Shown piece after piece: positions 1 through 64,000 of a stretch of DNA of 64,000 bases. This DNA comes from Bradyrhizobium sp. CCBAU 53340. GTDB lineage: Bacteria > Pseudomonadota > Alphaproteobacteria > Rhizobiales > Xanthobacteraceae. The notes below the pieces were generated by a model that made no database searches, had not been told where the DNA came from, and saw only the letters and a program-made list of their open reading frames with translations. Within the stretch, counting starts at the first letter, position 1, and the number at the start of each line of letters is the position of its first letter. Location of the stretch: positions 915,293-979,292 of the forward strand of contig NZ_CP030056.1 in NCBI RefSeq assembly GCF_015291645.1, written 5' to 3'. The position numbers were made by a program, and so were the translations under genes.

Positions 1-69
1 AGGTTGATATGGTTGCTATCGTGCGAGCAAGGCCAGGAAAAACAGACACCACATTGTGGTTTGGGCGGG

Positions 70-1272
70 CTATCCGAAAGCCTTTCTGCTTCGAGCCTCC
101 TGAATCGCCTGCTCCGAGAAGCCAAAGGAAGTCAGGACCTCCTCGGTAGCGGCACCGATCGGCGCGGGGTGAATCCGGACGGCTGGAGGTGTGCGTGAGA
201 GCCGGACTGGCAGTCCGGCGAGCGAAACGACTCCTCGCCCGGGTACCTCAACCTGCCACATGATGCCGTTTTGGCTTGCCTGAGGGTGGCTGATCGCTTC
301 TGGAATTTCATTCACAGGTGAGCAGAGCAGATCCACGGAAGCCAGACGATCGAGTACCTCCGAAGTGTTCAAGGTCATCAAAGCCGGCGCACAATATTCC
401 TGAATGGCGGTCAGATTTTCGATCTGCTTTTCGCGTGTAGCGAGTTCAGGCCGCGTGCTTATGTCCGGTAGATCGAGCGCCTGGCAAAGCAGGCCAAGCG
501 GGTTGTCGCGAAAGAGCATTACAACGGCTACCCAACCGTCCGCGGTCCTGACGAGCATCGCCTGACGCGTCCAGTCGGTTTTCACACCATAGATGCTCTC
601 GCTGGCGATTTCGCACAGCTGCATAGCGAGCGAAACATCGAACAGCGACGTCGACACCAGTTGTCCCCGGCCCGAGGTCTGGCGTTCGATGACGGCGGCA
701 AGAATGCCCTGGACGAGCGACATCGCCGCGCCATAGTCGACAATAGGAGAGTTCGTCAGCTGCGGAGGCTGGTGCTCCTGCAGTCCTCCCCGTGCCAACC
801 CGCTAAATGCCTGCGCCAGCATGTCCTGGCCCGGACGATCTGCAAGCGGACCTGTTTCCCCGAAACCAAACCCCGCAGCATAGATGAGACGGGGATTGCG
901 TGTGCTAAGATCCTTATAGCCGAGGCCCAGCCGCTCCATCACGCCGGGGCGGAAGTTGTGCATCAACACGTCAGCGCGGTCGACCAGGGTCAGCAAGATC
1001 TCAAAGGCGGCCGGGTTCTTCAAATCCAAGGCGAGTGTCCGCTTGTTTCTGCCCATCGCAGCGTAATACGCGCTCATCCCGCCGACGCGGGTGGCCTCAA
1101 AATCAAGCCCGCGCGTGATGTCACCTTGGGGACGTTCGATCTTGATGACGTCCGCGCCAAAATCCCCCAACACCTGTCCTGCAAGCGGCACCTGCATCAC
1201 CATGCCGACTTCCAGAACGATCAAGCCGTCAAGGGCGCCACGCGCTACGGAGGCAGTTGCTTTATCGCTCAC
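70..1272 (-). CDS. CoA-transferase family III (CaiB/BaiF type)
   Basis: Class III CoA-transferases move CoA between carboxylic acids in the cytoplasm. The N-terminal fold is seen in GLIVLEVGMVMQVPLAGQVL followed by GADVIKIERPQGD, and NKRTLALDLKNPAAFEILL is also typical of the family. The frame is open to 1332. A GTG at 1272 is preferred because it has AGGGAAAGG six bases upstream and starts just before the conserved region, giving about 400 aa, the usual family length. The motif at 1341-1363 then lies about 70 bases upstream. It diverges from an aldehyde dehydrogenase pseudogene. The acid substrate cannot be read from sequence. Confidence 0.88.
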   Translation of the reverse strand: MSDKATASVARGALDGLIVLEVGMVMQVPLAGQVLGDFGADVIKIERPQGDITRGLDFEATRVGGMSAYYAAMGRNKRTLALDLKNPAAFEILLTLVDRADVLMHNFRPGVMERLGLGYKDLSTRNPRLIYAAGFGFGETGPLADRPGQDMLAQAFSGLARGGLQEHQPPQLTNSPIVDYGAAMSLVQGILAAVIERQTSGRGQLVSTSLFDVSLAMQLCEIASESIYGVKTDWTRQAMLVRTADGWVAVVMLFRDNPLGLLCQALDLPDISTRPELATREKQIENLTAIQEYCAPALMTLNTSEVLDRLASVDLLCSPVNEIPEAISHPQASQNGIMWQVEVPGRGVVSLAGLPVRLSRTPPAVRIHPAPIGAATEEVLTSFGFSEQAIQEARSRKAFG

Positions 1273-1340
1273 GACAGGCCTTTCCCTCAGATTGGAACGC
1301 TCGATACTATGCCGCGCGATCGTCGCCGTCAAGATTACTA

Positions 1341-1363
1341 TATCCCATTATAAAATTGATATA
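1341..1363. promoter_or_regulatory. Putative MocR-type operator, copy A
   Basis: This AT-rich 23-bp element begins TATCCCATTA and ends ATTGATATA. It matches the reverse complement of the element at 9099-9121 at nearly every position. It lies between the CoA-transferase and the aldehyde dehydrogenase pseudogene. Related copies precede the MocR gene, the FAH-fold gene and the MFS gene. Assignment to the regulator at 3021-4376 is inference from its distribution. Confidence 0.55.
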
Positions 1364-1534
1364 TTGCAATGCGCTGCGAAACCGGCTTTGAATGCGATTG
1401 CCGAATCGAGGCGCCGAACAGGCGTTTGGGCCAGCACCTGCCGGAAAGGGGATCACTCCCTGCCGCCGAAAAGCAGGTGCCGACGCAGTTGGACGTCCTG
1501 AGACGTTCTGCAAGGCTTGGTGACGGGGGGCCTG

Positions 1535-2971
1535 ATGACGAAGAACTACATCGCCGGTGAATGGATTGCGGCAGCCAAGGCAGTCGCGAACATCAACCCG
1601 TCTGATACTCGCGACATCGTAGGCGAGTACGCCCAAGCCTCTGTAGAAGAGGCGAAGCGTGCGATCGATGCGGCCCATGGCGCCTTTCCGGCTTGGGCGC
1701 GTTCGACGATCCAGAGCCGCCACGACGTTCTGAAAGCCGTGGGTGACGAGATATTGGCCCGCAAGGACGAACTCGGACGCCTGCTCTCACGTGAGGAAGG
1801 AAAGACCTTGCCGGAGGGGATCGGCGAGGTCGCTCGCGCCGGCCAGATCTTCCATTTCTTCGCGGGTGAGTGCCTGAGGCTGAGCGGCGAGAAGCTGCTC
1901 TCCGTGCGAGCCGGCATAGACGTTGAGATGTCCCGCGAGCCGCTCGGCGATCACGCCATGGAATTTTCCTATGGCCATTCCGGCCTGGAAGATCGCCCCG
2001 GCACTGGCCTATGGCAACTCCGTCGTGTTCAAGCCTGCAGAACTGGTCCCCGCCTCGGCAAACGCCCTTTGCGACATCATTGCGCGCGCCGGCGTTCCCC
2101 CCGGCGTCTTCAACCTCGTCATGGGGAGCGGCTCGGTCGTGGGCGAAACAATGCTCGCCAGTACGAAGGTGGCCGCGATCTCCTTCACCGGCTCGTTGTC
2201 GACCGGCCGGCGCATTGCCCAAACCTGCATTTCTGCCGATCCCATGAAGAAGATGCAGTTGGAGATGGGGGGCAAGAATCCAATGGTGGTGCTCGACGAC
2301 GCCGACCTAAAGGTGGCCGTCGAATGCGCGATCAACAGCGCCTTCTTTTCGACCGGCCAGCGCTGCACGGCCTCATCTCGCCTCATCGTGACAGATGGCA
2401 TTTACGACGCCTTCCTGGCAGCTATCACGGAAAGGATGGATGCGCTGGTCGTGGATGACGCCTGCAAGCCAGGAACGCAGATTGGGCCGGTGGTTGATCA
2501 GAAGCAGCTGGAGCAAGACTTGATGTACATCCGCCTCGGCCAGGACGAGGGGGCCAAGCTCGTCGCTGGGGGCGAGCTATTGAAACGCGATGCGCCCGGT
2601 TTCTACTTGTCGCCCGCGCTGTTTGCAGAAGTCGACAATCGGATGCGGGTCGCGCGCGAAGAAATTTTCGGCCCGTGGCAGCACTGATCCGGGCGCGAAA
2701 TTATGACGAGGCCCTTGAGATCGCCAACGACACCCCATTCGGACTATCTTCCGGAATCTGCACCACAAGTCTGAACTATGCCAGCCATTTCAAGCGCAAC
2801 GCGGAGGCTGGCATGGTGATGGTCAACCTGCCGACGGCGGGCGTCGACTATCACGTGCCCTTCGGCGGCCGCAAAGGTTCGTCCTATGGATCACGTGAGC
2901 AAGGGCGCTACGCTGCAGAGTTCTATGCGACTGTGAAGACAGCCTATGCGTTTGATGGAGGTCCACCATGA
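1535..2971 (+). pseudogene. NAD(P)-dependent aldehyde dehydrogenase, frameshifted
   Basis: Three consecutive frames together make one ALDH. The N-terminal part starts MTKNYIAGEWIAAA (ATG 1535) and runs to SREPLG near 1940. There the text jumps to ITPWNFPMAIPAWKIAPALA in the next frame, with about four codons missing where the family has GVVGLITPWNFP. The middle part carries the NAD-fold signature (SFTGSLSTGRRIA), the catalytic Glu region (LEMGGKNPMVVL) and the catalytic Cys (FSTGQRCTASSR). At about 2677 one G is missing (EIFGP then VAALIRARNYDEA), shifting frame for the C-terminus. Similarity to succinate- or ketoglutarate-semialdehyde dehydrogenases is suggestive only. Both lesions should abolish function unless they are sequencing errors. 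Confidence 0.85.
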
Positions 2972-3020
2972 GCGTGATGGCGGCCGCCTGAAAGCGCCCG
3001 AGTTGAACAGTTCTGCACGT

Positions 3021-4376
3021 TCAGATGATTGACATGCTGGCTTCGTTGCCGACTTCGAGCGAAGCTGCGACCTGGCGGAGCGCCCATTCGAGATCTTCGA
3101 TGTTTTCGGGAACGCCGATCGATATCCTCAGCCCCGAGATCAAGGAGGGATCAACCACGAGCGCCGAGGGCGGCGTTGTGATGACGCCCCGTTGCAATGA
3201 ACGGGCTGCCACCTGTTGAGCAATGTCGCTTGGCAGGTCCATCCAGATGTGAAAGCTGGCCGGATGATCTGCACGTATATGCGGCCGGAGGATTTGGGAG
3301 GCAAGCTTCACGCGCTTCTTCGCCTCCTGGACCAGAGACTGCTTCACGCGCGCGGCTGTTCCCGTGCGGATCCATTCGGATACGATGAAGGTTGAAATCG
3401 GCGAGGCCATCCAGCAGGTCGCGCGCATAGATTGATGAATCTGCGAAAGATAAGGCTCGGGCGCGACGAGCATTCCGATGCGCAGACCCGGCGCCAGGCA
3501 CTTCGACAGCGTATTGACATAGAAGGTCCGCTCCGGCGCCAATGAGGCGAGCGGCTCGCTGGTCTCGTCCAGGAAGCCGTATGCGTCATCTTCGATGATC
3601 AGGATGTCCCGCTTACGCGCGATCCGCACGATCTCTCGCCGGCGTGCCGCGCTCATGATTCTCGCGGTTGGGCTCTGGATGGTGGGAATAGCAAAAAGCA
3701 CCCGCGCTGCCCCGCTTGCCGCCGCTTTGTCGAAAGCGCCCGGCAGCAATCCTTCGCCATCCATCGGCAGCCCGATAAGGTCGAGCTTTGCGAAATGAGC
3801 ATAGGACTTCATGCCGTGATAAGTGCCGGCCTCGACGAAGACTTTGTCACCAGGCTGGCAGATCGAGCTGAAGGTCAGCGCTATCCCGTGCTGTGCTCCA
3901 TTCGTAATAACGAGGTTGTCCGGATTGGCTTCGAAGCCCGATTGACGAAATAGGCCGGCGAGCTGGGCCCGGTGTTCGGCAACACCAGAGTGGGAGAGGT
4001 ATCCCACGTAGTCGGAGATGTCAGCCGTTGGAAACGTAGATGGGCTCTCAGCTAGCACCTTGGGCAGTAACGCCGGCCCTGGGATGTTGAGGCTGAGATC
4101 GACAACCTTGCCACCGGACGCAGGGGTCGGCCTCTGTGACGCGACAAACGTCCCGCGGCCGACGTGCCCCAGAAGCAGGCCGCGCCGTTGACCTTCTGCA
4201 TAGGCCTTGATGACCGTTCCGACGCTGAGGCCGATCTCCTCTGCCAAATCACGCTGGGTAGGCAGCCTTGTTCCTGCCGCAAGAGTTCCTGCCGCGATGT
4301 CGTGTTCGATGGCCTCGACGAGCCGGACGAACAGGGGAGCGGTGCCAGCCCGCAGGTGAGGGTGCCATTTCTGCAT
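3021..4376 (-). CDS. MocR/PdxR-type regulator (GntR helix-turn-helix fused to PLP aminotransferase fold)
   Basis: The N-terminal winged helix covers about residues 10-80: PLFVRLVEAIEHDIAAGTL, then LPTQRDLAEEIGLSVGTVIKAYAE. The remainder is a type I aminotransferase fold with NGAQHGIALTF, the Asp motif IIEDDAYGFLDE and the PLP lysine motif TLSKCLAPGLRIGM. Length 451 aa is standard for the MocR subfamily. The fold usually works as an effector or PLP sensor rather than as an enzyme. It is convergent with the ALDH pseudogene and co-directional with the FAH-fold gene. A half-copy of the recurrent AT-rich motif lies just upstream, suggesting autoregulation and control of its neighbours. The rhizopine regulator MocR belongs to this class, but orthology is not claimed. 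Confidence 0.9.
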   Translation of the reverse strand: MQKWHPHLRAGTAPLFVRLVEAIEHDIAAGTLAAGTRLPTQRDLAEEIGLSVGTVIKAYAEGQRRGLLLGHVGRGTFVASQRPTPASGGKVVDLSLNIPGPALLPKVLAESPSTFPTADISDYVGYLSHSGVAEHRAQLAGLFRQSGFEANPDNLVITNGAQHGIALTFSSICQPGDKVFVEAGTYHGMKSYAHFAKLDLIGLPMDGEGLLPGAFDKAAASGAARVLFAIPTIQSPTARIMSAARRREIVRIARKRDILIIEDDAYGFLDETSEPLASLAPERTFYVNTLSKCLAPGLRIGMLVAPEPYLSQIHQSMRATCWMASPISTFIVSEWIRTGTAARVKQSLVQEAKKRVKLASQILRPHIRADHPASFHIWMDLPSDIAQQVAARSLQRGVITTPPSALVVDPSLISGLRISIGVPENIEDLEWALRQVAASLEVGNEASMSII

Positions 4377-4410
4377 TTTGATTGCTTATCTCAGAATACC
4401 GCGCTTTCGC

Positions 4411-4433
4411 TATCCCAATTTTTGGTCCACCAG
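4411..4433. promoter_or_regulatory. Putative MocR-type operator, partial copy C
   Basis: TATCCCAATTTTT matches the left half of the element at 1341 and 9099, but the right half is degenerate. It lies about 35 bases upstream of the MocR gene start, where an autoregulatory site would be expected. Confidence 0.35.
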
Positions 4434-4440
4434 ATCAAGC

Positions 4441-5442
4441 TCATAGCGGCCGCACCCTCACGATCTCTGTTTGCTTTTCCTCGATGAGCGAGTTGCGCAA
4501 TGGCCGCCCGAAAGCCGGAGATTCGATCTCGAAAGCGTCACCGCCGCGCAGCTTGACGCCGGCCGAAAAGCTTAAGGCGCTCGCGCCGAAGAAATAGACG
4601 TGGACGTCGCCGGGCCGACGAAACGCGCGGTATTTGAAGTGATGGTGCTCAAGATTCTCAATGGAATGAGACATGTTGTTCTCGCCCGAGATAAAGCTTC
4701 CGGACCAGATCGCTTCGCCAGCTCGCAAGACGCGGACCGTTCCGGATACCTCGTCCGGAAGATCGCCCACGAGGAGTTCGGGACCATAGGAGCACTGGCG
4801 CAGCTTTGAATGAGCAAGGTAGAGGTAGTTTCGCTGCTCCATCACATGATCGGAGTATTCGTTGCCGAGGCAGAAGCCGACACGCAGTACGTCGCCTCCC
4901 TCGCCAATGACGTAAAGCCCTACAATTTCGGCCTCCTCGCCCCCGTCTTCAGCATAGGACGGCAACGTGAGGGGTTGCTCAGGTGCGACTGCCCAGGAGC
5001 CATCACCCTTATAGGCCCACTCTGGCTGGACCCCGATGGATCCCGGCGGAGGCTTTCCACCGTCCAGGCCAAGCTTGAACATCCGCATTGAATCGGAAAG
5101 TTCGCCTGCGGCCAATTTCGCGTGCATGGCGTCGCGCGACTCGGCGCTACCGAGGTGCGTAAGTCCAGTCACCGCGATCATGCAACGCGAAGGATCAGCG
5201 TGGTCGAGAGGCGGCAACAGCCGCTTCTCGCGGATGATCGCATCGTAATCGACCTTCTCTCCGAAGCCGCACCTTTGGACGCATTCGGCAAGCGATAGCC
5301 GGGAGCGGGCTGCCTCCAAGGCTAATTCGCGTACACTTGTCCGATTGTTCACGAGCACAGGGACCCCGTCGCCCGCCTGGAGCGCAGCGACATGACGAGA
5401 ACCGTTCAGAGATACAAATTGGATGAGGCGCACGAGATCCAT
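4441..5442 (-). CDS. Fumarylacetoacetate-hydrolase-fold protein (AraD1-like)
   Basis: The C-terminal half has the FAH fold: EAEIVGLYVIGEGGDVLRVG, LGNEYSDHVMEQRNYLYLAH, LRQCSYGPELLVGDLPDEV and the terminal GDAFEIESPAFGRPLRN. FAH-fold enzymes hydrolyse C-C bonds of acylpyruvates or dehydrate sugar acids. The closest recollection is the AraD1 family associated with sugar-acid catabolism. The frame is open to 5490. The internal ATG at 5442 (MDLVRLIQF) is preferred because the conserved region begins there, giving about 333 aa. An operator-like half site lies at 5488-5503. The neighbourhood (GH88, carrier, dehydrogenase) fits sugar-acid degradation, which is inference. Confidence 0.8.
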   Translation of the reverse strand: MDLVRLIQFVSLNGSRHVAALQAGDGVPVLVNNRTSVRELALEAARSRLSLAECVQRCGFGEKVDYDAIIREKRLLPPLDHADPSRCMIAVTGLTHLGSAESRDAMHAKLAAGELSDSMRMFKLGLDGGKPPPGSIGVQPEWAYKGDGSWAVAPEQPLTLPSYAEDGGEEAEIVGLYVIGEGGDVLRVGFCLGNEYSDHVMEQRNYLYLAHSKLRQCSYGPELLVGDLPDEVSGTVRVLRAGEAIWSGSFISGENNMSHSIENLEHHHFKYRAFRRPGDVHVYFFGASALSFSAGVKLRGGDAFEIESPAFGRPLRNSLIEEKQTEIVRVRPL

Positions 5443-5487
5443 TCCAGGTGAGAGCCAGCCGCGCTGATTGCGGCAAAGCCAGACTGA

Positions 5488-5503
5488 CATTCAAATTGAG
5501 ATA
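5488..5503. promoter_or_regulatory. Putative MocR-type operator, copy E
   Basis: On the minus strand this reads TATCTCAATTTGAATG, close to the TATCCCAATTTCAGAT of the copy at 9099-9121. It is about 45 bases upstream of the preferred start of the FAH-fold gene. Confidence 0.4.
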
Positions 5504-5596
5504 GGTCAATGTGCTTGGCTAATCGGGGGTGCCAATATTTCATGAGCGATTTCAGTCGTATAGATGTATCAATCCTTCAGCTAGAATGATGGCTAC

Positions 5597-5629
5597 CAGA
5601 TTGATATATCCTAATTGTATTTGAGATAG
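5597..5629. promoter_or_regulatory. Putative MocR-type operator, overlapping copies D
   Basis: Two overlapping motif-like stretches occur: CAGATTGATATA (5597-5608), identical to the right half of the element at 9099, and TATCCTAATTG...GAGATAG from 5607, close to a whole element. Another half (TATCAATC) is at 5567-5574. They lie between the divergent FAH-fold and MFS genes and could serve both. Confidence 0.45.
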
Positions 5630-6306
5630 TCTATTGCTTGACATTGGCCCGTCATTGTGATGGTCTCGCTCGATATTGGGCTAGTGCACAGAGATGCCGG
5701 CCGTCATGGGAGACGAAGCGGTGGAGGCGATTTACTGGTTTCATGGGAGGAGCGGCTGGGCTGGCGATATTGCAGTCCATGCCAAGCTTCTCGCCAGCCC
5801 GCGCCCTTTACAACCATCCCTCTCGCGCTCGCGCGAGCCCCTTTGTCTTTCCGCGCAAGTCCTTGTGATCCAAGCGGCGGCCCCGAGACGATCTCATCAT
5901 TCACCTTTTCCAGGTCAGTTCGGCTTACGTAAGCAGATACTCGATCAGCTCGCATCGTTTGCGCGGAAAAGTAGGAAACGTTCGCCTCGCCAAGCCGAGC
6001 GGACGTCTCAGCGCGGAGGAGTTTGTCCGCCTGCCTTGAATCGAAAAACTTAAGCGTCCCGCAGAAGGGCGCATTGCTACAGGAGGGACCATGGAGTTGG
6101 GACATAAGCCCGCCCGCGGGCTGTTACACAGACGATTGGAATGAAGGAAGCCCGATCAGCTGCCTTCGATCGCGCCAGCGTCCATTTACGGGCGTGCCGC
6201 CAGAAATCTCAGCGCCTTGAGCAGGCCAACAAGCGACAGGCCGGCGCGCATTCGCGCTTGCCGCGCAAGGCTTAAGCAGTCTTACCCAATGAGCGGAAGC
6301 AGACCC
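5630..6306. other. Long leader before the MFS gene, no gene recognised
   Basis: About 680 bases separate the operator-like cluster from the MFS start. Open frames here show no recognisable domain. TTGACA at 5638-5643 could be part of a promoter -35 element, but no convincing -10 partner is assigned. Confidence 0.4.
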
Positions 6307-7629
6307 ATGCAAACAATGGCCCAACCTTCTATCGATTTCATTCAGCCCGAGAAGCAAGTTGCAACGAGATCAATGACTATTGGTCTGGGCGGAGGCGTCG
6401 CGCTGGAGTGGTATGACTGGCAAGTCTACGGCTTCATGGCGGCTTTTCTATCTCCCCACTTCTTCCCTTCAAATGACCCGGTCGTTTCGCTGCTGGGAGC
6501 ATTTGCCGTATTTGGAGCCGGATTCATTGCGCGGCCTCTGGGAGCGGCTTTGCTTGGTCCTATCGCAGATCGCATCAGCCATAAACGCGTCATGATGATC
6601 GCTGTTACGGTCATGGCGCTATCTTCGTTCCTGATTGCGATCTTGCCGGCTCATAAGGACATCGGGACCCTTGCCACTGCAGCGCTGGTCATTCTTCGAC
6701 TGATGCAAGGGCTTGCCACTGGCGCAGAGGCGGGCGTCGCCAATGCAATCGCCATCGAGTTGGCACCACCAGGTGAGGAGGGGCGGTATCTCGGCTTGAT
6801 CAACGGTACATTCATCATGTTGGGTTCGATCGGAGCAAGCCTCGTCGCTTTTCTGGTGAGCGCGGCCGTCGCCCCCGAGGTCATGCGCGAGTGGGCTTGG
6901 CGAGTGCCGTTTGCGGTCGGAGGCCTGCTTGGCGTCCTCATCTTCTTCCTGCGCCAAGCAATCCCGGAAACATTGATCGCCCGCGCTATGCATCATGACG
7001 AGATGTCGCGCGTTCAGAAAACCACCGGCGGCGTTTGGAAGGCGCTCTGGAATGTGCGACTGTCGCTTCTGGCCGTGATTTTGGTGATCGGCTCGGTGCA
7101 GCTCGCCAACTACACGTACAACGTGGGCCTGCCCAACATCGCCAATGGTGTTTTCAAGGAAAACAGCACGTGGGTGTACGGCATCCTGACCCTCATGGGA
7201 TTTTGCTGGATGGTCTTTTCACCTGCCATCGGTGCGTTTGCAGACAAGATAAAGCCCTCGCGCGCGTTCATCTTGATGCGCCTTCTGCTCATCCCAGCAT
7301 TCTTCCTGACGCTGCTCTATTCACACCAAAGCCTTCTGACCTACGCCATGGTGATGCTGGTTGGCGGGGCCATGGTGGGCTGCAATATGGCTCTCTACAA
7401 CTTCATAGCCACAACCTTGATGCCGCGCACAGTGAGAACGACAGGCGTCGCCCTTGGTTACGCAATCGGTGTGACAATTTTCGGCGGTACCACGCCCTAC
7501 CTGCTGGTATGGTTGCAACGCGAGGACATGGCATGGATGTTCCCAATCTACGGGTCGCTCGTCGCTTTGCTCAGCGTGGTCGTATATCAGATCGCTAAAA
7601 AGCGCGGCTGCATCTATGTAGGCGAGTGA
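6307..7629 (+). CDS. MFS transporter, metabolite:H+ symporter-like
   Basis: This is a twelve-helix inner-membrane carrier. Near the N-terminus is the metabolite:H+ symporter hallmark GGVALEWYDWQVYGF. Loop 2-3 has ARPLGAALLGPIADRISHKR, the MFS A-motif with conserved G, D and R. GLATGAEAGVANAIAIELAP precedes the next helix pair. ATG 6307 is chosen over the upstream in-frame codon at 6217 because GGAAG lies seven bases before it and the protein is then about 440 aa, normal for the family. The candidate operators at 5597-5629 are upstream. Substrate is unknown; a sugar acid or dicarboxylate would fit the neighbours. Confidence 0.85.
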   Translation: MQTMAQPSIDFIQPEKQVATRSMTIGLGGGVALEWYDWQVYGFMAAFLSPHFFPSNDPVVSLLGAFAVFGAGFIARPLGAALLGPIADRISHKRVMMIAVTVMALSSFLIAILPAHKDIGTLATAALVILRLMQGLATGAEAGVANAIAIELAPPGEEGRYLGLINGTFIMLGSIGASLVAFLVSAAVAPEVMREWAWRVPFAVGGLLGVLIFFLRQAIPETLIARAMHHDEMSRVQKTTGGVWKALWNVRLSLLAVILVIGSVQLANYTYNVGLPNIANGVFKENSTWVYGILTLMGFCWMVFSPAIGAFADKIKPSRAFILMRLLLIPAFFLTLLYSHQSLLTYAMVMLVGGAMVGCNMALYNFIATTLMPRTVRTTGVALGYAIGVTIFGGTTPYLLVWLQREDMAWMFPIYGSLVALLSVVVYQIAKKRGCIYVGE

Positions 7630-7649
7630 TAACAGTCTTGTTAGGGCAC

Positions 7650-7687
7650 TCCAGAGAGGTCCGGCCGATCGGCGGCTCCCCTCTGGA
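7650..7687 (+). terminator. Possible terminator hairpin after the MFS gene
   Basis: TCCAGAGAGG (7650-7659) pairs with the downstream arm CCCCTCTGGA (7678-7687), 20 bases after the MFS stop codon. No clear T-run follows, so an intrinsic terminator is only possible. Confidence 0.3.
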
Positions 7688-7857
7688 AAGGCAATGGTCT
7701 CAGTGGAACAGCGGCTGAACAAGAAACCCTTGATCTCTCCAGCCGTCAAATGCGCCCCTAGGTCCGTTCCAAGCCGCTTTAAGGATTTCGGCCGGGGTAA
7801 CGCGAGAGTGACACAGAGAGCGCTCGCCGCTGGCCTTCGCCAGCAGCGAGTGCCATT

Positions 7858-9012
7858 TTAGATTTCTTCAGGCCGCAACCTGCCGGTTAGCAAATGAAGC
7901 GCCTCGAACAAGTAGTAGCTACCAAAGATCAATTCGGCATTACTGACGTAGTCCTCGGCTCTCGAATCCCCGCGCTTGTTGAAGCATCCTTCCACCAGCA
8001 TGCCGGCTGGACGGCTATCGTTCTTATGAACCGGAGTGAGATATCGTTCGACCAGCGCCAAAGCGGTGCGTTCTCCGGCGCTACGGTATTGCCGCCGCTT
8101 ACTGTCAGTCGGCGCAATCGAGCTCAATTTTAGAAGAGCCGATGCCATAAAAGCGGTCGCCGCAGTGTCCCGCTCGACGTTGGGCGCTTTAGGAGCGTCA
8201 AAATCCCAGTACGACACGCAATCATCTGGCACATGGGCGAGCCACCAGTCGGCCCCGTTCATGGCGGCTTGACGCCATCGCTCCTCTCCGCCGCCGGAAA
8301 AGTAGCTGATCGTCGAGCACACCACGCCCCACGCCTGTGCTCTTGCCCAAACGCTGTTCTCGCTGAAGCCCTTGTGTGTGTAGCGTCGGAGAACCTTGCC
8401 GGTCTCGGGATCGAGGGAGGAGGACTGGATGAAGGATCCGTCCTCACGCTGATGGACGGTCAGAACTTTATCCGTATGATTGGCAGCCACTTCGCGCATC
8501 GCGCGGTCGTCTAGAGTTCGAGCGGCCCAAAACAGCAGCAATGAGACGACCAAACTGTCGACGCTGCTTGCAGTGGCTCCCACGTCAGCGCCCTCCTCGG
8601 CATTCGCGCCAAGGGGCACAAGACCAAGGTGATGGTTGTAGCGTTGCTTCAGATCTCGTGCCGCCGCAAGGCCGAGCGTCCGCGCGCGGTGACTTCCGGT
8701 GAGCAGCGAACCCAGTCCGGCCCCGTAATAGAAGGTCGCAGCCTTGAACGCGGTATCGGCCGAGACGCGCGGTTCAAGACGCTCGCAACCTCGTTCTGCA
8801 AGATCTCTGAAGCGCTCGCCGCCGTTACTCCGCGAGGCAAGCCAAAGCATCCCCAGCCAATAGCCGCCGGTCCAGTCTCCGTTTGAAGTTGTCGTCCAGG
8901 TGCCGCTCTCCGGATCTGCCCAATGTGGATAGGCGTCGCCAACTTGTTGAGCTGTATTCTCGATCCGCCGCATCATACGTGCGATCGCTTCTTCCCAGTC
9001 TATGCTCATCAA
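7858..9012 (-). CDS. Glycoside hydrolase family 88 (unsaturated glucuronyl hydrolase)
   Basis: GH88 enzymes hydrate the C4-C5 double bond of unsaturated uronic acids released by polysaccharide lyases and so free the sugar. Family landmarks are DWTGGYWLGMLWLA near residue 50, the DVGATASSVDSLVVS region around residue 145 and SENSVWARAQAWGV around residue 218. Length 384 aa is typical. No signal peptide is apparent, so it is probably cytoplasmic and acts on imported oligosaccharides. It is transcribed alone on the minus strand, with one of the two best-conserved operator copies about 90 bases upstream. Together with the carrier and FAH-fold enzyme it suggests uronate degradation. Confidence 0.87.
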   Translation of the reverse strand: MMSIDWEEAIARMMRRIENTAQQVGDAYPHWADPESGTWTTTSNGDWTGGYWLGMLWLASRSNGGERFRDLAERGCERLEPRVSADTAFKAATFYYGAGLGSLLTGSHRARTLGLAAARDLKQRYNHHLGLVPLGANAEEGADVGATASSVDSLVVSLLLFWAARTLDDRAMREVAANHTDKVLTVHQREDGSFIQSSSLDPETGKVLRRYTHKGFSENSVWARAQAWGVVCSTISYFSGGGEERWRQAAMNGADWWLAHVPDDCVSYWDFDAPKAPNVERDTAATAFMASALLKLSSIAPTDSKRRQYRSAGERTALALVERYLTPVHKNDSRPAGMLVEGCFNKRGDSRAEDYVSNAELIFGSYYLFEALHLLTGRLRPEEI

Positions 9013-9098
9013 AGCTCCTCGTGAAAATGCAGGATGGTTCCACCTGAAAGCGGGTTCTCACCATTGCTTCACTTGAGAGCTTCTCATGATTATTGCAT

Positions 9099-9121
9099 TA
9101 TATCAATCTGAAATTGGGATA
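9099..9121. promoter_or_regulatory. Putative MocR-type operator, copy B
   Basis: On the minus strand this begins TATCCCAATTTCAG and ends ATTGATATA. It aligns over all 23 positions with copy A at 1341-1363. It sits about 90 bases upstream of the GH88 start codon. Confidence 0.55.
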
Positions 9122-9463
9122 GTGTATTTGCTCAACGAGGTAGGTCTTGCTACATTCAATCGGGCTCCCAGCGTGATGCCGCCAGGTCCCGAAAAGCAGC
9201 GCATGATGTTCAGCGCGGTATCAAAGTAGTCTGCGTTTGCTTGCAGGGATATTGGCGCACAGTGGAGCGCTGGCGCGCCGGCCCGAAGTTGATCTATCGA
9301 TCGAGCCTTCTCAACGGTCGTCCTGGCTCGACAAACGCCGCATCCAGCCTCTGACGAGGGATTGCCGCTACGCCCAATGGGCGAGCATTCGGTAGCCCGC
9401 GTGGCGCATGTCCTTTTGCCAGGTGACTTGCTTGCCGGGTGACCTGCGCCGCGGCAGTAGTCA
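9122..9463. other. Intergenic stretch, no gene recognised
   Basis: About 340 bases lie between the GH88 upstream region and the end of the reductase gene. No open frame with recognisable domains and no clear terminator is visible. Confidence 0.4.
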
Positions 9464-10696
9464 CTAAAGAAGCTGCTTCAAGTTCAGCGCCGGATTAGCG
9501 AGCGCCTCTGCCTCGACCTTCAGTTCCCGCCTAATGATCGTCTCTGCAACTCGGATTTCCTTCGCAACGGCGCCGAGGCTTCCAAACCCACAAGCAGCCA
9601 CGAGGCGCCCGCCGTCGACAAGGGAGAATAGAAGTTGGCCCCTCGGGCCTAGGCTTCTGACGACCGGGATTTCTCCGCCGCAGCAGAGGCCGACCATTTG
9701 CAAAGTCTCATCGTATTGGTCCGACCAGAACCAGGGGAGATCGTCATACGGACGATCCTCGCCCACCATATTCGCCGCCGCAATCACCCCTTGCCGCTGC
9801 GCGTTGCGCCAAGCTTCCAGCCTGATCCGCTTTCCGTAAAGGCGATGTGGAAAGGAACAGCAGTCCCCCGCTGCGAATACGCGCGGATCCGATGTGGCCA
9901 GCATTTCGTCAAGCGCGATGCCGTTGTCGACAGCGAGCCCCGCCGCTTGCGCCAGTTCGACGTTGGGGGTTGCACCGACCCCCACGATCACGAGATCGGC
10001 AAGATGTCTTTGGCCCCCGGCCAGTACCACGCAGGAGCGTCCTTCACAAAGCTCGATACGTTCAACGACTGCCGTTGTCTCGATCCGTACCCCAGAACGC
10101 TCGTGCTTGGCCCTGATCAGTTCAGCTATGCCAACTGGCACTGCCCGGGAAAGTATGCGCGATCCTGCTTCGAAGACGATGACCGAAGCGCCTCGCAAGA
10201 TCGAGCTCGCAGCAACCTCGAGCCCGATAAAGCCGCCGCCGATCACAGCCATCTCGCAGCCTTGGCCGATTAACTCGCGAAGGCGTGTGGCATCCTCATA
10301 CGACCTAAGCGTTGCGACCCTTGATCCCTCAGCAATTGGCACGTTCAGGTCACGCGGACGAGCGCCAGTGGCCAAGAGGAGGCGATGATAGCCTATCTTG
10401 GCCCCATTCGAGAGAATCACCATGCTGGCCGTGCGATCAATCGAGACCACCTCACAGCCGTGGCGATAATCGATCTTCAATTCGGAAAGCCGCTCTGACG
10501 TCACAATCGTCTTCGGCCCAGGCCTCGTCTCATCGACCAGAACTGCTTTGGAGAGAGGAGGGCGCTCATACGGGAGACTGCTTTCGTTGCCGATCAACAC
10601 CACGCTCTCTTCCCAGCCGCGCTCGCGCAGCGCCAGGGCGGCTGCCGTGCCAGCTTCGCCGGCGCCAACAATGGCAATCGTCGAATGAGTACTCAA
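9464..10696 (-). CDS. NAD(P)H:ferredoxin reductase, FAD-dependent (MocF-like)
   Basis: This is a two-dinucleotide-fold reductase that passes electrons from NAD(P)H to a Rieske or 2Fe-2S ferredoxin. FAD-binding IAIVGAGEAGTAAALALRE is at the N-terminus and PYERPPLSKAVL is the oxygenase-reductase hallmark. The NAD-binding MAVIGGGFIGLEVAASS is near residue 150, and ATSDPRVFAAGDCCSFPH is the FAD-binding GD motif. Length 410 aa is standard. Its start (10696) overlaps the stop of the upstream isomerase in an ATGA, so the two are translationally linked. With the ferredoxin (11586-11906) and hydroxylase (12036-13031) it completes an electron chain like that described for rhizopine MocD/E/F. Confidence 0.87.
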   Translation of the reverse strand: MSTHSTIAIVGAGEAGTAAALALRERGWEESVVLIGNESSLPYERPPLSKAVLVDETRPGPKTIVTSERLSELKIDYRHGCEVVSIDRTASMVILSNGAKIGYHRLLLATGARPRDLNVPIAEGSRVATLRSYEDATRLRELIGQGCEMAVIGGGFIGLEVAASSILRGASVIVFEAGSRILSRAVPVGIAELIRAKHERSGVRIETTAVVERIELCEGRSCVVLAGGQRHLADLVIVGVGATPNVELAQAAGLAVDNGIALDEMLATSDPRVFAAGDCCSFPHRLYGKRIRLEAWRNAQRQGVIAAANMVGEDRPYDDLPWFWSDQYDETLQMVGLCCGGEIPVVRSLGPRGQLLFSLVDGGRLVAACGFGSLGAVAKEIRVAETIIRRELKVEAEALANPALNLKQLL

Positions 10697-11568
10697 ATGG
10701 CCACCCCTCTTGCAGGCAGAGCCTGCTCCTCACTGGCCACGCTATCGAAGAGGTCACGGACTAGGGACCTAAGAAGAAGAGCTTCCTCCCAACGATCCGT
10801 CGTGTCCTTGCCTTGCCGATCGGTGATCGCATAGGGCTGCGGGCCAAGTTCGCAGGTAAAACTAAGGCAGGCACCCGTGCCTGCGCGCTTTCGCCAGCTT
10901 CGGAACCCGTATTTCCACCACCCCAGGAACAGATCCAGCCATATCCTGTGCTGAGGAAACGTGATCTCAACCTGAATTTGCTCGCGAGATGCAACCCGTC
11001 CATGAAACGCCCAAGCGCGATCGAGCACCTGCCGCACCAGCGCTTCATCCTCGTCCGAGATGGGATACCAGAACTCCCGACCCAGCAGGATGTGCGACAA
11101 ATCGGCAAGGATCCGCATCCCGGGCACCTCGTCCATCAGATCGAGAGTAAAGAGGAGATCCGTGGTCATCCTGTTGCGATGCGTTTCGAAGTAGATCGGC
11201 ATGCCTGCCTCTTCCGCCACCCTGATCCAGCCATCCAGCAGCGGGATACAATCGCTGACCCTGCGCGGACGGATGTCTGGCTGGACGTTGAGATGCAGAA
11301 CGTTGATCTGCTTGGCGAGGTCGATGGCAGACTTCAAGTGATCGATCGTCTGCGGGAAGCACATGCCCTCGACTGCAAGCCCGGAACCGTTCAAAGCGCG
11401 TGCGATCAGGTTGACGCGTCCTGGATCATTGCAGGACGTAGAGATCCCGTCGAACCCCGCTTGCTGTATCATCGCCAGGTTTTCATCGAGAGAACGTTCG
11501 AAACCGTCAGGCTGCCGCCGCTCCATGGCCCAGAGGGACTGCAAGACAAGTAAACGCTGTGAGGTCAT
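10693..11568 (-). CDS. Sugar phosphate isomerase/epimerase-type TIM barrel
   Basis: A 291-aa xylose-isomerase-like TIM barrel. MIQQAGFDGISTSC lies near the start, LHLNVQPDIRP and PIYFETHRNRMTTDLLFTLDLM carry the usual metal-ligand Glu/His environment, and GMRILADLSHILLGREFW is a later barrel strand. Family members isomerise, epimerise or dehydrate inososes and keto-sugars in the cytoplasm; rhizopine MocC and myo-inosose dehydratase have this fold. It lies between the ferredoxin and reductase genes, 17 bases from the former and overlapping the latter, so it belongs to the same operon. The exact reaction is not determinable. Confidence 0.8.
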   Translation of the reverse strand: MTSQRLLVLQSLWAMERRQPDGFERSLDENLAMIQQAGFDGISTSCNDPGRVNLIARALNGSGLAVEGMCFPQTIDHLKSAIDLAKQINVLHLNVQPDIRPRRVSDCIPLLDGWIRVAEEAGMPIYFETHRNRMTTDLLFTLDLMDEVPGMRILADLSHILLGREFWYPISDEDEALVRQVLDRAWAFHGRVASREQIQVEITFPQHRIWLDLFLGWWKYGFRSWRKRAGTGACLSFTCELGPQPYAITDRQGKDTTDRWEEALLLRSLVRDLFDSVASEEQALPARGVAI

Positions 11569-11585
11569 CCGCAGCTCTCACCCGC

Positions 11586-11906
11586 TCAGACCTTGACCAT
11601 AACAATGCCATTCTCGATTTTTACCTCGTAACTCTGCAAGTCGACGCATGCGGGCAGCGCACGCGACTCGCCCGTTCGATAGTCGAAGGTGCCGAAGTGT
11701 TTCGGGCATTCGATAATTCCGCCATCGACAATGCCATCCGCAAGATGGACCTTCTCGTGTGAGCAGTGGCCGTCCATCGCGAAGTAATCGCCCTCGGGCG
11801 AGCGAACAATCACAAACGTGCGGCCGCCGTGATCGAGGCGGCGAACCTCTTCAGGCCTCAAAGCGTCCGCAGCGCAGGCCGCCACCCATTCAGCTTGTTT
11901 AGTCAT
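11586..11906 (-). CDS. Rieske-type 2Fe-2S ferredoxin, MocE family
   Basis: A 106-aa soluble electron carrier with one Rieske cluster. The ligands are visible as C48-S-H50 (GHCSHEKVHL) and C67-P-K-H70 (ECPKHFGTFDYRTG). It presumably shuttles electrons from the reductase at 9464-10696 to the di-iron hydroxylase immediately upstream in the operon. NCBI-style annotation calls close relatives the MocE family, after the ferredoxin of rhizopine (3-O-methyl-scyllo-inosamine) demethylation. Whether this strain handles a rhizopine is inference. Confidence 0.85.
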   Translation of the reverse strand: MTKQAEWVAACAADALRPEEVRRLDHGGRTFVIVRSPEGDYFAMDGHCSHEKVHLADGIVDGGIIECPKHFGTFDYRTGESRALPACVDLQSYEVKIENGIVMVKV

Positions 11907-12035
11907 ATCTAGTCCTCAATCTTCAACTGGCGGCGATCAATCGGCTGTGGCTCAGTCGCGCAGCGTGCGCCAGTACCGTTGCGGCGCAAGGGCTGCCTCA
12001 ACGTGACAGGCCTTCGGAGCCTCCCCGCTTCGGCG

Positions 12036-13031
12036 CTAACCGCCGCGCACCCACTTCTTGGCCTTTATGCGCTTATACATTCTCTCGTCGGCCTCTGGAG
12101 AGCCGTCGTGAGCCGTGCCGAACCACTCGTCGAGCGGGATGCGGCGTTCACCGTAGTTCACCTCGAAATACTTGTGGTGCAGGTAATGGTAGAAGTTGTC
12201 GGTGCTGATCGCCTTCGCATCATCCACGACCACGCGGTCGAAACCGGTATGTGACTTTGCGGGGGACAGTCCCGCGTGCATCAGCTGAAACATTGCGTGC
12301 AGCGGATGGGACGGAAGAACGAAATGAATCAATACCCCTGAGAAGTAAGCGATGTGTTCCAGTGTCGACGCCGAGAGGCCGGACCACGGCCCCGGATTGA
12401 CGTTCTTGTGGTGGACCTTGTGGATGAGATGGTACAGCGGCCCAATATGGATGAGGCGGTGAATGAGGTAAAAGTGCAGTTCGCGCCACGCCGGCATCAC
12501 CAGCACGAGTGCAGCACAATATAGCGGATGCGCTGCGAAATCGACGTAAGGCAAGCGGTCGTTCGCGTACATCCACCAGGTGAGCGCCTCATATGCACTC
12601 CATACAGGCACGGCGCTGCACATGGTCCAGAATATGTTCTCGGCCGTCTGACTTCCGAACATGAAGGTCGGGTTGTGCGCATCCGGCCACTTTGCATTGT
12701 ATTTAAACGCCGTCTGCTGACGCCGCTCGATATAAAGAATGAAATGGAAGGTGCCGTAGAGGAGGAGAGTCAAAGCGGTGTTACGAAGCAGAATGAGCAG
12801 TATCCAGTCGGCGTGGAGTTCTCGCATCGTATCGAGCGATGGAGTGAGATAAGTCCACGATACAAGAGAGATCAGGAAATAGACCGTATTCCAGGGCAGG
12901 AGATAGCCCGGTAACCAGCGCAGTATTTTCAGCGGTTGCACCGGCCAGACAAAAATCGGCGCACGTTCGGGCTTCTTCTTTGGTACCCAATTGCCCCGCT
13001 TATCGCGCGTGCCGTACAATGCTTCGTCCAT
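12036..13031 (-). CDS. Membrane di-iron hydroxylase (sterol desaturase/fatty acid hydroxylase superfamily), MocD-like
   Basis: This integral-membrane oxygenase has the superfamily's histidine clusters: HFYLIHRLIH, HKVHH close behind it, and HYLHHKYFEVNYG near the C-terminus. These coordinate two irons and activate O2 to hydroxylate or demethylate a substrate. Hydrophobic segments occur near residues 35-60 and 75-100 and around the His boxes. ATG 13031 is preferred over the in-frame ATG at 13043 because GGAG is six bases upstream, giving about 331 aa. With the downstream ferredoxin and reductase it forms a three-component oxygenase. The closest known context is rhizopine mocD; another methoxy or hydroxylated substrate is possible. 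Confidence 0.82.
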   Translation of the reverse strand: MDEALYGTRDKRGNWVPKKKPERAPIFVWPVQPLKILRWLPGYLLPWNTVYFLISLVSWTYLTPSLDTMRELHADWILLILLRNTALTLLLYGTFHFILYIERRQQTAFKYNAKWPDAHNPTFMFGSQTAENIFWTMCSAVPVWSAYEALTWWMYANDRLPYVDFAAHPLYCAALVLVMPAWRELHFYLIHRLIHIGPLYHLIHKVHHKNVNPGPWSGLSASTLEHIAYFSGVLIHFVLPSHPLHAMFQLMHAGLSPAKSHTGFDRVVVDDAKAISTDNFYHYLHHKYFEVNYGERRIPLDEWFGTAHDGSPEADERMYKRIKAKKWVRGG

Positions 13032-13129
13032 ATTGCACTCCATTGCCGCTTCAAGGCAGACAGCTCGTGTGTTAGATCCTTCGCCGGCTGATTGAGATCA
13101 GCTCTCGTCGCCGTCGCAAGAGCTTTAGA

Positions 13130-13966
13130 TCAATCGCCAAAGCCCGAGTCTTTTAGTCTCGACACGAAGGCCGCATATTCATCGTCGGCGATGTCCGATA
13201 TTTCCTGCGGGCCTGGAAAGCCATTTGCGGTGACGTCAGCACGGAATGCGCTGAGAGCTTTCACGCGCTCCTGTTTGATGCGCTCCTGCAGGGCCTGAAG
13301 ATCTCCATAGACCCGAGCGTGCCGGGGCCGCCGGCCTTCGCCACCGCATATGTCCTCGGTGAATAGAAAGATCACGTCAGCATCCGGTCCGGAGCCGAGC
13401 GAGACGGTCACCAGTCCGATCCGCCGGCGAATTTCCGACATGACCCGGGCTGGGATGACCTCGCATTCCACCGCAAAAGCGCCGGCTTCTTCTAGACGTC
13501 GGAAGCGCTGGAAGAGTGCCAAGGCTTCCTCCGCATATTTGCCGAAGGCGCGAAGCCTTCCGAGCCAGGTCGATTTTCTGGGAACGAGGCCCAAGTGACC
13601 GACAACCGGAATATCCTCGGCCGCGAGCATTGAGACGGTCGCCATGCCGCGTGCGGTGATCACCGCATCGGCCCCGTCGCTTAGCGCCTTCAAGGCGGTA
13701 CGAAGGATGTCGTCCTGTGTTACAGCATCGGCAAAGCCCAACGCGGCGGTGACGAAGAGGTGCTTTGAGCCCCTCCGTACGGCTTCCACGTTGCGGGCGC
13801 GGGTCACCAGCATTTCAATGCCGGCCTGCTCCGCGGCCGCTGCCTCCTCGGCGGTCTCGGCAGTGACCTGAGTGTAGCGCTTGCCCGACTTTCGGGAAGC
13901 GCGCAGGTCGGCCACCGTCACCGTGCGCTCGGCCTCGCGCGCCGCCCAATCGTAAATCCGCGGCAT
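13130..13966 (-). CDS. PanB-like (3-methyl-2-oxobutanoate hydroxymethyltransferase family) TIM barrel
   Basis: TVADLRASRKSGKRYTQVTA, the barrel segments GADAVITARGMATVSML and VVGHLGLVPRKS, EEAGAFAVECEVIPARVMSEI and SLGSGPDADVIFLFTEDICG follow the ketopantoate hydroxymethyltransferase scaffold. PanB transfers a hydroxymethyl group from methylene-THF to 2-oxoisovalerate. Here the location in a sugar-kinase/oxygenase operon argues for a divergent role rather than pantothenate synthesis. The frame opens at a TTG (13996); ATG 13966 (MPRIYDWAAREAER) is used here. It lies between the hydroxylase and kinase genes, all on the minus strand. Confidence 0.7.
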   Translation of the reverse strand: MPRIYDWAAREAERTVTVADLRASRKSGKRYTQVTAETAEEAAAAEQAGIEMLVTRARNVEAVRRGSKHLFVTAALGFADAVTQDDILRTALKALSDGADAVITARGMATVSMLAAEDIPVVGHLGLVPRKSTWLGRLRAFGKYAEEALALFQRFRRLEEAGAFAVECEVIPARVMSEIRRRIGLVTVSLGSGPDADVIFLFTEDICGGEGRRPRHARVYGDLQALQERIKQERVKALSAFRADVTANGFPGPQEISDIADDEYAAFVSRLKDSGFGD

Positions 13967-14021
13967 ATCGTTCCAGTTCTCACTGTTCGCGCCCAAGGCG
14001 CATTGATTTCTTGTTGCTCTC

Positions 14022-14963
14022 TCATTCTGCAGCCGAGGCGCGCATTGTGCGATACATCTCGTCTGCTGCGGCGCGCCTCGCCATGCCGGGAATGACCCCT
14101 AGCTTTGTGCAGACCAGGGCACCGCAGCACACCCCGAAGCGCGCGGCCTCGATCACATCCCGCCCTTCCGCCAGAGCCACGGCGAAGCCGGAATTGAACG
14201 CGTCGCCAGCACCCGTCGTGTCCACTACGTCGACCACTGCAGCCGGAATGGTGGTATCGACCTTGTCGGTGACGATCAGTACACCACGGTCGCCAAGCGT
14301 CACGATCACGTTGGCGGCCCCGCGCTTGCGCAACAGATCGACCAGCTCGCGCGAGGGCCGCGGATCATCCGGGCGCAGACCGAGCAGGATGCGAAGTTCG
14401 CTTTCATTCGGCGTCAGGAAATCGACCAACGGGAAGATTTCATCCGGCAGCGGTGCGGCCGGCGCCGGATTGAGAATGGTTTTCTTACCGTATTTGCGAC
14501 CGAGCTCCATCGCCCGCATAGCCACCTCGACCGGCGGCTCCAGGACCGCCATGACGAGGTCGCTCTCGCGAATGCGGCTCTCGGCGCGATCGACAAAAGC
14601 CGGATCCATGGCGTTTGTGGCGCCATAATCCATGATAATGAAGTTCTCGCCTCGCTCATTGAGGATGATGAAGCCAACCGCCGTCGGCTTCTCGGTGATC
14701 TGCTTGACATGCGCCGTATCGACGCCCTCGGCCTTGTACAGATCAATGCCAATATCTGCGAATTGGTCTTTGCCGATGATCGCAACCAGCGACGAGTCCG
14801 CCCCGAGCCGCGCAGTGGCAACAGCCTGATTCGAACCTTTTCCGCCCGGGCCCATATCGAAACTGCTGCCTAACATCGTGACCCCGAAGACCGGGATGTT
14901 CGGAGCGCGAATGGTCAGTCCTACGGCGAAGCTGCCGACGACGGTAATTCTCGGTTTACTCAT
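14022..14963 (-). CDS. PfkB-family sugar kinase (ribokinase-like)
   Basis: This ATP-dependent sugar kinase shows ITVVGSFAVGLTIRAPNIP at the N-terminus, the substrate motif GPGGKGSNQAVATARLGAD, LNPAPAAPLPDEIFPLVDFL then TPNESEL, and the catalytic DTTGAGDAFNSGFAVAL with the anion-hole glycines and Asp base. Length is 313 aa. ATG 14963 is chosen because AGGGGAGGA lies just before it. It is the first gene of the minus-strand operon that ends at 9464 and is divergent from the AraC regulator. It probably phosphorylates the sugar or inosamine-type product handled by the downstream enzymes. Confidence 0.87.
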   Translation of the reverse strand: MSKPRITVVGSFAVGLTIRAPNIPVFGVTMLGSSFDMGPGGKGSNQAVATARLGADSSLVAIIGKDQFADIGIDLYKAEGVDTAHVKQITEKPTAVGFIILNERGENFIIMDYGATNAMDPAFVDRAESRIRESDLVMAVLEPPVEVAMRAMELGRKYGKKTILNPAPAAPLPDEIFPLVDFLTPNESELRILLGLRPDDPRPSRELVDLLRKRGAANVIVTLGDRGVLIVTDKVDTTIPAAVVDVVDTTGAGDAFNSGFAVALAEGRDVIEAARFGVCCGALVCTKLGVIPGMARRAAADEMYRTMRASAAE

Positions 14964-15178
14964 CAATTCCTCCCCTGAAAGTGCCTGAGATCAAGGCGTG
15001 GCGTGGAATGCCTCCACCACGTCGCCACAAGGGCCCTGCGCGCGGTGGCGCAGTTTCGTGGGCCGTGAGCATCGGCACCGGTCCTCCCTGAGCTCCCTCA
15101 GCGATCTCTATGGATACAAAACGTGCATCCGGGAGCCTGATCACGAGCTCATTTGTTAGTCATTGACATCGAGCCTAG

Positions 15179-16087
15179 ATGCAGAAAGCCCCAGCGGGAA
15201 TGGACAAAGCACGCTTCAATTTATATAAAACGCGCATGGCCGGCTTGCCGCAGCGCACACTTTTTCCTGAGAGCCATCAGTACGTCCTCCCTGATGCTGC
15301 CTGGACCCGATGCGCCTTTACGGTACTTAGGGCGGGCAAGGCCATCACCGCACGTGATCATCACATCGCTCGAGACAATTATCCGGGCCAGGACATTCTA
15401 TACTGCTCCGCTGGGCGCGGCTTTGTAGTCAGCGAAGGCAGGACATCGACTGTTGAGCGCGGTCAGTTGATCTGGATTGCCAACGAAACGTCGCATGCGC
15501 ACTGGCCGGATGAAAATGATCCCTGGACTGTTCTGTGGGTGCGGATCGACGGGCCCGACTGTGCGGCCATTCGGCGAAAGGTGTTCGGCACCGGAGCAAC
15601 GCTAGCAACGATATCAGTGCCGAACGAGATCGAACGGTGGTTCGCAAGACTATTTGATGTCTTGCGCGCCAGGGATGATAACGTCGATTTGGCACTTAAC
15701 TGCCTCGTGGCGGAACTGCTTCACCTCATCGCAGCACCTTCCTCGAAGCACGGTGAATCCCGTCTCCCGGCCCCATTGCGAGCCATCATTTTAAAGATGC
15801 GGCAGTCCCCGGAGCGATCCTGGCACGCCGATGAACTCGCCTCGGTCACTGGCCTCAGCGCCGCACAGACGCGGCGGCTATTTCAAGGGCATCTGCAGAT
15901 CAGCCCAAGGCGCTTGTTGATTCGAGAGCGGATCATGATGGCGCAAAAGCTGCTCTTGGAAAGTGACGCTGGGCTCGGCGCAATCGCCGAACGCTGCGGT
16001 TTTTGTGACGTCTATCACTTCAGCCGTGAATTTAAGCGCAGCACTGGCACCAGTCCCAGCACCTGGCGGCGAGCTGAGGGAAGATAA
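15179..16087 (+). CDS. AraC-family transcriptional regulator
   Basis: An N-terminal cupin-like effector domain (about residues 40-130, including GRGFVVSEGRTSTVERGQLIWI) is followed by a double helix-turn-helix. The latter shows WHADELASVTGLSAAQTRRLFQ, then LLLESDAGLGAIAERCGFCD followed by VYHFSREFKRSTGTSPSTWR, the AraC signature. The start is uncertain: ATG 15179, 15200 or 15236 are all in frame. It diverges from the sugar-kinase operon with about 215 bases between and is the obvious candidate regulator of it. The inducer would be the operon's substrate. Confidence 0.85.
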   Translation: MQKAPAGMDKARFNLYKTRMAGLPQRTLFPESHQYVLPDAAWTRCAFTVLRAGKAITARDHHIARDNYPGQDILYCSAGRGFVVSEGRTSTVERGQLIWIANETSHAHWPDENDPWTVLWVRIDGPDCAAIRRKVFGTGATLATISVPNEIERWFARLFDVLRARDDNVDLALNCLVAELLHLIAAPSSKHGESRLPAPLRAIILKMRQSPERSWHADELASVTGLSAAQTRRLFQGHLQISPRRLLIRERIMMAQKLLLESDAGLGAIAERCGFCDVYHFSREFKRSTGTSPSTWRRAEGR

Positions 16088-16515
16088 GCCGGTGTATCAG
16101 GGCTGCGTCGTATACGCGGCGATCAAGGGCTCGAAGCAGCGACTTCACGTCGCTGCCCCTGATCCTCTGCGAACACTTCTGAACTCGGTCCGTACTTGTT
16201 GAGTTCGCGCCAATTCTTTTGCGGCCCCATCACCAATTTGGTGTGGACCCGGACGGGGTGGCGAAGGTACTGCTGGCTCGCAATGAGAACATAATGACCG
16301 ACAAGCTGCATAGAGGAGGCGAGCTTGCAAAAAACGTTGCGCTCCGCTGACAAGCAGCGACCTCAACAAGATCGTGGATGAGCGCGCAGTCGGAAGCATG
16401 AACGAACGGATCAAAAATGCAGTGCATATGCAAGAGGTTTCCTTATATCAGATGGTAAGGCCAACCCACTCTTATCGCTTCCGGTCGCCATTTCTCCGCT
16501 GAAGAGGCGTTCATC
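16088..16515. other. Intergenic stretch, no gene recognised
   Basis: About 430 bases follow the AraC gene. Short open frames exist on the minus strand but show no domain and lack convincing starts. A remnant cannot be excluded. Confidence 0.4.
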
Positions 16516-16893
16516 GTGAACAACGACAAAGTTGTGCTGGATGTGCGTGCCTTCTTGGAAGCTTGGGCGCGAGCGTTCAACTCTGGCAAGCCGGAGTATC
16601 TTGTTGCGTTATACGCAGATGATGCCTTGCTTCACGGTACGTCTAGTTCCACGCTCTACATCGGTGTCGCAGAAATACGCACCTACTTCCATGGCACCGC
16701 AAGGGTAAAATTTGACGTATGTCATTGCGTCAGCTTGGCGGCTGACATTGTTATGGCCGTCGGAAATTATGTCTTTTCTGAAACGCGGCATGATCTGCAA
16801 GTGGCGACACCCGCCCGATTTACGTTTGTGCTGCGCCGTCATGATGCCTCCTGGAAGATTTTACACCATCATTCATCTACCACCCCCCTTTAG
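16516..16893 (+). CDS. SnoaL/NTF2-like domain protein
   Basis: A 125-aa protein of the NTF2-like alpha+beta barrel type. VRAFLEAWARAFNSGKPEYLVALYADDALLHGT is the characteristic first helix and strand. ADIVMAVGNYVFSE and ARFTFVLRRHDASWKILHHH form the closing sheet. Members of this group (SnoaL, DUF4440, ketosteroid-isomerase-like) are small enzymes or ligand binders of diverse function. It stands alone between the AraC gene and the amidase operon, so no role is assigned. Confidence 0.72.
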   Translation: MNNDKVVLDVRAFLEAWARAFNSGKPEYLVALYADDALLHGTSSSTLYIGVAEIRTYFHGTARVKFDVCHCVSLAADIVMAVGNYVFSETRHDLQVATPARFTFVLRRHDASWKILHHHSSTTPL

Positions 16894-17192
16894 GTGGATT
16901 AAGGTGGTGGCGAATGCGCGTACGATCGTGAGCTTGGCGCGCGGCAGTTCGCGCCAGTTAGGGGAAGCGCGTGATCGCCGAAATTGGCTGGTTGTTACTT
17001 TGAAATGCTTAGGCCTCTGATGTAATCCGCTGCATTGTCAGATCCGTGCCATATTTCAACTCTAAGGTGACGAGACCGGTTCACTTGTCGCCTTACCAGC
17101 CCGTCAAAAAGACCTAAGGGCTCAAAGACAAGCCGGCGAGGCAGGACAGATCGGCGAAACGCCTGCACTGGCAGACGCATTCAGCGTCGTTT
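16894..17192. other. Leader region of the amidase operon
   Basis: About 300 bases without a recognisable gene lie before the direct-repeat operator candidate. The region presumably contains the amidase promoter, but no convincing -35/-10 pair was identified. Confidence 0.35.
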
Positions 17193-17208
17193 TACCCAAT
17201 ATTACCCA
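17193..17208 (+). promoter_or_regulatory. Direct-repeat operator candidate TACCCAAT-AT-TACCCA
   Basis: TACCCAATATTACCCA is a 10-bp-spaced direct repeat of TACCCA, about 130 bases before the amidase start. An almost identical element (TACCCAATCTTACCCA) lies at 30146-30161 before the UPF0261 operon. The helical-turn spacing suggests a regulator binding one DNA face. The regulator's identity is unknown. Confidence 0.5.
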
Positions 17209-17335
17209 ACTTGCGTTGCGCACCTTCTGGGGCCGAGCGCCCTGCTGCGCTTTACCTACGGCTAATCTGATAAGCGGCCACGACAGAAGAACGCCGCGTG
17301 TCCCAATGACGGGATCAACCTTTCAGGAGAGCCGC

Positions 17336-18850
17336 GTGTCAGTTTCCCTTCCGACTCCCACCCAGCTTCTCGAAGTTGCCAAGCAGTGTGGTCTTTCGTT
17401 GACCGACGAAGATGTCGCCTCGTTCCGCGGTTTGATGCGGGGCTCGCTGGACGCATACAATCTCGTTGCCGCGATGCCCGACGAGTTGCCCGTGGTCAAA
17501 TATCCGCGGACGCCCGGCTATCGGCCATCGCCAGACGAAAACACTCGCAATGCTTGGTACCGCAAAACCAACATCAAAGGCGCCGGCAGCGGAAAACTGA
17601 AAGGCAAGACCGTTGCCTTGAAGGACAACATTATGTTGGCCGGAGTGCCTATGATGAATGGCTCGGCCACCCTCGAAGGCTACGTACCCGATTTTGACGC
17701 CACCATCGTTACACGCATGCTTGATGCTGGCGCCGAAATTGTGGGCAAGGTTCACTGCGAAGCCTTCTGTCTCTCTGGCGGCAGCCACACCAACGCGACT
17801 GGCCCGGTCCACAATCCACACAAGATGGGCTATTCGGCCGGCGGTTCTTCCTCCGGAAGCGGGGTTGTGGTCGCACTACGCGAGGTCGACATTGCGATCG
17901 GCGGCGATCAGGGCGGTTCGATCCGAATGCCATCCTCATTCTGCGGCACGTACGGTATGAAGCCGACTTGGGGTCTCGTTCCCTATACAGGAATAATGCC
18001 GATTGAGATCTTTATCGACCACACCGGGCCGATTACGGCAACGGTGGCCGACAACGCCCTGCTACTCGAGGTGATCGCCGGCGACGACGGCTACGATTCG
18101 CGCATCAAGGCTCCGAAGGTGGATGAATACACCAAGGCCTTGGGTGCGGGCATCAAAGGGATGAAGATTGGTATCCTCAAGGAGGGCTTCGAGCAGCCGT
18201 CCGCAGAAGCTGCCGTGAACGAAAGCGTGCGTGAGGCCGCAAAGCGCTTCAAAGATCTCGGCGCGACCGTAGAGATCGTCTCGATTCCGATGCACCTTCT
18301 AGGCGCGGCGATCTGGACCCCCATCGGAACTGAGGGGGCTGTCCAGACCATGATGTTCGGTGACGGCTATGGTCTCAGCCGAGGCGATCTTTATCCAACC
18401 TCCCTGATGGATTTCCATCGCGGGTGGCGGCAGAAGGCGGACTCATTGTCCGAGACTAACAAGCTGTTTATGTTGTGGGGGACCTATATCAACAACACCT
18501 TCGGGTCCAGGTTTTACGGCAAGGCGCTCAACATCTCCCGCCGCCTCGCTACGGCATATGACAAAGCTCTCGAGAGCTATGATCTCCTCCTCATGCCGAC
18601 GACGCCGATGAAGGCAACCCCGCTGCCGCCATCCAATGCCAGTCGCGAGGACTACTTCACGCGCGCGATTGAGATGTTCACCAACACCGCGCCATTCGAC
18701 ATTACGCATCATCCAGCTATGTCGCTGCCCTGCGGAATGGTCGACGGCCTGCCAGTGGGCCTAATGCTGGTCGGTCGCCACTTCGAGGAATCCACCATCT
18801 ACCGCGCCGCCCATGCCTTCGAACAGATAGGCGACTGGAAGAAGATGTGA
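17336..18850 (+). CDS. Amidase (amidase-signature family)
   Basis: Amidase-signature enzymes hydrolyse carboxamides to acid plus ammonia using a Ser-cisSer-Lys triad. From the GTG at 17336 the triad falls at K96 (TVALKDNI), S171 (YSAGGSSSGSG) and S195 (GGDQGGSIRMP). The spacings of 75 and 24 match the family. GTG 17336 is chosen because AGGAG lies six bases before it and an upstream extension to 17216 shows no conservation, giving 504 aa. The five genes that follow encode an amide/urea-type ABC importer, so the cell probably imports an amide and splits it here for nitrogen or carbon. Confidence 0.87.
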   Translation: MSVSLPTPTQLLEVAKQCGLSLTDEDVASFRGLMRGSLDAYNLVAAMPDELPVVKYPRTPGYRPSPDENTRNAWYRKTNIKGAGSGKLKGKTVALKDNIMLAGVPMMNGSATLEGYVPDFDATIVTRMLDAGAEIVGKVHCEAFCLSGGSHTNATGPVHNPHKMGYSAGGSSSGSGVVVALREVDIAIGGDQGGSIRMPSSFCGTYGMKPTWGLVPYTGIMPIEIFIDHTGPITATVADNALLLEVIAGDDGYDSRIKAPKVDEYTKALGAGIKGMKIGILKEGFEQPSAEAAVNESVREAAKRFKDLGATVEIVSIPMHLLGAAIWTPIGTEGAVQTMMFGDGYGLSRGDLYPTSLMDFHRGWRQKADSLSETNKLFMLWGTYINNTFGSRFYGKALNISRRLATAYDKALESYDLLLMPTTPMKATPLPPSNASREDYFTRAIEMFTNTAPFDITHHPAMSLPCGMVDGLPVGLMLVGRHFEESTIYRAAHAFEQIGDWKKM

Positions 18851-18883
18851 GGCCGAGACGATAGTGCGACTGGATCGCGGCAT

Positions 18884-19741
18884 ATGACTAGTGCATTCAT
18901 GGCGGCATTCGAGATCCTGAGCTTCGGTGCGATTATCGTGTTGATCGTGCTTGGGCTAGGAATCATCGCGAGCATGATGGGCATCTTCAACTTTGCCCAG
19001 GGTGAGTTCGTCCTGCTCGGCGCTTATATTACTTATCTCGCCTATAGTCATGGTCTCCCGGTTTGGCTCGGTATGGCGGCGGCACCGATCTTAGTCGGAT
19101 TGCTGGGTTTCGTACTCGAAGCGCTCATCATCCGCCGCTTCTATGCCGCACCGATCGTTGCAATGCTCGGCACCTATGCGCTCGGTCTTATCATCCGGGA
19201 GTCTGTGCGGGGCCTAATTGGCGGGTTTTATCTGACGGTTCCGGAGCCTATCGGTGGATCCATAGATATCGCCACGATACACATCTCAGCTTGGCGCTTT
19301 ACGATTCTCGTGATCACGGCTTTGGTGATGGGGGGCTGCTTTCTGCTCCTGTCCCGCACAAGCTTCGGCTTGCGCGTTCGGGCGACCCTGGAAAATCCGG
19401 CGCTAGCGCGCGCCTCCGGGGTTTCGACGAATTTCATCTATGGCACCACCTTTGCCTTCGGCGCAGCTTTGGCCGGGCTCGCCGGGGCGCTTATCGTGCC
19501 GGTGTTCGATCTGTTTGCAGATCTCGGAATTCGCTTTCTGATCCAGGGATTTGTCGCCGTCATGCTTGGCGGTGTCGGCTCCTTTATGGGCCCAGTGGCA
19601 GGAGCCGGTATCATCGGCGCTCTCAGCGCGGCGCTGCCCTGGGTTATCCCTCCGGTCCTCGCCGATGTGCTCGTCTTCTTGCTTGCCATTGTTTTCATCA
19701 AGTGTCGGCCGCAAGGCCTCATCGCGCAAGGGGGAGTGTAG
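18884..19741 (+). CDS. Branched-chain-amino-acid/amide-type ABC transporter permease (LivH/UrtB-like)
   Basis: A 285-aa inner-membrane permease with seven or eight hydrophobic stretches. GIIASMMGIFNFAQGEFVLLGA is the LivH hallmark near residue 28, and FGLRVRATLENPALARASGV and GFVAVMLGGVGSFMGPVAG are the family loop motifs. It is 33 bases after the amidase and is followed by the binding protein, second permease and two ATPases. The putative cargo is an amide or short organic nitrogen compound, inferred from the amidase and the binding protein type. Confidence 0.87.
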   Translation: MTSAFMAAFEILSFGAIIVLIVLGLGIIASMMGIFNFAQGEFVLLGAYITYLAYSHGLPVWLGMAAAPILVGLLGFVLEALIIRRFYAAPIVAMLGTYALGLIIRESVRGLIGGFYLTVPEPIGGSIDIATIHISAWRFTILVITALVMGGCFLLLSRTSFGLRVRATLENPALARASGVSTNFIYGTTFAFGAALAGLAGALIVPVFDLFADLGIRFLIQGFVAVMLGGVGSFMGPVAGAGIIGALSAALPWVIPPVLADVLVFLLAIVFIKCRPQGLIAQGGV

Positions 19742-19745
19742 TCAT

Positions 19746-20966
19746 ATGGCTGTTGATCGACTCAATTTCACACGCCGTCGTTTCCTTTCGAACTTTGCCT
19801 TCACGGCCGGTGCAATCGCCACAGGAGCGAGTAGCTGGGTGATCCGTCCCGACTGGGCCAATGCGGCCGAAGGTCCCATCAAGGTCGGCATCGCGATCGA
19901 TCTGACCGGCCCGATCGGCTTTGCCGGAAAGGCGGATGCCAACGTCGCCAAAATGGTCATCAAGGAGATCAACAATTCAGGTGGTCTTTTGGGCCGGCCG
20001 ATCGAGCTGTACATCGAAGACACCGCCTCCAATGAATCGGTCGCTGTAGGCAACGTGCGCAAGCTGATCCAGCGGGACAAGGTGGACATGGTCCTAGGCG
20101 GCCTCGCGAGCTCAATGCGCAATGCGATCAAGGATGTGATCGTTTCTCGGGGCAAGACGCTCTATATCTATCCGCAATTTTATGAAGGGGGGGAATGCAC
20201 GCCATACCTGTTCTGCAGCGGCGCCACACCGGCGCAGCAATGCGACACATTTATCCCGTGGCTGATCAAGAACGGCGGCAAGAGATTTGCCCTTCCAGGT
20301 TCCAACTACATTTGGCCGCGTAACCTGAATGCATATGCTCGCAAGTTAATCGAAGCCAATGGCGGCGAGGTCGTGTTCGAGGAGTATTATCCTTTAGACC
20401 AAGTGGATTTCTCCGCCACTGTCCACGCGATCATGTCCAACAAGGCCGACACCGTCTTTAACACCGTTATTCCACCCGGCGTCGGTCCTTTGTTCAAACA
20501 GCTCTATGAAGCGGGCTATCTGAAGAACGGCGGACGGCTTGCTGCCGTCAACGAGGACGAGAATTATCTCAGCCTCCATCCGGTCAATGAGATGGAAGGG
20601 CTTGCGAGTTGTCTCGATTATTACAAAGCCGTCGCCAAAGATGACCCGGTCTCCGCCAGAATTCAGGCTGCCTATGATAAGGACTATCCAGGCGATTCTC
20701 TATTTGCCGCGAGCAGTGCCGCTCCCAGTACATATCGCGGGCTGAAACTTTGGGAAGCTGCCGTCAAAGAGGCCGGAAAGGTCGATCGCGAGTCGGTTGC
20801 TGCGACGCTCGATCACGCAAAGATCGCGGAGGGTCCGGGCGGCCCCGCCGAGATGGTGCCGGGCAAGCGGCACTGTAAGATGAACATGTACACGGCCGTG
20901 TGCAAGAGCGGGGTTTTTCAAGTCGTGCAACGCAGCAATGGGCTTGTCGATCCCGGGCAATGTTGA
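19746..20966 (+). CDS. Periplasmic substrate-binding protein, amide/urea type (UrtA/AmiC/FmdD-like)
   Basis: A 406-aa type I periplasmic binding protein. The N-terminus has a twin-arginine signal (TRRRFLSNFAF) with a hydrophobic run ending near NAAEG, so it is exported folded by Tat. The mature part begins IKVGIAIDLTGPIGFAGKAD, continues with ELYIEDTASNESVAVGNVRK and has TVFNTVIPPGVGPLFKQLYE in the second lobe, as in amide and urea receptors. ATG 19746 lies five bases after the upstream permease stop. The pairing with an amidase supports an amide ligand. Confidence 0.85.
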   Translation: MAVDRLNFTRRRFLSNFAFTAGAIATGASSWVIRPDWANAAEGPIKVGIAIDLTGPIGFAGKADANVAKMVIKEINNSGGLLGRPIELYIEDTASNESVAVGNVRKLIQRDKVDMVLGGLASSMRNAIKDVIVSRGKTLYIYPQFYEGGECTPYLFCSGATPAQQCDTFIPWLIKNGGKRFALPGSNYIWPRNLNAYARKLIEANGGEVVFEEYYPLDQVDFSATVHAIMSNKADTVFNTVIPPGVGPLFKQLYEAGYLKNGGRLAAVNEDENYLSLHPVNEMEGLASCLDYYKAVAKDDPVSARIQAAYDKDYPGDSLFAASSAAPSTYRGLKLWEAAVKEAGKVDRESVAATLDHAKIAEGPGGPAEMVPGKRHCKMNMYTAVCKSGVFQVVQRSNGLVDPGQC

Positions 20967-20975
20967 CGAATCACT

Positions 20976-22082
20976 GTGAAAGCGACAAGCGCGGTAGAGA
21001 GGCCATCGGTGCCCACGCTAGAAGTGAATTGTGCGACGGCTGACATGGCTGAAATCGCCTTTGCAGGACAGGTCAGTCGTGCACGACGTGTCCTGCTCAT
21101 CATCGAAGGACTAGTGCTGATTGGAGCACTAGTCCTTCCGGTGATGCTTCACGACTATCTTACGGTGTTTGCCACTCGCGTTGTGATCCTGGCGCTCTTC
21201 GCTCTCTCGTTCGATCTGGTCTGGGGCTATGCCGGAATCATGAGCTTTGGGCAGGCCCTCTTCTTCGGCTCCGCAGGCTACGGCGTTGCGCTGCTTGCGC
21301 GCGACCTCGATATCACCTCAATCCTTTTGGTACTGCCGGCGGGCACGCTGATTGGCCTCGTATTCGCGCTGCTACTTGGTGGGTTCCTCCTACTCGGACG
21401 GCATCCGGCCAGCATGATCTTCGTTTCGCTCGGTACGCTCACCGGTGCCTATGCGGCGGATCGCCTCGCGCGTGGCTGGTACTATCTCGGCGGCCAGAAC
21501 GGCATTCCCTCGATTCCGCCGATGACGCTCGGCTCCTACGAATTATCGGAAGGGTCGAACTTTTACTATCTGGCACTAGGGCTTCTTGTCATCGTCTACG
21601 TTGCATGCCGTTTCCTGGTGCGCTCGCAGTTCGGTCTTGCACTCGCAGGCCTCCGCGAGAACGAGCAACGCATTGCCTTTTTCGGCTACCGGACACAGCA
21701 TCTAAAAGCCATAGTGTTCGCGATCGGTGGCGCCATCGCAGGCCTGAGCGGCAGCCTCTATGCCTTCCACGAGGGTTTTGTGTGGCCCAATATGATTGGC
21801 GTTGTCGTCTCCACGCAAGTCGTGCTCTACGTTCTGTTCGGCGGTTCCGGCACGCTGATCGGTGCGGTGATCGGTACGGCGATTGTCGAAGGTCTCTCCT
21901 TCTGGCTGTCGGACAATTACCGCGATATCTGGCCGATCATCCTGGGCGTGCTCCTGCTCCTGGTAATCCTTTTTCGGCCGCTTGGGCTTATCAGCCTGGT
22001 GTTGACGGAGCGCGAGCGGGTAGGCAGTTTCGCCGCCAAAGCGCAAGACAAGAAGAGGGCGCAGCATCATGCCGCTTCTTGA
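20976..22082 (+). CDS. ABC transporter permease (LivM/UrtC-like)
   Basis: A 368-aa membrane permease. Its LivM signature is LFALSFDLVWGYAGIMSFGQ followed by ALFFGSAGYG; FGLALAGLRENEQRIAFFGY is the coupling loop. The GTG at 20976 follows the binding-protein stop by nine bases and the gene overlaps the next ATPase by 14 bases. The N-terminal 35 residues are not hydrophobic and may be a cytoplasmic extension; a later start is possible. Confidence 0.86.
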   Translation: MKATSAVERPSVPTLEVNCATADMAEIAFAGQVSRARRVLLIIEGLVLIGALVLPVMLHDYLTVFATRVVILALFALSFDLVWGYAGIMSFGQALFFGSAGYGVALLARDLDITSILLVLPAGTLIGLVFALLLGGFLLLGRHPASMIFVSLGTLTGAYAADRLARGWYYLGGQNGIPSIPPMTLGSYELSEGSNFYYLALGLLVIVYVACRFLVRSQFGLALAGLRENEQRIAFFGYRTQHLKAIVFAIGGAIAGLSGSLYAFHEGFVWPNMIGVVVSTQVVLYVLFGGSGTLIGAVIGTAIVEGLSFWLSDNYRDIWPIILGVLLLLVILFRPLGLISLVLTERERVGSFAAKAQDKKRAQHHAAS

Positions 22083-22803
22083 AGCTGCAGGCATTCGAAA
22101 GATCTTCGGCAAGCTCACGGCAGTCGACGGTGCGGCGCTCACCGTCCGCGAGAACGAGTTCCACGGGTTGATCGGGCCGAACGGCTCGGGGAAAAGCACG
22201 CTGATGAAGTGCATCGCGGGGGCGGAGGTACCGACGCAAGGCAAAGTCCGATTCATCAACACTGATATTACCACATTCACCCCCACCGAGCGCGCGCGCG
22301 CTGGCATGAGCCTGAAGTTCCAAATCACATCGGTTCTGCCATCCCTCACCCTCTACGACAACATCCTCCTTGCCCTGCAGGGGCACTGCTCTCTTTTTGA
22401 TCTTGTGTTCTCGCGCAGCCGCAGACAGCTGCACGACCAGGTCATGATGATGCTCACCCAGTTTCGTCTTGCCGATCGTGCGTTCGATGCAGCAGCAGCG
22501 CTATCCCATGGCCAGCAGCAATGGCTGGAGATTGCGATGGCGCTCGCGGGAAAACCCCGGCTCCTGCTGCTGGACGAGCCTACCGGAGGCATGAGCCTGG
22601 AGGAGCGTCGCGTCACTGGCGAACTGTTGCGACCAATAAAGGAGCACTGCTCCCTCGTTATCGTCGAGCACGATCTCGATTTCATCCGCGACATTTGCGA
22701 CCGCCTCACCGTCCTCGACCAGGGCCGTGTGCTGGCGACAGGAAGCGTCGCTGAGATCCAGGCTGACAAAAGTGTCCAGGAGATCTATTTGCGCCGTGCT
22801 TGA
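22069..22803 (+). CDS. ABC transporter ATP-binding protein (LivG/UrtD-like)
   Basis: A 244-aa cytoplasmic ATPase: Walker A GPNGSGKST, signature ALSHGQQQWLEIAMAL and Walker B LLLLDEPTGGM, followed by the switch His in IVEHDLDF. The SHGQQQWLEI form of the signature resembles UrtD of urea importers more than LivG. It overlaps the permease upstream and the second ATPase downstream, so it lies within a single operon. Confidence 0.88.
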   Translation: MPLLEAAGIRKIFGKLTAVDGAALTVRENEFHGLIGPNGSGKSTLMKCIAGAEVPTQGKVRFINTDITTFTPTERARAGMSLKFQITSVLPSLTLYDNILLALQGHCSLFDLVFSRSRRQLHDQVMMMLTQFRLADRAFDAAAALSHGQQQWLEIAMALAGKPRLLLLDEPTGGMSLEERRVTGELLRPIKEHCSLVIVEHDLDFIRDICDRLTVLDQGRVLATGSVAEIQADKSVQEIYLRRA

Positions 22804-23497
22804 ACAACGCTTTCTCGACATAAGACATCTCGACGCCGGTTATGGTCGCAGCCAGGTGCTGTTTGACCTGAGCCTCGACATTCCGTGGCGTGGTGGTACC
22901 GCCGTGCTTGGGCGCAACGGTGCAGGCAAGACCACGCTTATGAAAGCTATCGTTGGCGAGCTACCAAGCTGGAGAGGCGAGGTAGTCTTCGATGGCCACG
23001 ATTTCAATCGGCTCCAGACCGAGCAACGCGTGCGCGCCGGCATCGGCTATGTGCCGCAAGAGCACTCAGTGTTCTCACGCCTTTCAGTGCGGGATAATCT
23101 TGCAATGGGCTCCCTCTTCAACACCGACGCTTCGGCGATCGATCGGGTCCTGGCGATCTTTCCCAAGCTCGGCCACCGCCTGGACCAGGCGGCTGGTACG
23201 CTTTCTGGTGGCGAGCGTAAGATGTTAGCGATCGGGCGCGCCCTCCTGGGGAACCCAAAGCTGCTGCTGCTGGATGAGCCGACCGAGGGCGTCTGGATCG
23301 GCGTCATCGAAGAGATTACCGAACGTCTCATTGAACTCGCCAAGGAAATCGCGGTCATCATCGTCGAACAGCACCTCGATCTCGCGTTGCGCGTGGCGAG
23401 CAAGGCCTATGTCCTTGATCGCGGCCGTATCGCACTACAAGGCGCTGCAGCCGATATCCGCACGAATCCGGAACTTCTGCGCTACCTCGCGCCTTAA
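22796..23497 (+). CDS. ABC transporter ATP-binding protein (LivF/UrtE-like)
   Basis: The second ATPase of the importer. Walker A GRNGAGKTT, YVPQEHSVFSRLSVRDNLA (Q-loop region), TLSGGERKMLAIGRALLGN, Walker B LLLLDEPTEGV and the switch His in VEQHLDLAL are all present. GTG 22796 is taken as start because it overlaps the previous stop by eight bases, matching operon style. A longer frame from 22727 has no conservation. It is the last gene before the IS66 insertion. Confidence 0.86.
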   Translation: MLEQRFLDIRHLDAGYGRSQVLFDLSLDIPWRGGTAVLGRNGAGKTTLMKAIVGELPSWRGEVVFDGHDFNRLQTEQRVRAGIGYVPQEHSVFSRLSVRDNLAMGSLFNTDASAIDRVLAIFPKLGHRLDQAAGTLSGGERKMLAIGRALLGNPKLLLLDEPTEGVWIGVIEEITERLIELAKEIAVIIVEQHLDLALRVASKAYVLDRGRIALQGAAADIRTNPELLRYLAP

Positions 23498-23584
23498 GTG
23501 GCGCGTTCCAGATTGCTTTGACGGCCGACGCTAATCGTAGACCGGTTCGGCTGACTTCTCCCTAGATTTGAGCGGCTGTTTGGA

Positions 23585-23604
23585 AAACTCCAGCAGCGGA
23601 GTTT
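23585..23604 (+). terminator. Possible terminator hairpin after the importer operon
   Basis: AAACTCC (23585-23591) and GGAGTTT (23598-23604) form a compact stem with an AGCAGC loop about 90 bases after the last ATPase gene. No T-run follows. Confidence 0.3.
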
Positions 23605-23698
23605 GCTGACTTGACCTCAGCAACTTGACGCGCCCGCTACGGGCTCACAGGCGCGCTGGGCCCCATTCTGCGTTCGAAGCGAGCCGACATTCTCGTCC

Positions 23699-23706
23699 AC
23701 TTGAAA
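23699..23706. repeat. IS66 target-site duplication, left copy (ACTTGAAA)
   Basis: ACTTGAAA directly precedes the left inverted repeat and recurs exactly at 30101-30108 after the right inverted repeat. Eight bases is the standard IS66 duplication length. Confidence 0.92.
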
Positions 23707-23730
23707 GTACGCCTCCGACGAGGACCGTCT
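23707..23730 (+). repeat. IS66 left terminal inverted repeat
   Basis: It begins GTACGCCTCCGACGAGGACC and matches the complement of 30077-30100 with a few mismatches. Confidence 0.88.
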
Positions 23731-23793
23731 TGCGTGACGGGTGGTAATTCGCGAAGCGTGTGACCTTAAGTCTAGCTTTAAGGTCATCAGGCG

Positions 23794-24195
23794 ATGCGGG
23801 TCGAAGTTTTGGGCGGGCTTGAGCGGCGGCGGCGTTGGTCGCAGGACGACAAGGCACGGATTGTCGAGGAGACGCTAGTACCGGGCGCGAAGGTAACTGA
23901 AGTCGCGCGGCGCAACGGAGTAGCGGCCAGCCTGGTGTTTACCTGGCGTCGACAAGCACGGACATCGGAACAAGTTGCACCATCTTTTACGCCGGTGCAG
24001 ATCGCCGCCGTAGCGGCCTCGGCTGAAGAAACTGCGAAGCTTTTGCCTACGGTTGATGGCCGAGTTCGCTCGGCGGCAGCCGCACGTACTGGATTGATAG
24101 AGATCGATCTCGGCAACCGACGGTGCATCCGGGTGGATGCGCACGTCGATCCGGAGGCGCTGGCGCGGGTCCTCGATGTGCTTGGACGCCGATGA
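23794..24195 (+). CDS. tnpA: IS66 TnpA (accessory, helix-turn-helix)
   Basis: A 133-aa first protein of IS66-type elements. A Tn3/IS3-type helix-turn-helix is visible in RRRWSQDDKARIVEETLVPG followed by TEVARRNGVAASLVFTWRRQ, and the C-terminal IEIDLGNRRCIRVDAHVDPE is typical. It is required with TnpB and TnpC for IS66 transposition. Its stop overlaps the tnpB start in ATGA (24192-24195), indicating translational coupling. Confidence 0.9.
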   Translation: MRVEVLGGLERRRRWSQDDKARIVEETLVPGAKVTEVARRNGVAASLVFTWRRQARTSEQVAPSFTPVQIAAVAASAEETAKLLPTVDGRVRSAAAARTGLIEIDLGNRRCIRVDAHVDPEALARVLDVLGRR

Positions 24196-26426
24196 TTGCT
24201 GTACCAGGGAATGTGCGAGTGTGGCTGGCGACAGGCTACACGGATATGCGCAGAGGCTTCCTGTCGCTGGCCCTCCAAGTTCAGGAGGTGCTGCGCAAAG
24301 AACCGCTCAGCGGTCATTTGTTCGTCTTCCGCGGTCGCCGCAGCGATCTTGTGAAGGTGATCTGGCACGGTGTGCTGCAGAGCATGAAGGAGGTGAATAA
24401 CCGAATTTGATGCGTACAGCTTTATGAGAGATGGAGGACGGCCCTCCTGCATCGGCGTTCCAGGCGCAGGTGCAAAACCACGACACTGTGGCTTCGTTTA
24501 AAAGGCGCGGTCATCAGCAAGTGTTGCAAAAGTCCCGGGTTTACGGGGCAGGTAAGTATCCAGAAGGCGAGCGAAAGCAAATCTTCCGATGACGCGTCGA
24601 AAATTACTAAGGCGTCGCCAAAATCAGGGGCGCGTGCCATCCCTGAGATCAATCCGTGAGACGCCTGGATTACTGCGCGGATGGCGACCGGCGTTTAGGG
24701 GACGCGATCTGGATACAGGCTCTTGTAGAGAACTGCAGGAACCAGTCGTTGTGATGCCAAGGGAGAAGTTCAAGCGGCACACACCGCGAGACGAGAGTAC
24801 CGAAGCACAACACTGGGGCGGATCGGCTCGTAGTAGTGATGAAGGTGCTGTAATGGAACTGGAGCGAAGGGGCCGAAACAAGTGGGTTGCGCCCATATGC
24901 AACTGTGATGAGCAGGAGGACATGTGAGTGTAACCGGACGTAAGCAGTACGATATCGACAAGCAGACAGTGATGAAGGCCTACAAACTGGTCAAAGCCAA
25001 TGCGGGCGCGGCCGGCGTGGATAAGGTATCGCTCGAAGCTTTTGAGAAGGACTTCAAGGGCAACCTTTACAAGGTCTGGAATCGAATGTCTTCTGGCAGC
25101 TACTTTCCACCTGCCGTTCGGGCTGTCCCCATTCCCAAGAAGAACGGCGGACAACGCATTCTAGGCGTGCCGACAGTAGCAGATCGCGTGGCGCAGACGG
25201 TCGTCAAGCTTCAGATTGAACAAGTACTCGAGAAAATCTTCCTTCCCGATTCCTACGGCTACCGGCCCGGAAAAGCCGCGCTGGACGCCGTCGGCATCAC
25301 CCGGCAACGGTGCTGGAAGATGGACTGGGTGCTGGAGTTCGACATCAAAGGCCTGTTCGACAATATCAGCCACCAGTTGCTTATGAAAGCCGTCAGGAAG
25401 CATGTGCAAGACGAATGGGCTCTGCTCTACATCGAACGCTGGCTAACAGCGCCGATGCAAGGCAAAGACGGAGCGATCACCGCTCGCGACCGGGGTACAC
25501 CCCAAGGCGGCGTGATCAGTCCCGTCCTTGCCAATTTGTTCTTGCATTATGCGTTCGATATATGGATGGCGCGAAACTTCCCGCAGTCACCGTGGTGTCG
25601 ATACGCGGACGACGGGCTCGTACATTGCCGAACCAAGGCTGAAGCGGAAGCCATCAAGGCGGCGCTGCAGGCGAGGTTCAGGGAATGCGAACTCGAAATG
25701 CATCCCGACAAGACCAAGATCGTCTACTGCAAAGATAGCAATCGCCCGGGTAGCCATGCCAGTCAGTCATTTGACTTTCTGGGATTTACCTTTCGACCGC
25801 GCAGGGCAAGAAACCATCAGAAGAAAGAAAACTTCTGTACGTTCTCGCCAGCGGTCAGCAGGGCGGCAATGAAGTCTATGCGGATGACGATCCGGCAGCT
25901 CCGGCTCAGGCTTCGCTCGCAGACGGAAATCGACGCAATCGCCTTGGAACTGAACCCCGTCCTTCGTGGATGGATGCAGTACTACGGCAGATATGGGCGG
26001 TCAGAAATGCATAACCTGTATCGATACGTCGACGAATCTCTAAACCGCTGGGCGCGACGCAAATACAAAGGGCTGAAGAATGGAAAAGTCAGGGCCTCCA
26101 CCAGGCTCAGGCTGATCCGCTGCCGTAGGCCGAAGCTGTTCGCTCATTGGACGATGTTAGGTTCTGCTTCGTTACTTGTTGAGAGCCGTATGACGTGAGA
26201 GCGTCACGTACGGTTCGGAGAGCGGCTCCGGGTGCAACTCCCGGGGCCGACTCACCATGGCCAGGGAGCATGCCTGTTCACTAAGAGACTTGAGAGAGGA
26301 AGGTTCGTCTGGCCATCGGTTGCGGGCGAAGCGGTGACGATCTCATCGGCTCAGATGAGCTACCTGTTGTCCGGAATCGATTGGCGCAACCCTCAAGAAA
26401 CTCATCGTCCGACGCGTGTCGGATAG
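24192..26426 (+). CDS. tnpB: IS66 TnpB, split by a group II intron (exons 24192-24369 and 26257-26426)
   Basis: Exon 1 encodes MIAVPGNVRVWLATGYTDMR and continues to VKVIWH. Exon 2 resumes GQGACLFTKRLERGRFVWPS and ends PTRVG. Joining 24369 to 26257 gives 348 bases, an open frame of 115 aa, which is the normal IS66 TnpB length, with the family's conserved WHDGQG at the junction. The junction may be shifted by one base. Without intron splicing the protein ends shortly after the 5' junction, so TnpB depends on intron removal. Confidence 0.88.
24924..26198 (+). CDS. ltrA: Group II intron reverse transcriptase/maturase (intron 1)
   Basis: A 424-aa intron-encoded protein that assists splicing and retrotransposition. 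RT blocks run from GAAGVDKVSLEAFEKDFKGN and GGQRILGVPTVADRVAQTVV through FDIKGLFDNISHQLL and TPQGGVISPVLANLFLHYAF to the catalytic CRYADDGLVH. FDFLGFTFRPRRAR and the maturase domain (LNPVLRGWMQYYGRYGRSEM) follow. No HNH endonuclease domain is visible at the C-terminus. The YADD box is intact, so the enzyme may be active. The frame ends inside domain V of its own intron. Confidence 0.92.
   Translation: MSVTGRKQYDIDKQTVMKAYKLVKANAGAAGVDKVSLEAFEKDFKGNLYKVWNRMSSGSYFPPAVRAVPIPKKNGGQRILGVPTVADRVAQTVVKLQIEQVLEKIFLPDSYGYRPGKAALDAVGITRQRCWKMDWVLEFDIKGLFDNISHQLLMKAVRKHVQDEWALLYIERWLTAPMQGKDGAITARDRGTPQGGVISPVLANLFLHYAFDIWMARNFPQSPWCRYADDGLVHCRTKAEAEAIKAALQARFRECELEMHPDKTKIVYCKDSNRPGSHASQSFDFLGFTFRPRRARNHQKKENFCTFSPAVSRAAMKSMRMTIRQLRLRLRSQTEIDAIALELNPVLRGWMQYYGRYGRSEMHNLYRYVDESLNRWARRKYKGLKNGKVRASTRLRLIRCRRPKLFAHWTMLGSASLLVESRMT
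26183..26216 (+). ncRNA. Group II intron 1 domain V
   Basis: The 34-nt catalytic hairpin pairs GAGCCGTA with TACGGTTC around a GTGACGC-type upper stem capped by GAGA. It is the same size and layout as 29090-29123. Confidence 0.87.
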
Positions 26427-26471
26427 CCGTTTTTGGTTTGAATCTGCGGCTTGATCTGATTCAATGGCTTC

Positions 26472-29400
26472 ATGACATCGAAGCCGGACGATCTTCCGTC
26501 GGATCTCGCGAGCGCCTACCTTGCGCTGCTGGCCGAGCGCGAGGCGTTGCAGGCTGAACGCGATGTGGCAGTCGCGGATGCCGCCAACGCGCGGGCGGAG
26601 CTGTCGGACAGCGAGGTGCTGATCGCTCATCTTGAGCTACGGATCGAGAAGCTCAAACGCGAACTGCACGGGCTGCGCTCCGAGCGCACGGCGCGGCTAC
26701 TCGAGCAGTTGGAATTGGAGCTCGAAGAACTCGCCACCACGGCGACCGAGAATGAGCTGGCTGCGCAGGCTGCCGCCGCAAAAACCCAGAGCGTAAGCGC
26801 CTTCACGCGTAAGCGGCCGGTGCGCAAGCCGTGGCCGGACGACATCGAACGTGAGCGCGTCGTTATCGAGGCTCCAACGACCTGCGCCTGCTGCGGTGGA
26901 TCGCGCCTTGCGAAGCTAGGCGAGGATGTGACCAAGACGCTGGAGGAGATTCCGCGTCGCTTTAAGGTCATCGAGACGGTACGCGAGAAGTTCACCTGCC
27001 GTGATTGCGAGAAGATAAGCCAGCCGCCGGCACCGTTCCATGCCACGCCGCGCGGCTTCATCGGTCCGCAATTGCTGGCGACAATGCTGTTCGACAAGTT
27101 CGGCATGCATATCCCGCTCAATCGCCAGAGCGTGCGCTTCAAGGCTGAGCGGATCGACCTGCCGCTGTCGACGCTGGCCGACCAGGTCGGCCACGGAACC
27201 TTCGCCGTCATGCCGTTGTTCCAGCTGATTGAGCGCCATGTCCTCGCCGCCGAGCGGCTGCACGGCGATGACAGTGTTCTGCAGAAGCACACAGAAAGGA
27301 TGATCAAAATGATCTGAAAATCTGTGCGCGCAAGCTGTGGCAGCGATGAGGGTAGGCCCCTCGGGATCGACTTTCAGGAGTAGGTCTCAAATCACTTCAA
27401 GCGGCTTCGCTTAAGAGGCGCGGTCGTGAGCGTTGAAGCTAACGGTCGGGGGAGACCCGAACGGATACGCGTCCGAGAGACGAATGAAAATGAACCCGCC
27501 GATGAACCGTCGTAACGTGGAAATCGTCGTCAAAACCAGAGGTGTGTCGTCCCTCTGGGATGAGCCCGCCGGGAGCCTGATGACCGGGCGGGCGGCGACC
27601 GGCGTTGAGGGGGCGTGAATCGGATGCAGGCGCTGCCGCGGAACTGCAGGAACCAGTCGCTCCGATGGAAAGGGAGAAGCACAAGCGGAGAAGACCGCGA
27701 GGCGAGATTACCGACGCGGAGCACTGGGACGGACCGATCCGTATTAGCGACGAAGGCTCGTAATGGGGCCGGAGCGAAGGGATCGGATCAGGTGGGCTGG
27801 CCATCGTCGCAACTGGCAACAGGAGGACGTCGATGAACCAGCCGAGCAAGCCGTTCAACATCGACAAGAGAGAGGTGTACGAAGCATATCTGCAGGTGCG
27901 ATCCAATGGTGGCGCAGCCGGTGTCGACGGAGTGACGATTGAGCAGTTCGAGTCCGACTTGAAGGGAAATCTCTACAAGATTTGGAATCGAATGAGTTCA
28001 GGCGCTTACTTCCCGCCGCCTGTTCGGGCTGTCTCCATTCCAAAGAAGAGTGGAGGCCAGAGGATCCTCGGGGTGCCCACCGTGGCGGACCGCGTGGCAC
28101 AGACAGTTGTTAAACAACTGATTGAGCCGGCTCTTGACGCAATCTTTCTGGCGGATTCCTATGGCTACAGACCCGGAAAATCGGCTCTCGATGCCGTAGG
28201 CGTCACGCGACAGCGGTGCTGGAAGTATGATTGGTTTCTAGAGTTCGACATCAAAGGATTGTTCGACAATATCGACCACGAGTTGTTGCTACGGGCCGTC
28301 CGGAAACATGTGACGTGCGCATGGGCGCTGCTCTACATCGAACGATGGCTGACAGCGCCGATGGTGCAAGAGGATGGAACGATAATCGAGCGAAGCCGCG
28401 GCACCCCACAAGGGGGCGTGGTGAGCCCGATCCTCGCCAACCTCTTCATGCACTATGCATTTGATCTCTGGATGGCGCGGACGTTCCCCGATCTCAGGTG
28501 GTGTCGGTATGCGGATGACGGGTTGGTACATTATCGGAATGAGATGGAGGCGCAAAGCGTTCGCGAAGCGCTCCAGGCTCGGCTGGCGGAGTGCCATCTG
28601 GAATTGCATCCTACGAAGACGAGGATCGTCTACTGCAAGGATGATCGACGCCGAGGTAAAAGCGAGACGGTCATGTTTGACTTTCTCGGTTATTGCTTCC
28701 GGCCACGATCGGTCCTGGGGCCGCATTCGCAGAAGATGTTCTGTGGGTTCACCCCGGCGGTCAGCAAACCAGCGCTGAACGCCATGCGGGCGAAGGTCCG
28801 AGGCTTGAAACTTCGCAGGCGAGCCGAGGTGACGCTGGACGATATTGCTCGCGAGCTAAACCCGATGGTTAGGGGGTGGATCGCTTATTATGGGCAATAC
28901 ACCCGCTCAGCGCTTTATCCGCTGGCGCGCTACATCAACCAGACGTTAGGTATTTGGTTGAAGCGAAAGTACAAGCGCTTCCATCACCGTTTAGGACGCG
29001 CGCGTCTCTTCCTGGAGAAGATCGCGCGTGAGAACCGCAGGCTCTTTGTGCATTGGCAACTCGGCGATGGCGGCAAGATTGCCTGATGGGAGCCGGGTGA
29101 GGCGAGAGTCTCACGCCCGGTTCTGCGAGAGGCTGGAGGTGAAATCCCTCCGGCCTACTCACCCCACCATCCGGATCCTGGCGAAGGGCAAATGCACGAC
29201 CGGCCGGATCTGGACGTATGTGCGGGATGACCGGCCGTTCGCCGGGCCTGCGCCGCCGGCGGCGGTCTATTATGCCTCGGGCAACCGACGGGGCGAACAT
29301 CCTCAGAGGCATCTGGCCGCCTTCGCCGGCATTCTGCAGGCGGATTGCTATGGCGGCTTCGAGCCGTTGTTCGATCCAAAAAGGAAAGCAATGCCGATCA

Positions 29401-30023
29401 CGCCGGCATTTTGCCTGGCCCATGCGCGGCGGGGATTCTTCGAGCTGGCTGACATCGAGAAAGCCGCCCGGGAAGGCAAGGGCAAACCGGTCTCCCCGAT
29501 CGCGCTGGAGGCGGTCAGGCGTCTTGACGCCCTGTTCGAGATCGAGCGCGCCATCAACGGCCGTGGTGCCGACGAGCGGCGTGCTGTGCGCCAGGAGCGG
29601 AGCAAGCCGCTGCTCGACGACATGCACGCCTGGCTGCTCCGCGAGCGAGAAAGCCTCTCCCGCTCCGCCGAGGTCCTGAAGCCCATGAACTACATGCTCA
29701 AGCGCTGGGACGACTTCGTCCGCTTCCTCGACGATGGCAGGATCTGCTTGACCAACAATTGCGCTGAGCGTGCATTGAGAGGCATTGCCTTGGGAAGGCG
29801 CAACTGGACCTTCGCTGGCAGCCAACGTGGCGCCGACCGTGCCGCTATCATGCTGACGATGATCACGACCTGTCGCCTCAACGACGTCGATCCCAAGGCT
29901 TGGCTCGCCGACGTCCTCGCCCGGATCGCCGATCTTCCCACCTCGCGTCTGCGCGAACTGCTGCCCTGGGAATGGAAGCTCCTGCACCAAGCCGGCAAGT
30001 CCGCCGATCAGCAAGCCGCCTGA
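26472..30023 (+). CDS. tnpC: IS66 TnpC transposase, split by a group II intron (exons 26472-27273 and 29164-30023)
   Basis: Exon 1 has an N-terminal coiled coil (LAEREALQAERDVAVADAAN onward), a zinc-finger pair (TCACCGG and FTCRDCEKI) and the start of the catalytic domain to ERLHGDD. Exon 2 continues ILAKGKCTTGRIWTYVRDDR through YYASGNRRGEHPQRHLAAFA to NNCAERALRGIALGRRNW, the IS66 DDE C-terminal signature. Joining 27273 to 29164 restores GDDTTIRILAKGK and gives 1662 bases, a 553-aa open frame of standard size. Unspliced, translation stops at 27317, before much of the catalytic domain. Confidence 0.9.
27833..29086 (+). CDS. ltrA: Group II intron reverse transcriptase/maturase (intron 2)
   Basis: A 417-aa protein with the same layout as the maturase in intron 1: GGAAGVDGVTIEQFESDLKG, the shared core GGQRILGVPTVADRVAQTVV, FDIKGLFDNIDHELLLRAVR, TPQGGVVSPILANLFMHYAF, the catalytic CRYADDGLVHY, FDFLGYCFRPRS and the maturase segment LNPMVRGWIAYYGQYTRSAL. 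No HNH domain is seen. The two proteins differ at many scattered positions across the length, so this is a diverged sister and not a recent duplicate. Confidence 0.92.
   Translation: MNQPSKPFNIDKREVYEAYLQVRSNGGAAGVDGVTIEQFESDLKGNLYKIWNRMSSGAYFPPPVRAVSIPKKSGGQRILGVPTVADRVAQTVVKQLIEPALDAIFLADSYGYRPGKSALDAVGVTRQRCWKYDWFLEFDIKGLFDNIDHELLLRAVRKHVTCAWALLYIERWLTAPMVQEDGTIIERSRGTPQGGVVSPILANLFMHYAFDLWMARTFPDLRWCRYADDGLVHYRNEMEAQSVREALQARLAECHLELHPTKTRIVYCKDDRRRGKSETVMFDFLGYCFRPRSVLGPHSQKMFCGFTPAVSKPALNAMRAKVRGLKLRRRAEVTLDDIARELNPMVRGWIAYYGQYTRSALYPLARYINQTLGIWLKRKYKRFHHRLGRARLFLEKIARENRRLFVHWQLGDGGKIA
29090..29123 (+). ncRNA. Group II intron 2 domain V
   Basis: The 34-nt hairpin starts GAGCCGGGTGAGGC and ends CGCCCGGTTC, with a GAGA-type loop. 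It is positioned directly after the maturase stop, as in other bacterial group II introns. Confidence 0.87.
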
Positions 30024-30076
30024 CCTTCACGCAACGCCATCGTAGAACTCGCCGTGCTCGCGCGCATGCGTCAATC

Positions 30077-30100
30077 AGGCGGCCTTCGTCGTATGCGTAC
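30077..30100 (-). repeat. IS66 right terminal inverted repeat
   Basis: It ends CGTCGTATGCGTAC at 30100. Its complement aligns with the left repeat at 23707-23730. It is followed immediately by the duplicated ACTTGAAA (30101-30108). Confidence 0.88.
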
Positions 30101-30108
30101 ACTTGAAA
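30101..30108. repeat. IS66 target-site duplication, right copy (ACTTGAAA)
   Basis: Exact repeat of 23699-23706. Confidence 0.92.
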
Positions 30109-30145
30109 AGCCCGCGCGCACGTAGCTCGAACTTCGGGAGGAGGC

Positions 30146-30161
30146 TACCCAATCTTACCCA
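30146..30161 (+). promoter_or_regulatory. Direct-repeat operator candidate TACCCAAT-CT-TACCCA
   Basis: TACCCAATCTTACCCA differs at one base from the element at 17193-17208. It is about 80 bases before the UPF0261 start and only 45 bases beyond the IS66 end, so the insertion spared it. It suggests common control with the amidase/importer operon. Confidence 0.5.
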
Positions 30162-30241
30162 CTTAGACGCTTTGCGGTCTTATACGCCGATCCCGCTCGG
30201 TCTAGACCTCGCGTTGGTCAGAATGATCTAGGAGAAAAATC

Positions 30242-31495
30242 GTGTCTCACCATTGCACGGACGGCCAGGGGGCGGTCCGGGATGGTAGCCTGTCCGAGCT
30301 TTCGAACGCAGTCGCGATTGTGGCTACGCTCGATACCAAGGGCCGCGAAGTCTCCTACTTGGCCGATATCATCTGTAAGTGTGGCCGCAAGACCGTCCTG
30401 ATTGACGTCGGCACCTCGAAGATTGCGCCCCGGACGAATCAAGCAGGCGGTCATAGCGTTCGCGTCGCCTCGCCCGCCGAGCTCTTGAAAGAAATCGCCG
30501 CAACAACACGCGGGAAAGTTCGCGATCTGCTGGCATCAGGGGCCATCGGCGCGATCGTCGGGGTCGCCGGTGGGAAGGGGAGTGCGGTGTTCGGCGAAGT
30601 CGTATCTGATTTGCCTTATGGCTTTCCCAAGCTGCTCGTGAGCAGCGCAAGGCCAGCACTTCTCGCCGAATTGGCGGTCCACAACGACATCATGCTCTAT
30701 CCGACATTGGTCGATCTCTTCGGGATCAATGCGTTTACCGAGCGGGTCTTGCAGAATGCAGGACAGGCCATCGCCGCCATGCGCTATGCGCCCGCCAAAG
30801 CTGCGCGAAAGACGAAGATCGTTGCGATCACGGCCTTCGGAGTGACGACGCCGGCGGCAACTCAGTGCGTTGGGCGCCTCGGCAAGGCCGGGGTCGACGC
30901 GATCGTCTTTCCTGCAAACGGGGCGGGCGGCCGCAAGATGGAGCAGCTGATCGCGGCCGGCGAATTCGATGCTGTGATTGATCTGACCACAACCGAACTC
31001 GCCGACGAAATCGTGGGTGGCACCGCGAGCGCCGGGCCGGATCGGCTCAAGGGAGCGGCAGAGCAATCAATACCGCATGTTATCGCGCCTGGCGCGGTGG
31101 ACATGGTCAATTTTGGTGCGCCATCCAGCGTTCCTGATCAATTTCGCGGCCGGCTATTCTACTCCCATACACCGTACACGACGCTGATGCGCACAACCCT
31201 CGCCGAGAATACGAGCATCGGCCGGCTTACGGCCCAGCGGCTGTCGTTGGCAGAAGGGCCTGTCATGGTCCTTTGGCCGGCAAAAGGCGTCTCCGACTAT
31301 GACCGCGACGGCGGCATCTTTCGAGATCCTGATGCGGACCGCGCGTGGCTCGATGCGCTTAAGGACAATCTGCCGCCCAAGGTTACGGTCCGCGAATTGA
31401 ACTGTCACATCAACGATCCCGAATTTGCGGAGGCGGCTGCGAGATGGATCCTCAAGCAATTGGGCAAGAAGGCTGATGGCGATGCGAATGTTTGA
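30242..31495 (+). CDS. Tm-1-like ATP-binding protein (UPF0261 family)
   Basis: A 417-aa protein of the UPF0261/Tm-1 group, whose N-terminal half is an ATP-binding fold. VAIVATLDTKGREVSYLADI is the family's opening motif; GVAGGKGSAVFGEVVSDLPY and ITAFGVTTPAATQCVGRLGK and HVIAPGAVDMVNFGAPSSVP follow. GTG 30242 is preceded by AGGAG. Its stop overlaps the start of the next gene. These proteins regularly pair with the PEP-hydrolase-like TIM barrel that follows, but the joint biochemical role is not established. Confidence 0.85.
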   Translation: MSHHCTDGQGAVRDGSLSELSNAVAIVATLDTKGREVSYLADIICKCGRKTVLIDVGTSKIAPRTNQAGGHSVRVASPAELLKEIAATTRGKVRDLLASGAIGAIVGVAGGKGSAVFGEVVSDLPYGFPKLLVSSARPALLAELAVHNDIMLYPTLVDLFGINAFTERVLQNAGQAIAAMRYAPAKAARKTKIVAITAFGVTTPAATQCVGRLGKAGVDAIVFPANGAGGRKMEQLIAAGEFDAVIDLTTTELADEIVGGTASAGPDRLKGAAEQSIPHVIAPGAVDMVNFGAPSSVPDQFRGRLFYSHTPYTTLMRTTLAENTSIGRLTAQRLSLAEGPVMVLWPAKGVSDYDRDGGIFRDPDADRAWLDALKDNLPPKVTVRELNCHINDPEFAEAAARWILKQLGKKADGDANV

Positions 31496-32312
31496 GCGAA
31501 CCGAAATCCTGGCCAAGATCGCAAACCAGGTGGCGGAGCGAAAAGCCATTCTTGCCGCGGGCAGCAGCTGTGGTCTGGTTGCGAAATGTGCAGTGCTCGG
31601 GGGCGCGGACATGCTGGTCGTCTACAGCACCGGGCTGTCGCGCCTAATGGGACTTCCGACCAGCCGGATCGGCGATTCCAATGCGCGCACGCTCGAACTT
31701 GCCTCGGAAGTCCGCAACGTCGTTTCTTCGGTGCCCGTGATCGGCGGCATTGAGGCATGGGATCCCCTCCGGCTCGATCTTGATGCCCTGCTCGACAAAT
31801 TCTGGTCGGCCGGTTTCTCCGGCGTAATCAACTATCCGACCATCTCCACGATGGGCGACAAATGGCGCTATCGCCGCGGGCGCGTCGGACTAGGCTTCGA
31901 ACGCGAAGTCGAGATGATCGCGGCTGCGCGCAAGAAGGACATCTTCTCGCTTGCCTATGTCGCGAGCCCTGACGACGCCAAAGCGATGGCGGGCGCAGGT
32001 GCGGACTGCATCGTCCCTCACGTAGGAGCCACCCGAGGCGGGCTCGTCGGCCATGAGGAAGGACAGCCCATCCAAGAGGCGATCAGGCGCATCAACGACA
32101 TCAGCGACGCCGCAAGGAGCGTGCGCTCCGATGTGATCCTGCTTTGCCATGGCGGTGCAATCGCGGAGCCGGAGGATACGATCGTGGTGTACCGATCAAC
32201 GCAATGCGTGGGTTTCGTTGGCGCCTCGTCCATCGAAAGAATCCCGATCGAACGGGCAGTGAAGGCGGCGGCTGAGGAGTTCAAAGCCGTCCCGCTTCCG
32301 CGGCATCACTGA
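31482..32312 (+). CDS. Phosphoenolpyruvate-hydrolase-family TIM barrel
   Basis: A protein of about 276 aa in the PEP mutase/hydrolase-like TIM-barrel group. Landmarks are AAGSSCGLVAKCAVLGGADM, DMLVVYSTGLSRLMGLPTSR, INYPTISTMGDKWRYRR, ADCIVPHVGATRGGLVG and CHGGAIAEPEDT near the C-terminus. The start is one of three close ATGs (31476, 31482, 31488), all overlapping the previous gene; 31482 is used. Coupling to the UPF0261 gene is a known family association. The reaction is not defined. Confidence 0.82.
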   Translation: MRMFERTEILAKIANQVAERKAILAAGSSCGLVAKCAVLGGADMLVVYSTGLSRLMGLPTSRIGDSNARTLELASEVRNVVSSVPVIGGIEAWDPLRLDLDALLDKFWSAGFSGVINYPTISTMGDKWRYRRGRVGLGFEREVEMIAAARKKDIFSLAYVASPDDAKAMAGAGADCIVPHVGATRGGLVGHEEGQPIQEAIRRINDISDAARSVRSDVILLCHGGAIAEPEDTIVVYRSTQCVGFVGASSIERIPIERAVKAAAEEFKAVPLPRHH

Positions 32313-32348
32313 CGTCAGCTCCAAGAGAACACTCGCAGCGAGGCTCGA

Positions 32349-34127
32349 ATGAATAACCCGATGGGCCAATCAGGCAAGGGAAAGACCGTCGCACTCGCCC
32401 GAGAGGGGAGGCCGGAGCACAATTGGGCAACCGACGTTCTCGTGGTCGGTAGTGGTGCGGCCGGGCTTTCGGCTGCGCTCTATGCAGCAAAGGCAGGACT
32501 GCGCGTCACTGTCTGCGAAAAGTCGGCGCGGCTTGGCGGCACGACAGCTCTCTCCAATGGAATGATCTGGGTTCCTTGCTCGAACCAAGCGCGCTCGGCG
32601 AAGATCGACGACTCGCTTGCGAAGTCGAAGACCTACCTGCAACATGAACTTGGCACATATTACCGGTCAGGCTTTGTTGATGCCTATCTCGAGGACGGCC
32701 CGGCTGCGCTCGCCGCCCTTGAGAACGGGACTGAAGTCAAGTTCACGCTGGCCTCGGCCCCCGACTACCATTCAAGCCAGGTCGGCGGAGTCGATAAGGG
32801 CCGGGCACTGAGCCCCGCGCCTTATGACGGACGGCTTCTTGGCAGCGACTTCGATCTGATAGGCAATCCCATCCGCGTTGTGCTCGGCGGAATGATGATC
32901 TCATCGAGCGAGGTGAGAAGCTTCCTCAATCCGTTTCAATCCTTTGCCTCGCTCAGGCACGTCTTGCGCCGCGTCAGCCGCTACGCGCGTGACCGGCTTG
33001 GCCACAGGCGCGGCACCGAGCTCAGCGGAGGCAACGCCCTGATCGCGCGCTTGCTTGTGAGCCTGCGCAAGTACGGCGTCGAGATATGGCCGGAATCCCC
33101 GCTCGTAGAGTTGATCAAGGAAGAAGGCCGCGTCACCGGCGCGGTCGTTAAGTCGGCCGATTCCGAGATTCGCGTGCGCGCTTCCCATGGGGTGATCCTC
33201 GCAACGGGCGGGTTTGCGCGTAACGCGCAATTGAGAGCCGAGCTCAGTGGCCCCCACCAGCACGACGACACGCTCGCCCATCCCGATGCGACAGGCGACG
33301 GCATCTCTCTTGCGACAAGGCTCGGAGCGGCAATCGACAACAATGTTGCCTCTGCCGGCTTCTGGACGCCCGTATCGATTCTGAAGAGCGGCAGTTCCTC
33401 GCAAGTCGTTCCCTACGGCTGGCTCGACCGCGGCCGTCCCGGCGTCATTGCCGTGGGGCCAGATGGAAAGCGTTTTGTCAACGAATCCAATTCCTATCAC
33501 GACATCTGCTTGGCGATGTTCAACGGTGGGTATCCGGCAGACAAGCGGTTCTATTTCATCTGCGACCACGACTTCGTACGGCTGAGAGGGATGGGGCATT
33601 TGCTGCCATGGCCATGGACCTTGAGCATCGGGAAATATGCGCGCCTTGGCTACATCAAGGTCGCCCGGACGATTCCAGAGCTTGCGAAGCAGCTGGGATT
33701 GGAGTCCGCCGCGCTTCAAAAGACTGTCGAAGAACACAACGCGCATGCGTCTGAGGGGCGCGATCCGCTGTTCAATCGCGGTGAATCGGCTTTCAATCGC
33801 ACGCTCGGCGATTCGGCCGTGGGCAAGAAGAACCCAAACCTTGGGCCAATCAAAACCGGCCCGTTCGTCGCACTCCCAATCGTTCCGGCAACGCTCGGCA
33901 CTGCAACCGGATTGGCAACCGACACTTGCGGGCAGGTATTGGACGGTCAGGAAAGGCCAATTCCAGGACTCTATGCTTGCGGCAATGACATGACCTCCCC
34001 GATGCGTGGGATCTATCCCGGAGCAGGCATCACCATTGGGCCAGCCATTGTGTTCGCGTACCGGGCCGTCAACAGTATCGTTTCCTCGACGCAGCAAGAG
34101 AAAGCTGCTGCCGCTTCGGGAGCGTGA
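32349..34127 (+). CDS. FAD-dependent oxidoreductase (fumarate reductase/3-ketosteroid dehydrogenase-like flavoprotein)
   Basis: A 592-aa flavoprotein. The FAD-binding dinucleotide fold is at residues 27-60 (DVLVVGSGAAGLSAALYAAK, then GGTTALSNGMIWVP). HGVILATGGFARN is the second FAD contact and GTATGLATDTCGQVLDGQER then IPGLYACGNDM is the C-terminal FAD-binding region with SPMRGIYPGAGITIGPA. This architecture belongs to succinate dehydrogenase/fumarate reductase flavoproteins and delta-1-ketosteroid dehydrogenases, which act on C-C single or double bonds. It follows the TIM-barrel gene by 36 bases in the same operon. The substrate is unknown. Confidence 0.83.
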   Translation: MNNPMGQSGKGKTVALAREGRPEHNWATDVLVVGSGAAGLSAALYAAKAGLRVTVCEKSARLGGTTALSNGMIWVPCSNQARSAKIDDSLAKSKTYLQHELGTYYRSGFVDAYLEDGPAALAALENGTEVKFTLASAPDYHSSQVGGVDKGRALSPAPYDGRLLGSDFDLIGNPIRVVLGGMMISSSEVRSFLNPFQSFASLRHVLRRVSRYARDRLGHRRGTELSGGNALIARLLVSLRKYGVEIWPESPLVELIKEEGRVTGAVVKSADSEIRVRASHGVILATGGFARNAQLRAELSGPHQHDDTLAHPDATGDGISLATRLGAAIDNNVASAGFWTPVSILKSGSSSQVVPYGWLDRGRPGVIAVGPDGKRFVNESNSYHDICLAMFNGGYPADKRFYFICDHDFVRLRGMGHLLPWPWTLSIGKYARLGYIKVARTIPELAKQLGLESAALQKTVEEHNAHASEGRDPLFNRGESAFNRTLGDSAVGKKNPNLGPIKTGPFVALPIVPATLGTATGLATDTCGQVLDGQERPIPGLYACGNDMTSPMRGIYPGAGITIGPAIVFAYRAVNSIVSSTQQEKAAAASGA

Positions 34128-34232
34128 TGTCGACTTGGGAATGGCGCGGGCGAGGCGCGTGATAAACCCGGTATTGGCAACAGCTATGAGCGCCGATCCC
34201 TAACGTAGCCCATTGCACAGGATTCAATTTTG

Positions 34233-35645
34233 ATGCGTCGTTCGCGCCACGCCAAGATCGTCGCAACCCTCGGTCCGGCCACAACCGAGGCTAACAAAAT
34301 CCGTGATCTCTATCTTGCAGGCACAGATACCTTTCGCCTGAACTTCAGCCATGGCAGCCAAGACGACCACGCGCGCGCGTTTTCGGCGATCCGCGCGCTC
34401 GAGCAAGAGTTCGGCCGTCCCATCGGAGTGCTACAGGATCTGCAAGGCCCGAAAATCCGGATCGGCTTGCTTGAAGAGGGCAAGCTATGCCTGCATGCTG
34501 GAGAGAGCGTCCGCTTTGTCCTCGACGGAGCAAGAGGTGGAAAGCAGGCAATCCCTCTGCCGCATCCGGAAATATTTGCAGCTGCGCATCCAGGCCAAAA
34601 GCTGCTCATCGACGACGGCCGTGTGCGCCTGAGCGTCGAAAGACCGGGCGATCGCGAAATGGTCGCGCGCGTCATTGTCGGCGGCCCGATCCGCGATCAT
34701 AAGGGCGTAAACCTGCCGGGGGCGTCGCTCGATATCTCGCCCCTCACCAAGAAAGATCGCGCCGATCTCGCCTTCGGCCTGGAGCTCGGTGTCGACTGGG
34801 TTGCGCTGTCATTTGTTCAGAAGCCTTCAGACCTGATCGAGGCGCGGGCCCTCATTGGTGAAGCAGCGGGCCTCGTCGCCAAAATCGAGACGCCCATGGC
34901 GCTTGATCGCATCGACGATATCATTCAGTTGTCAGACGCTCTCATGGTCGGGCGCGGTGATCTCGGGGTCGAAATCCCCCCAGAAGACGTGCCTGGCCGG
35001 CAAAAAGAACTCGTCCGCGCCTGCCGGCTGGCCGCAAAGCCCGTGATCGTCGCAACCCAAATGCTCGACTCTATGGTGGCGGCGCCGACGCCAACGCGCG
35101 CGGAAGCCTCAGATGTTGCGACCGCCATCTATGATGGCGCCGATGCCGTGATGCTGTCAGCCGAATCGGCAAGCGGCGCCTATCCCATCGAGGCCGTCGC
35201 CATGATGGATCGCATCATCAGGAGTACAGAGCAGCATCGTCTCTACCGGTCCCTGATTGAGGCCTCACGAGTTGACGAGGAGAATACGCCTCCGCATGCG
35301 GTCGCTGCCGCGGGTGCAGATCTTGCAGCCACCATCGAGGCCAAAGCCATCGTCGGCTTCACAGCCAGCGGGACGACCGCGGCCCGCATCTCGCGCAAGC
35401 GGCCGCCGGTTCCGATCCTTGCTCTGACGCAGGATGAAAACGTGGCGCGGCGCATGTGCCTGTTGTGGGGCGTACACAGTGTGGTGGCCAGCGATCCCTC
35501 TGGCTATGAGGAAATAACCCAGATCGCCGCCGTGGCGGCCCAGCGGGAAGGTTATGCGCGGTCGGGCGACCTGGCGGTGGTGGTTTTTGGCCTGCCATTC
35601 GGACATAGAGGCGCGACAAACAATCTCCGCGTGGCTGCCTGCTAA
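34233..35645 (+). CDS. pyk: Pyruvate kinase
   Basis: A 470-aa enzyme converting PEP and ADP to pyruvate and ATP. RHAKIVATLGPAT is the N-terminus; RLNFSHGSQDDHARAF and GVLQDLQGPKIRIG follow. The active-site lysine motif AGLVAKIETPMALDRIDDII and GRGDLGVEIPPEDVPGRQKE and AKPVIVATQMLDSM are intact, as are the C-terminal allosteric-domain residues. ATG 34233 is preceded by an in-frame TTG. Its place after a PEP-hydrolase-like gene hints at a dedicated PEP/pyruvate step for this pathway. It is likely an accessory copy besides a housekeeping one, which cannot be checked here. Confidence 0.9.
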   Translation: MRRSRHAKIVATLGPATTEANKIRDLYLAGTDTFRLNFSHGSQDDHARAFSAIRALEQEFGRPIGVLQDLQGPKIRIGLLEEGKLCLHAGESVRFVLDGARGGKQAIPLPHPEIFAAAHPGQKLLIDDGRVRLSVERPGDREMVARVIVGGPIRDHKGVNLPGASLDISPLTKKDRADLAFGLELGVDWVALSFVQKPSDLIEARALIGEAAGLVAKIETPMALDRIDDIIQLSDALMVGRGDLGVEIPPEDVPGRQKELVRACRLAAKPVIVATQMLDSMVAAPTPTRAEASDVATAIYDGADAVMLSAESASGAYPIEAVAMMDRIIRSTEQHRLYRSLIEASRVDEENTPPHAVAAAGADLAATIEAKAIVGFTASGTTAARISRKRPPVPILALTQDENVARRMCLLWGVHSVVASDPSGYEEITQIAAVAAQREGYARSGDLAVVVFGLPFGHRGATNNLRVAAC

Positions 35646-35777
35646 GAAGGACAAGGTCATTTGCCGTGAACCGTCGGGCGAGGCGTCTTGGTTGCGGTCG
35701 GGAGGAGGGCGAGGCGTCAAAGATGATCGCGCGCGAGATGCACCGAACTCGGCCCCAGGTCCGGCCAGGAGCTCACA

Positions 35778-36785
35778 TTGCCTGACTTCGAGAGCGGCCT
35801 CAGCCTTGCAAATGTCCTTCCATTCTTGGAAGAGAAGCTCTCTGTCGGACTGTGGCGCAGCGACGGCAACGGCCAGATGCAATGGTCCCGTGGCCTTTAT
35901 GAGCTATTTGGGCTGGATCCGCGTCGAACTACGCCAGCATACGCGGAAATCGAGAAAAGGATTCATCCCGATGACCGCAGCAGCATGCGCTGTTTCGGCG
36001 CACGGGAGCTCAATCGATCGTTGCTCGAGGGTGAATTTCGTGTCATCCGTCCGAACGGAACTTTGCGCTGGATCCACGGCCGGGCCGAACCGCTGCTCGA
36101 TGAGGCCGGCAAACCAGAGTGCATTCTTGGGCTCGCGCGCGATATCACTGAACAGCGCAATCTCTTGGACGCGCTCAAAGTAGAAGCGGAGCGCTACAGG
36201 GCATTGGCTGAGATCTGTCGGGGTTTCCCATGGACAAGCAGTAGCGATGGTCGCCTCACTGCAGTTTCCAATGCGCTAGAGACTGCCGAAGATCATGGAT
36301 CACGTTTCAAGGACTGGATCGGTCTCATCCATGAGGATGACCGCGAGGCAGCTCTAAGAGAGTGGGCGGTCTCGGTCGAGACAGCGCAGCCTTATAACGT
36401 CGAATGTCGCTTGCGCCGGCCGGACGGCATCTATCGCTGGCACCAGGGCGCGGCGGTGCCCCTCAAGAACAGCGAGGGTGGCGTTCGAGAATGGCTCGGC
36501 ACGTGGAGCGACGCACACCATGATATACTCGCGCGGGAGCGAAGAGGGGCCTCAAAGGTCACGGGGAGGCAACTGCGTGCAGCGCGTGGAATGTTAAACT
36601 GGTCGGTAAAGGAGCTAGCGGAGCGAGCGGGCGTGTCTTCCGCGGTCATTCGGCGGCTGGAGGAGTACAATGACACTCCCCAGATGTCTGATGAGCTGAT
36701 GGAAACGTTGCGGAAGACGTTTTCTGAAGCGGGAATCGAATTTACGTTCCCTGTGGTTGGCAAGCCCGGTGTCCGGCCGCGATAG
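35778..36785 (+). CDS. PAS-PAS-helix-turn-helix (XRE-type) regulator
   Basis: A 335-aa protein with two PAS/PAC modules. PAS1 includes LYELFGLDPRRTT, IHPDDRSSMRC and GEFRVIRPNGTLRWIHGRAE, closing with ECILGLARDITEQRNL. PAS2 shows GLIHEDDREAALREW and LRRPDGIYRWHQGAAVPL. The C-terminal 70 residues are a Cro/XRE helix-turn-helix: LRAARGMLNWSVKELAERAG then VSSAVIRRLEEYNDTP. There is no kinase or GGDEF domain, so it appears to be a one-component sensor regulator. The TTG at 35778 has AGGAG six bases upstream. It lies at the end of the pyruvate-kinase operon and could control it. Confidence 0.78.
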   Translation: MPDFESGLSLANVLPFLEEKLSVGLWRSDGNGQMQWSRGLYELFGLDPRRTTPAYAEIEKRIHPDDRSSMRCFGARELNRSLLEGEFRVIRPNGTLRWIHGRAEPLLDEAGKPECILGLARDITEQRNLLDALKVEAERYRALAEICRGFPWTSSSDGRLTAVSNALETAEDHGSRFKDWIGLIHEDDREAALREWAVSVETAQPYNVECRLRRPDGIYRWHQGAAVPLKNSEGGVREWLGTWSDAHHDILARERRGASKVTGRQLRAARGMLNWSVKELAERAGVSSAVIRRLEEYNDTPQMSDELMETLRKTFSEAGIEFTFPVVGKPGVRPR

Positions 36786-36837
36786 CCGGTGCAGACCCAA
36801 CGGCCTCTGATGACTACTCCCCAGCTCTCTTTCTCGT

Positions 36838-36947
36838 CTAGCTACCCCGAAACTTCGGCGAACGCTTCTCAGAGAACGCGTTCATTCCTTCCTGGTGGTC
36901 GCAGCCATGGTGAAGGCATAGCGGATTGCCTGCTGCTCGAATTCAAT
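36838..36947 (-). pseudogene. Enoyl-CoA hydratase C-terminal remnant
   Basis: On the minus strand IEFEQQAIRYAFTM is followed after a frameshift by DHQEGMNAFSEKRSPKFRGS and a stop. This is the standard C-terminus of enoyl-CoA hydratase/isomerase proteins (HQEGMNAFSEKR-P-F-G). Everything upstream is missing, so it is non-functional. Confidence 0.6.
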
Positions 36948-37485
36948 GCCCTATCAAGAAAGGTCTGAAATGTGGCGAGAAGGGCCGACTTGGCGAACTA
37001 CGATAGAAGCTTGGCGCATCAAGGTCGGAAATGTGTTCGAGAAGGATACGCGAATGGGGGACAACTCGCCAATTCGCGGCTGGCCGATGCGATGGAGAGC
37101 TTCGTTGCCGGCGCTGTCAGTCCAGCGCGGCGCATTCTTGCAGACCGATGGCAAGCGCATTGGCAACGAAGGGTTCTTCGTCGAGTCAACGGTCCTGACG
37201 GGGACCTCGCCCGAGGCGTGTATCATGAATGAAGAGTCGTTTGGCCGCTCGCGCCAGATCATTGCATTCAAGAGCTACGACGAGGTCGCCGAGGAGGCCA
37301 ATCGACGGCTTGTGCCTTCGGGGCCGACCGCTTGAAAGCGGTATGGTGTCCATCAAATACCTAGCTTGGCGCTTTCAGAAGTCCCGTTCGGAAACATCAG
37401 GGATTCCAGCTACGGTTCGTAAGGCGGGGTGGAAGCAATCGAGGGATATCTCAGTACTAAGTTCGTGATCCGGGCGAGCACCTGA
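36948..37485 (+). pseudogene. Second aldehyde dehydrogenase, C-terminal remnant
   Basis: Successive frames carry ALDH C-terminal text: RLADAMESFVAGAVSPARRI, then RIGNEGFFVESTVLTGTSPE, ACIMNEESFGRSRQIIAFKS and YDEVAEEANR in a second frame, then the degenerate GMVSIKYLA, a VPFG-like segment and GYLSTKFV. At least three frame changes are needed. It is not part of the pseudogene at 1535-2971, whose C-terminus is intact in its own frame. Confidence 0.7.
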
Positions 37486-37608
37486 TGTGGTCAGAAGCCG
37501 TCTCGGACTTGAGCAAATCGAAGAAGGGGCGGTCGGTTCTCGACCACGCGGCCATGGACAATTTTTCGGTAGCTCCTCCTGATATGAATGTGCCGCTCAG
37601 GGTGTTTC

Positions 37609-37986
37609 ATGCTTGCAAGTCTCAGTCTTATCTTGCTCTGCCAACTCGCCGGCGAAGTCATCACCCGGGGCCTCGGCCTACCGCTGCCAGGTCCCGTGCT
37701 CGGGCTCCTGCTCTTGCTGATTCTGCTGCTTGCCCGTGACAGATTTTCAAGCATCGCTCGAGGCCCACTACGAAATAGCGGCGTGGAAACAGCAAGCAAG
37801 GGGCTGCTCAAGCATCTGTCGCTCCTGTTCGTCCCAGCCGGCATTGGCGTCGTGGAAAAGCTCGATCTCCTCGCGACGCACGGGCTCGCTATAATATTGA
37901 TCCTTGCTGTCTCGGTCATGGTGACTTTGCTTGCGACGGTTCTGACGTTCCGCCTTATCAGTCGGCTGTTCAGCGAGGCACCGTGA
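37609..37986 (+). CDS. CidA/LrgA family membrane protein
   Basis: A 125-aa protein with four hydrophobic stretches. LASLSLILLCQLAGEVITRG then GLPLPGPVLGLLLLLILLLA is the LrgA/CidA signature, and LLFVPAGIGVVEKLDLLATH is the conserved loop before helix 3. ATG 37609 starts directly before the first helix; the frame extends to 37588. It overlaps the lrgB-like gene by four bases. CidA/LrgA-LrgB pairs act as holin-like or, in some bacteria, as pyruvate/glycolate carriers. Confidence 0.82.
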   Translation: MLASLSLILLCQLAGEVITRGLGLPLPGPVLGLLLLLILLLARDRFSSIARGPLRNSGVETASKGLLKHLSLLFVPAGIGVVEKLDLLATHGLAIILILAVSVMVTLLATVLTFRLISRLFSEAP

Positions 37987-38705
37987 AGGACAATCCGTTC
38001 TCCCTCTGGGTCTATCTCTCGCAATCCCCGTTGCTTTGGTTGACGGTCACCTTGCTGGTCTATGCAATCGCGGATGCCGTGTCGCTTGCGCTTCGCCGTC
38101 ATGCCCTTGCCAATCCCGTGCTGCACGCGGTCTGGATCATCGGCGCGTTTCTATTCGCAACTGGCACGCCGTATGCGATCTATTTCGGCGGAGCGCAGTT
38201 CGTGCATTTCCTGCTCGGCCCGGCAACCGTCGCGCTCGCGGTCCCGCTATACGAAAATCGCAAGATTGTCCTTGCCTCGATCGTGCCGATGCTGGCAGCG
38301 CTCGTTGCGGGCTCGGTCACGGCCGTCTTCTCGATTGTGCTGCTTGCGGAGGCTGCCGGCCTGCCTCGCGAGGTGATCCTGTCCCTTGCCCCGAAGTCGG
38401 TAACGGCCGCGGTCGCAATGGGCATCAGCGAAACGCTGCAGGCGGATCCGTCTCTGACGGCAGTCGCGGTCATCCTCACCGGGATCATGGGAGCGACCGT
38501 TGTCACGCGATTGATGAACCGTACCGGCATCACCGATTTTCGGGCTCGTGGCTTTGCGGCAGGAATCGCCGCGCACGGGATCGGCACCGCGCGAGCATTT
38601 CAGGTGGACGAGGTGGCTGGCGTGTTTTCTGGAATTGCTATGAGCCTAAACGCACTAATCACATCTTTCCTCGTACCGCTAGCGCTCACAGTGCTAATGA
38701 GATGA
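37983..38705 (+). CDS. LrgB family membrane protein
   Basis: A 240-aa polytopic protein of the LrgB/CidB family. ILSLAPKSVTAAVAMGISET is the family hallmark, preceded by LLGPATVALAVPLYENRKIV and followed by TGIMGATVVTRLMNRTGI and GIAAHGIGTARAFQVDEVAG. A GTG start overlaps the CidA/LrgA stop, so the pair is co-translated. A link to the nearby pyruvate-kinase operon through a pyruvate-transport role is speculative. Confidence 0.87.
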   Translation: MKDNPFSLWVYLSQSPLLWLTVTLLVYAIADAVSLALRRHALANPVLHAVWIIGAFLFATGTPYAIYFGGAQFVHFLLGPATVALAVPLYENRKIVLASIVPMLAALVAGSVTAVFSIVLLAEAAGLPREVILSLAPKSVTAAVAMGISETLQADPSLTAVAVILTGIMGATVVTRLMNRTGITDFRARGFAAGIAAHGIGTARAFQVDEVAGVFSGIAMSLNALITSFLVPLALTVLMR

Positions 38706-39285
38706 GCGTCGGGTTTTTGTATCGGCTCCGCACTAGCTCGCTATCGATCTTGATGGTTGATAGCGTCACTGGCCCGATCTTCACTGGGCCGGGGCAGTCC
38801 ACCCTACGCACTCACAGAATAGGTTCCTTGAACCCAATCGCGTAGGAATGGACGCCCCGGCGCTGTGAGCGCAAGTGCGGCTGCCTCCTGAACCGGATAT
38901 TTGCCACACAAGCCTGCAATTTGAATTTACTACTCGTGGGCAACGATTGGTACCATGCAGCGCCCGACGCCACGGAAGCTGTCGTTGGCTATCGCCCCCG
39001 CCCATACGGCCATAGTGCTGGACGCATTTACTCGCCGTCAGGGACGGTTTGCAGGGATTCCGACGGCGACAGTTCCAACTGAAGCTGTCCGATCTTGTCG
39101 ACAAGTCCTCACGAGATGGCTGAAGGCCTGGAGGTGTCGCGCCATTGCCCGTTTGCCGCCCGGAGTGCACGCACTTCATCGGACTCGCACGAGCCGGAGA
39201 GTGACAACTACATCGTCCTCAACAAGGGATTTGATCTTCCATGGCAGAATTGGAAAGTATAAGACCGGCGGGGATATCGCAGGTA
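38706..39285. other. Intergenic stretch, no gene recognised
   Basis: About 580 bases between lrgB and the IS21 end. Open frames on both strands (for example 38781-39179 minus) have no recognisable domain and no clear ribosome-binding site. It could hold fragments of decayed genes. Confidence 0.4.
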
Positions 39286-39411
39286 TGCAGGTATGGCGCG
39301 ACAATCAGGATGAGAGCGGCGCGTCAATCAAGATGAGACGAGGCGGCCGAGTCAGAAGATAATTGACGCTGGCTGCGGGCTTGGCAAGGCTTGATTGACG
39401 CTGCGCGACAA

Positions 39412-41888
<2,477 letters not shown>

Positions 41889-42022
41889 TCATCTCCGAGC
41901 ACGTCGGCTCTTTGGCTCTAGCTGGTTTCCTGATCCAGATCTGTTCGATCGTTGCGCCCATTCGGGTCGTCGCCTTCTCACACCCCCTTCGCCAACGTCA
42001 GGCTATTTCGTGCTGCATGCAG

Positions 42023-43048
42023 TCATGCCGTCACTGCCTGCGCTGGGTTCCGATAATCCTCCTTCCGGGTGAGCATGGCCCAAATCGTCCGAGCCATCTT
42101 GTTCGCCAAGGCGATCGCCACAAGCATGCGCGGCTTCCTCGCCAGCATCTGCGCCAGCCAGGATCCGCTAGGGATCGACTTGCGCCCGAGCCAGTTCAGC
42201 CGCGACATCGCCCCAACGATGAGCAACTGGCGAATGTCCGCCTGTCCTTCCTTCGAAACGCGTCCGAGCCTTTCCTTTCCCCCTGAGGAATGTTGCCGTG
42301 GGACCAAGCCGAGCCAAGCCGCGAAGTCTCGGCCACGTCGAAAGGCCGCCATGTCGGGCGCGAAAGCCTCGATCGCGAGTGCGGTCAGCGGGCCGACCCC
42401 CGGCATTGTCTGCAGCCGCTGCGCCGTGACCGTCCGCGTCGCCAACTTCTTGAGCTGCTCTGCCTTGGCATCGATCCGCTCCGTCTTGTAGGCGATCTGA
42501 TCAATGAGACTCCGACATTCCTCGCGGACCAGTTCTGGTAGATCGCTGTTCGGATCTTCGAGGATTGCGTCAATGCGTTTAAGTTGTTCGATTCCTTGCG
42601 GGATGATATGGCCGAATTCGTAGAGAACAGAACGCAGCGCATTCACCAGATCGGTGCGCTGATGAACAAGGCGCTTCCGAGCCCGAAAGAGCACTGCCCT
42701 GGCCTGCTGTTCTTCCGATTTCGGCTCGACGAAGCGCATCTCGGGGCGCTGTGCCGCGATCACGATTGCTTCGGCATCAGCCGCGTCGTTCTTTTGGCGT
42801 TTCACAAAAGGCTTCACATATTGCGGAGCGATCAGTTTCACTTCATGGCCGAGCTTGACCATCTCCCGTGCCCAATAGTGGGCGCTGCCACAGGCTTCCA
42901 TCACCACCACTGCCGATGGGTGGCCCGCCATGAACTTCCGAAACTGAAGCCGCGACAGTTTCTTTCGAAATTTCAAGTGTCCCGCCATTGACGCCCCGTG
43001 GAGCTGAAACACATTCTTGGCTAGATCCACTCCGATCACCGTATCCAT
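42023..43048 (-). CDS. IS110-family transposase (DEDD recombinase)
   Basis: A 341-aa protein. The RuvC-like N-terminal domain shows the catalytic acids: VIGVDLAKNVFQLHG (Asp), VVVMEACGSAHYWAR (Glu) and KNDAADAEAI (Asp, Asp). The C-terminal domain has TMPGVGPLTALAIEAFAPDM, FAAWLGLVPRQHSSGGKERL and the serine motif region GQADIRQLLIVGAMS. The longer frame reaches 43084; ATG 43048 begins at the conserved MDTVIGVDLAK. It sits between istA and the IS21 right end. IS110 elements carry a non-coding bridge RNA near the gene; the flanks here are candidates. Confidence 0.9.
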   Translation of the reverse strand: MDTVIGVDLAKNVFQLHGASMAGHLKFRKKLSRLQFRKFMAGHPSAVVVMEACGSAHYWAREMVKLGHEVKLIAPQYVKPFVKRQKNDAADAEAIVIAAQRPEMRFVEPKSEEQQARAVLFRARKRLVHQRTDLVNALRSVLYEFGHIIPQGIEQLKRIDAILEDPNSDLPELVREECRSLIDQIAYKTERIDAKAEQLKKLATRTVTAQRLQTMPGVGPLTALAIEAFAPDMAAFRRGRDFAAWLGLVPRQHSSGGKERLGRVSKEGQADIRQLLIVGAMSRLNWLGRKSIPSGSWLAQMLARKPRMLVAIALANKMARTIWAMLTRKEDYRNPAQAVTA

Positions 43049-43378
43049 CAATTTGCCGTCCTCTTCGCTTCGGGGTTCAAACACTGCGTTCTTGGCACAT
43101 TACGATGCCGTCTGGGGAGGGCGGCAACCATCCCATCTCATCTGGTGGTCGGTGATGTGAAGGCCAGGCAAGGCATCGATTCCCTCTTGTCGAGACGAAT
43201 CAACAGCTTGCACCAGCCGCACCCAGCCGCCAGACCGGTCCGAAAAACGCGACGCCGATGGGAACGGTCCTCCGGTCGGGCTACGCCCTCCCTTCGGTCC
43301 GTCCCCATCCGCGCAGTCTCATCCTGATTGTCGCTAAGGTCTCACCTTGATCGCCGCCGCCCATGCAGGCGAGGAACC

Positions 43379-43663
43379 ATGATCTTATATACCTACTCAC
43401 GCGAGATTGAGCCGAACGAAGATCGCTGGAAAGACACAGGAATCCAGAGTTTCTTTTTTGCAGAGCTGGAAGAGGTGCGACAGATCGTTCTCGAACTCCG
43501 CGAGGAAATCGCCTCGGATGAGGACAAGCAGCCTTCATGGAGTCCAGTTCGCATCGAGCGGATTGAACTCCTCGCTCCGACAACGCAGAACGTCCTGACC
43601 CTGCTCAACGAGGGGATCGGACCGCTGATCCGGCGCTATGAAATCGTGGAAACCATTGCTTAA
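43379..43663 (+). CDS. Hypothetical small acidic protein
   Basis: A 94-aa protein beginning MILYTYSREIEPNEDRWKDT, rich in Glu and Ile/Leu, ending RRYEIVETIA. It has no membrane segment or signal peptide and no domain I recognise. ATG 43379 lies 19 bases after the IS21 end, so its promoter may be inside the insertion sequence or lost. The regular amphipathic composition suggests a real gene, with low certainty. Confidence 0.5.
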   Translation: MILYTYSREIEPNEDRWKDTGIQSFFFAELEEVRQIVLELREEIASDEDKQPSWSPVRIERIELLAPTTQNVLTLLNEGIGPLIRRYEIVETIA

Positions 43664-43765
43664 GTCGAGAGCTATCCGGCCAATTCACACCCGCGCAGTT
43701 GGCAGCCTCCCTTTTTTTGCAGTCGCGTTGCAACGACTGTTCGCCAGATCGGTGAAGTAAAACTC

Positions 43766-44975
43766 TAGTGTCCTGAGTCACAAGTTCGCAATCGTAGATT
43801 CGCATTAGATTCGCGTCGCTGTGCCAAAGATGGCGGCAAACAGCGACGGAGTCTCCGATGGCGGTCCAGCAACTTGCCCCCCTGATATTGAGCGATGACG
43901 AGCGCGCCGAACTGACGTCGCTGACGAAGCGGCGGAAGACGGCGCAGGCGCTGGCTTTGAGAGCCCGGATCGTGCTGACCTGCGCGGAAGGTGGTCAGAA
44001 CAAGGACGTGGCGGCCAAGCTAGGCCTGGAGCGGGGCACAGTAGGCAAGTGGCGACGACGTTTTGTGGAGCAGCGCGTGGCCGGGCTGCATGATGAGCCG
44101 CGCTCCGGCGCGCCTCGCACGATTGACGACGCCCGCATCGAAGCCGTGATCGTGAGAACGTTGGAGAGTTGCCCTGAGAACGCCACTCATTGGAGCTCCC
44201 GGGACATGGCGAAGGCGAGCGGCCTATCCGTATCGACGGTACAACGCATCTGACGGGCCTTCGGCCTCCAGCCGCACCGGATGGAGACGTTCAAGCTCTC
44301 GACCGATCCGAACTTCGTGGCCAAGGTGCGCGATGTCGTAGGCCTTTACGTCTCGCCGCCGGCACACGCCATCGTTCTGTGTGTAGACGAAAAGTCGCAA
44401 ATCCAGGCGTTGGACCGCAGTCAGCCGATGTTGCCAATGCGTCCCGGCCAGCCGGCCCGAAGGAGCCACGATTACAAAAGACACGGCACCACATCGCTGT
44501 TCGCCGCCCTCGACATTGCGACCGGACGGGTTATCGGCAAGTGCTACGGACGGCACCGTGCCGCCGAGTTCCGCAAGTTCTTGGACGAGATCGAGGCCGC
44601 TGTGCCCCGCCAACTCGACGTCCATCTCGTCATGGATAACTATGCCACCCACAAGACTCCGCTGATCCGGAAATGGCTGGCTAAACGGCCGCGCTGGCAT
44701 GTGCACCTGACCCCGACCAGTTCGTCATGGCTCAATCAGGTCGAGCGCTTCTTCGCGCTTCTTACCGATAAGAAGATCAGGCGCGGCGTCTATCGCAGCG
44801 TAGCCGCCCTCAGGGCAGACATCGCCTCATTCATCGAACGACACAACGCCGATCCGAAACCGTTCCGATGGACCAAATCCGCCGACGACATCCTTGCTTC
44901 CATCGAGCGCTTCTGTCGTTACAGCGCCCCGGAAAAACAAGACCCGATGTTGCGAACTTCTGGTTCAAGACACTA
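43766..44975 (+). mobile_element. IS630-family element with terminal inverted repeats
   Basis: The left end TAGTGTCCTGAGTCACAAGT (43766) and the complement of the right end, TAGTGTCTTGAACCAGAAGT (from 44975), match with few differences. TA at both outer ends fits IS630 TA targeting. A transposase fills 43858-44976. Confidence 0.75.
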
Positions 44976-44976
44976 G
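43858..44976 (+). pseudogene. IS630-family transposase with an in-frame stop
   Basis: The N-terminal helix-turn-helix domain (LTKRRKTAQALALRARIVLT, NKDVAAKLGLERGTVGKWRR) runs to STVQRI, where TGA at 44251-44253 interrupts the frame. The family has Trp there, so TGG to TGA is likely. The same frame resumes [20 protein letters not shown] and shows the DDE acids in [25 protein letters not shown] and [15 protein letters not shown]. Only the single nonsense codon breaks an otherwise whole protein of about 372 aa. Confidence 0.85.
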
Positions 44977-45110
44977 GATAAGACCTCCTTCAACGCTTCG
45001 GCCAACCTCGTCATCGTGTGGATGTCCGGCGACCGTCTTAGCAACCAGACATCACAGGCATGAAATAGCCCCGTTAGAGGCCGGACAACGCGGAAATTCT
45101 GACACGGAAC
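44976..45110 (-). pseudogene. Possible LysR-type regulator C-terminal remnant
   Basis: On the minus strand, VPCQNFRVVRPLTGLFHACD followed by VWLLRRSPDIHTMTRLAEAL resembles the last strand and helix of a LysR substrate-binding domain (..DVWLL-H-D-R---R-R...). The frame reads into the IS630 end and has no N-terminal part. It may be a regulator truncated by the insertion; identification is weak. Confidence 0.35.
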
Positions 45111-45282
45111 CGCAGCGCGACGCCAACAGAGCCCCCTAAATTGATTCCTCCCATGATCGAGCGCTTTGTGGCGACCGACCGCGCCTTGCGATGTCCCCAG
45201 CGAAGTGACACTCATTCCGTCCCTCGAGCGGCCGAGAGATCCGGTTAGCGCTCGCGAAGCAGGTCGAGCAACCTGCGCAGCG

Positions 45283-46385
45283 ATGAACTACCTTTTAAAT
45301 CAACAGCTTAGAAGGCGTTGGGGCGCAGAGTCGCCATTTCTGATCAGTTATGCAGAGGCTCTCGGAATTTCCTGTTCTACCAAACGCAACAATCGGGTGT
45401 TGCGTATCCCCGCAACTAACGGTTCTTGCGAAAGGCAGACACTCAAAAGCTCGGCTTCGGAATGGACGCAGGGCTTCTGTTCGCGGCGAGCCGGCGCAAC
45501 CCATCACCGTTCAATTTCCGATAAATGTCGGCTGCCGACTTGTGGTGAACGCCAGGGCGCTTTCAGCGCATCTTGCGTGCTTAAGAGGAAACCGATTGAA
45601 CAACTGCTCTACTCGGGGCCGTTGGTAACGCGACGTCCCTGGTGCGAACGGCAAGTTCCTTTGACTTCGCGTGATCGACGAGCGAGCTTGAGAGGCTGGC
45701 GACGCCATGGGCACGACACGCCCCTCCTGTGGATCGTCAGCCCGAGCACAATCGAGCTTTACAACGGCTTTGGCCGGCCGCTTGCACAAGGCGATGCGGA
45801 AGCTAACCGACTCCACACGTTCAAGATCATCGCTAGCGAGCTAACCGCGCTGGACGAACTCGCCGGGCGCCTCGCAATGGAGAGCGGCCAATTCTGGCTT
45901 CGAAACGATTCCATCAATCGGAAGAATACCGTCGATCAAAGGCTTCTGTCCGATCTAAGCGCTCTCGAGCGGGACCTCGTCGCTGATGACCTAGAGCGAG
46001 GCATCGCTCAAGGTCTAATCGGCCGAGTAATATTTACCCAGTATCTCGTCGACCGCGGTATCGTAGATAAGCGCAAGCTCAAAAAACATTGCGGCGAAGA
46101 CACGTTGCCTGACGCCTTACGCAATACGACGTCTTCGCACGCGTTATTTGCATGGCTTCGCGCCACGTTCAACGGAGACATGTTTCCAGCCTCCATGCCA
46201 ATGAGCCGCTTGCGCCATAAGCACTTTGTTCGGTTGCGGACTTTCTCGAAGCCATTGACCCGGAGACTGGGCAGCATTCGCTATTTCCATACCGCTTCGA
46301 TATCATCCCCGTTGAGCTGATTAGCTCGATCTACGAGCAGTTTGCTCACTCACACAACGACAGCTCACGCGGCCCCCGACACTAG
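45283..46385 (+). pseudogene. DNA N6-adenine methylase/restriction-modification protein, N-terminal remnant
   Basis: From 45700 the text is clear: WIVSPSTIELYNGFGRPLAQ, then NTVDQRLLSDLSALERDLVA, IGRVIFTQYLVDRGIVDKRK and FAWLRATFNGDMFPASM. Near 46270 the frame breaks and YRFDIIPVELISSIYEQFAH-like text continues, the known approach to the NPPY-bearing methylase domain of Eco57I-like or BREX-like enzymes. That catalytic domain is absent: the remnant ends where the recombinase module begins. The first 130 codons are more degenerate. Confidence 0.6.
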
Positions 46386-46406
46386 CGCACGAAAGTTAGG
46401 TGTTCA

Positions 46407-47647
46407 CTACACTAGACTTCCCGTCGCCTCCCTCTCGGCGGTGAGTGTCGCGGTCAGTTTGGCGGGCTCCAACGCGGCAATGAACGCCCGGGTGATGGCG
46501 TCATCGACCTGAACGCCGCCGATATTGAGGCAGTAAACGCCTCGGTTCTCGACCAGCACTTTGCCAGCACAGTGATAACCTGGCGAAGAATTGCGTCCGC
46601 GATAGTGGGTGTGCAGGCGGCGGCCGCAATGGCCGCAACTGACAAGACCTTGCAGGAGGGCGTTGCCCTCTCTCACGGCGCCGCCGCCCTTGTGCGGCTG
46701 GGGTCGCGTGTTCGCGGCGAGACGTTGCTGATTTGCTTCATAGGTCTGCCAGTCGATGAACCCTGGATGATGCTCGGGGATGAGAACCTGCCATTGGGAA
46801 CGCGGCAAGAATCGAATCCGCCTCTTGCGGGCACCAGTGCTAAAGAGAATCGTCTCTTGACGCGTTTTGCCATAGATATAGGCGCCGACATAGACGGGAT
46901 TGGTCAAGACCTGGTGGATGGCGGTGTAGCTTGCCTCGACCCAACGGATCTGGGCACGGGCGTGCAGCTGCAGCGGGAACGTGAGCCCCTCGGAACGAAA
47001 CCAGAGCCAAACGCGACGCGCCGATCCCATCTCGGCAAAGCGTGCAAAAACACTGCGAATGGCGATGACGACAGCTTCGTCAGGATGGAAGCGGACCTCG
47101 CCATCAGCCTCGCCCCAGACGAAGCCGACCGGCAGCCCGCGGCGCAGTTCACCCCGCGCCGCCTTGTTGCGGATTCGCCGTTGAGGCGAGCCCGCAGCAC
47201 GTGCAGTTCGGCTTCGCTCATCGTGCCTTTGAGCCTCAACAAGAGGCGATCGTTGAAGACGGCCGAATGATAGATGCCGTCGGCATCGCCGATCAGCGTG
47301 TCGGTAAATCCGGCCAGATCAATCAGGCGGTACCATTCGGCGTTATTGCGCGCGAGCCGCGAGACTTCGAGACCGAGCACCAGGCCCACGCGCGCGAGCG
47401 CCACTTCGGCGGTGAGGCGGGCAAAGCCCGAACGCGCCACCGAGCCCAAACCGGAGAGGCCAAGATCCTCGTCGATAACGATGATGCGTTCATCGGGCCA
47501 GCCGAGGTCACGCGCTTTGCCGGCAAGCGCATATTGCCGGTCGGTTGATTCGCGGTTGTGCTCGACCTGTGCGGCGCTGGATTGGCGCAGATAGACGAAA
47601 GCCTGTCGAGAGAGATGACTTGACGTAATCTTGACGCGCTCACTCAT
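46407..47647 (-). pseudogene. Large serine recombinase, frameshifted and C-terminally truncated
   Basis: The N-terminal resolvase domain contains the catalytic Ser in FVYLRQSSAAQVEHNRES, followed by LGLEVSRLARNNAEWYRLID. At about 47180 the frame changes after RARLNG. The recombinase domain (AIHQVLTNPVYVGAYIYGKT) and zinc ribbon (SCGHCGRRLHTHYRG...YHCAGK) then read in the second frame. The protein ends soon after LEPAKLTATLTAE, without the long C-terminal coiled coil of its relatives. It lies next to a small upstream gene and a DUF5372 gene, its usual partners. Confidence 0.8.
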
Positions 47648-47807
47648 CGCTTGCCTCCATCGCCAGGTCGTCCGGGAGCAGGCGTGCAATGAGGCGCGCC
47701 AGAATCTCGATTGCCGCCATGCGGGCGGCTTCGTCGATTTGGTCCCACGCTGCTGGCGCGCTTGGTGGAACATCGGGCTGATCGAAAAACTCCAGGTTCA
47801 ATTGCAT
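47640..47807 (-). CDS. Small protein upstream of the serine recombinase
   Basis: A 55-aa protein, MQLNLEFFDQPDVPPSAPAA followed by WDQIDEAARMAAIEILARLI, overlapping the recombinase start by eight bases. Such short acidic proteins are commonly found just before this type of recombinase in rhizobia. Function is unknown. Confidence 0.6.
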   Translation of the reverse strand: MQLNLEFFDQPDVPPSAPAAWDQIDEAARMAAIEILARLIARLLPDDLAMEASDE

Positions 47808-48096
47808 GGCGACTCTCCTTGCACGGCGCCGACTCGGCACCCCCGATGCAAAGAGCGTCGACGAGCTTGCGCAAGTGGAGCAAATCACCGAGCCTGCCGA
47901 GATCGTGGACAGCGTCATCGGTCGGCGGCGTGCCTCCAAGCGGCTCAACCTTCCAATCGGTCCAACTCGCCGGAATCAACGACCGACTGCCATCTGGCAG
48001 AACTGTGAGGAGATAGCGGACGCCGCGCCGCCTAATGGTGCCGATCACGGCCAACGCCTGACCTTCGAATGCGTGACGCTTGCGCGTGATCGTCAC
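47644..48096 (-). CDS. DUF5372-like protein of the recombinase module
   Basis: The N-terminal 75 residues (HAFEGQALAVIGTIRRRGVR, YLLTVLPDGSRSLIPASWTD) match the DUF5372 family that travels with recombinase genes. The C-terminal half is low complexity, and its coding region overlaps the 55-aa gene in another frame, so the true end may be earlier or shifted. Confidence 0.55.
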   Translation of the reverse strand: MTITRKRHAFEGQALAVIGTIRRRGVRYLLTVLPDGSRSLIPASWTDWKVEPLGGTPPTDDAVHDLGRLGDLLHLRKLVDALCIGGAESAPCKESRHAIEPGVFRSARCSTKRASSVGPNRRSRPHGGNRDSGAPHCTPAPGRPGDGGKR

Positions 48097-48128
48097 CGAA
48101 GCTGGGATATCATGGCGATGGGTAGTGT

Positions 48129-48963
48129 GTGGCCGCTTCCTTCGACTCGGTCGACCACGAGTGGCTGTTGCGGATGCTGGCGCACAGGATCGCCGATCCT
48201 CGCATTCTACGGCTCATTGGGCTGTGGCTGCGGGCCGGTGTTCTGGAGAGCAGCGAGAAGCAAGAAACGGACAGGGGTACTCCGCAAGGGGCGGGCATCA
48301 GCCCGCTCCTCGCCAACGTCTTCCTGCACTACGTCCTCGATCTCTGGGCCCACCAATGGCGCCGTCGCCATGCACGCGGTCGCACCGTGCGCTATGCCCG
48401 ACGACTTCGTCATGGGCTTCGAGAGTAAGGCGGATGCGCAGGAGATGCTCTTGGCCCTCAAGGTGCGGCTGGCCAGCTTTGGCCTGATGCTTCATGAGGG
48501 CAAGACGCGGCTGATCGAGTTTGGCCGGTTTGAGGCCCTCTCGCGTCAGCGGCGCGGCGAGCGGCGGCCCGAGACCTTCGCCTTCCTCGGCTTCACCCAC
48601 TACTGCGGGCGGACCCGGGACGGCCGGTTCATGGTGAAGCACAAGACGGACGGGAAACGCCTGACGCGCAAGCTGACGGCGTTGCGCCAGGACGCCTGGC
48701 GGCTCATGCACGAGTCACTGGCCACGCAGCACCAGTGGTTCGCCGCTGTTCTGCGTGGACACTACGGCTACTACGGCAGGCCGCACAATTATCCAGCGCT
48801 CAACGGCTTCTACCGCGAAGTGCGTCGGACGTGGATGCGCTGTCTGAGACGGCGTAGCCAGAAAAGTCGGCGCATGGGCTGGTCGGAGTTCGAGACCCTG
48901 ACGACACACTTCCGTCTGCCCGGTCCGGGCATCACTCGCACTTGGGCGCAGGCGCGGATATGA
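48129..48963 (+). pseudogene. Group II intron RT/maturase, 5'-truncated and frameshifted
   Basis: The remnant begins inside RT block 2 (FDSVDHEWLLRMLAHRIADP). RGTPQGAGISPLLANVFLHY is intact, and then an extra C at 48397-48399 splits the catalytic box: TVRYA is followed by DDFVMGFESKADAQEMLLAL in the next frame, where YADDFVMG is expected. The maturase region (TFAFLGFTHYCGRTRDGRFM ... VLRGHYGYYGRPHNYPALNG) follows. The intron's 5' half, including the start of the gene, is missing at the boundary with the recombinase module. It belongs to a different lineage from the two IS66 introns. Confidence 0.8.
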
Positions 48964-48982
48964 CGCGGGTTACTCTCGGGAA

Positions 48983-49015
48983 GAGCCGGGTGCGGGAAAG
49001 CCGCCTGCCCGGATC
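48983..49015 (+). ncRNA. Group II intron domain V, remnant
   Basis: GAGCCGGGTGCGGGAAAG and the downstream GCCCGGATC form a domain V-like hairpin directly after the maturase remnant, with one mismatch in the upper stem. It shows that the 3' end of an intron is retained. Confidence 0.6.
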
Positions 49016-49318
49016 TGTGAGGGCGAAAGCCAAATGGCTGAGCTACTCGACCACGATCCAAACAGGCCAAGTAAGATCTCGATCTAGAGCCTGTTGTTTC
49101 TCCCGAATCGACATCGTCAGAGGGGAATTGTCTGATTTAATCCTATGCTGAGGAGGAGCGAGCTTGGATGATGCAACTCTATTCGGAAGGTCCTCGCCCT
49201 AGCGGAGGCGAGGCCTGTTCGTTACGGCGCTCATCAACCGGTTCCGAGGCATGGCGCCGAAACTGTACTCGCTGACCAGCACCGCGCAGCAGCAGGTCCC
49301 TTCCATTTATAGGCTGGT

Positions 49319-49336
49319 GTCAGAGTATGGACAGCT
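49319..49336 (+). promoter_or_regulatory. Candidate tts box before the NopP-like effector
   Basis: GTCAGAGTATGGACAGCT matches the tts-box core GTCAGCTTnTCGAAAGCT at about 14 of 18 positions. It lies 73 bases before the effector start, on the same strand. TtsI, which binds tts boxes, is not encoded in this window. Confidence 0.5.
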
Positions 49337-49409
49337 TAGGGGTCTACGAGTGGGTTGGTCAGCGGCCCGACACAATGCAAGACATGTGAACCATAGGAGA
49401 GTGCTCATC

Positions 49410-50207
49410 ATGTACGGTCGAATCAACAATTTTTCCGAGAACGAAACTTATTATCGGCAAGATGCGGAGCATTCGAATTGCGAAAGCCAAGACTTCGCGG
49501 ACGCGTTCGCTAGAATGCAGTTGCAAGATTCGGCCGGCAGCTCATCTTCGCATCCGCAATATGCCCTCCTTGCAAGGCCACCCGTGGTTGAGATCGATCA
49601 AGCGACATTCAGGAGAGAGGCGCGGAACTATCATGGGGAAGCTATCAATCGAATCGCCAACAATCCTCACGAATACTCTGAGCTTGTATCTGAAAGAGCA
49701 AGGCGCACGGTAGAGGTTGCCGAGAAGTACGCCGTCAGAAGAGATTCCGAGGACGCCCGATACTACAGCTACCAGTTAGGAAATATGAGCGTCGGCCTGC
49801 AAAGGACTGAACGCGGATTCAGCATGACTGAGTTCGAAAGCGGTAGGTGGCGAGACCAGTTCCCCGGAAGAAGTGAAGTCACCTCAGTTGTCGACTTTCA
49901 GGTGGCTCATCCGCTTGTCACGAATGCTGGCGATATTCTGCTCGAGCACCAACTTCGGCAAGACGGCGAACGACCGTTGGTGAATTGGCGTCCTGCTAAT
50001 CCAGAAGCGAAAGCCCGCGCGCAAGCAATGGGGTTCGTTGAAGTGGATGAGGACGACATGGTGCTCGATCCCACCCAGTCCGGAAAGTGGGAGCTAAACA
50101 GCGATGGTGAATGGCAACGTGCAACTAGTTCTCGGCGCTATCTCTCCAAAGCGGACAGTGATACTGAAGCTGCAGCAGATTCCGACGAGGACGGTGACTT
50201 TATGTAG
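49410..50207 (+). CDS. nopP: Type III secreted effector, NopP-like
   Basis: A 265-aa protein with no membrane segment: MYGRINNFSENETYYRQDAE at the N-terminus (Ser/Asn/Asp-rich, as in type III signals), the central ARNYHGEAINRIANNPHEYS and SDSDTE-like acidic C-terminus (ADSDTEAAADSDEDGDFM). Its length and overall character fit rhizobial NopP, a secreted phosphoprotein recognised by some soybean resistance genes. The longer frame from 49251 lacks this character. A tts-like box is upstream and the T3SS operons follow. The assignment to NopP rather than another effector is from memory of the family and moderate. Confidence 0.6.
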   Translation: MYGRINNFSENETYYRQDAEHSNCESQDFADAFARMQLQDSAGSSSSHPQYALLARPPVVEIDQATFRREARNYHGEAINRIANNPHEYSELVSERARRTVEVAEKYAVRRDSEDARYYSYQLGNMSVGLQRTERGFSMTEFESGRWRDQFPGRSEVTSVVDFQVAHPLVTNAGDILLEHQLRQDGERPLVNWRPANPEAKARAQAMGFVEVDEDDMVLDPTQSGKWELNSDGEWQRATSSRRYLSKADSDTEAAADSDEDGDFM

Positions 50208-50247
50208 CGCGGATCTGCAAGCGTTCGTGTCGCGGCGGGCGGTGGAG

Positions 50248-50278
50248 CAACGTAAGTCGACATTGTCGGCTTACGTTG
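50248..50278. terminator. Inverted repeat after the effector gene
   Basis: CAACGTAAG (50248-50256) pairs with CTTACGTTG (50270-50278) around a 13-base loop, 40 bases after the effector stop. A role as terminator or protein-binding palindrome is open. Confidence 0.35.
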
Positions 50279-50377
50279 AGTCCTCGGCGGGTCGAAGCCG
50301 ACCGCTTTGACCGGATGAGATCCCTGGTAACAACCGCACCGTGGTCTATGAGAGTTGCGCGGCGATGATAGCTCAAC

Positions 50378-50405
50378 AAAAGCCCCGGCTTCGAGCCGGG
50401 GCTTT
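50378..50405. terminator. Strong GC-rich hairpin, probable terminator
   Basis: AAAGCCCCGGCT and AGCCGGGGCTTT form a perfect stem with a short TCG loop, flanked by A and T runs. This is the classic bidirectional intrinsic terminator form. Confidence 0.7.
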
Positions 50406-50966
50406 CCATTTGCATCCGGAGAGGAGGAATCATTCGCGGATTGACGCCATGGGGGCCACGCGTCATCGTGCCGGTTTCCAGCCCAGTCGCGGTGTGCGCC
50501 AATGTCCACCATCAGAACGGTCCAAAGTGATTTCCGTTTGAGGAGCGAATCTGATGGTGTGTCTTCGGCCGTTTCGATCGAAGACGCCAAATCTGGAGAG
50601 ATGTCGAGCCACCTCGTGCTGAGCATACCATCAAGTTGTTCGTCGGCGGCCGGTGCGACAAGCAATGCGAATTGCTTGCGTCGTGCGTAATGTTTCTTCG
50701 GCGTTGCTGTAGAGAAAAACCAGCAAATGCTCTCTCCATCGCATACACTAGGTCGCTGGAAGACAGACATGAGTGTCAGAACCAGCACACGCAATCCCAA
50801 GCCTCGGGGATAAGAGAGCATCTGCACATTGACTCGCGACTAACCCGTTAGCCGAAAAAGGACCCCAGCGGATGCAGGCTGAGCCGTGCTCAACCTACCA
50901 AACCCTGCAGGAAATGTATCGTTAGCGAGCAACGGCGCTAGCGAGATTGCGCCCCCTGATGGGCGG
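50406..50966. other. Intergenic stretch, no gene recognised
   Basis: A long minus-strand frame (to 50827) crosses this region, but its text has no domain and it includes the terminator hairpin, so it is not called. Decayed sequence is possible. Confidence 0.4.
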
Positions 50967-51509
50967 CTAAAACTGCTGTAGGCTCGCGCTTCCTGTTTTG
51001 GCCTTCTCATTAAGTACGAGCGACAGCTTTAAGTTGTTGCGCAGCATCGGATTATCGAGGGTCGTTGCGAGAGCTTGCCGATATAGCGCTTGTGCTTCAC
51101 GGTGACGTCCTTCACTGTCAAGCACAACTCCCTTCGCAATTCAGGGCGCGCAGGTCTGCAGGGACCGCGAGCAAGACCTTGTCGAGGACATCAAGCGCCT
51201 CATCCGGGCGCTTGCGCACCAGCAGGGCACGCGCCAGAGGAATCGCCGCATTGACCTTGCCCGGTTGTTGTTTCAACGTTTCGCGAAAAGTCTCCTCGTC
51301 AGCGTCCGCTTGGAGAGCGTAGGCAATGCGGTCGCGCATAGCAGGATCGATATCCTTGTCGCCTAGCGTTCTGGAGCGGTCTCTTGCTGCGATGAAGGAC
51401 TGGGCTTAGGCGAGCTCGCGCAGCCTCCGAGTAGCAGAATGGCAAGCGGAGCGAGGATGGCTGAGTATAACTTCGGATCAAGTGAGAACAACCGCCGCCA
51501 GACATTCAT
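50967..51509 (-). pseudogene. TadD-like tetratricopeptide lipoprotein, frameshifted
   Basis: MNVWRRLFSLDPKLYSAILA leads to a lipobox (LLLGGCASS). After a stop or frame change near 51365 the TPR region reads MRDRIAYALQADADEETFRE, then VNAAIPLARALLVRKRPDEA and LDVLDKVLLAVPADLRALNC. A second frame change near 51130 leads to GRHREAQALYRQALATTLDN and PMLRNNLKLSLVLNEKAKTG. All parts line up as one TadD-type protein. It is downstream of rhcV on the same strand, but two lesions make it inactive. Confidence 0.6.
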
Positions 51510-51555
51510 TTTACATAAATTCAACTGCTATCTCACGACCACTGCTGTGCCTTTG

Positions 51556-53673
51556 TTAGCTGGTTGCGGCGATCGGGTCACGACGCTCTCCTGGGGAAGT
51601 CTTATGTTGTGAAGCCTCTAGCTTGACGGATCCAATCGGCTGAACCGTAAAATCCGCAGCGAGATCCTGATACGAAAGAACAGGAAGGTCGATCCCGTTG
51701 CGGGTGAGAAAACCCCGGACGAAACGCCGGATATCCATCGAACCCAGAATGACGGGTTGGCTCTGACCGCGTGCGATGCTCGAATGGATCTTGCGAAACT
51801 GCGAAAGCAGCATCTCGCTATCGCAATCGTCCAAAACGAGATAAGGACCCACGGCGGTGTCGCGCACCGCACCGCGCACGATATCCTCGGTGTGGCGCTC
51901 TACGATAAAGGCTGCCACGACACGGTGGGCGTTGGCATAGCGATGACAGATCTGCCGTTTCAGACCGGAGCGAACATATTCGGTAAGCAACACAACATTT
52001 TGTTCGCGCTCACTCCATTCTGCCAACACCTCCAGGACCAAGCGAGTGTTGCGAATTGGGATGCCCTCGTCCAGTAAGCGGCGCAGGACATCGGCGATCC
52101 GGGGAACCGGCATCGTGCGCAGCACCTCCTTCACCAGATCGGCATATTCCTGCTCCATTCGGCCCAGCAATTGTCGGGTCTCCTGAATGCCCACCAGGCG
52201 CTGTGCATAGCGCATCAATGTCGACTGGACGCGCAAGGCGACGACTTCGCTCGGACGGTGATACCCTATCCCGGCTGCTTTGAGAGCCGGCGCATGAAGT
52301 TGTTCGATCCAAATCCGATTTGTCTCTACGTCTTGCCGAAAGGGGATACCGCTCAATTCAATATTCGCTACGTCGTCGTTGAGCATGAGTTGCGTCGGAT
52401 CCACAAAATCTCGCCCAACGGGCACTCCCTCAACGTCTACCCTGAATTGCGATTCAGGTAAAAGCTGGTCTATCTTGGTTGGTATGCGCGGAATTGTGAT
52501 ACCAAGATCAGATGAGACCAGTGTCGATATTCGCACGATTGCCTGCTCGAGTTCCTCTTTGTCGATTGCACCTGCAAGGTTTGGTGCGAGGAACAGCGCG
52601 ATTGGAAGGGCCTCTGCAGGCAAGGTCTGTTTCTGACCCTGCGATGGAGCTTGAGGCGTACCGGCGCTACTGACCTCCGTCTTGGCGGCGTTCTTGGCGC
52701 GCTGCACGCCAACATTGACAAAGCTCGCCGCGCCGAAGAGTACGGCCAGCATGATGAACGGAGGCAAAGGGAAACCCGGTACGAGCCCCATCACAATCAG
52801 GACGCCGGCGGCCAACCGCAGCGCTTGCGTGCTGGCCGTCAGTTGGCTGACAATATCGCCACCCAGATTGAGCTGCAAAGGACCATTGACACGAGTGACA
52901 ATGGTTGCAGCCGTAATTGACAGCAGCAGAGCCGGGATCTGCGAAATTAGCGCATCACCTATGGTGAGGATCGTATATTGATGCAGCGTCTCCTCCAGGG
53001 GCATGCCCTTGGAGAGCAAGCCGATTGTGATGCCGCCCAGCATGTTAATGCAGATAACTATGAGCCCGGCGATGGCGTCGCCCTTCACAAATTTCATAGC
53101 GCCATCCATAGCGCCGTGAAGTTGGCTCTCTTGCTCCAGCGCCGCTCGCCGACGGCGAGATTCGTTCTGATCGATGTGCCCGTTGCGCAGTTCCGCGTCG
53201 ATTGCCATCTGCTTGCCCGGAAGCGCGTCGAGCGTGAAACGCGCCGACACTTCTGCGACCCGTTCTGCGCCTTTGGCGAGAACCATGAATTGCACCATGG
53301 TCACAATGAGGAATATGACGATGCCAACAGCGATATTGCCGGATATAACGAAATCGCCGAATGTATGTATGATGCTGCCGGCATCCCCCTCCGCAAGAAT
53401 CAACCGCGTCGTCGCGACGGTAAGCGCTAGGCGAAAGACGGTCGAGATCAGGATGACGCCTGGCAAGGACGAAAAGTCAAGCGGCGTCTTGAGATACAGG
53501 GCCACCATCAGCAGCAGTATGGCAAAGCCGAGGTTGAAGCCGATCAGCATGTCGATCAATACGATCGGGATCGGCATGATCATCATTCCGATCGCCAGAA
53601 GAAGCATCAACGCGACCATCAAATCTGGGTTAGCTGGTGCGCGCACGATGAGACTATGCAGGGTATTGGCCAT
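51556..53673 (-). CDS. rhcV: T3SS export gate protein SctV (RhcV)
   Basis: A 705-aa inner-membrane export-gate protein. The N-terminal half has seven or eight membrane segments and the FHIPEP-family signature RLALTVATTRLILAEGDAGS, followed by GDFVISGNIAVGIVIFLIVT. Next come the conserved cytoplasmic loop (SARFTLDALPGKQMAIDAEL) and RRRRAALEQESQLHGAMDGA. The C-terminal cytoplasmic domain, which forms a nonamer ring to receive substrates, includes GREFVDPTQ-like and LSYQDLAADFTVQPIGSV text. ATG 53673 is used; upstream frame to 53775 overlaps the TPR gene. It is the last intact gene of the nopC operon. Confidence 0.93.
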   Translation of the reverse strand: MANTLHSLIVRAPANPDLMVALMLLLAIGMMIMPIPIVLIDMLIGFNLGFAILLLMVALYLKTPLDFSSLPGVILISTVFRLALTVATTRLILAEGDAGSIIHTFGDFVISGNIAVGIVIFLIVTMVQFMVLAKGAERVAEVSARFTLDALPGKQMAIDAELRNGHIDQNESRRRRAALEQESQLHGAMDGAMKFVKGDAIAGLIVICINMLGGITIGLLSKGMPLEETLHQYTILTIGDALISQIPALLLSITAATIVTRVNGPLQLNLGGDIVSQLTASTQALRLAAGVLIVMGLVPGFPLPPFIMLAVLFGAASFVNVGVQRAKNAAKTEVSSAGTPQAPSQGQKQTLPAEALPIALFLAPNLAGAIDKEELEQAIVRISTLVSSDLGITIPRIPTKIDQLLPESQFRVDVEGVPVGRDFVDPTQLMLNDDVANIELSGIPFRQDVETNRIWIEQLHAPALKAAGIGYHRPSEVVALRVQSTLMRYAQRLVGIQETRQLLGRMEQEYADLVKEVLRTMPVPRIADVLRRLLDEGIPIRNTRLVLEVLAEWSEREQNVVLLTEYVRSGLKRQICHRYANAHRVVAAFIVERHTEDIVRGAVRDTAVGPYLVLDDCDSEMLLSQFRKIHSSIARGQSQPVILGSMDIRRFVRGFLTRNGIDLPVLSYQDLAADFTVQPIGSVKLEASQHKTSPGERRDPIAATS

Positions 53674-53683
53674 GAGAAGCCTG

Positions 53684-54106
53684 TTATTGTTTGATTGGAG
53701 CAGCGCTCCGCAATGAAACATAGCTCTTGAAGAGTGCGCGTGCCTCGGCCATGCGGCCGGCCTGACGAAGCGCATGACTGCGCAAGACCATCAAAGGCAG
53801 GCGCGAAGACGGGTCGTCGTCAAGCTTGTCTAACCTGTCCAGTGCCGCCAATGCGTCGTCACCGTGGCCCTCCGAGATCAGAGCGTAGACCAGAATGCGG
53901 AGCAGCTCGACGTCGTAAGAATGTTCGTGAGCTACGATTTGCAACAGAGCCAGGCTCTGTGCGCTCTGACCGCAGGCAAGATGGACATACGAAAGCGCGC
54001 AGAGCAAATCACGCTCCCTTCTTGTGATGTGCAAAACCTCACCGGCACGTGATAAGTGTGGCGGCGGAGCAGGTGTGAGGTGTTGCTCTCCGTCAGGCGC
54101 GGCCAT
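53684..54106 (-). CDS. TPR protein of the T3SS operon (chaperone-like)
   Basis: A 140-aa protein with about three tetratricopeptide-like repeats: RDLLCALSYVHLACGQSAQS, VELLRILVYALISEGHGDDA and LMVLRSHALRQAGRMAEARA. It ends ten bases before rhcV and begins three bases after the preceding gene, so it is part of the operon. Rhizobial T3SS loci carry a TPR protein at this place (a y4yS-type protein), thought to be a chaperone or pilotin-like factor. Exact role is unknown. Confidence 0.75.
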   Translation of the reverse strand: MAAPDGEQHLTPAPPPHLSRAGEVLHITRRERDLLCALSYVHLACGQSAQSLALLQIVAHEHSYDVELLRILVYALISEGHGDDALAALDRLDKLDDDPSSRLPLMVLRSHALRQAGRMAEARALFKSYVSLRSAAPIKQ

Positions 54107-54108
54107 TG

Positions 54109-54645
54109 CTAGCCTTTGATTAAACCGTTGTCATTCTGCCGGAGCAGAATTAACCGTCGCAGCTCCAACTGCACAATCGCGAGGTCTTCACGAGACACCG
54201 AACTCTCTGGCGCGGCCGAGAGCGTATCGGCCAAACGCTCGAGAAGAATGCCCTGCTTCTCTGGGCGCAAAACATGCGAATGAAATAGGCGCGGCGTGAC
54301 AAAGGAGAGCAGGTTGTCCGCGAGACTGGGACCATTAAGCCAAGCAAGTTCTGAGCCTGGCTTGATCTCACCAATCTCGCCGCGCGCCTCGTTGACATTG
54401 ACGCGCGAAACGGGATCAATAGAGGTAAGGTCCAGTGCGGTTACGATCGCGGAGACAACAGGCAGATCTTGCGGGGGATCATCCTGGAAAATCGCGAAGC
54501 TCTTGCCACCATTTGCATGAGTTCTCTCGATTGCGGATTCCGTGGCTCTAGCAGTCGCCGGCGTAATAGCAGGTGGGTTGTCGTCGACCTTGAGCTCCTC
54601 AAAAGAGGCGCCGGGCTCAAGCGAATGCTCAGACAGCCTAGTCAT
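54109..54645 (-). CDS. T3SS operon protein of unknown function
   Basis: A 178-aa soluble protein between sctD and the TPR gene, starting MTRLSEHSLEPGASFEELKV. The C-terminal part (HVLRPEKQGILLERLADTLS, REDLAIVQLELRRLILLRQN) is helical and the middle is acidic. No domain is recognised. Its tight placement (two bases before the TPR gene) implies a function in T3SS assembly or control. Confidence 0.65.
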   Translation of the reverse strand: MTRLSEHSLEPGASFEELKVDDNPPAITPATARATESAIERTHANGGKSFAIFQDDPPQDLPVVSAIVTALDLTSIDPVSRVNVNEARGEIGEIKPGSELAWLNGPSLADNLLSFVTPRLFHSHVLRPEKQGILLERLADTLSAAPESSVSREDLAIVQLELRRLILLRQNDNGLIKG

Positions 54646-54677
54646 GAGTCTTTCCTCCTTATTCGCGGGCTGAAACT

Positions 54678-55571
54678 CTAATAGGGGAGGGCAACAAGCC
54701 GGCCGTTCCTGCTCAGCAGCAGACGTCGTTCCTCAATCCCATTGACGGTCCATCCGTTATTCAACAGCGCGCCCACGAAATACTTTTGACCAGCGATGAC
54801 CAGATATGGCTCACTTCCTCGCCAAACGGCTTCGACGGAAATCGAGGACGGCGTCTTCTCCTCCCTGATGGCGACTGCATTGACGAGAACATATGCGTCC
54901 TTTCGATCGCGATCGAACCATTCTTGAACTTCCCGCCACTTTGGGAGAGAAGCGCGCGTTACGGTACCGTCAGCAGCGACAACACCCGGCTCAGATCGGA
55001 CTTTGATATCAAAAAGGCCCGCTCGATCAACTTCCTCTTGCAGCCGTGTGGCAGCTGCTTCGGCGGTCGGAGCATCAGGAGCGTTGGGCGCCAGCTTAGG
55101 TGCAACGTCGACGTTACGGTGCAAGTCGGCGTTCACGTCAACAGCGCTGTCCGTCTCGACGAAACTCGTTGAGACGGCGCCGACCGCGACGGAACTGATC
55201 AGGACAGAGGCGAGTACCGCGGTCGATCCGAGCCAGCGGCTGATGGAGCCAGCTTGTTTGGAATCCTCTATGGAACAACGGATGGACATCTCGCCCGCAT
55301 GGATGACGGCGGGAAGAGAAACAGCAACGCGCTCGTTCGGGAGAAGTGCCCGTTGTCCCTCTATCCTTACTTGCGGCGCAAGAGGCTCGATTTCAATCGA
55401 ATTGTGATGGGGGGTGATACGAAAGTGATGACGTTCGAGCCCTTGTTCGATGAAAACCAAGTCAGCATCCAGGTCGCTACCAATCAGGCTCGATCCAAAG
55501 CCCAATTTGCCGGTCAGCCCGGAGTAAAGCCCCGACAGCACCTCGAAATGCAGGGAGTGTGGTTCATTCAC
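54678..55571 (-). CDS. T3SS inner-membrane ring protein SctD-like
   Basis: A 297-aa protein with an N-terminal FHA-like segment (HFEVLSGLYSGLTGKLGFGS, VFIEQGLERHHFRITPHHNS), one membrane helix near residues 117-138 (TAVLASVLISSVAVGAVS) and a periplasmic part ending LLLSRNGRLVALPY. This architecture (cytoplasmic FHA domain, one helix, periplasmic ring domains) is that of SctD/PrgH. The periplasmic region is shorter than in animal pathogens. It lies between nopA and the unknown gene. Confidence 0.75.
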   Translation of the reverse strand: MNEPHSLHFEVLSGLYSGLTGKLGFGSSLIGSDLDADLVFIEQGLERHHFRITPHHNSIEIEPLAPQVRIEGQRALLPNERVAVSLPAVIHAGEMSIRCSIEDSKQAGSISRWLGSTAVLASVLISSVAVGAVSTSFVETDSAVDVNADLHRNVDVAPKLAPNAPDAPTAEAAATRLQEEVDRAGLFDIKVRSEPGVVAADGTVTRASLPKWREVQEWFDRDRKDAYVLVNAVAIREEKTPSSISVEAVWRGSEPYLVIAGQKYFVGALLNNGWTVNGIEERRLLLSRNGRLVALPY

Positions 55572-55677
55572 GGTCGACGGTCTCCTGAACAGCGAGAGAG
55601 CCGTACGGCTCGTTGCGAGCTTTGCAGCTTACGCAGGCGAAGAAAGGTGGAACGACGACGTCGTCCCACCTCCTCCG

Positions 55678-55911
55678 TTACTGCACCCGCTCGTCGGCGA
55701 CCTTCTTGATCGTCGTGAGCTCTGTTGAAACGATGCGAAGTTGCACATCCCTCTCAGTCGCTTTGGTGGTTTCAGCAGTCAGAGCGGCGATTTGGGCGTG
55801 CCAAGCGGCGTCTCCGGTGACTTCAGCAGCTGCAGCACCAACTGCGGCCGTAGCGGTGCCAGCGGCCCCCCCTGCGACCGAGGCAGTAGTCGCACCAATT
55901 TTAGAAGGCAT
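55678..55911 (-). CDS. nopA: T3SS pilus subunit, NopA-like
   Basis: A 77-aa protein, MPSKIGATTASVAGGAAGTA followed by an Ala/Gly-rich run and a helical C-terminus (VQLRIVSTELTTIKKVADERVQ part). Small size, lack of cysteine and C-terminal amphipathic helix match the secreted NopA pilin. AGGAG lies eight bases before the start. It is directly downstream of nopC, the order described in Sinorhizobium fredii. Identification rests on size and position more than on a residue signature. Confidence 0.6.
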   Translation of the reverse strand: MPSKIGATTASVAGGAAGTATAAVGAAAAEVTGDAAWHAQIAALTAETTKATERDVQLRIVSTELTTIKKVADERVQ

Positions 55912-55982
55912 ATTGTTCTCCTGTGTGTTCGGGTGTCGCCGCTCCTGGCGGCTCCTATTTCCCGACGCCGCAACATCCGGCG

Positions 55983-56261
55983 TCAGGAATCCTCCTCGCT
56001 AATGGCCTCATGGAAACGAGCCATTGCATTACTTGCCATTTGGACAGCCGCGGCTCCGAGAGCGGCGTTGAATGCTTGGCGCAACGCGGCCTCTTGCGAG
56101 CTACTGTCCGGAGTTGACGTGCCATTTCCAGCGCTGCTTGTACCAGGCGATTGACCATGATTGTCATTGTCGTCGGGTGTGCGGGAGCCGTTCTTGTCAC
56201 CACGAGCAGCATGGAAGTCAGGAGCAACGCGCGCAGTGGCGCTTGAACTCGGAATGCGCAT
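55983..56261 (-). CDS. nopC: Type III secreted protein, NopC-like
   Basis: A 92-aa protein with a Ser/Asn/Asp-rich N-terminal half (GDKNGSRTPDDNDNHGQS) and an Ala-rich helical C-terminus (EAALRQAFNAALGAAAVQMA). It is the first gene after the perfect tts box at 56324-56341, and AGGAG lies nine bases before its start. Position and size match nopC of S. fredii and Bradyrhizobium. Confidence 0.6.
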   Translation of the reverse strand: MRIPSSSATARVAPDFHAARGDKNGSRTPDDNDNHGQSPGTSSAGNGTSTPDSSSQEAALRQAFNAALGAAAVQMASNAMARFHEAISEEDS

Positions 56262-56323
56262 TAAAGGCGTCTCCTATGTCAAGGTGGTCATGCCGTCGTG
56301 GCTTTCCTCACTGTGCGAGCATT

Positions 56324-56341
56324 AGCTTTCGACAAGCTGAC
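56324..56341 (-). promoter_or_regulatory. tts box of the nopC-rhcV operon
   Basis: The complement reads GTCAGCTTGTCGAAAGCT, a perfect match to the tts-box core bound by the response regulator TtsI. It is about 62 bases upstream of nopC. Confidence 0.9.
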
Positions 56342-57120
56342 GGATCTCAGAAATTCAACCGGTTTTGGCGGATTAACGAATTCGACGTGATTGGTGCATC
56401 GGCCACGTGTGGAGATCAGACAGTTGGCACCAAGAAAGACGATCATGTTATGAAGCCGGTTGATCGGGCGGTCTCGTTGATCATCAGGCTTTGAGGCCGA
56501 GATGCTATAACGTCCCGCTCGCCGTCGCCGGCGGCATCTCCATCAGGTAAGGCATTAAGACATTTCTCCCTGCCAAGCGCAGGCGGCGATGTGCCTAGAT
56601 CGGATCAAACACGACCTGGAATGTTAAGCGTGCTGAAGCGATTAGAGCGTCAAGGCAAATCCGCCAAGTCTGCTAAGCCCTCAGCGTCATCGAGCACTTT
56701 CCCGCTGAGCGGGCAAAGGGCAAGCCTCGAGCGGTCGCCCTTGGTCTCATTCGTTCTGCCCTATTGCGCATCTCAGTGCGGCGTGTGCCTTCTCGTCGAC
56801 ATCATCTCGTTCTGTCCCGGTGTTAAGAAAGTCGACAAGTTCAGCGTCGGCTGTTGGAACCGGACGGCCGCCTATCGAACTGTTGCGACGACGTGCCGCA
56901 TTTGGGGCTGCTCTCGAAGCACCGGTCGAGTCCAGCCAAACATAAAGCGGGCCATGGTGAAAACCGGCGAAGCAAAGTCGTCGGATGTGGGTAAGGAGCT
57001 CGAACATGCTGGCAAAGCTTGCGAGCCCCTACCGGTTTGGAGTGGAGACCCAACCGCACGAGGGCTGCGCAAGCTCGTCTAGCCACGCAGTTGTGAGCCG
57101 AGAGCCCCAAGTCACTCTGA
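56342..57120. other. Gap between the nopC promoter and nopX, no gene recognised
   Basis: About 780 bases. Frames at 56591-57082 (plus) and 56747-57007 (minus) encode Ser/Arg-rich text without any domain or tts box and are not called. Confidence 0.4.
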
Positions 57121-58914
57121 CTAGCTGTAAACGCCTGCAGCTTGCATGTCCGCGGACTCAATCCGCTCCTTTAGGGAGTTCAAATAGTCCTCCGCGTAAG
57201 ATTGTGCCATCGAGACCGGAAGGTTGACGCCGGCCGTCGCGGCTTCTTGAATTGCCTGCTTCGTCAAGCCTTCGCGCATGGCTAGTTTGACCTCCGGGCC
57301 GCCGATACAACCCACCGCCTGTGCCGCAAGATTGAGTCCCGCTTCTTCCAGCGCCTGCTTTATGTTGCCGCCTGTGATGGCTGTGTGCAGAAGATTTGCT
57401 GCTTGCGCCTCGCTCTCGAGTATCATTGACGCGAGATCGGTCAATTCCCCCAAACCTGGAATGAAGCCGAGTACACCAACTGCCGTCGCAGCCCAGTCAA
57501 GCACGTTGGAGCCCACCTTGAGCACTTCATCAAAGGCGTGCATGAAGGCACCTCCGTTTTTCTTGGGTGACTTGACGTCCGGCTGGTCCGCCACGCCCGT
57601 CATCATGTCCTTGACGGCCGCCTGGTCGGCAGCCGGCTGAACAGCGTGCTGCTTCAATTGGTGAGCGGTGCGGTTCGCGCCGGACATGTTGCTGAAGAAA
57701 TGGGTGAAATCGTTACTGCTGATGTTGCCGGAATCGACCGTATGGCCGCCGCCGAAGTCGAAGAACTTGTGGTGGGTCTTGTAGCCTGTGATCGAGTTGT
57801 TCAGCAATCCGAACAAGAGAGGATCCGACAACAGCTGGGAGGCCGCCTTTCGCACGTCCGGGGCGAGACTCTTGTCATCGACCATACTAGTGAGCGTCTC
57901 CCGGGTCAGGTCACCCTTCCCGAAAAAAGCCGCTTGGTTCTTATTGATCGTACCTAGCGTATCCAACTCGGCATGCGTGAGGTTCATCGATGACGAAGCC
58001 ATCTGCAAGAAGTCCTCTTTGTGGACCTTATCTACCGAGCCGCCATACAACTGTTTCCATTCCTCTGGATGATTGAGGAAGTATCTCGCGGCTGCGAGAA
58101 CCTGAGGTGGGCATTTACCCGTTTTAGCCTCGCCATCAACGATCTGCCTGAAATCCGCGAGGCTCAGGTTCTTGGGCAAATTATCAGAATAGCGATAGAG
58201 CTCACGCAGTGCGTCGGTCTGGGTCATAACGCAGGGCTGGCCGTTTCCGGTGCCGTCCGACGGAACGTAGTTATGCTCGTAGCGCCGCGCCTGCTGCTCC
58301 TGGAATGCAGCCACTTGTGAGTGATGATCGGAGAAGCCGGAGAGATCTCCTGCCTTGATTGTCCCCCCGCAGCGGCCATCGCCTTGTGAGCCTATCGCAT
58401 AGAAGAGCTCCGGATCCTGCTGCAATGCTTCGATCGCCGTCTTCAGATCCGGCGGTGTGGAGGGGTCCGTCGCCAAATCTACGAGCGACTTCCAATCTAG
58501 GGGGCATTTATCTTTATGACGGTTCAGCACCGACACAATCTGCAACTCGGTGTCAGTCAGAGTGCCACTGTTCCATGTAATCCGTGAGCTGGGTACTGGC
58601 GCCGCTGCAATCGCAGTGGAGGCCGCAGCAGAGGTTGACTGCGGGGGCTGGCTATACGCTTCTGCGTCCAATGCAGCCCTAACGTCGGGTGGCACGATAT
58701 TCCCCGTCAGCTGTATGAGCTCCTCCGTCAGGTTCTTAGTCGACTCCGAGGCCGAATCCTGTGGTGCGGAATGATCGCCGGTCGTGTCATTTAAGGCGTA
58801 GCTCGCAAGCACCGCCTCGAAACTTGACAGCTCTTGCGCCGGAGTGAGCCCGGGGGCAAGCCCGGACAAAGCCACGTTCGAGTTGGCGGCGAGGGATAGG
58901 TTGTTGACTGACAT
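57121..58914 (-). CDS. nopX: T3SS translocator NopX (NolX, HrpF-like)
   Basis: A 597-aa secreted protein of the NolX/HrpF family. It starts MSVNNLSLAANSNVALSGLA (ATG 58914, AGGA upstream). It contains repeat-like acidic segments such as RITWNSGTLTDTELQIVSVL and QMASSSMNLTHAELDTLGTI, and a hydrophobic C-terminal region (AATAVGVLGFIPGLGELTDL) that could insert in host membranes. Family size is about 596 aa. It forms a translocation pore delivering effectors into the legume cell. A perfect tts box is about 205 bases upstream. Confidence 0.92.
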   Translation of the reverse strand: MSVNNLSLAANSNVALSGLAPGLTPAQELSSFEAVLASYALNDTTGDHSAPQDSASESTKNLTEELIQLTGNIVPPDVRAALDAEAYSQPPQSTSAAASTAIAAAPVPSSRITWNSGTLTDTELQIVSVLNRHKDKCPLDWKSLVDLATDPSTPPDLKTAIEALQQDPELFYAIGSQGDGRCGGTIKAGDLSGFSDHHSQVAAFQEQQARRYEHNYVPSDGTGNGQPCVMTQTDALRELYRYSDNLPKNLSLADFRQIVDGEAKTGKCPPQVLAAARYFLNHPEEWKQLYGGSVDKVHKEDFLQMASSSMNLTHAELDTLGTINKNQAAFFGKGDLTRETLTSMVDDKSLAPDVRKAASQLLSDPLLFGLLNNSITGYKTHHKFFDFGGGHTVDSGNISSNDFTHFFSNMSGANRTAHQLKQHAVQPAADQAAVKDMMTGVADQPDVKSPKKNGGAFMHAFDEVLKVGSNVLDWAATAVGVLGFIPGLGELTDLASMILESEAQAANLLHTAITGGNIKQALEEAGLNLAAQAVGCIGGPEVKLAMREGLTKQAIQEAATAGVNLPVSMAQSYAEDYLNSLKERIESADMQAAGVYS

Positions 58915-59115
58915 TATACATCCTGTGCTGTGAGATTGCGCCACCGTCCTGTCACACCGTGCAGCCCGAGTTCGCGACGAACACCAAGTGTTGATGGGCA
59001 GATCCAACAACTCCTGGCGGCTGCTCCCGGCGGCTGAGTGAGCGTCCAGTGCTCAGGTCCCGATCAACAGGCTCATTGCCTGCTAGATATTCACCCCCTT
59101 TTATAGTAGCGGGAG

Positions 59116-59523
59116 TTAGCTTTCGAGAAGCTGACGGCGCTCAGCGGAATGCGCGAACGGACATGAATGCGGTGTTGCGCAATACCCGCATCCCCCCAAA
59201 AGTGTCTGCCACTCCGTCGCGTCCTCACGCGGCAGATGGCAAAAATGGGAACTCGGGCCTGCAATCCGCGGAAGATCGGCGCGGGTTCGTGCAACAAAAT
59301 TAAATGATACTGCCGCGTCGTCTGGCGATGGCGAGTGGGCGCGCTTACGGCCCGTTACGAGAGGGTTAGCGTCTGCTCCGTCAGCGCCATGAAGCATTAT
59401 GGGATCAGTCACCGTTTGCCGGCAAATGTACTCAAACGGTTGAGATCGTCGATCGTTGAGTGGAGCTAAAGCCGTAGCCAGCGCAAGAATGATGCTGCCC
59501 ACCTTTCCAGTTGAAGGCATCAC
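59116..59523 (-). CDS. Hypothetical ORF behind a tts-like box
   Basis: A 135-aa frame (MMPSTGKVGSIILALATALA at the N-terminus) on the same strand as nopX and nolW. It has no recognised domain, its 3' end overlaps the nopX tts box, and base composition is not distinctive. A degenerate tts box (59558-59575) lies 35 bases upstream. It could be a small effector gene or a remnant; I give low weight. Confidence 0.25.
   Translation of the reverse strand: MMPSTGKVGSIILALATALAPLNDRRSQPFEYICRQTVTDPIMLHGADGADANPLVTGRKRAHSPSPDDAAVSFNFVARTRADLPRIAGPSSHFCHLPREDATEWQTLLGGCGYCATPHSCPFAHSAERRQLLES
59118..59135 (-). promoter_or_regulatory. tts box of nopX
   Basis: The complement is GTCAGCTTCTCGAAAGCT, a perfect tts core. 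It lies about 205 bases before the nopX start. Confidence 0.9.
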
Positions 59524-59557
59524 CGTCTAGGTCTCGGGCTCTCATGCCGACAGCATC

Positions 59558-59575
59558 AGCTTTCAACATGCTCAC
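59558..59575 (-). promoter_or_regulatory. Degenerate tts-like box
   Basis: The complement GTGAGCATGTTGAAAGCT agrees with GTCAGCTTnTCGAAAGCT at about 14 of 18 positions. It lies between nolW and the ORF at 59116-59523. Confidence 0.35.
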
Positions 59576-59629
59576 AAAGAAAGCCGCGACCGCATTGAGC
59601 GCCGTTGTAAGCGACTTTTGCTGTCCAAT

Positions 59630-60301
59630 TCATCTCTGGCTTGGGCCGGGCGCGTGAGCCACGTTATCTTGATGCGTCGCCTCGGGCAAAACAGGTCCCT
59701 CCGGTCGTCCATCACGAATAACCGTACTTGAGGAGCCCCGAAACAACATCAAGACCGACGCGGGCGCCGGCTTTGCGGTTGTCGTAAGAGTTCGTCGCGC
59801 CTGGGCCTCCGCCACTAGGCCGTTGAGCATTTGGTCGACGAGCGCGATGAAGCGAGGCGGACCAGAAGCGAAGACCAGTCCATCTTCCGGTGCGGCTCTC
59901 ACGACGTAGCGTTCATCGGAAATTTTGAGTGCATCGAGTGCCGCCTTGAATGCATCGAAAGTGACCGGGTTTAAGACAAGCAGGCGACTTTCCGCCTCGT
60001 GCGCGTCGGATACGTACAGCACCAGCCCGTCATAGTACCACTGAAGATTATAAAGAGTGGTCACGCGTTCGAGGAAATCTCGCGGCGCGAGATCCGGCAT
60101 GCGCCCGCGAATCCGCCCCTTTACATGGGTGCTGACATTGATTCGAATATTCAAATTGTTGCCGAACTCCTGCAGTGCGGCCGCGAGATCCTGATCCAGA
60201 ACTGTGTAAGTATAAGGCGTGGATGGCAGCTCTAGAGTGGCGCCGAGCGCCCTAACCGCGCTCAAGGAGATGAAAACACCAACAATTAGAATGTTCTTCA
60301 A
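59630..60301 (-). CDS. nolW: T3SS secretin N-terminal subunit RhcC1 (NolW)
   Basis: A 223-aa exported protein: signal peptide MKNILIVGVFISLSAVRALG, then secretin N0/N1 domains (YTYTVLDQDLAAALQEFGNN, LAPRDFLERVTTLYNLQWYY, DALKISDERYVVRAAPEDGL). Rhizobial T3SS secretins are split: this is the periplasmic N-terminal piece (RhcC1), while the pore-forming part (RhcC2) is coded elsewhere. It is divergent from nopB with about 207 bases between. Confidence 0.88.
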   Translation of the reverse strand: MKNILIVGVFISLSAVRALGATLELPSTPYTYTVLDQDLAAALQEFGNNLNIRINVSTHVKGRIRGRMPDLAPRDFLERVTTLYNLQWYYDGLVLYVSDAHEAESRLLVLNPVTFDAFKAALDALKISDERYVVRAAPEDGLVFASGPPRFIALVDQMLNGLVAEAQARRTLTTTAKPAPASVLMLFRGSSSTVIRDGRPEGPVLPEATHQDNVAHAPGPSQR

Positions 60302-60433
60302 CGTGTGCAGCCTCGTGGTGTGGTTGAGTATTCCAGGCGGTCATGCGCTGGTACTCTTCCAAAGTTGGAAGACGAACTTCGTCGCAAATTGGAAGCCAAT
60401 CGTGATTTTTGGATGACGTAGCTCTTGATCCAC

Positions 60434-60451
60434 GTCAGGTTTTGGTCAGCT
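60434..60451 (+). promoter_or_regulatory. tts box of the nopB-rhcN operon
   Basis: GTCAGGTTTTGGTCAGCT agrees with the tts core at about 14 of 18 positions (GTCAG and AGCT ends intact). It is about 58 bases before nopB on the same strand. Confidence 0.7.
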
Positions 60452-60508
60452 CGGCTCGCTAGGGTGCCGAGCCGTTCCCGGCAACGACAGCTAATAGACG
60501 CGAGAGCA

Positions 60509-61024
60509 ATGATTCCTTCCGTGATGTTTGGCGCGATGCCGATCTCTGCCAACCTCGGCGAGTGTCTCACCGAGGGGTGTTCATCGGCGCCGGGCAACTT
60601 TCATGAGCATCTTGCAAAGGCGGCATCGAAACAAGGCGCCGCCTCTTTGGTGGCCGACAGCGCGTTGGCGCCACCTGTACCGGAGGTTCAGCGTGCAGTC
60701 GCGCAGACAGGTCCACTGGGCGATCGCATTCTGCAGAATCTTTTTGGAGCGCACTTAGGCAAACCATATCCTTCGACCGGACTCCCTTCGATCGGCGAGC
60801 CGGGCCCTTCGAAGAGCGTCCAGCTTGGGCCCGCCGCGCGGCCTATCTCGCGCTTGGACGGAGTCGATGTCCATGTTATCGGAAAACCAGAAGGTGCCGA
60901 CAATTTCGAGTCGACGTTGCAGAATCTGCGGGATGTTTACAACGGCGTCATTCAGGTTTCGCTCATCTCCAAGAGTGCTGGCGCCGTCGGTTCATCTCTG
61001 AATAAGCTGCTATCAGCGGGCTGA
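60509..61024 (+). CDS. nopB: T3SS secreted protein NopB (NolB)
   Basis: A 171-aa secreted protein, MIPSVMFGAMPISANLGECL at the start (ATG 60509) with a helical C-terminal region (NFESTLQNLRDVYNGVIQVS, LISKSAGAVGSSLNKLLSAG) that resembles SctI/inner-rod proteins. Rhizobial NopB is a surface-appendage or rod component needed for secretion. It is first in the operon and 10 bases before rhcJ. Confidence 0.85.
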   Translation: MIPSVMFGAMPISANLGECLTEGCSSAPGNFHEHLAKAASKQGAASLVADSALAPPVPEVQRAVAQTGPLGDRILQNLFGAHLGKPYPSTGLPSIGEPGPSKSVQLGPAARPISRLDGVDVHVIGKPEGADNFESTLQNLRDVYNGVIQVSLISKSAGAVGSSLNKLLSAG

Positions 61025-61034
61025 GCGGCGGTTG

Positions 61035-61901
61035 ATGGTTCTTTTCGCGCAAAGAAAGATCGGTCGCGGCGCGACTTCTGGAAGGCAGGTGCATGCCGTT
61101 CTCCTATTGCCGCTTGTGCTGTTGCTAGCCGGCTGCAAGGCCGATCTCTATACGAAAGTTCAGGAGCGTGAAGCCAACGAGATGCTTGCCCTTCTCCTTA
61201 GTAAGGGTGTCGATGCAGTCCGTGTTGTCGCTAAGGACGGTAGCAGCACGATTCAGGTCGAAGAAAAGCAATTGGCCGTTTCGATAGAACTGCTGAATGG
61301 CCAGGGCTTGCCGCGCCAGGTGTTTAAGAATCTTGGGGAGGTGTTCAAGGGATCCGGCCTGGTTGCGTCCCCAGTTGAGGAGCGCGCTCGTTACGTTTAT
61401 GCCCTAAGCGAAGAATTGTCGCGCACAATCAATGATATCGATGGGGTTCTCTCCGCCCGGGTTCATGTTGTCTTGCCGAAGAACGACCTTTTGCGACAGG
61501 ATGCGACCCCGTCCTCGGCGTCGGTCTTCATTCGACATGGTTCCAATGCGAACCTCTCAGCCTTGTTGCCCCAAATCAAGATGCTCGTCGCCAATGGCAT
61601 TGAAGGACTATCATACGACAAGGTGGCCGTCGTTTTCGTGCCGGTTGAGCGAGCGCAGCATGAGATGTTCTCTGCACCAGCAGCTGCTTCGATCCACCCG
61701 ACCAAGTTCACGTCAGCCACCTTTCTTGCGATCGTGGTCGGGGGTGTCGGCGCCGCGGTCGGCATTCTATCTTACGTGCTGCTGAGCACACGTGTGCGCC
61801 AGCTAGGTCAATTCTGGCGGAAAGTGCCGAATATTGACACAGCGGCGAGTATGCCCGCCGTCCTAGCCGCTGGCAAAAAGCGGAACTCCGATGCGAGATA
61901 G
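61035..61901 (+). CDS. rhcJ: T3SS inner-ring lipoprotein SctJ (RhcJ, NolT)
   Basis: A 288-aa lipoprotein with lipobox LVLLLAGCKADLY, then the YscJ/FliF ring domain: KVQEREANEMLALLLSKGVD, LNGQGLPRQVFKNLGEVFKG, RYVYALSEELSRTINDIDGV and SARVHVVLPKNDLLRQDATP. A C-terminal membrane helix lies at FLAIVVGGVGAAVGILSYVL. ATG 61035 is preferred over TTG 61032. It forms the inner-membrane ring with SctD. The last 11 bases overlap nolU. Confidence 0.92.
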   Translation: MVLFAQRKIGRGATSGRQVHAVLLLPLVLLLAGCKADLYTKVQEREANEMLALLLSKGVDAVRVVAKDGSSTIQVEEKQLAVSIELLNGQGLPRQVFKNLGEVFKGSGLVASPVEERARYVYALSEELSRTINDIDGVLSARVHVVLPKNDLLRQDATPSSASVFIRHGSNANLSALLPQIKMLVANGIEGLSYDKVAVVFVPVERAQHEMFSAPAAASIHPTKFTSATFLAIVVGGVGAAVGILSYVLLSTRVRQLGQFWRKVPNIDTAASMPAVLAAGKKRNSDAR

Positions 61902-62544
61902 GCCGAATGCAATGTCCGCAACGATGACATCCAACGAACCAAATCATTTGCTCAACCAACATTCCGGTCGGCCGCGGGAGCTTGCTGCGATAATCCATCC
62001 AAGCCGTTTTGCTGAACGTCTTGATGCGTCGCTGGCGGCGTCTACAGTGCTGCAACTGCAGAAAACTCCCAGACTACAGGAAAGACTAGTCGAACTGCTC
62101 CTAGGCAGTGAACTGGTCTTGAAGGGAAGTAGCTGGGGAAGGGGCGCTTTGCTTGGGCATGATCCGCATCGTGCGGCATTGCTCGCTGGCGGCATTTGGC
62201 ATGCCCGTTCGGTACTGAAGCTGGTGTCAAAGCATGATCTTGCTCCACTGATCGGAAATATTGGTGCGGAAGCACATGCTTTCGCTATCCGACATGTATC
62301 CAGCGCCGTCGAAACCCAATTGATTGTCGATCCGGAGCAACTTTCGCAGCGGATTGCACATGACGGATATGCCTGCCTTGGCGCTTTCCTCAAGCGAGCC
62401 TCAGAACTCGACCGTACGCGCGTGCTTCTCTGCTTGCCTGTCGGGACTGCCGCGGAGAGTCCAGCCGCCGAACATCACAAAGCCGCGGGCCAATTGATGT
62501 CTTTGGTGATGACCCATTTGGCCGCAGAGACACGGCCGGCATGA
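61891..62544 (+). CDS. nolU: T3SS sorting-platform protein NolU (SctK-like)
   Basis: A 217-aa cytoplasmic protein; IIHPSRFAERLDASLAASTV, LGHDPHRAALLAGGIWHARS and LQLQKTPRLQERLVELLLGS are typical of NolU. It links the SctQ sorting platform to the rings. It starts within the end of rhcJ and ends in ATGA overlap with nolV, so it is translationally coupled on both sides. Confidence 0.87.
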   Translation: MRDRPNAMSATMTSNEPNHLLNQHSGRPRELAAIIHPSRFAERLDASLAASTVLQLQKTPRLQERLVELLLGSELVLKGSSWGRGALLGHDPHRAALLAGGIWHARSVLKLVSKHDLAPLIGNIGAEAHAFAIRHVSSAVETQLIVDPEQLSQRIAHDGYACLGAFLKRASELDRTRVLLCLPVGTAAESPAAEHHKAAGQLMSLVMTHLAAETRPA

Positions 62545-63164
62545 CCGCGGGTGAGCCAGCATTGCCAGAACGCCCGCAGATACGTCCGGTGGGTCCAGTC
62601 ATACCAGCCTCGGAACTTGGGATCTGGTGCGATGTGGTACAGACGCGCGCGCTAGCTCAGCGGTATCTACAGCAGGTTCGCAACTGGGCAAGGAACGCTT
62701 ATCATCGCGAGCAGGCGCGCGGGCACTCCGAAGGCCTGAAGACAGGCTCGGACGAAATGGCGCGGCTGGTTGCTCGAGCTGCTTCTGAGCTGGCGCGGCG
62801 AAAAGCCGTGCTGGAACAGGAGCTGCCACAACTTGTCATTGAGGTCCTGAACGACTTGGTGGGCTCGTTCGATCCGGGCGAGATGTTAGTGAGGTCGGTT
62901 CGTCACGCTATCGAGCAAAGATATGGCGGTGCGGAATTGCGCCTTCATGTGTCTCCTGTGAACGTCGATGCCATGACATGCGAGTTCGCGTCATTCCATG
63001 GAACGCATGGGCGTCCGAAGGTCAGAATTGATCCGGACCCGGCTCTAACGCCGGACCAATGCGTTTTGTGGAGTGAGTTTGGTAATGTCGATCTAGGACT
63101 TGCCGCGCAGCTCCGCACACTGCGCCTCGCCCTTGCTCCGCCTGTTCAGGAGGACGAACAATGA
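62541..63164 (+). CDS. nolV: T3SS ATPase stator/regulator NolV (SctL)
   Basis: A 207-aa protein of the SctL/FliH group: the N-terminal region LAQRYLQQVRNWARNAYHRE and a coiled coil through HSEGLKTGSDEMARLVARAA, with PQLVIEVLNDLVGSFDPGEM in the C-terminal domain. SctL dimers bind and control the ATPase SctN encoded next. The stop overlaps the rhcN start by four bases. Confidence 0.87.
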   Translation: MTAGEPALPERPQIRPVGPVIPASELGIWCDVVQTRALAQRYLQQVRNWARNAYHREQARGHSEGLKTGSDEMARLVARAASELARRKAVLEQELPQLVIEVLNDLVGSFDPGEMLVRSVRHAIEQRYGGAELRLHVSPVNVDAMTCEFASFHGTHGRPKVRIDPDPALTPDQCVLWSEFGNVDLGLAAQLRTLRLALAPPVQEDEQ

Positions 63165-64000
63165 CTTCCCAAAGGCCAAGCTATGGCAATGCGGCTGCTG
63201 AAGGCGCGGTGCACGCAGCATTATCATCTCTGAAATCTACGGCAAAGCATGTCGATACGCGTGCTGTGCGCGGACGAGTCACCCGAGCCGTCGGCACCTT
63301 GGTCCATGCCGTGCTGCCCGGGGCCCACGTTGGGGAGCTGTGCCTATTGCAGGATCACAGTACGGGATGGTCACTTGATGCGGAGGTGGTCGGTCTGCTG
63401 CCGGATGGAGTATTGCTCACGCCAATCGGCGACATGGTAGGCATGTCTAGCCGTGCGGAAGTGGTTCCGACCGGGCGAATGCAGGAAGTTGCGGTCGGTG
63501 CCGATTTGCTGGGCCGCGTCATCGATAGCTTCGGCCGTCCGCTCGACGGGAAGGGGCCAATAAAGACGACCCACACTCGTCCCCTACGCGGCAGGGCACC
63601 CAACCCAATGAGGCGGCGGGGGATCGAGCAGCCTTTTCCGCTCGGCGTCCGCGTGCTCGACGGACTTCTGACGTGTGGCGAAGGCCAACGGATCGGAATC
63701 TATGGAGACGCTGGTTGCGGCAAGTCGACGCTGATGTCGCAGATTGTTAAAGGCGCGGACGCTGAGGTCACCGTCGTTGCGCTTATAGGAGAGCGCGGAC
63801 GTGAGGTGCGTGAATTCATCGAGCGCCATATTGGCAATGCCATCGATCGGACGATCGCTGTCGTTGAGACCTCCGACCGGTCGGCAATGGAGCGCGCGCA
63901 ATGTGCTCATACGGCGACGGCACTCGCCGAGTACTTTCGTGATCAGGGACAGCGGGTCGTTCTCATGATGGATTCGTTGACGCGCTTCAGCCGCGCGATG
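63161..64000 (+). CDS. rhcN: T3SS ATPase SctN (RhcN), partial
   Basis: The first 280 codons of the F1-type ATPase that unfolds and releases secretion substrates. The regulatory N-domain includes RGRVTRAVGTLVHAVLPGAH. The Walker A loop is GDAGCGKST at residues 182-190. Next come the conserved ALIGERGREVREFIERH and the Walker B-like VVLMMDSLTRFSRAM at the window edge. The gene continues beyond 64000. ATG 63161 overlaps the nolV stop. Confidence 0.93.
   Translation, partial: MTSQRPSYGNAAAEGAVHAALSSLKSTAKHVDTRAVRGRVTRAVGTLVHAVLPGAHVGELCLLQDHSTGWSLDAEVVGLLPDGVLLTPIGDMVGMSSRAEVVPTGRMQEVAVGADLLGRVIDSFGRPLDGKGPIKTTHTRPLRGRAPNPMRRRGIEQPFPLGVRVLDGLLTCGEGQRIGIYGDAGCGKSTLMSQIVKGADAEVTVVALIGERGREVREFIERHIGNAIDRTIAVVETSDRSAMERAQCAHTATALAEYFRDQGQRVVLMMDSLTRFSRAM

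Follow-up and report, generated by a model that had tools for sequence, protein, structure and literature searches.

An IS66 element on a Bradyrhizobium symbiosis plasmid carries two probably RmInt1-type group II introns of different lineages, one in tnpB and one in tnpC

The symbiosis plasmid of a peanut root-nodule Bradyrhizobium harbours, within the 64,000-nt stretch analysed here (hereafter the window), an IS66 element spanning positions 23707-30100 that accommodates two different self-splicing group II introns, one interrupting tnpB (I1) and one interrupting tnpC (I2). It is very probable that this single IS66 has been colonised by two RmInt1-type introns of lateral origin, each dedicated through its EBS to one codon, and that both are competent for splicing and rather constitute a double brake on their host. 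According to the scenario that we favour, I1 would be directed by its EBS to the Asp60 codon of tnpB and I2 to tnpC one base past its Asp-Asp/Glu codons; both came laterally from more distant IS66 lineages, as the incongruence between introns and exons and the maturase tree show, each presumably arriving separately and by retrohoming. Exact excision restores TnpB and TnpC, and in the cell both introns would have to be spliced out for IS66 to transpose. If RmInt1 is a guide, little spliced mRNA is probably made, and the introns would be a double brake more than harmless passengers, while an IS66 that is abundant and constrained at the target codons would offer them a lasting supply of targets.

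Two exact copies of the 8-bp sequence ACTTGAAA flank the element (23699-23706 and 30101-30108), a perfect duplication as originally described and of the length typical of the IS66 family. This 8-mer occurs four times in the window, against 1.25 expected, and only one pair of these copies abuts IS66 ends. The terminal inverted repeats (left, 23707-23729, plus strand; right, 30078-30100, minus strand), previously noted as matching, are present but imperfect, with 18 of the first 23 bases in agreement. The element contains the gene set of the IS66 family, all on the plus strand: tnpA (23794-24195, 133 aa, HTH_Tnp_1), tnpB (PF05717) and tnpC (PF03050 with the zinc finger and the C-terminal element). 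In tnpB, exon 1 (24192-24369; codons 1-59 and the first base of codon 60) and exon 2 (26257-26426) are separated by the 1887-nt I1 (24370-26256), and in tnpC exon 1 (26472-27273; codons 1-267 and the first base of codon 268) and exon 2 (29164-30023) are separated by the 1890-nt I2 (27274-29163). Both introns lie in sense orientation relative to their host genes and were identified by Rfam matches and empty sites. Joining the exons restores, to the base as had been predicted, a 2617-nt IS66 encoding TnpB of 115 aa and TnpC of 553 aa with no internal stops. A frameshift at the exon junctions was ruled out, since the joined frames are open and their Pfam scores rise: 128.5 bits to PF05717 for the joined TnpB versus 61.4 for the ORF containing its first half alone, and 268.9 bits to PF03050 for the joined TnpC versus 51.2 and 196.9 for its separate halves. 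Excision restores the two frames, which if unspliced stop 41 nt inside I1 and 44 nt inside I2, and in agreement with the original prediction both proteins would depend on splicing. The PLSDB gene table for this plasmid displays tnpA and the two maturases, and tnpB and tnpC are absent from it; they were probably called broken, because that table omits pseudogenes.

The intron boundaries are uniquely placed, neither of them sliding by one base, because the nucleotide preceding each intron is not the one with which the intron ends, nor is the intron's first nucleotide the one that opens the downstream exon. A search of the genus with tnpC exon 1 retrieved 30 loci, six of them with both introns (one and the same insertion) and 24 without a match to either; the latter are intron-free IS66 copies of the window's own and of sister subfamilies, several of which (e.g. 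L149, L150, L160 and L161) have an exon 2 that is incomplete in the available stretch. Across the tnpB site TGGCACG|ATGG is contiguous in all 12 intron-free loci listed, and across the tnpC site GACGACA|CCACC is contiguous in the 10 of these 12 loci in which the site pattern matched. These empty sites excluded a one-base shift of the splice sites towards the consensus AY 3' end.

As judged from their sequences, both introns appear built to splice, with exon pairings, domains V and VI and maturases intact. Rfam models for group II D1-D4 and D5 scored above threshold in I1 and I2, and each intron encodes an open reverse transcriptase/maturase on the plus strand (24924-26198, 424 aa, in I1; 27833-29086, 417 aa, in I2) with a YADD motif, in which Pfam found only the RVT_1 and GIIM domains and no endonuclease domain; the two 1.89-kb introns with intact YADD maturases of the original prediction are thereby borne out. 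Domains V and VI (26181-26256 in I1, 29088-29163 in I2, both on the plus strand) fold as a D5 hairpin plus a D6 with a single bulged A seven bases from the 3' end (26250 and 29157, respectively), and none of 200 shuffled sequences folded as well. In I1 EBS1 (CGTGCCA, 24633-24639) forms 7 bp with IBS1 (TGGCACG, 24363-24369), EBS2 (GGTCATC, 24509-24515) pairs with GGTGATC in the adjoining IBS2 (24356-24362) and the EBS3 candidate, a T at 24696, is complementary to the A at 26257. In I2 the corresponding pairings involve EBS1 (TGTCGTC, 27545-27551) with IBS1 (GATGACA, 27267-27273; 7 bp including one G-U), EBS2 (GTCGTG, 27423-27428) with CACGGC (IBS2, 27261-27266; G-U counted) and the EBS3 candidate, a G at 27607 placed by eye, with the C at 29164; all these stretches are given on the plus strand.

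Read from the alignment of relatives inserted at many targets, EBS1 and EBS3 covary with the targets. An EBS1-IBS1 pairing of at least 6 bp was found in 40 of 43 rows, with none detected in the other three, and over 19 distinct loops the pairing reached at least 7 bp in 16, with a mean of 6.84 bp versus 3.40 bp for shuffled targets (largest of 2000 shuffles, 4.95). At the column of the EBS3 candidate (base 327 of I1), 35 of 38 rows complement the +1 base of the 3' exon, the next best column reaching 27 of 38; two rows (RT1_100_L139 and RT1_94_L014) erroneously joined the 5' end of I2 to the 3' end of I1 and account for at most two of the three misses. Pairing of EBS2 with IBS2 is good in the window, and in several relatives it amounts to only 4 bp or none. 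The best cryptic IBS1 in the 3' exons offers 5 of 7 pairs to I1 and 6 of 7 to I2.

I1 and I2 are two separate lineages of introns, I2 being of the RmInt1 type and I1 probably so. In a maturase tree of 58 sequences, rooted at the midpoint and including no labelled members of other intron classes, the eight introns located in tnpB fall into one clade (100/100) and the eleven located in tnpC into a second (100/100); the tnpC introns together with the RmInt1 clade and an intron of S. meliloti GR4 make up a 32-row clade (100/98), outside which the tnpB introns fall. IS66 has therefore probably been adopted as a host at least twice. The two introns were also considered as recent duplicates of a single one, a possibility rejected in view of their separate clades and of identities of about 71% in DNA and 62-63% in protein over the aligned parts. 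I2 displays the traits of class D/IIB3 introns, grouping with RmInt1 and RmInt2 and having no endonuclease domain; I1 is placed just outside the clade of RmInt1, RmInt2 and I2, and its RNA ends and EBS1 hairpin match the RmInt1 type.

Each lineage keeps to its gene. All 49 loci whose maturase is at least 90% identical to that of I1 adjoin TnpB (25 with both halves, 24 with one), and all 73 loci whose maturase is at least 82% identical to that of I2 adjoin TnpC (34 with both halves, 39 with one); these counts come from 281 loci in which overlapping loci are counted repeatedly and the insertion shared by six genomes many times, and in the one-half cases the other half lies past the end of the contig or locus or has been lost. 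The insertion codon is identical within each lineage wherever the intron boundary was read. Among 140 of 188 loci listed, maturases at most 72% identical occupy other targets, among them IS630-type transposases at Phe-Ile-Asp-Glu|Thr (the 3' flank of L036 matches PF13358 DDE_3 with 106 bits), a reverse transcriptase gene belonging to a different group II intron, entered at Phe-Leu-Gly-Tyr| (L023 and L108; PF00078), and, as read from the sequence, the D5 loop of a different group II intron (L024, L101 and L102). Of 264 genomes of the genus, at least 13 contain an I1-type maturase (≥90%) and at least 19 an I2-type maturase (≥82%), partial matches included; no further I1 appeared among 397 genomes sampled from the order (E limits 1e-170 and 1e-215), which added two genomes with I2-type maturases, 83-87% identical. 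All these figures are lower bounds, at most six candidate reverse transcriptases per genome having been scored in the genus and four in the order.

The codons at the insertion sites vary little. I1 splits the codon of TnpB Asp60, invariant in 14 of 14 divergent IS66 copies (a set reduced at 80% identity), and the preceding Trp58 and His59 are not invariant (8/14 and 7/14). I2 interrupts codon 268 behind its first base and thus lies one base beyond the Asp-Asp/Glu codons in an Asp-Asp/Glu-Thr motif, where Asp266, which we take to be the first catalytic Asp of the DDE triad, is invariant (13/13), position 267 is Asp or Glu and Thr268 is kept in 12 of 13 copies. In IS630 elements the introns occupy the corresponding position of Asp-Glu-Thr, with an EBS1 (T[CT]TCGTC) that is a single base away from that of I2 (TGTCGTC). 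In our reading, this intron clade would recognise conserved, often active-site, codons of mobile elements, which suggests a route to persistence whereby introns target codons that the host element can hardly change.

Comparison of introns with their exons points to recent lateral movement, since near-identical introns reside in IS66 exons that are only about 70% identical. Within genome G218 two IS66 copies share an identical I1 (1267/1267 bases) and downstream exons of 69% identity; in G011 I1 is 99.9% identical over 1829 bases and the upstream exons 67% over 169 aligned bases; in G199 I2 is 99.95% identical over 1851 bases and the exons 69-74%, this pattern thus holding in all three within-genome pairs compared, out of a larger set of multi-copy genomes. 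Similarly, the window element and L009 share an I2 at 97% identity, with tnpC exons at about 70%, and the window element and L124 share an I1 at 98% identity, with exons at 69-77%. The exons of the window element are themselves mosaic: relative to seven intron-free copies, 31 differences fall in the first 196 bp 3' of I1 (to 26452) and 8 in the last 44 bp before I2, with 2.3% of differences outside these tracts (binomial probabilities 5e-17 and 7e-6, respectively, for tracts chosen after inspection). The I1 tract resembles another IS66 subfamily, the best match (95%) being in G090, with an intron-free tnpB site. These tracts may have arisen by co-conversion as the introns arrived, or by some other recombination among copies of IS66. 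The diverged tracts would also suit an entry of both introns mainly by DNA recombination between IS66 copies instead of retrohoming, a route compatible with the other readings discussed here that we regard as a tentative possibility, the less favoured one, because divergence is nearly absent on the opposite side of each intron, L132, which belongs to the same subfamily and has I1 alone, is free of the mosaic tract and no donor with an identical tract turned up among the 264 genomes, with up to three candidates scored per genome and 95% as the best match.

All three states of IS66, with zero, one and two introns, were found when such copies and their flanks were searched for as the original prediction had proposed. 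Intron-free copies are represented by L145-L168. I1 alone occurs in L126 (G204), with TnpB and TnpC open, and in L132 (G244), whose exon flanks are 98-99% identical to intron-free copies, whose maturase is broken and whose match to tnpC ends after 141 bases; I2 alone occurs in L009 (B. uaiense) and L030 (a Hyphomicrobium bin), in which TnpB and TnpC are open as far as aligned. Double occupancy was observed in three distinct elements: that of the window; L014, a 5.2-kb contig assigned, perhaps wrongly, to an Acidobacteriaceae bin; and L278 (G074), in which I1 is reduced to its final 130 bases and I2 is interrupted and incomplete, and which was not among the matches of the reverse transcriptase search of the genus. 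L014 is 96% identical to the window element in I1 from base 801 on, 87-89% in the exons and 88% in I2. The maturase tree places the I2 of L014 beside L018 and the I2 of the window element beside L009/L104, so these two elements became doubly occupied separately. The arrangement had been called unusual, an assessment that holds for two introns in one IS (three cases) and less so for single introns in IS66, given the at least 13 I1-type and 19 I2-type carriers among 264 genomes. Many intron-bearing IS66 have a broken or incomplete TnpC (e.g. L010, L017, L018, L027 and L050 among the loci listed), as expected if loaded elements are often dead. The presence in one genus of IS66 copies with zero, one and two introns makes the silencing or tolerance of a host IS by its introns directly measurable.

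The occurrence of the doubly loaded element in six genomes goes back to one insertion event spread with the plasmid. The window is identical from 15833 to 41083 (25,251 bases) to a stretch of the 981,946-bp plasmid of B. guangdongense CCBAU 51658, a peanut-nodule isolate. The same insertion site was found in G047, G048, G147 and G148, with flanks 100% identical (about 3 kb compared on each side) and an element 100% identical to that of the window in G048, G147 and G148 and 99.86% in G047; a contig of 4298 bases from G263 is contained entirely within the element, at 100%. Six independent insertions were rejected on account of the identical flanks in the five genomes with flank sequence, our own included. 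PLSDB lists the same I2 maturase on plasmids of B. guangzhouense, B. guangxiense and two other Bradyrhizobium. In one of the six copies (L120) the reading frame is broken in tnpC and again close to where the I2 maturase ends. A second, truncated copy (L185) resides at another site of the same plasmid beside a different flank; it retains the 3' end of I2, all of tnpC exon 2 and the right end, 8 of 1223 bases being different (four each in intron and exon), and transposase-like sequence stands in place of the missing left part. L185 is compatible with movement of the loaded element and is no proof of it.

By analogy with the best described relative of these introns, a double brake on IS66 is likelier than the nested unit that, it had been suggested, may be alive. 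RmInt1 in ISRm2011-2 is described as splicing at very low levels in vivo, with less than 1% of exons ligated and the host IS reportedly blocked (PMC4238363, PMC5894124), and a C run at its 3' splice site as lowering fidelity (PMC4238363). I2 shares such a run, of four C, at its 3' splice site, and I1 is without it; I2 may therefore splice poorly, and for these reasons a brake is favoured over a free ride. Efficient splicing with near-normal transposition of an IS66 carrying both introns seems quite unlikely to us: the intact ends, target duplication, ORFs and exon pairings of the window copy would be in keeping with it, as would L185 and a TnpC dN/dS of 0.06-0.12 versus six intron-free copies, but the genomes with the element all share one insertion site, homing may have brought I2 into L185, a frameshift affects one of the six copies (L120) and the RmInt1 precedent is one of very low splicing. 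The codon signal shows no decay but cannot date the introns, most of the divergence being probably older than them (18 comparisons, in which tnpC of L148, 378 aa, and tnpB of L152, 90 aa, are partial and tnpC of L152 has a stop). Unlikely too, if not to the same degree, is an element that is dead altogether, its introns no longer splicing and its IS66 an inert fossil linked to a recently spread symbiotic plasmid. The single insertion with 100% identical flanks in five genomes (own included), and hence no independent persistence, the degradation of many intron-bearing relatives and the lack of an intact close intron-free copy for help in trans speak for this; in its own genome the next open TnpC is 56% identical. 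Against it, the window copy bears no lesion in the tested ribozyme pairings, D5/D6, maturases or exons.

Going beyond the double brake, it is tempting to speculate, as a possibility that we advance with little confidence, that two RmInt1-type lineages converged on IS66 by means of EBS1 sequences reading near-invariant codons and now form an AND gate on transposition, within an intron clade specialised in conserved, often active-site, codons of mobile elements, a clade whose host family can be switched by very few changes in EBS1. If so, autonomous movement of IS66 would require splicing of both introns within one and the same cell, and the element would provide a natural, testable case of two retroelements jointly controlling one DNA transposon.

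Introns inside IS are already known in kind, and two introns dedicated to two genes of one IS represent a new variant; we found no published account of two introns in one IS66 in a survey of titles and abstract openings that covered little of the subscription literature. IStrons carry the IS inside a group I intron. They resemble the present case in combining a self-splicing intron with an IS and differ in that, in the available part of their description, group I intron and IS make one chimeric element (PMC4227781), whereas here two group II retroelements lie inside IS genes. The E.c.I4 intron is likewise dedicated to specific positions in a transposase family, those of the IS3-type IS629, IS911, ISEc16 and ISEc31 (PMC3522654), but it is another intron in another IS family, and the part of that paper available to us describes no IS with two introns. 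RmInt2 is reported to target the inverted repeats of ISRm17, i.e. IS end repeats (PMC5894124), its target and EBS being unlike those of I2. The closest parallel remains RmInt1 of S. meliloti (IIB3/class D; ISRm2011-2, IS630 family), represented here by the pSymB intron of strain 2011 (L219), which we identify with RmInt1 on the grounds that its EBS1 is TTTCGTC, as published. The maturase of I2 is 69% identical to that of this intron and 71% to that of the GR4 intron of the same 32-row clade (L220), which we assume to be RmInt2. The introns of the window and RmInt1 have in common the intron ends, the form of the EBS1 hairpin, a reverse transcriptase/maturase without endonuclease domain, the location inside a transposase gene and, for I2, a site one base after Asp-Glu/Asp codons (Ile-Asp-Glu| for the pSymB intron) and the C run at the 3' splice site. 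They differ in the host, IS66, in the EBS1 of I2 (TGTCGTC versus TTTCGTC) and in the presence of two introns of different lineages in one IS; that I2 is RmInt1 itself was discarded, as it has neither the EBS1 TTTCGTC nor an IS630 target.

Outside the window, group II introns were also found within other introns. One such arrangement lies at 6294-8243 of L016, a locus from a Methylocystis bin, in which an IS66 tnpC gene carries the tnpC intron I2, itself interrupted near base 1852, in domain VI, by an insert of ~1.95 kb containing a reverse transcriptase (RT) of 30% identity; this is apparently an intron within an intron within an insertion sequence. At two further loci (L023 and L108) the gene interrupted by an intron of the RmInt1 type is the RT gene of a different group II intron; the insertion site is the position encoding Phe-Leu-Gly-Tyr, and the EBS1 of the inserted introns matches this target. 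By-eye reading of L024, L101 and L102 placed the insertion site of RmInt1-type introns in the loop of domain V of another intron, and this host domain V, read in the same way, is almost the same as that of a remnant present in the window. The latter, at 48141-49051, is what is left of a third group II intron, one that is distantly related; its domain V survives at 48981-49051, and fragments of its RT lie at roughly 48141-48347 and 48388-48855.

Also downstream of the window IS66 lie an IS21-type element (39412-41885) and, at 51556-53775, an export gene for type III secretion that belongs to the hrcV/sctV family. Within the IS66 itself, mosaic exon tracts abut I1, the tnpB intron, on its 3' side (26257-26452) and I2 on its 5' side (27230-27273).

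The same plasmid carries this IS66 a second time, at another place (L185, 4863-6085), as a truncated copy that includes the 3' end of I2; it is cut on the left, where the adjoining sequence resembles the end of an IS3-type element. In the copy on the B. guangxiense type plasmid (L120, genome G047) the frame is broken in tnpC exon 2 and in the I2 maturase near its end, breaks that may be sequencing errors. I1 recurs, truncated at its 5' side, at G218:C1:8006295-8007503, with an RT frame given as open over 2123 aa.
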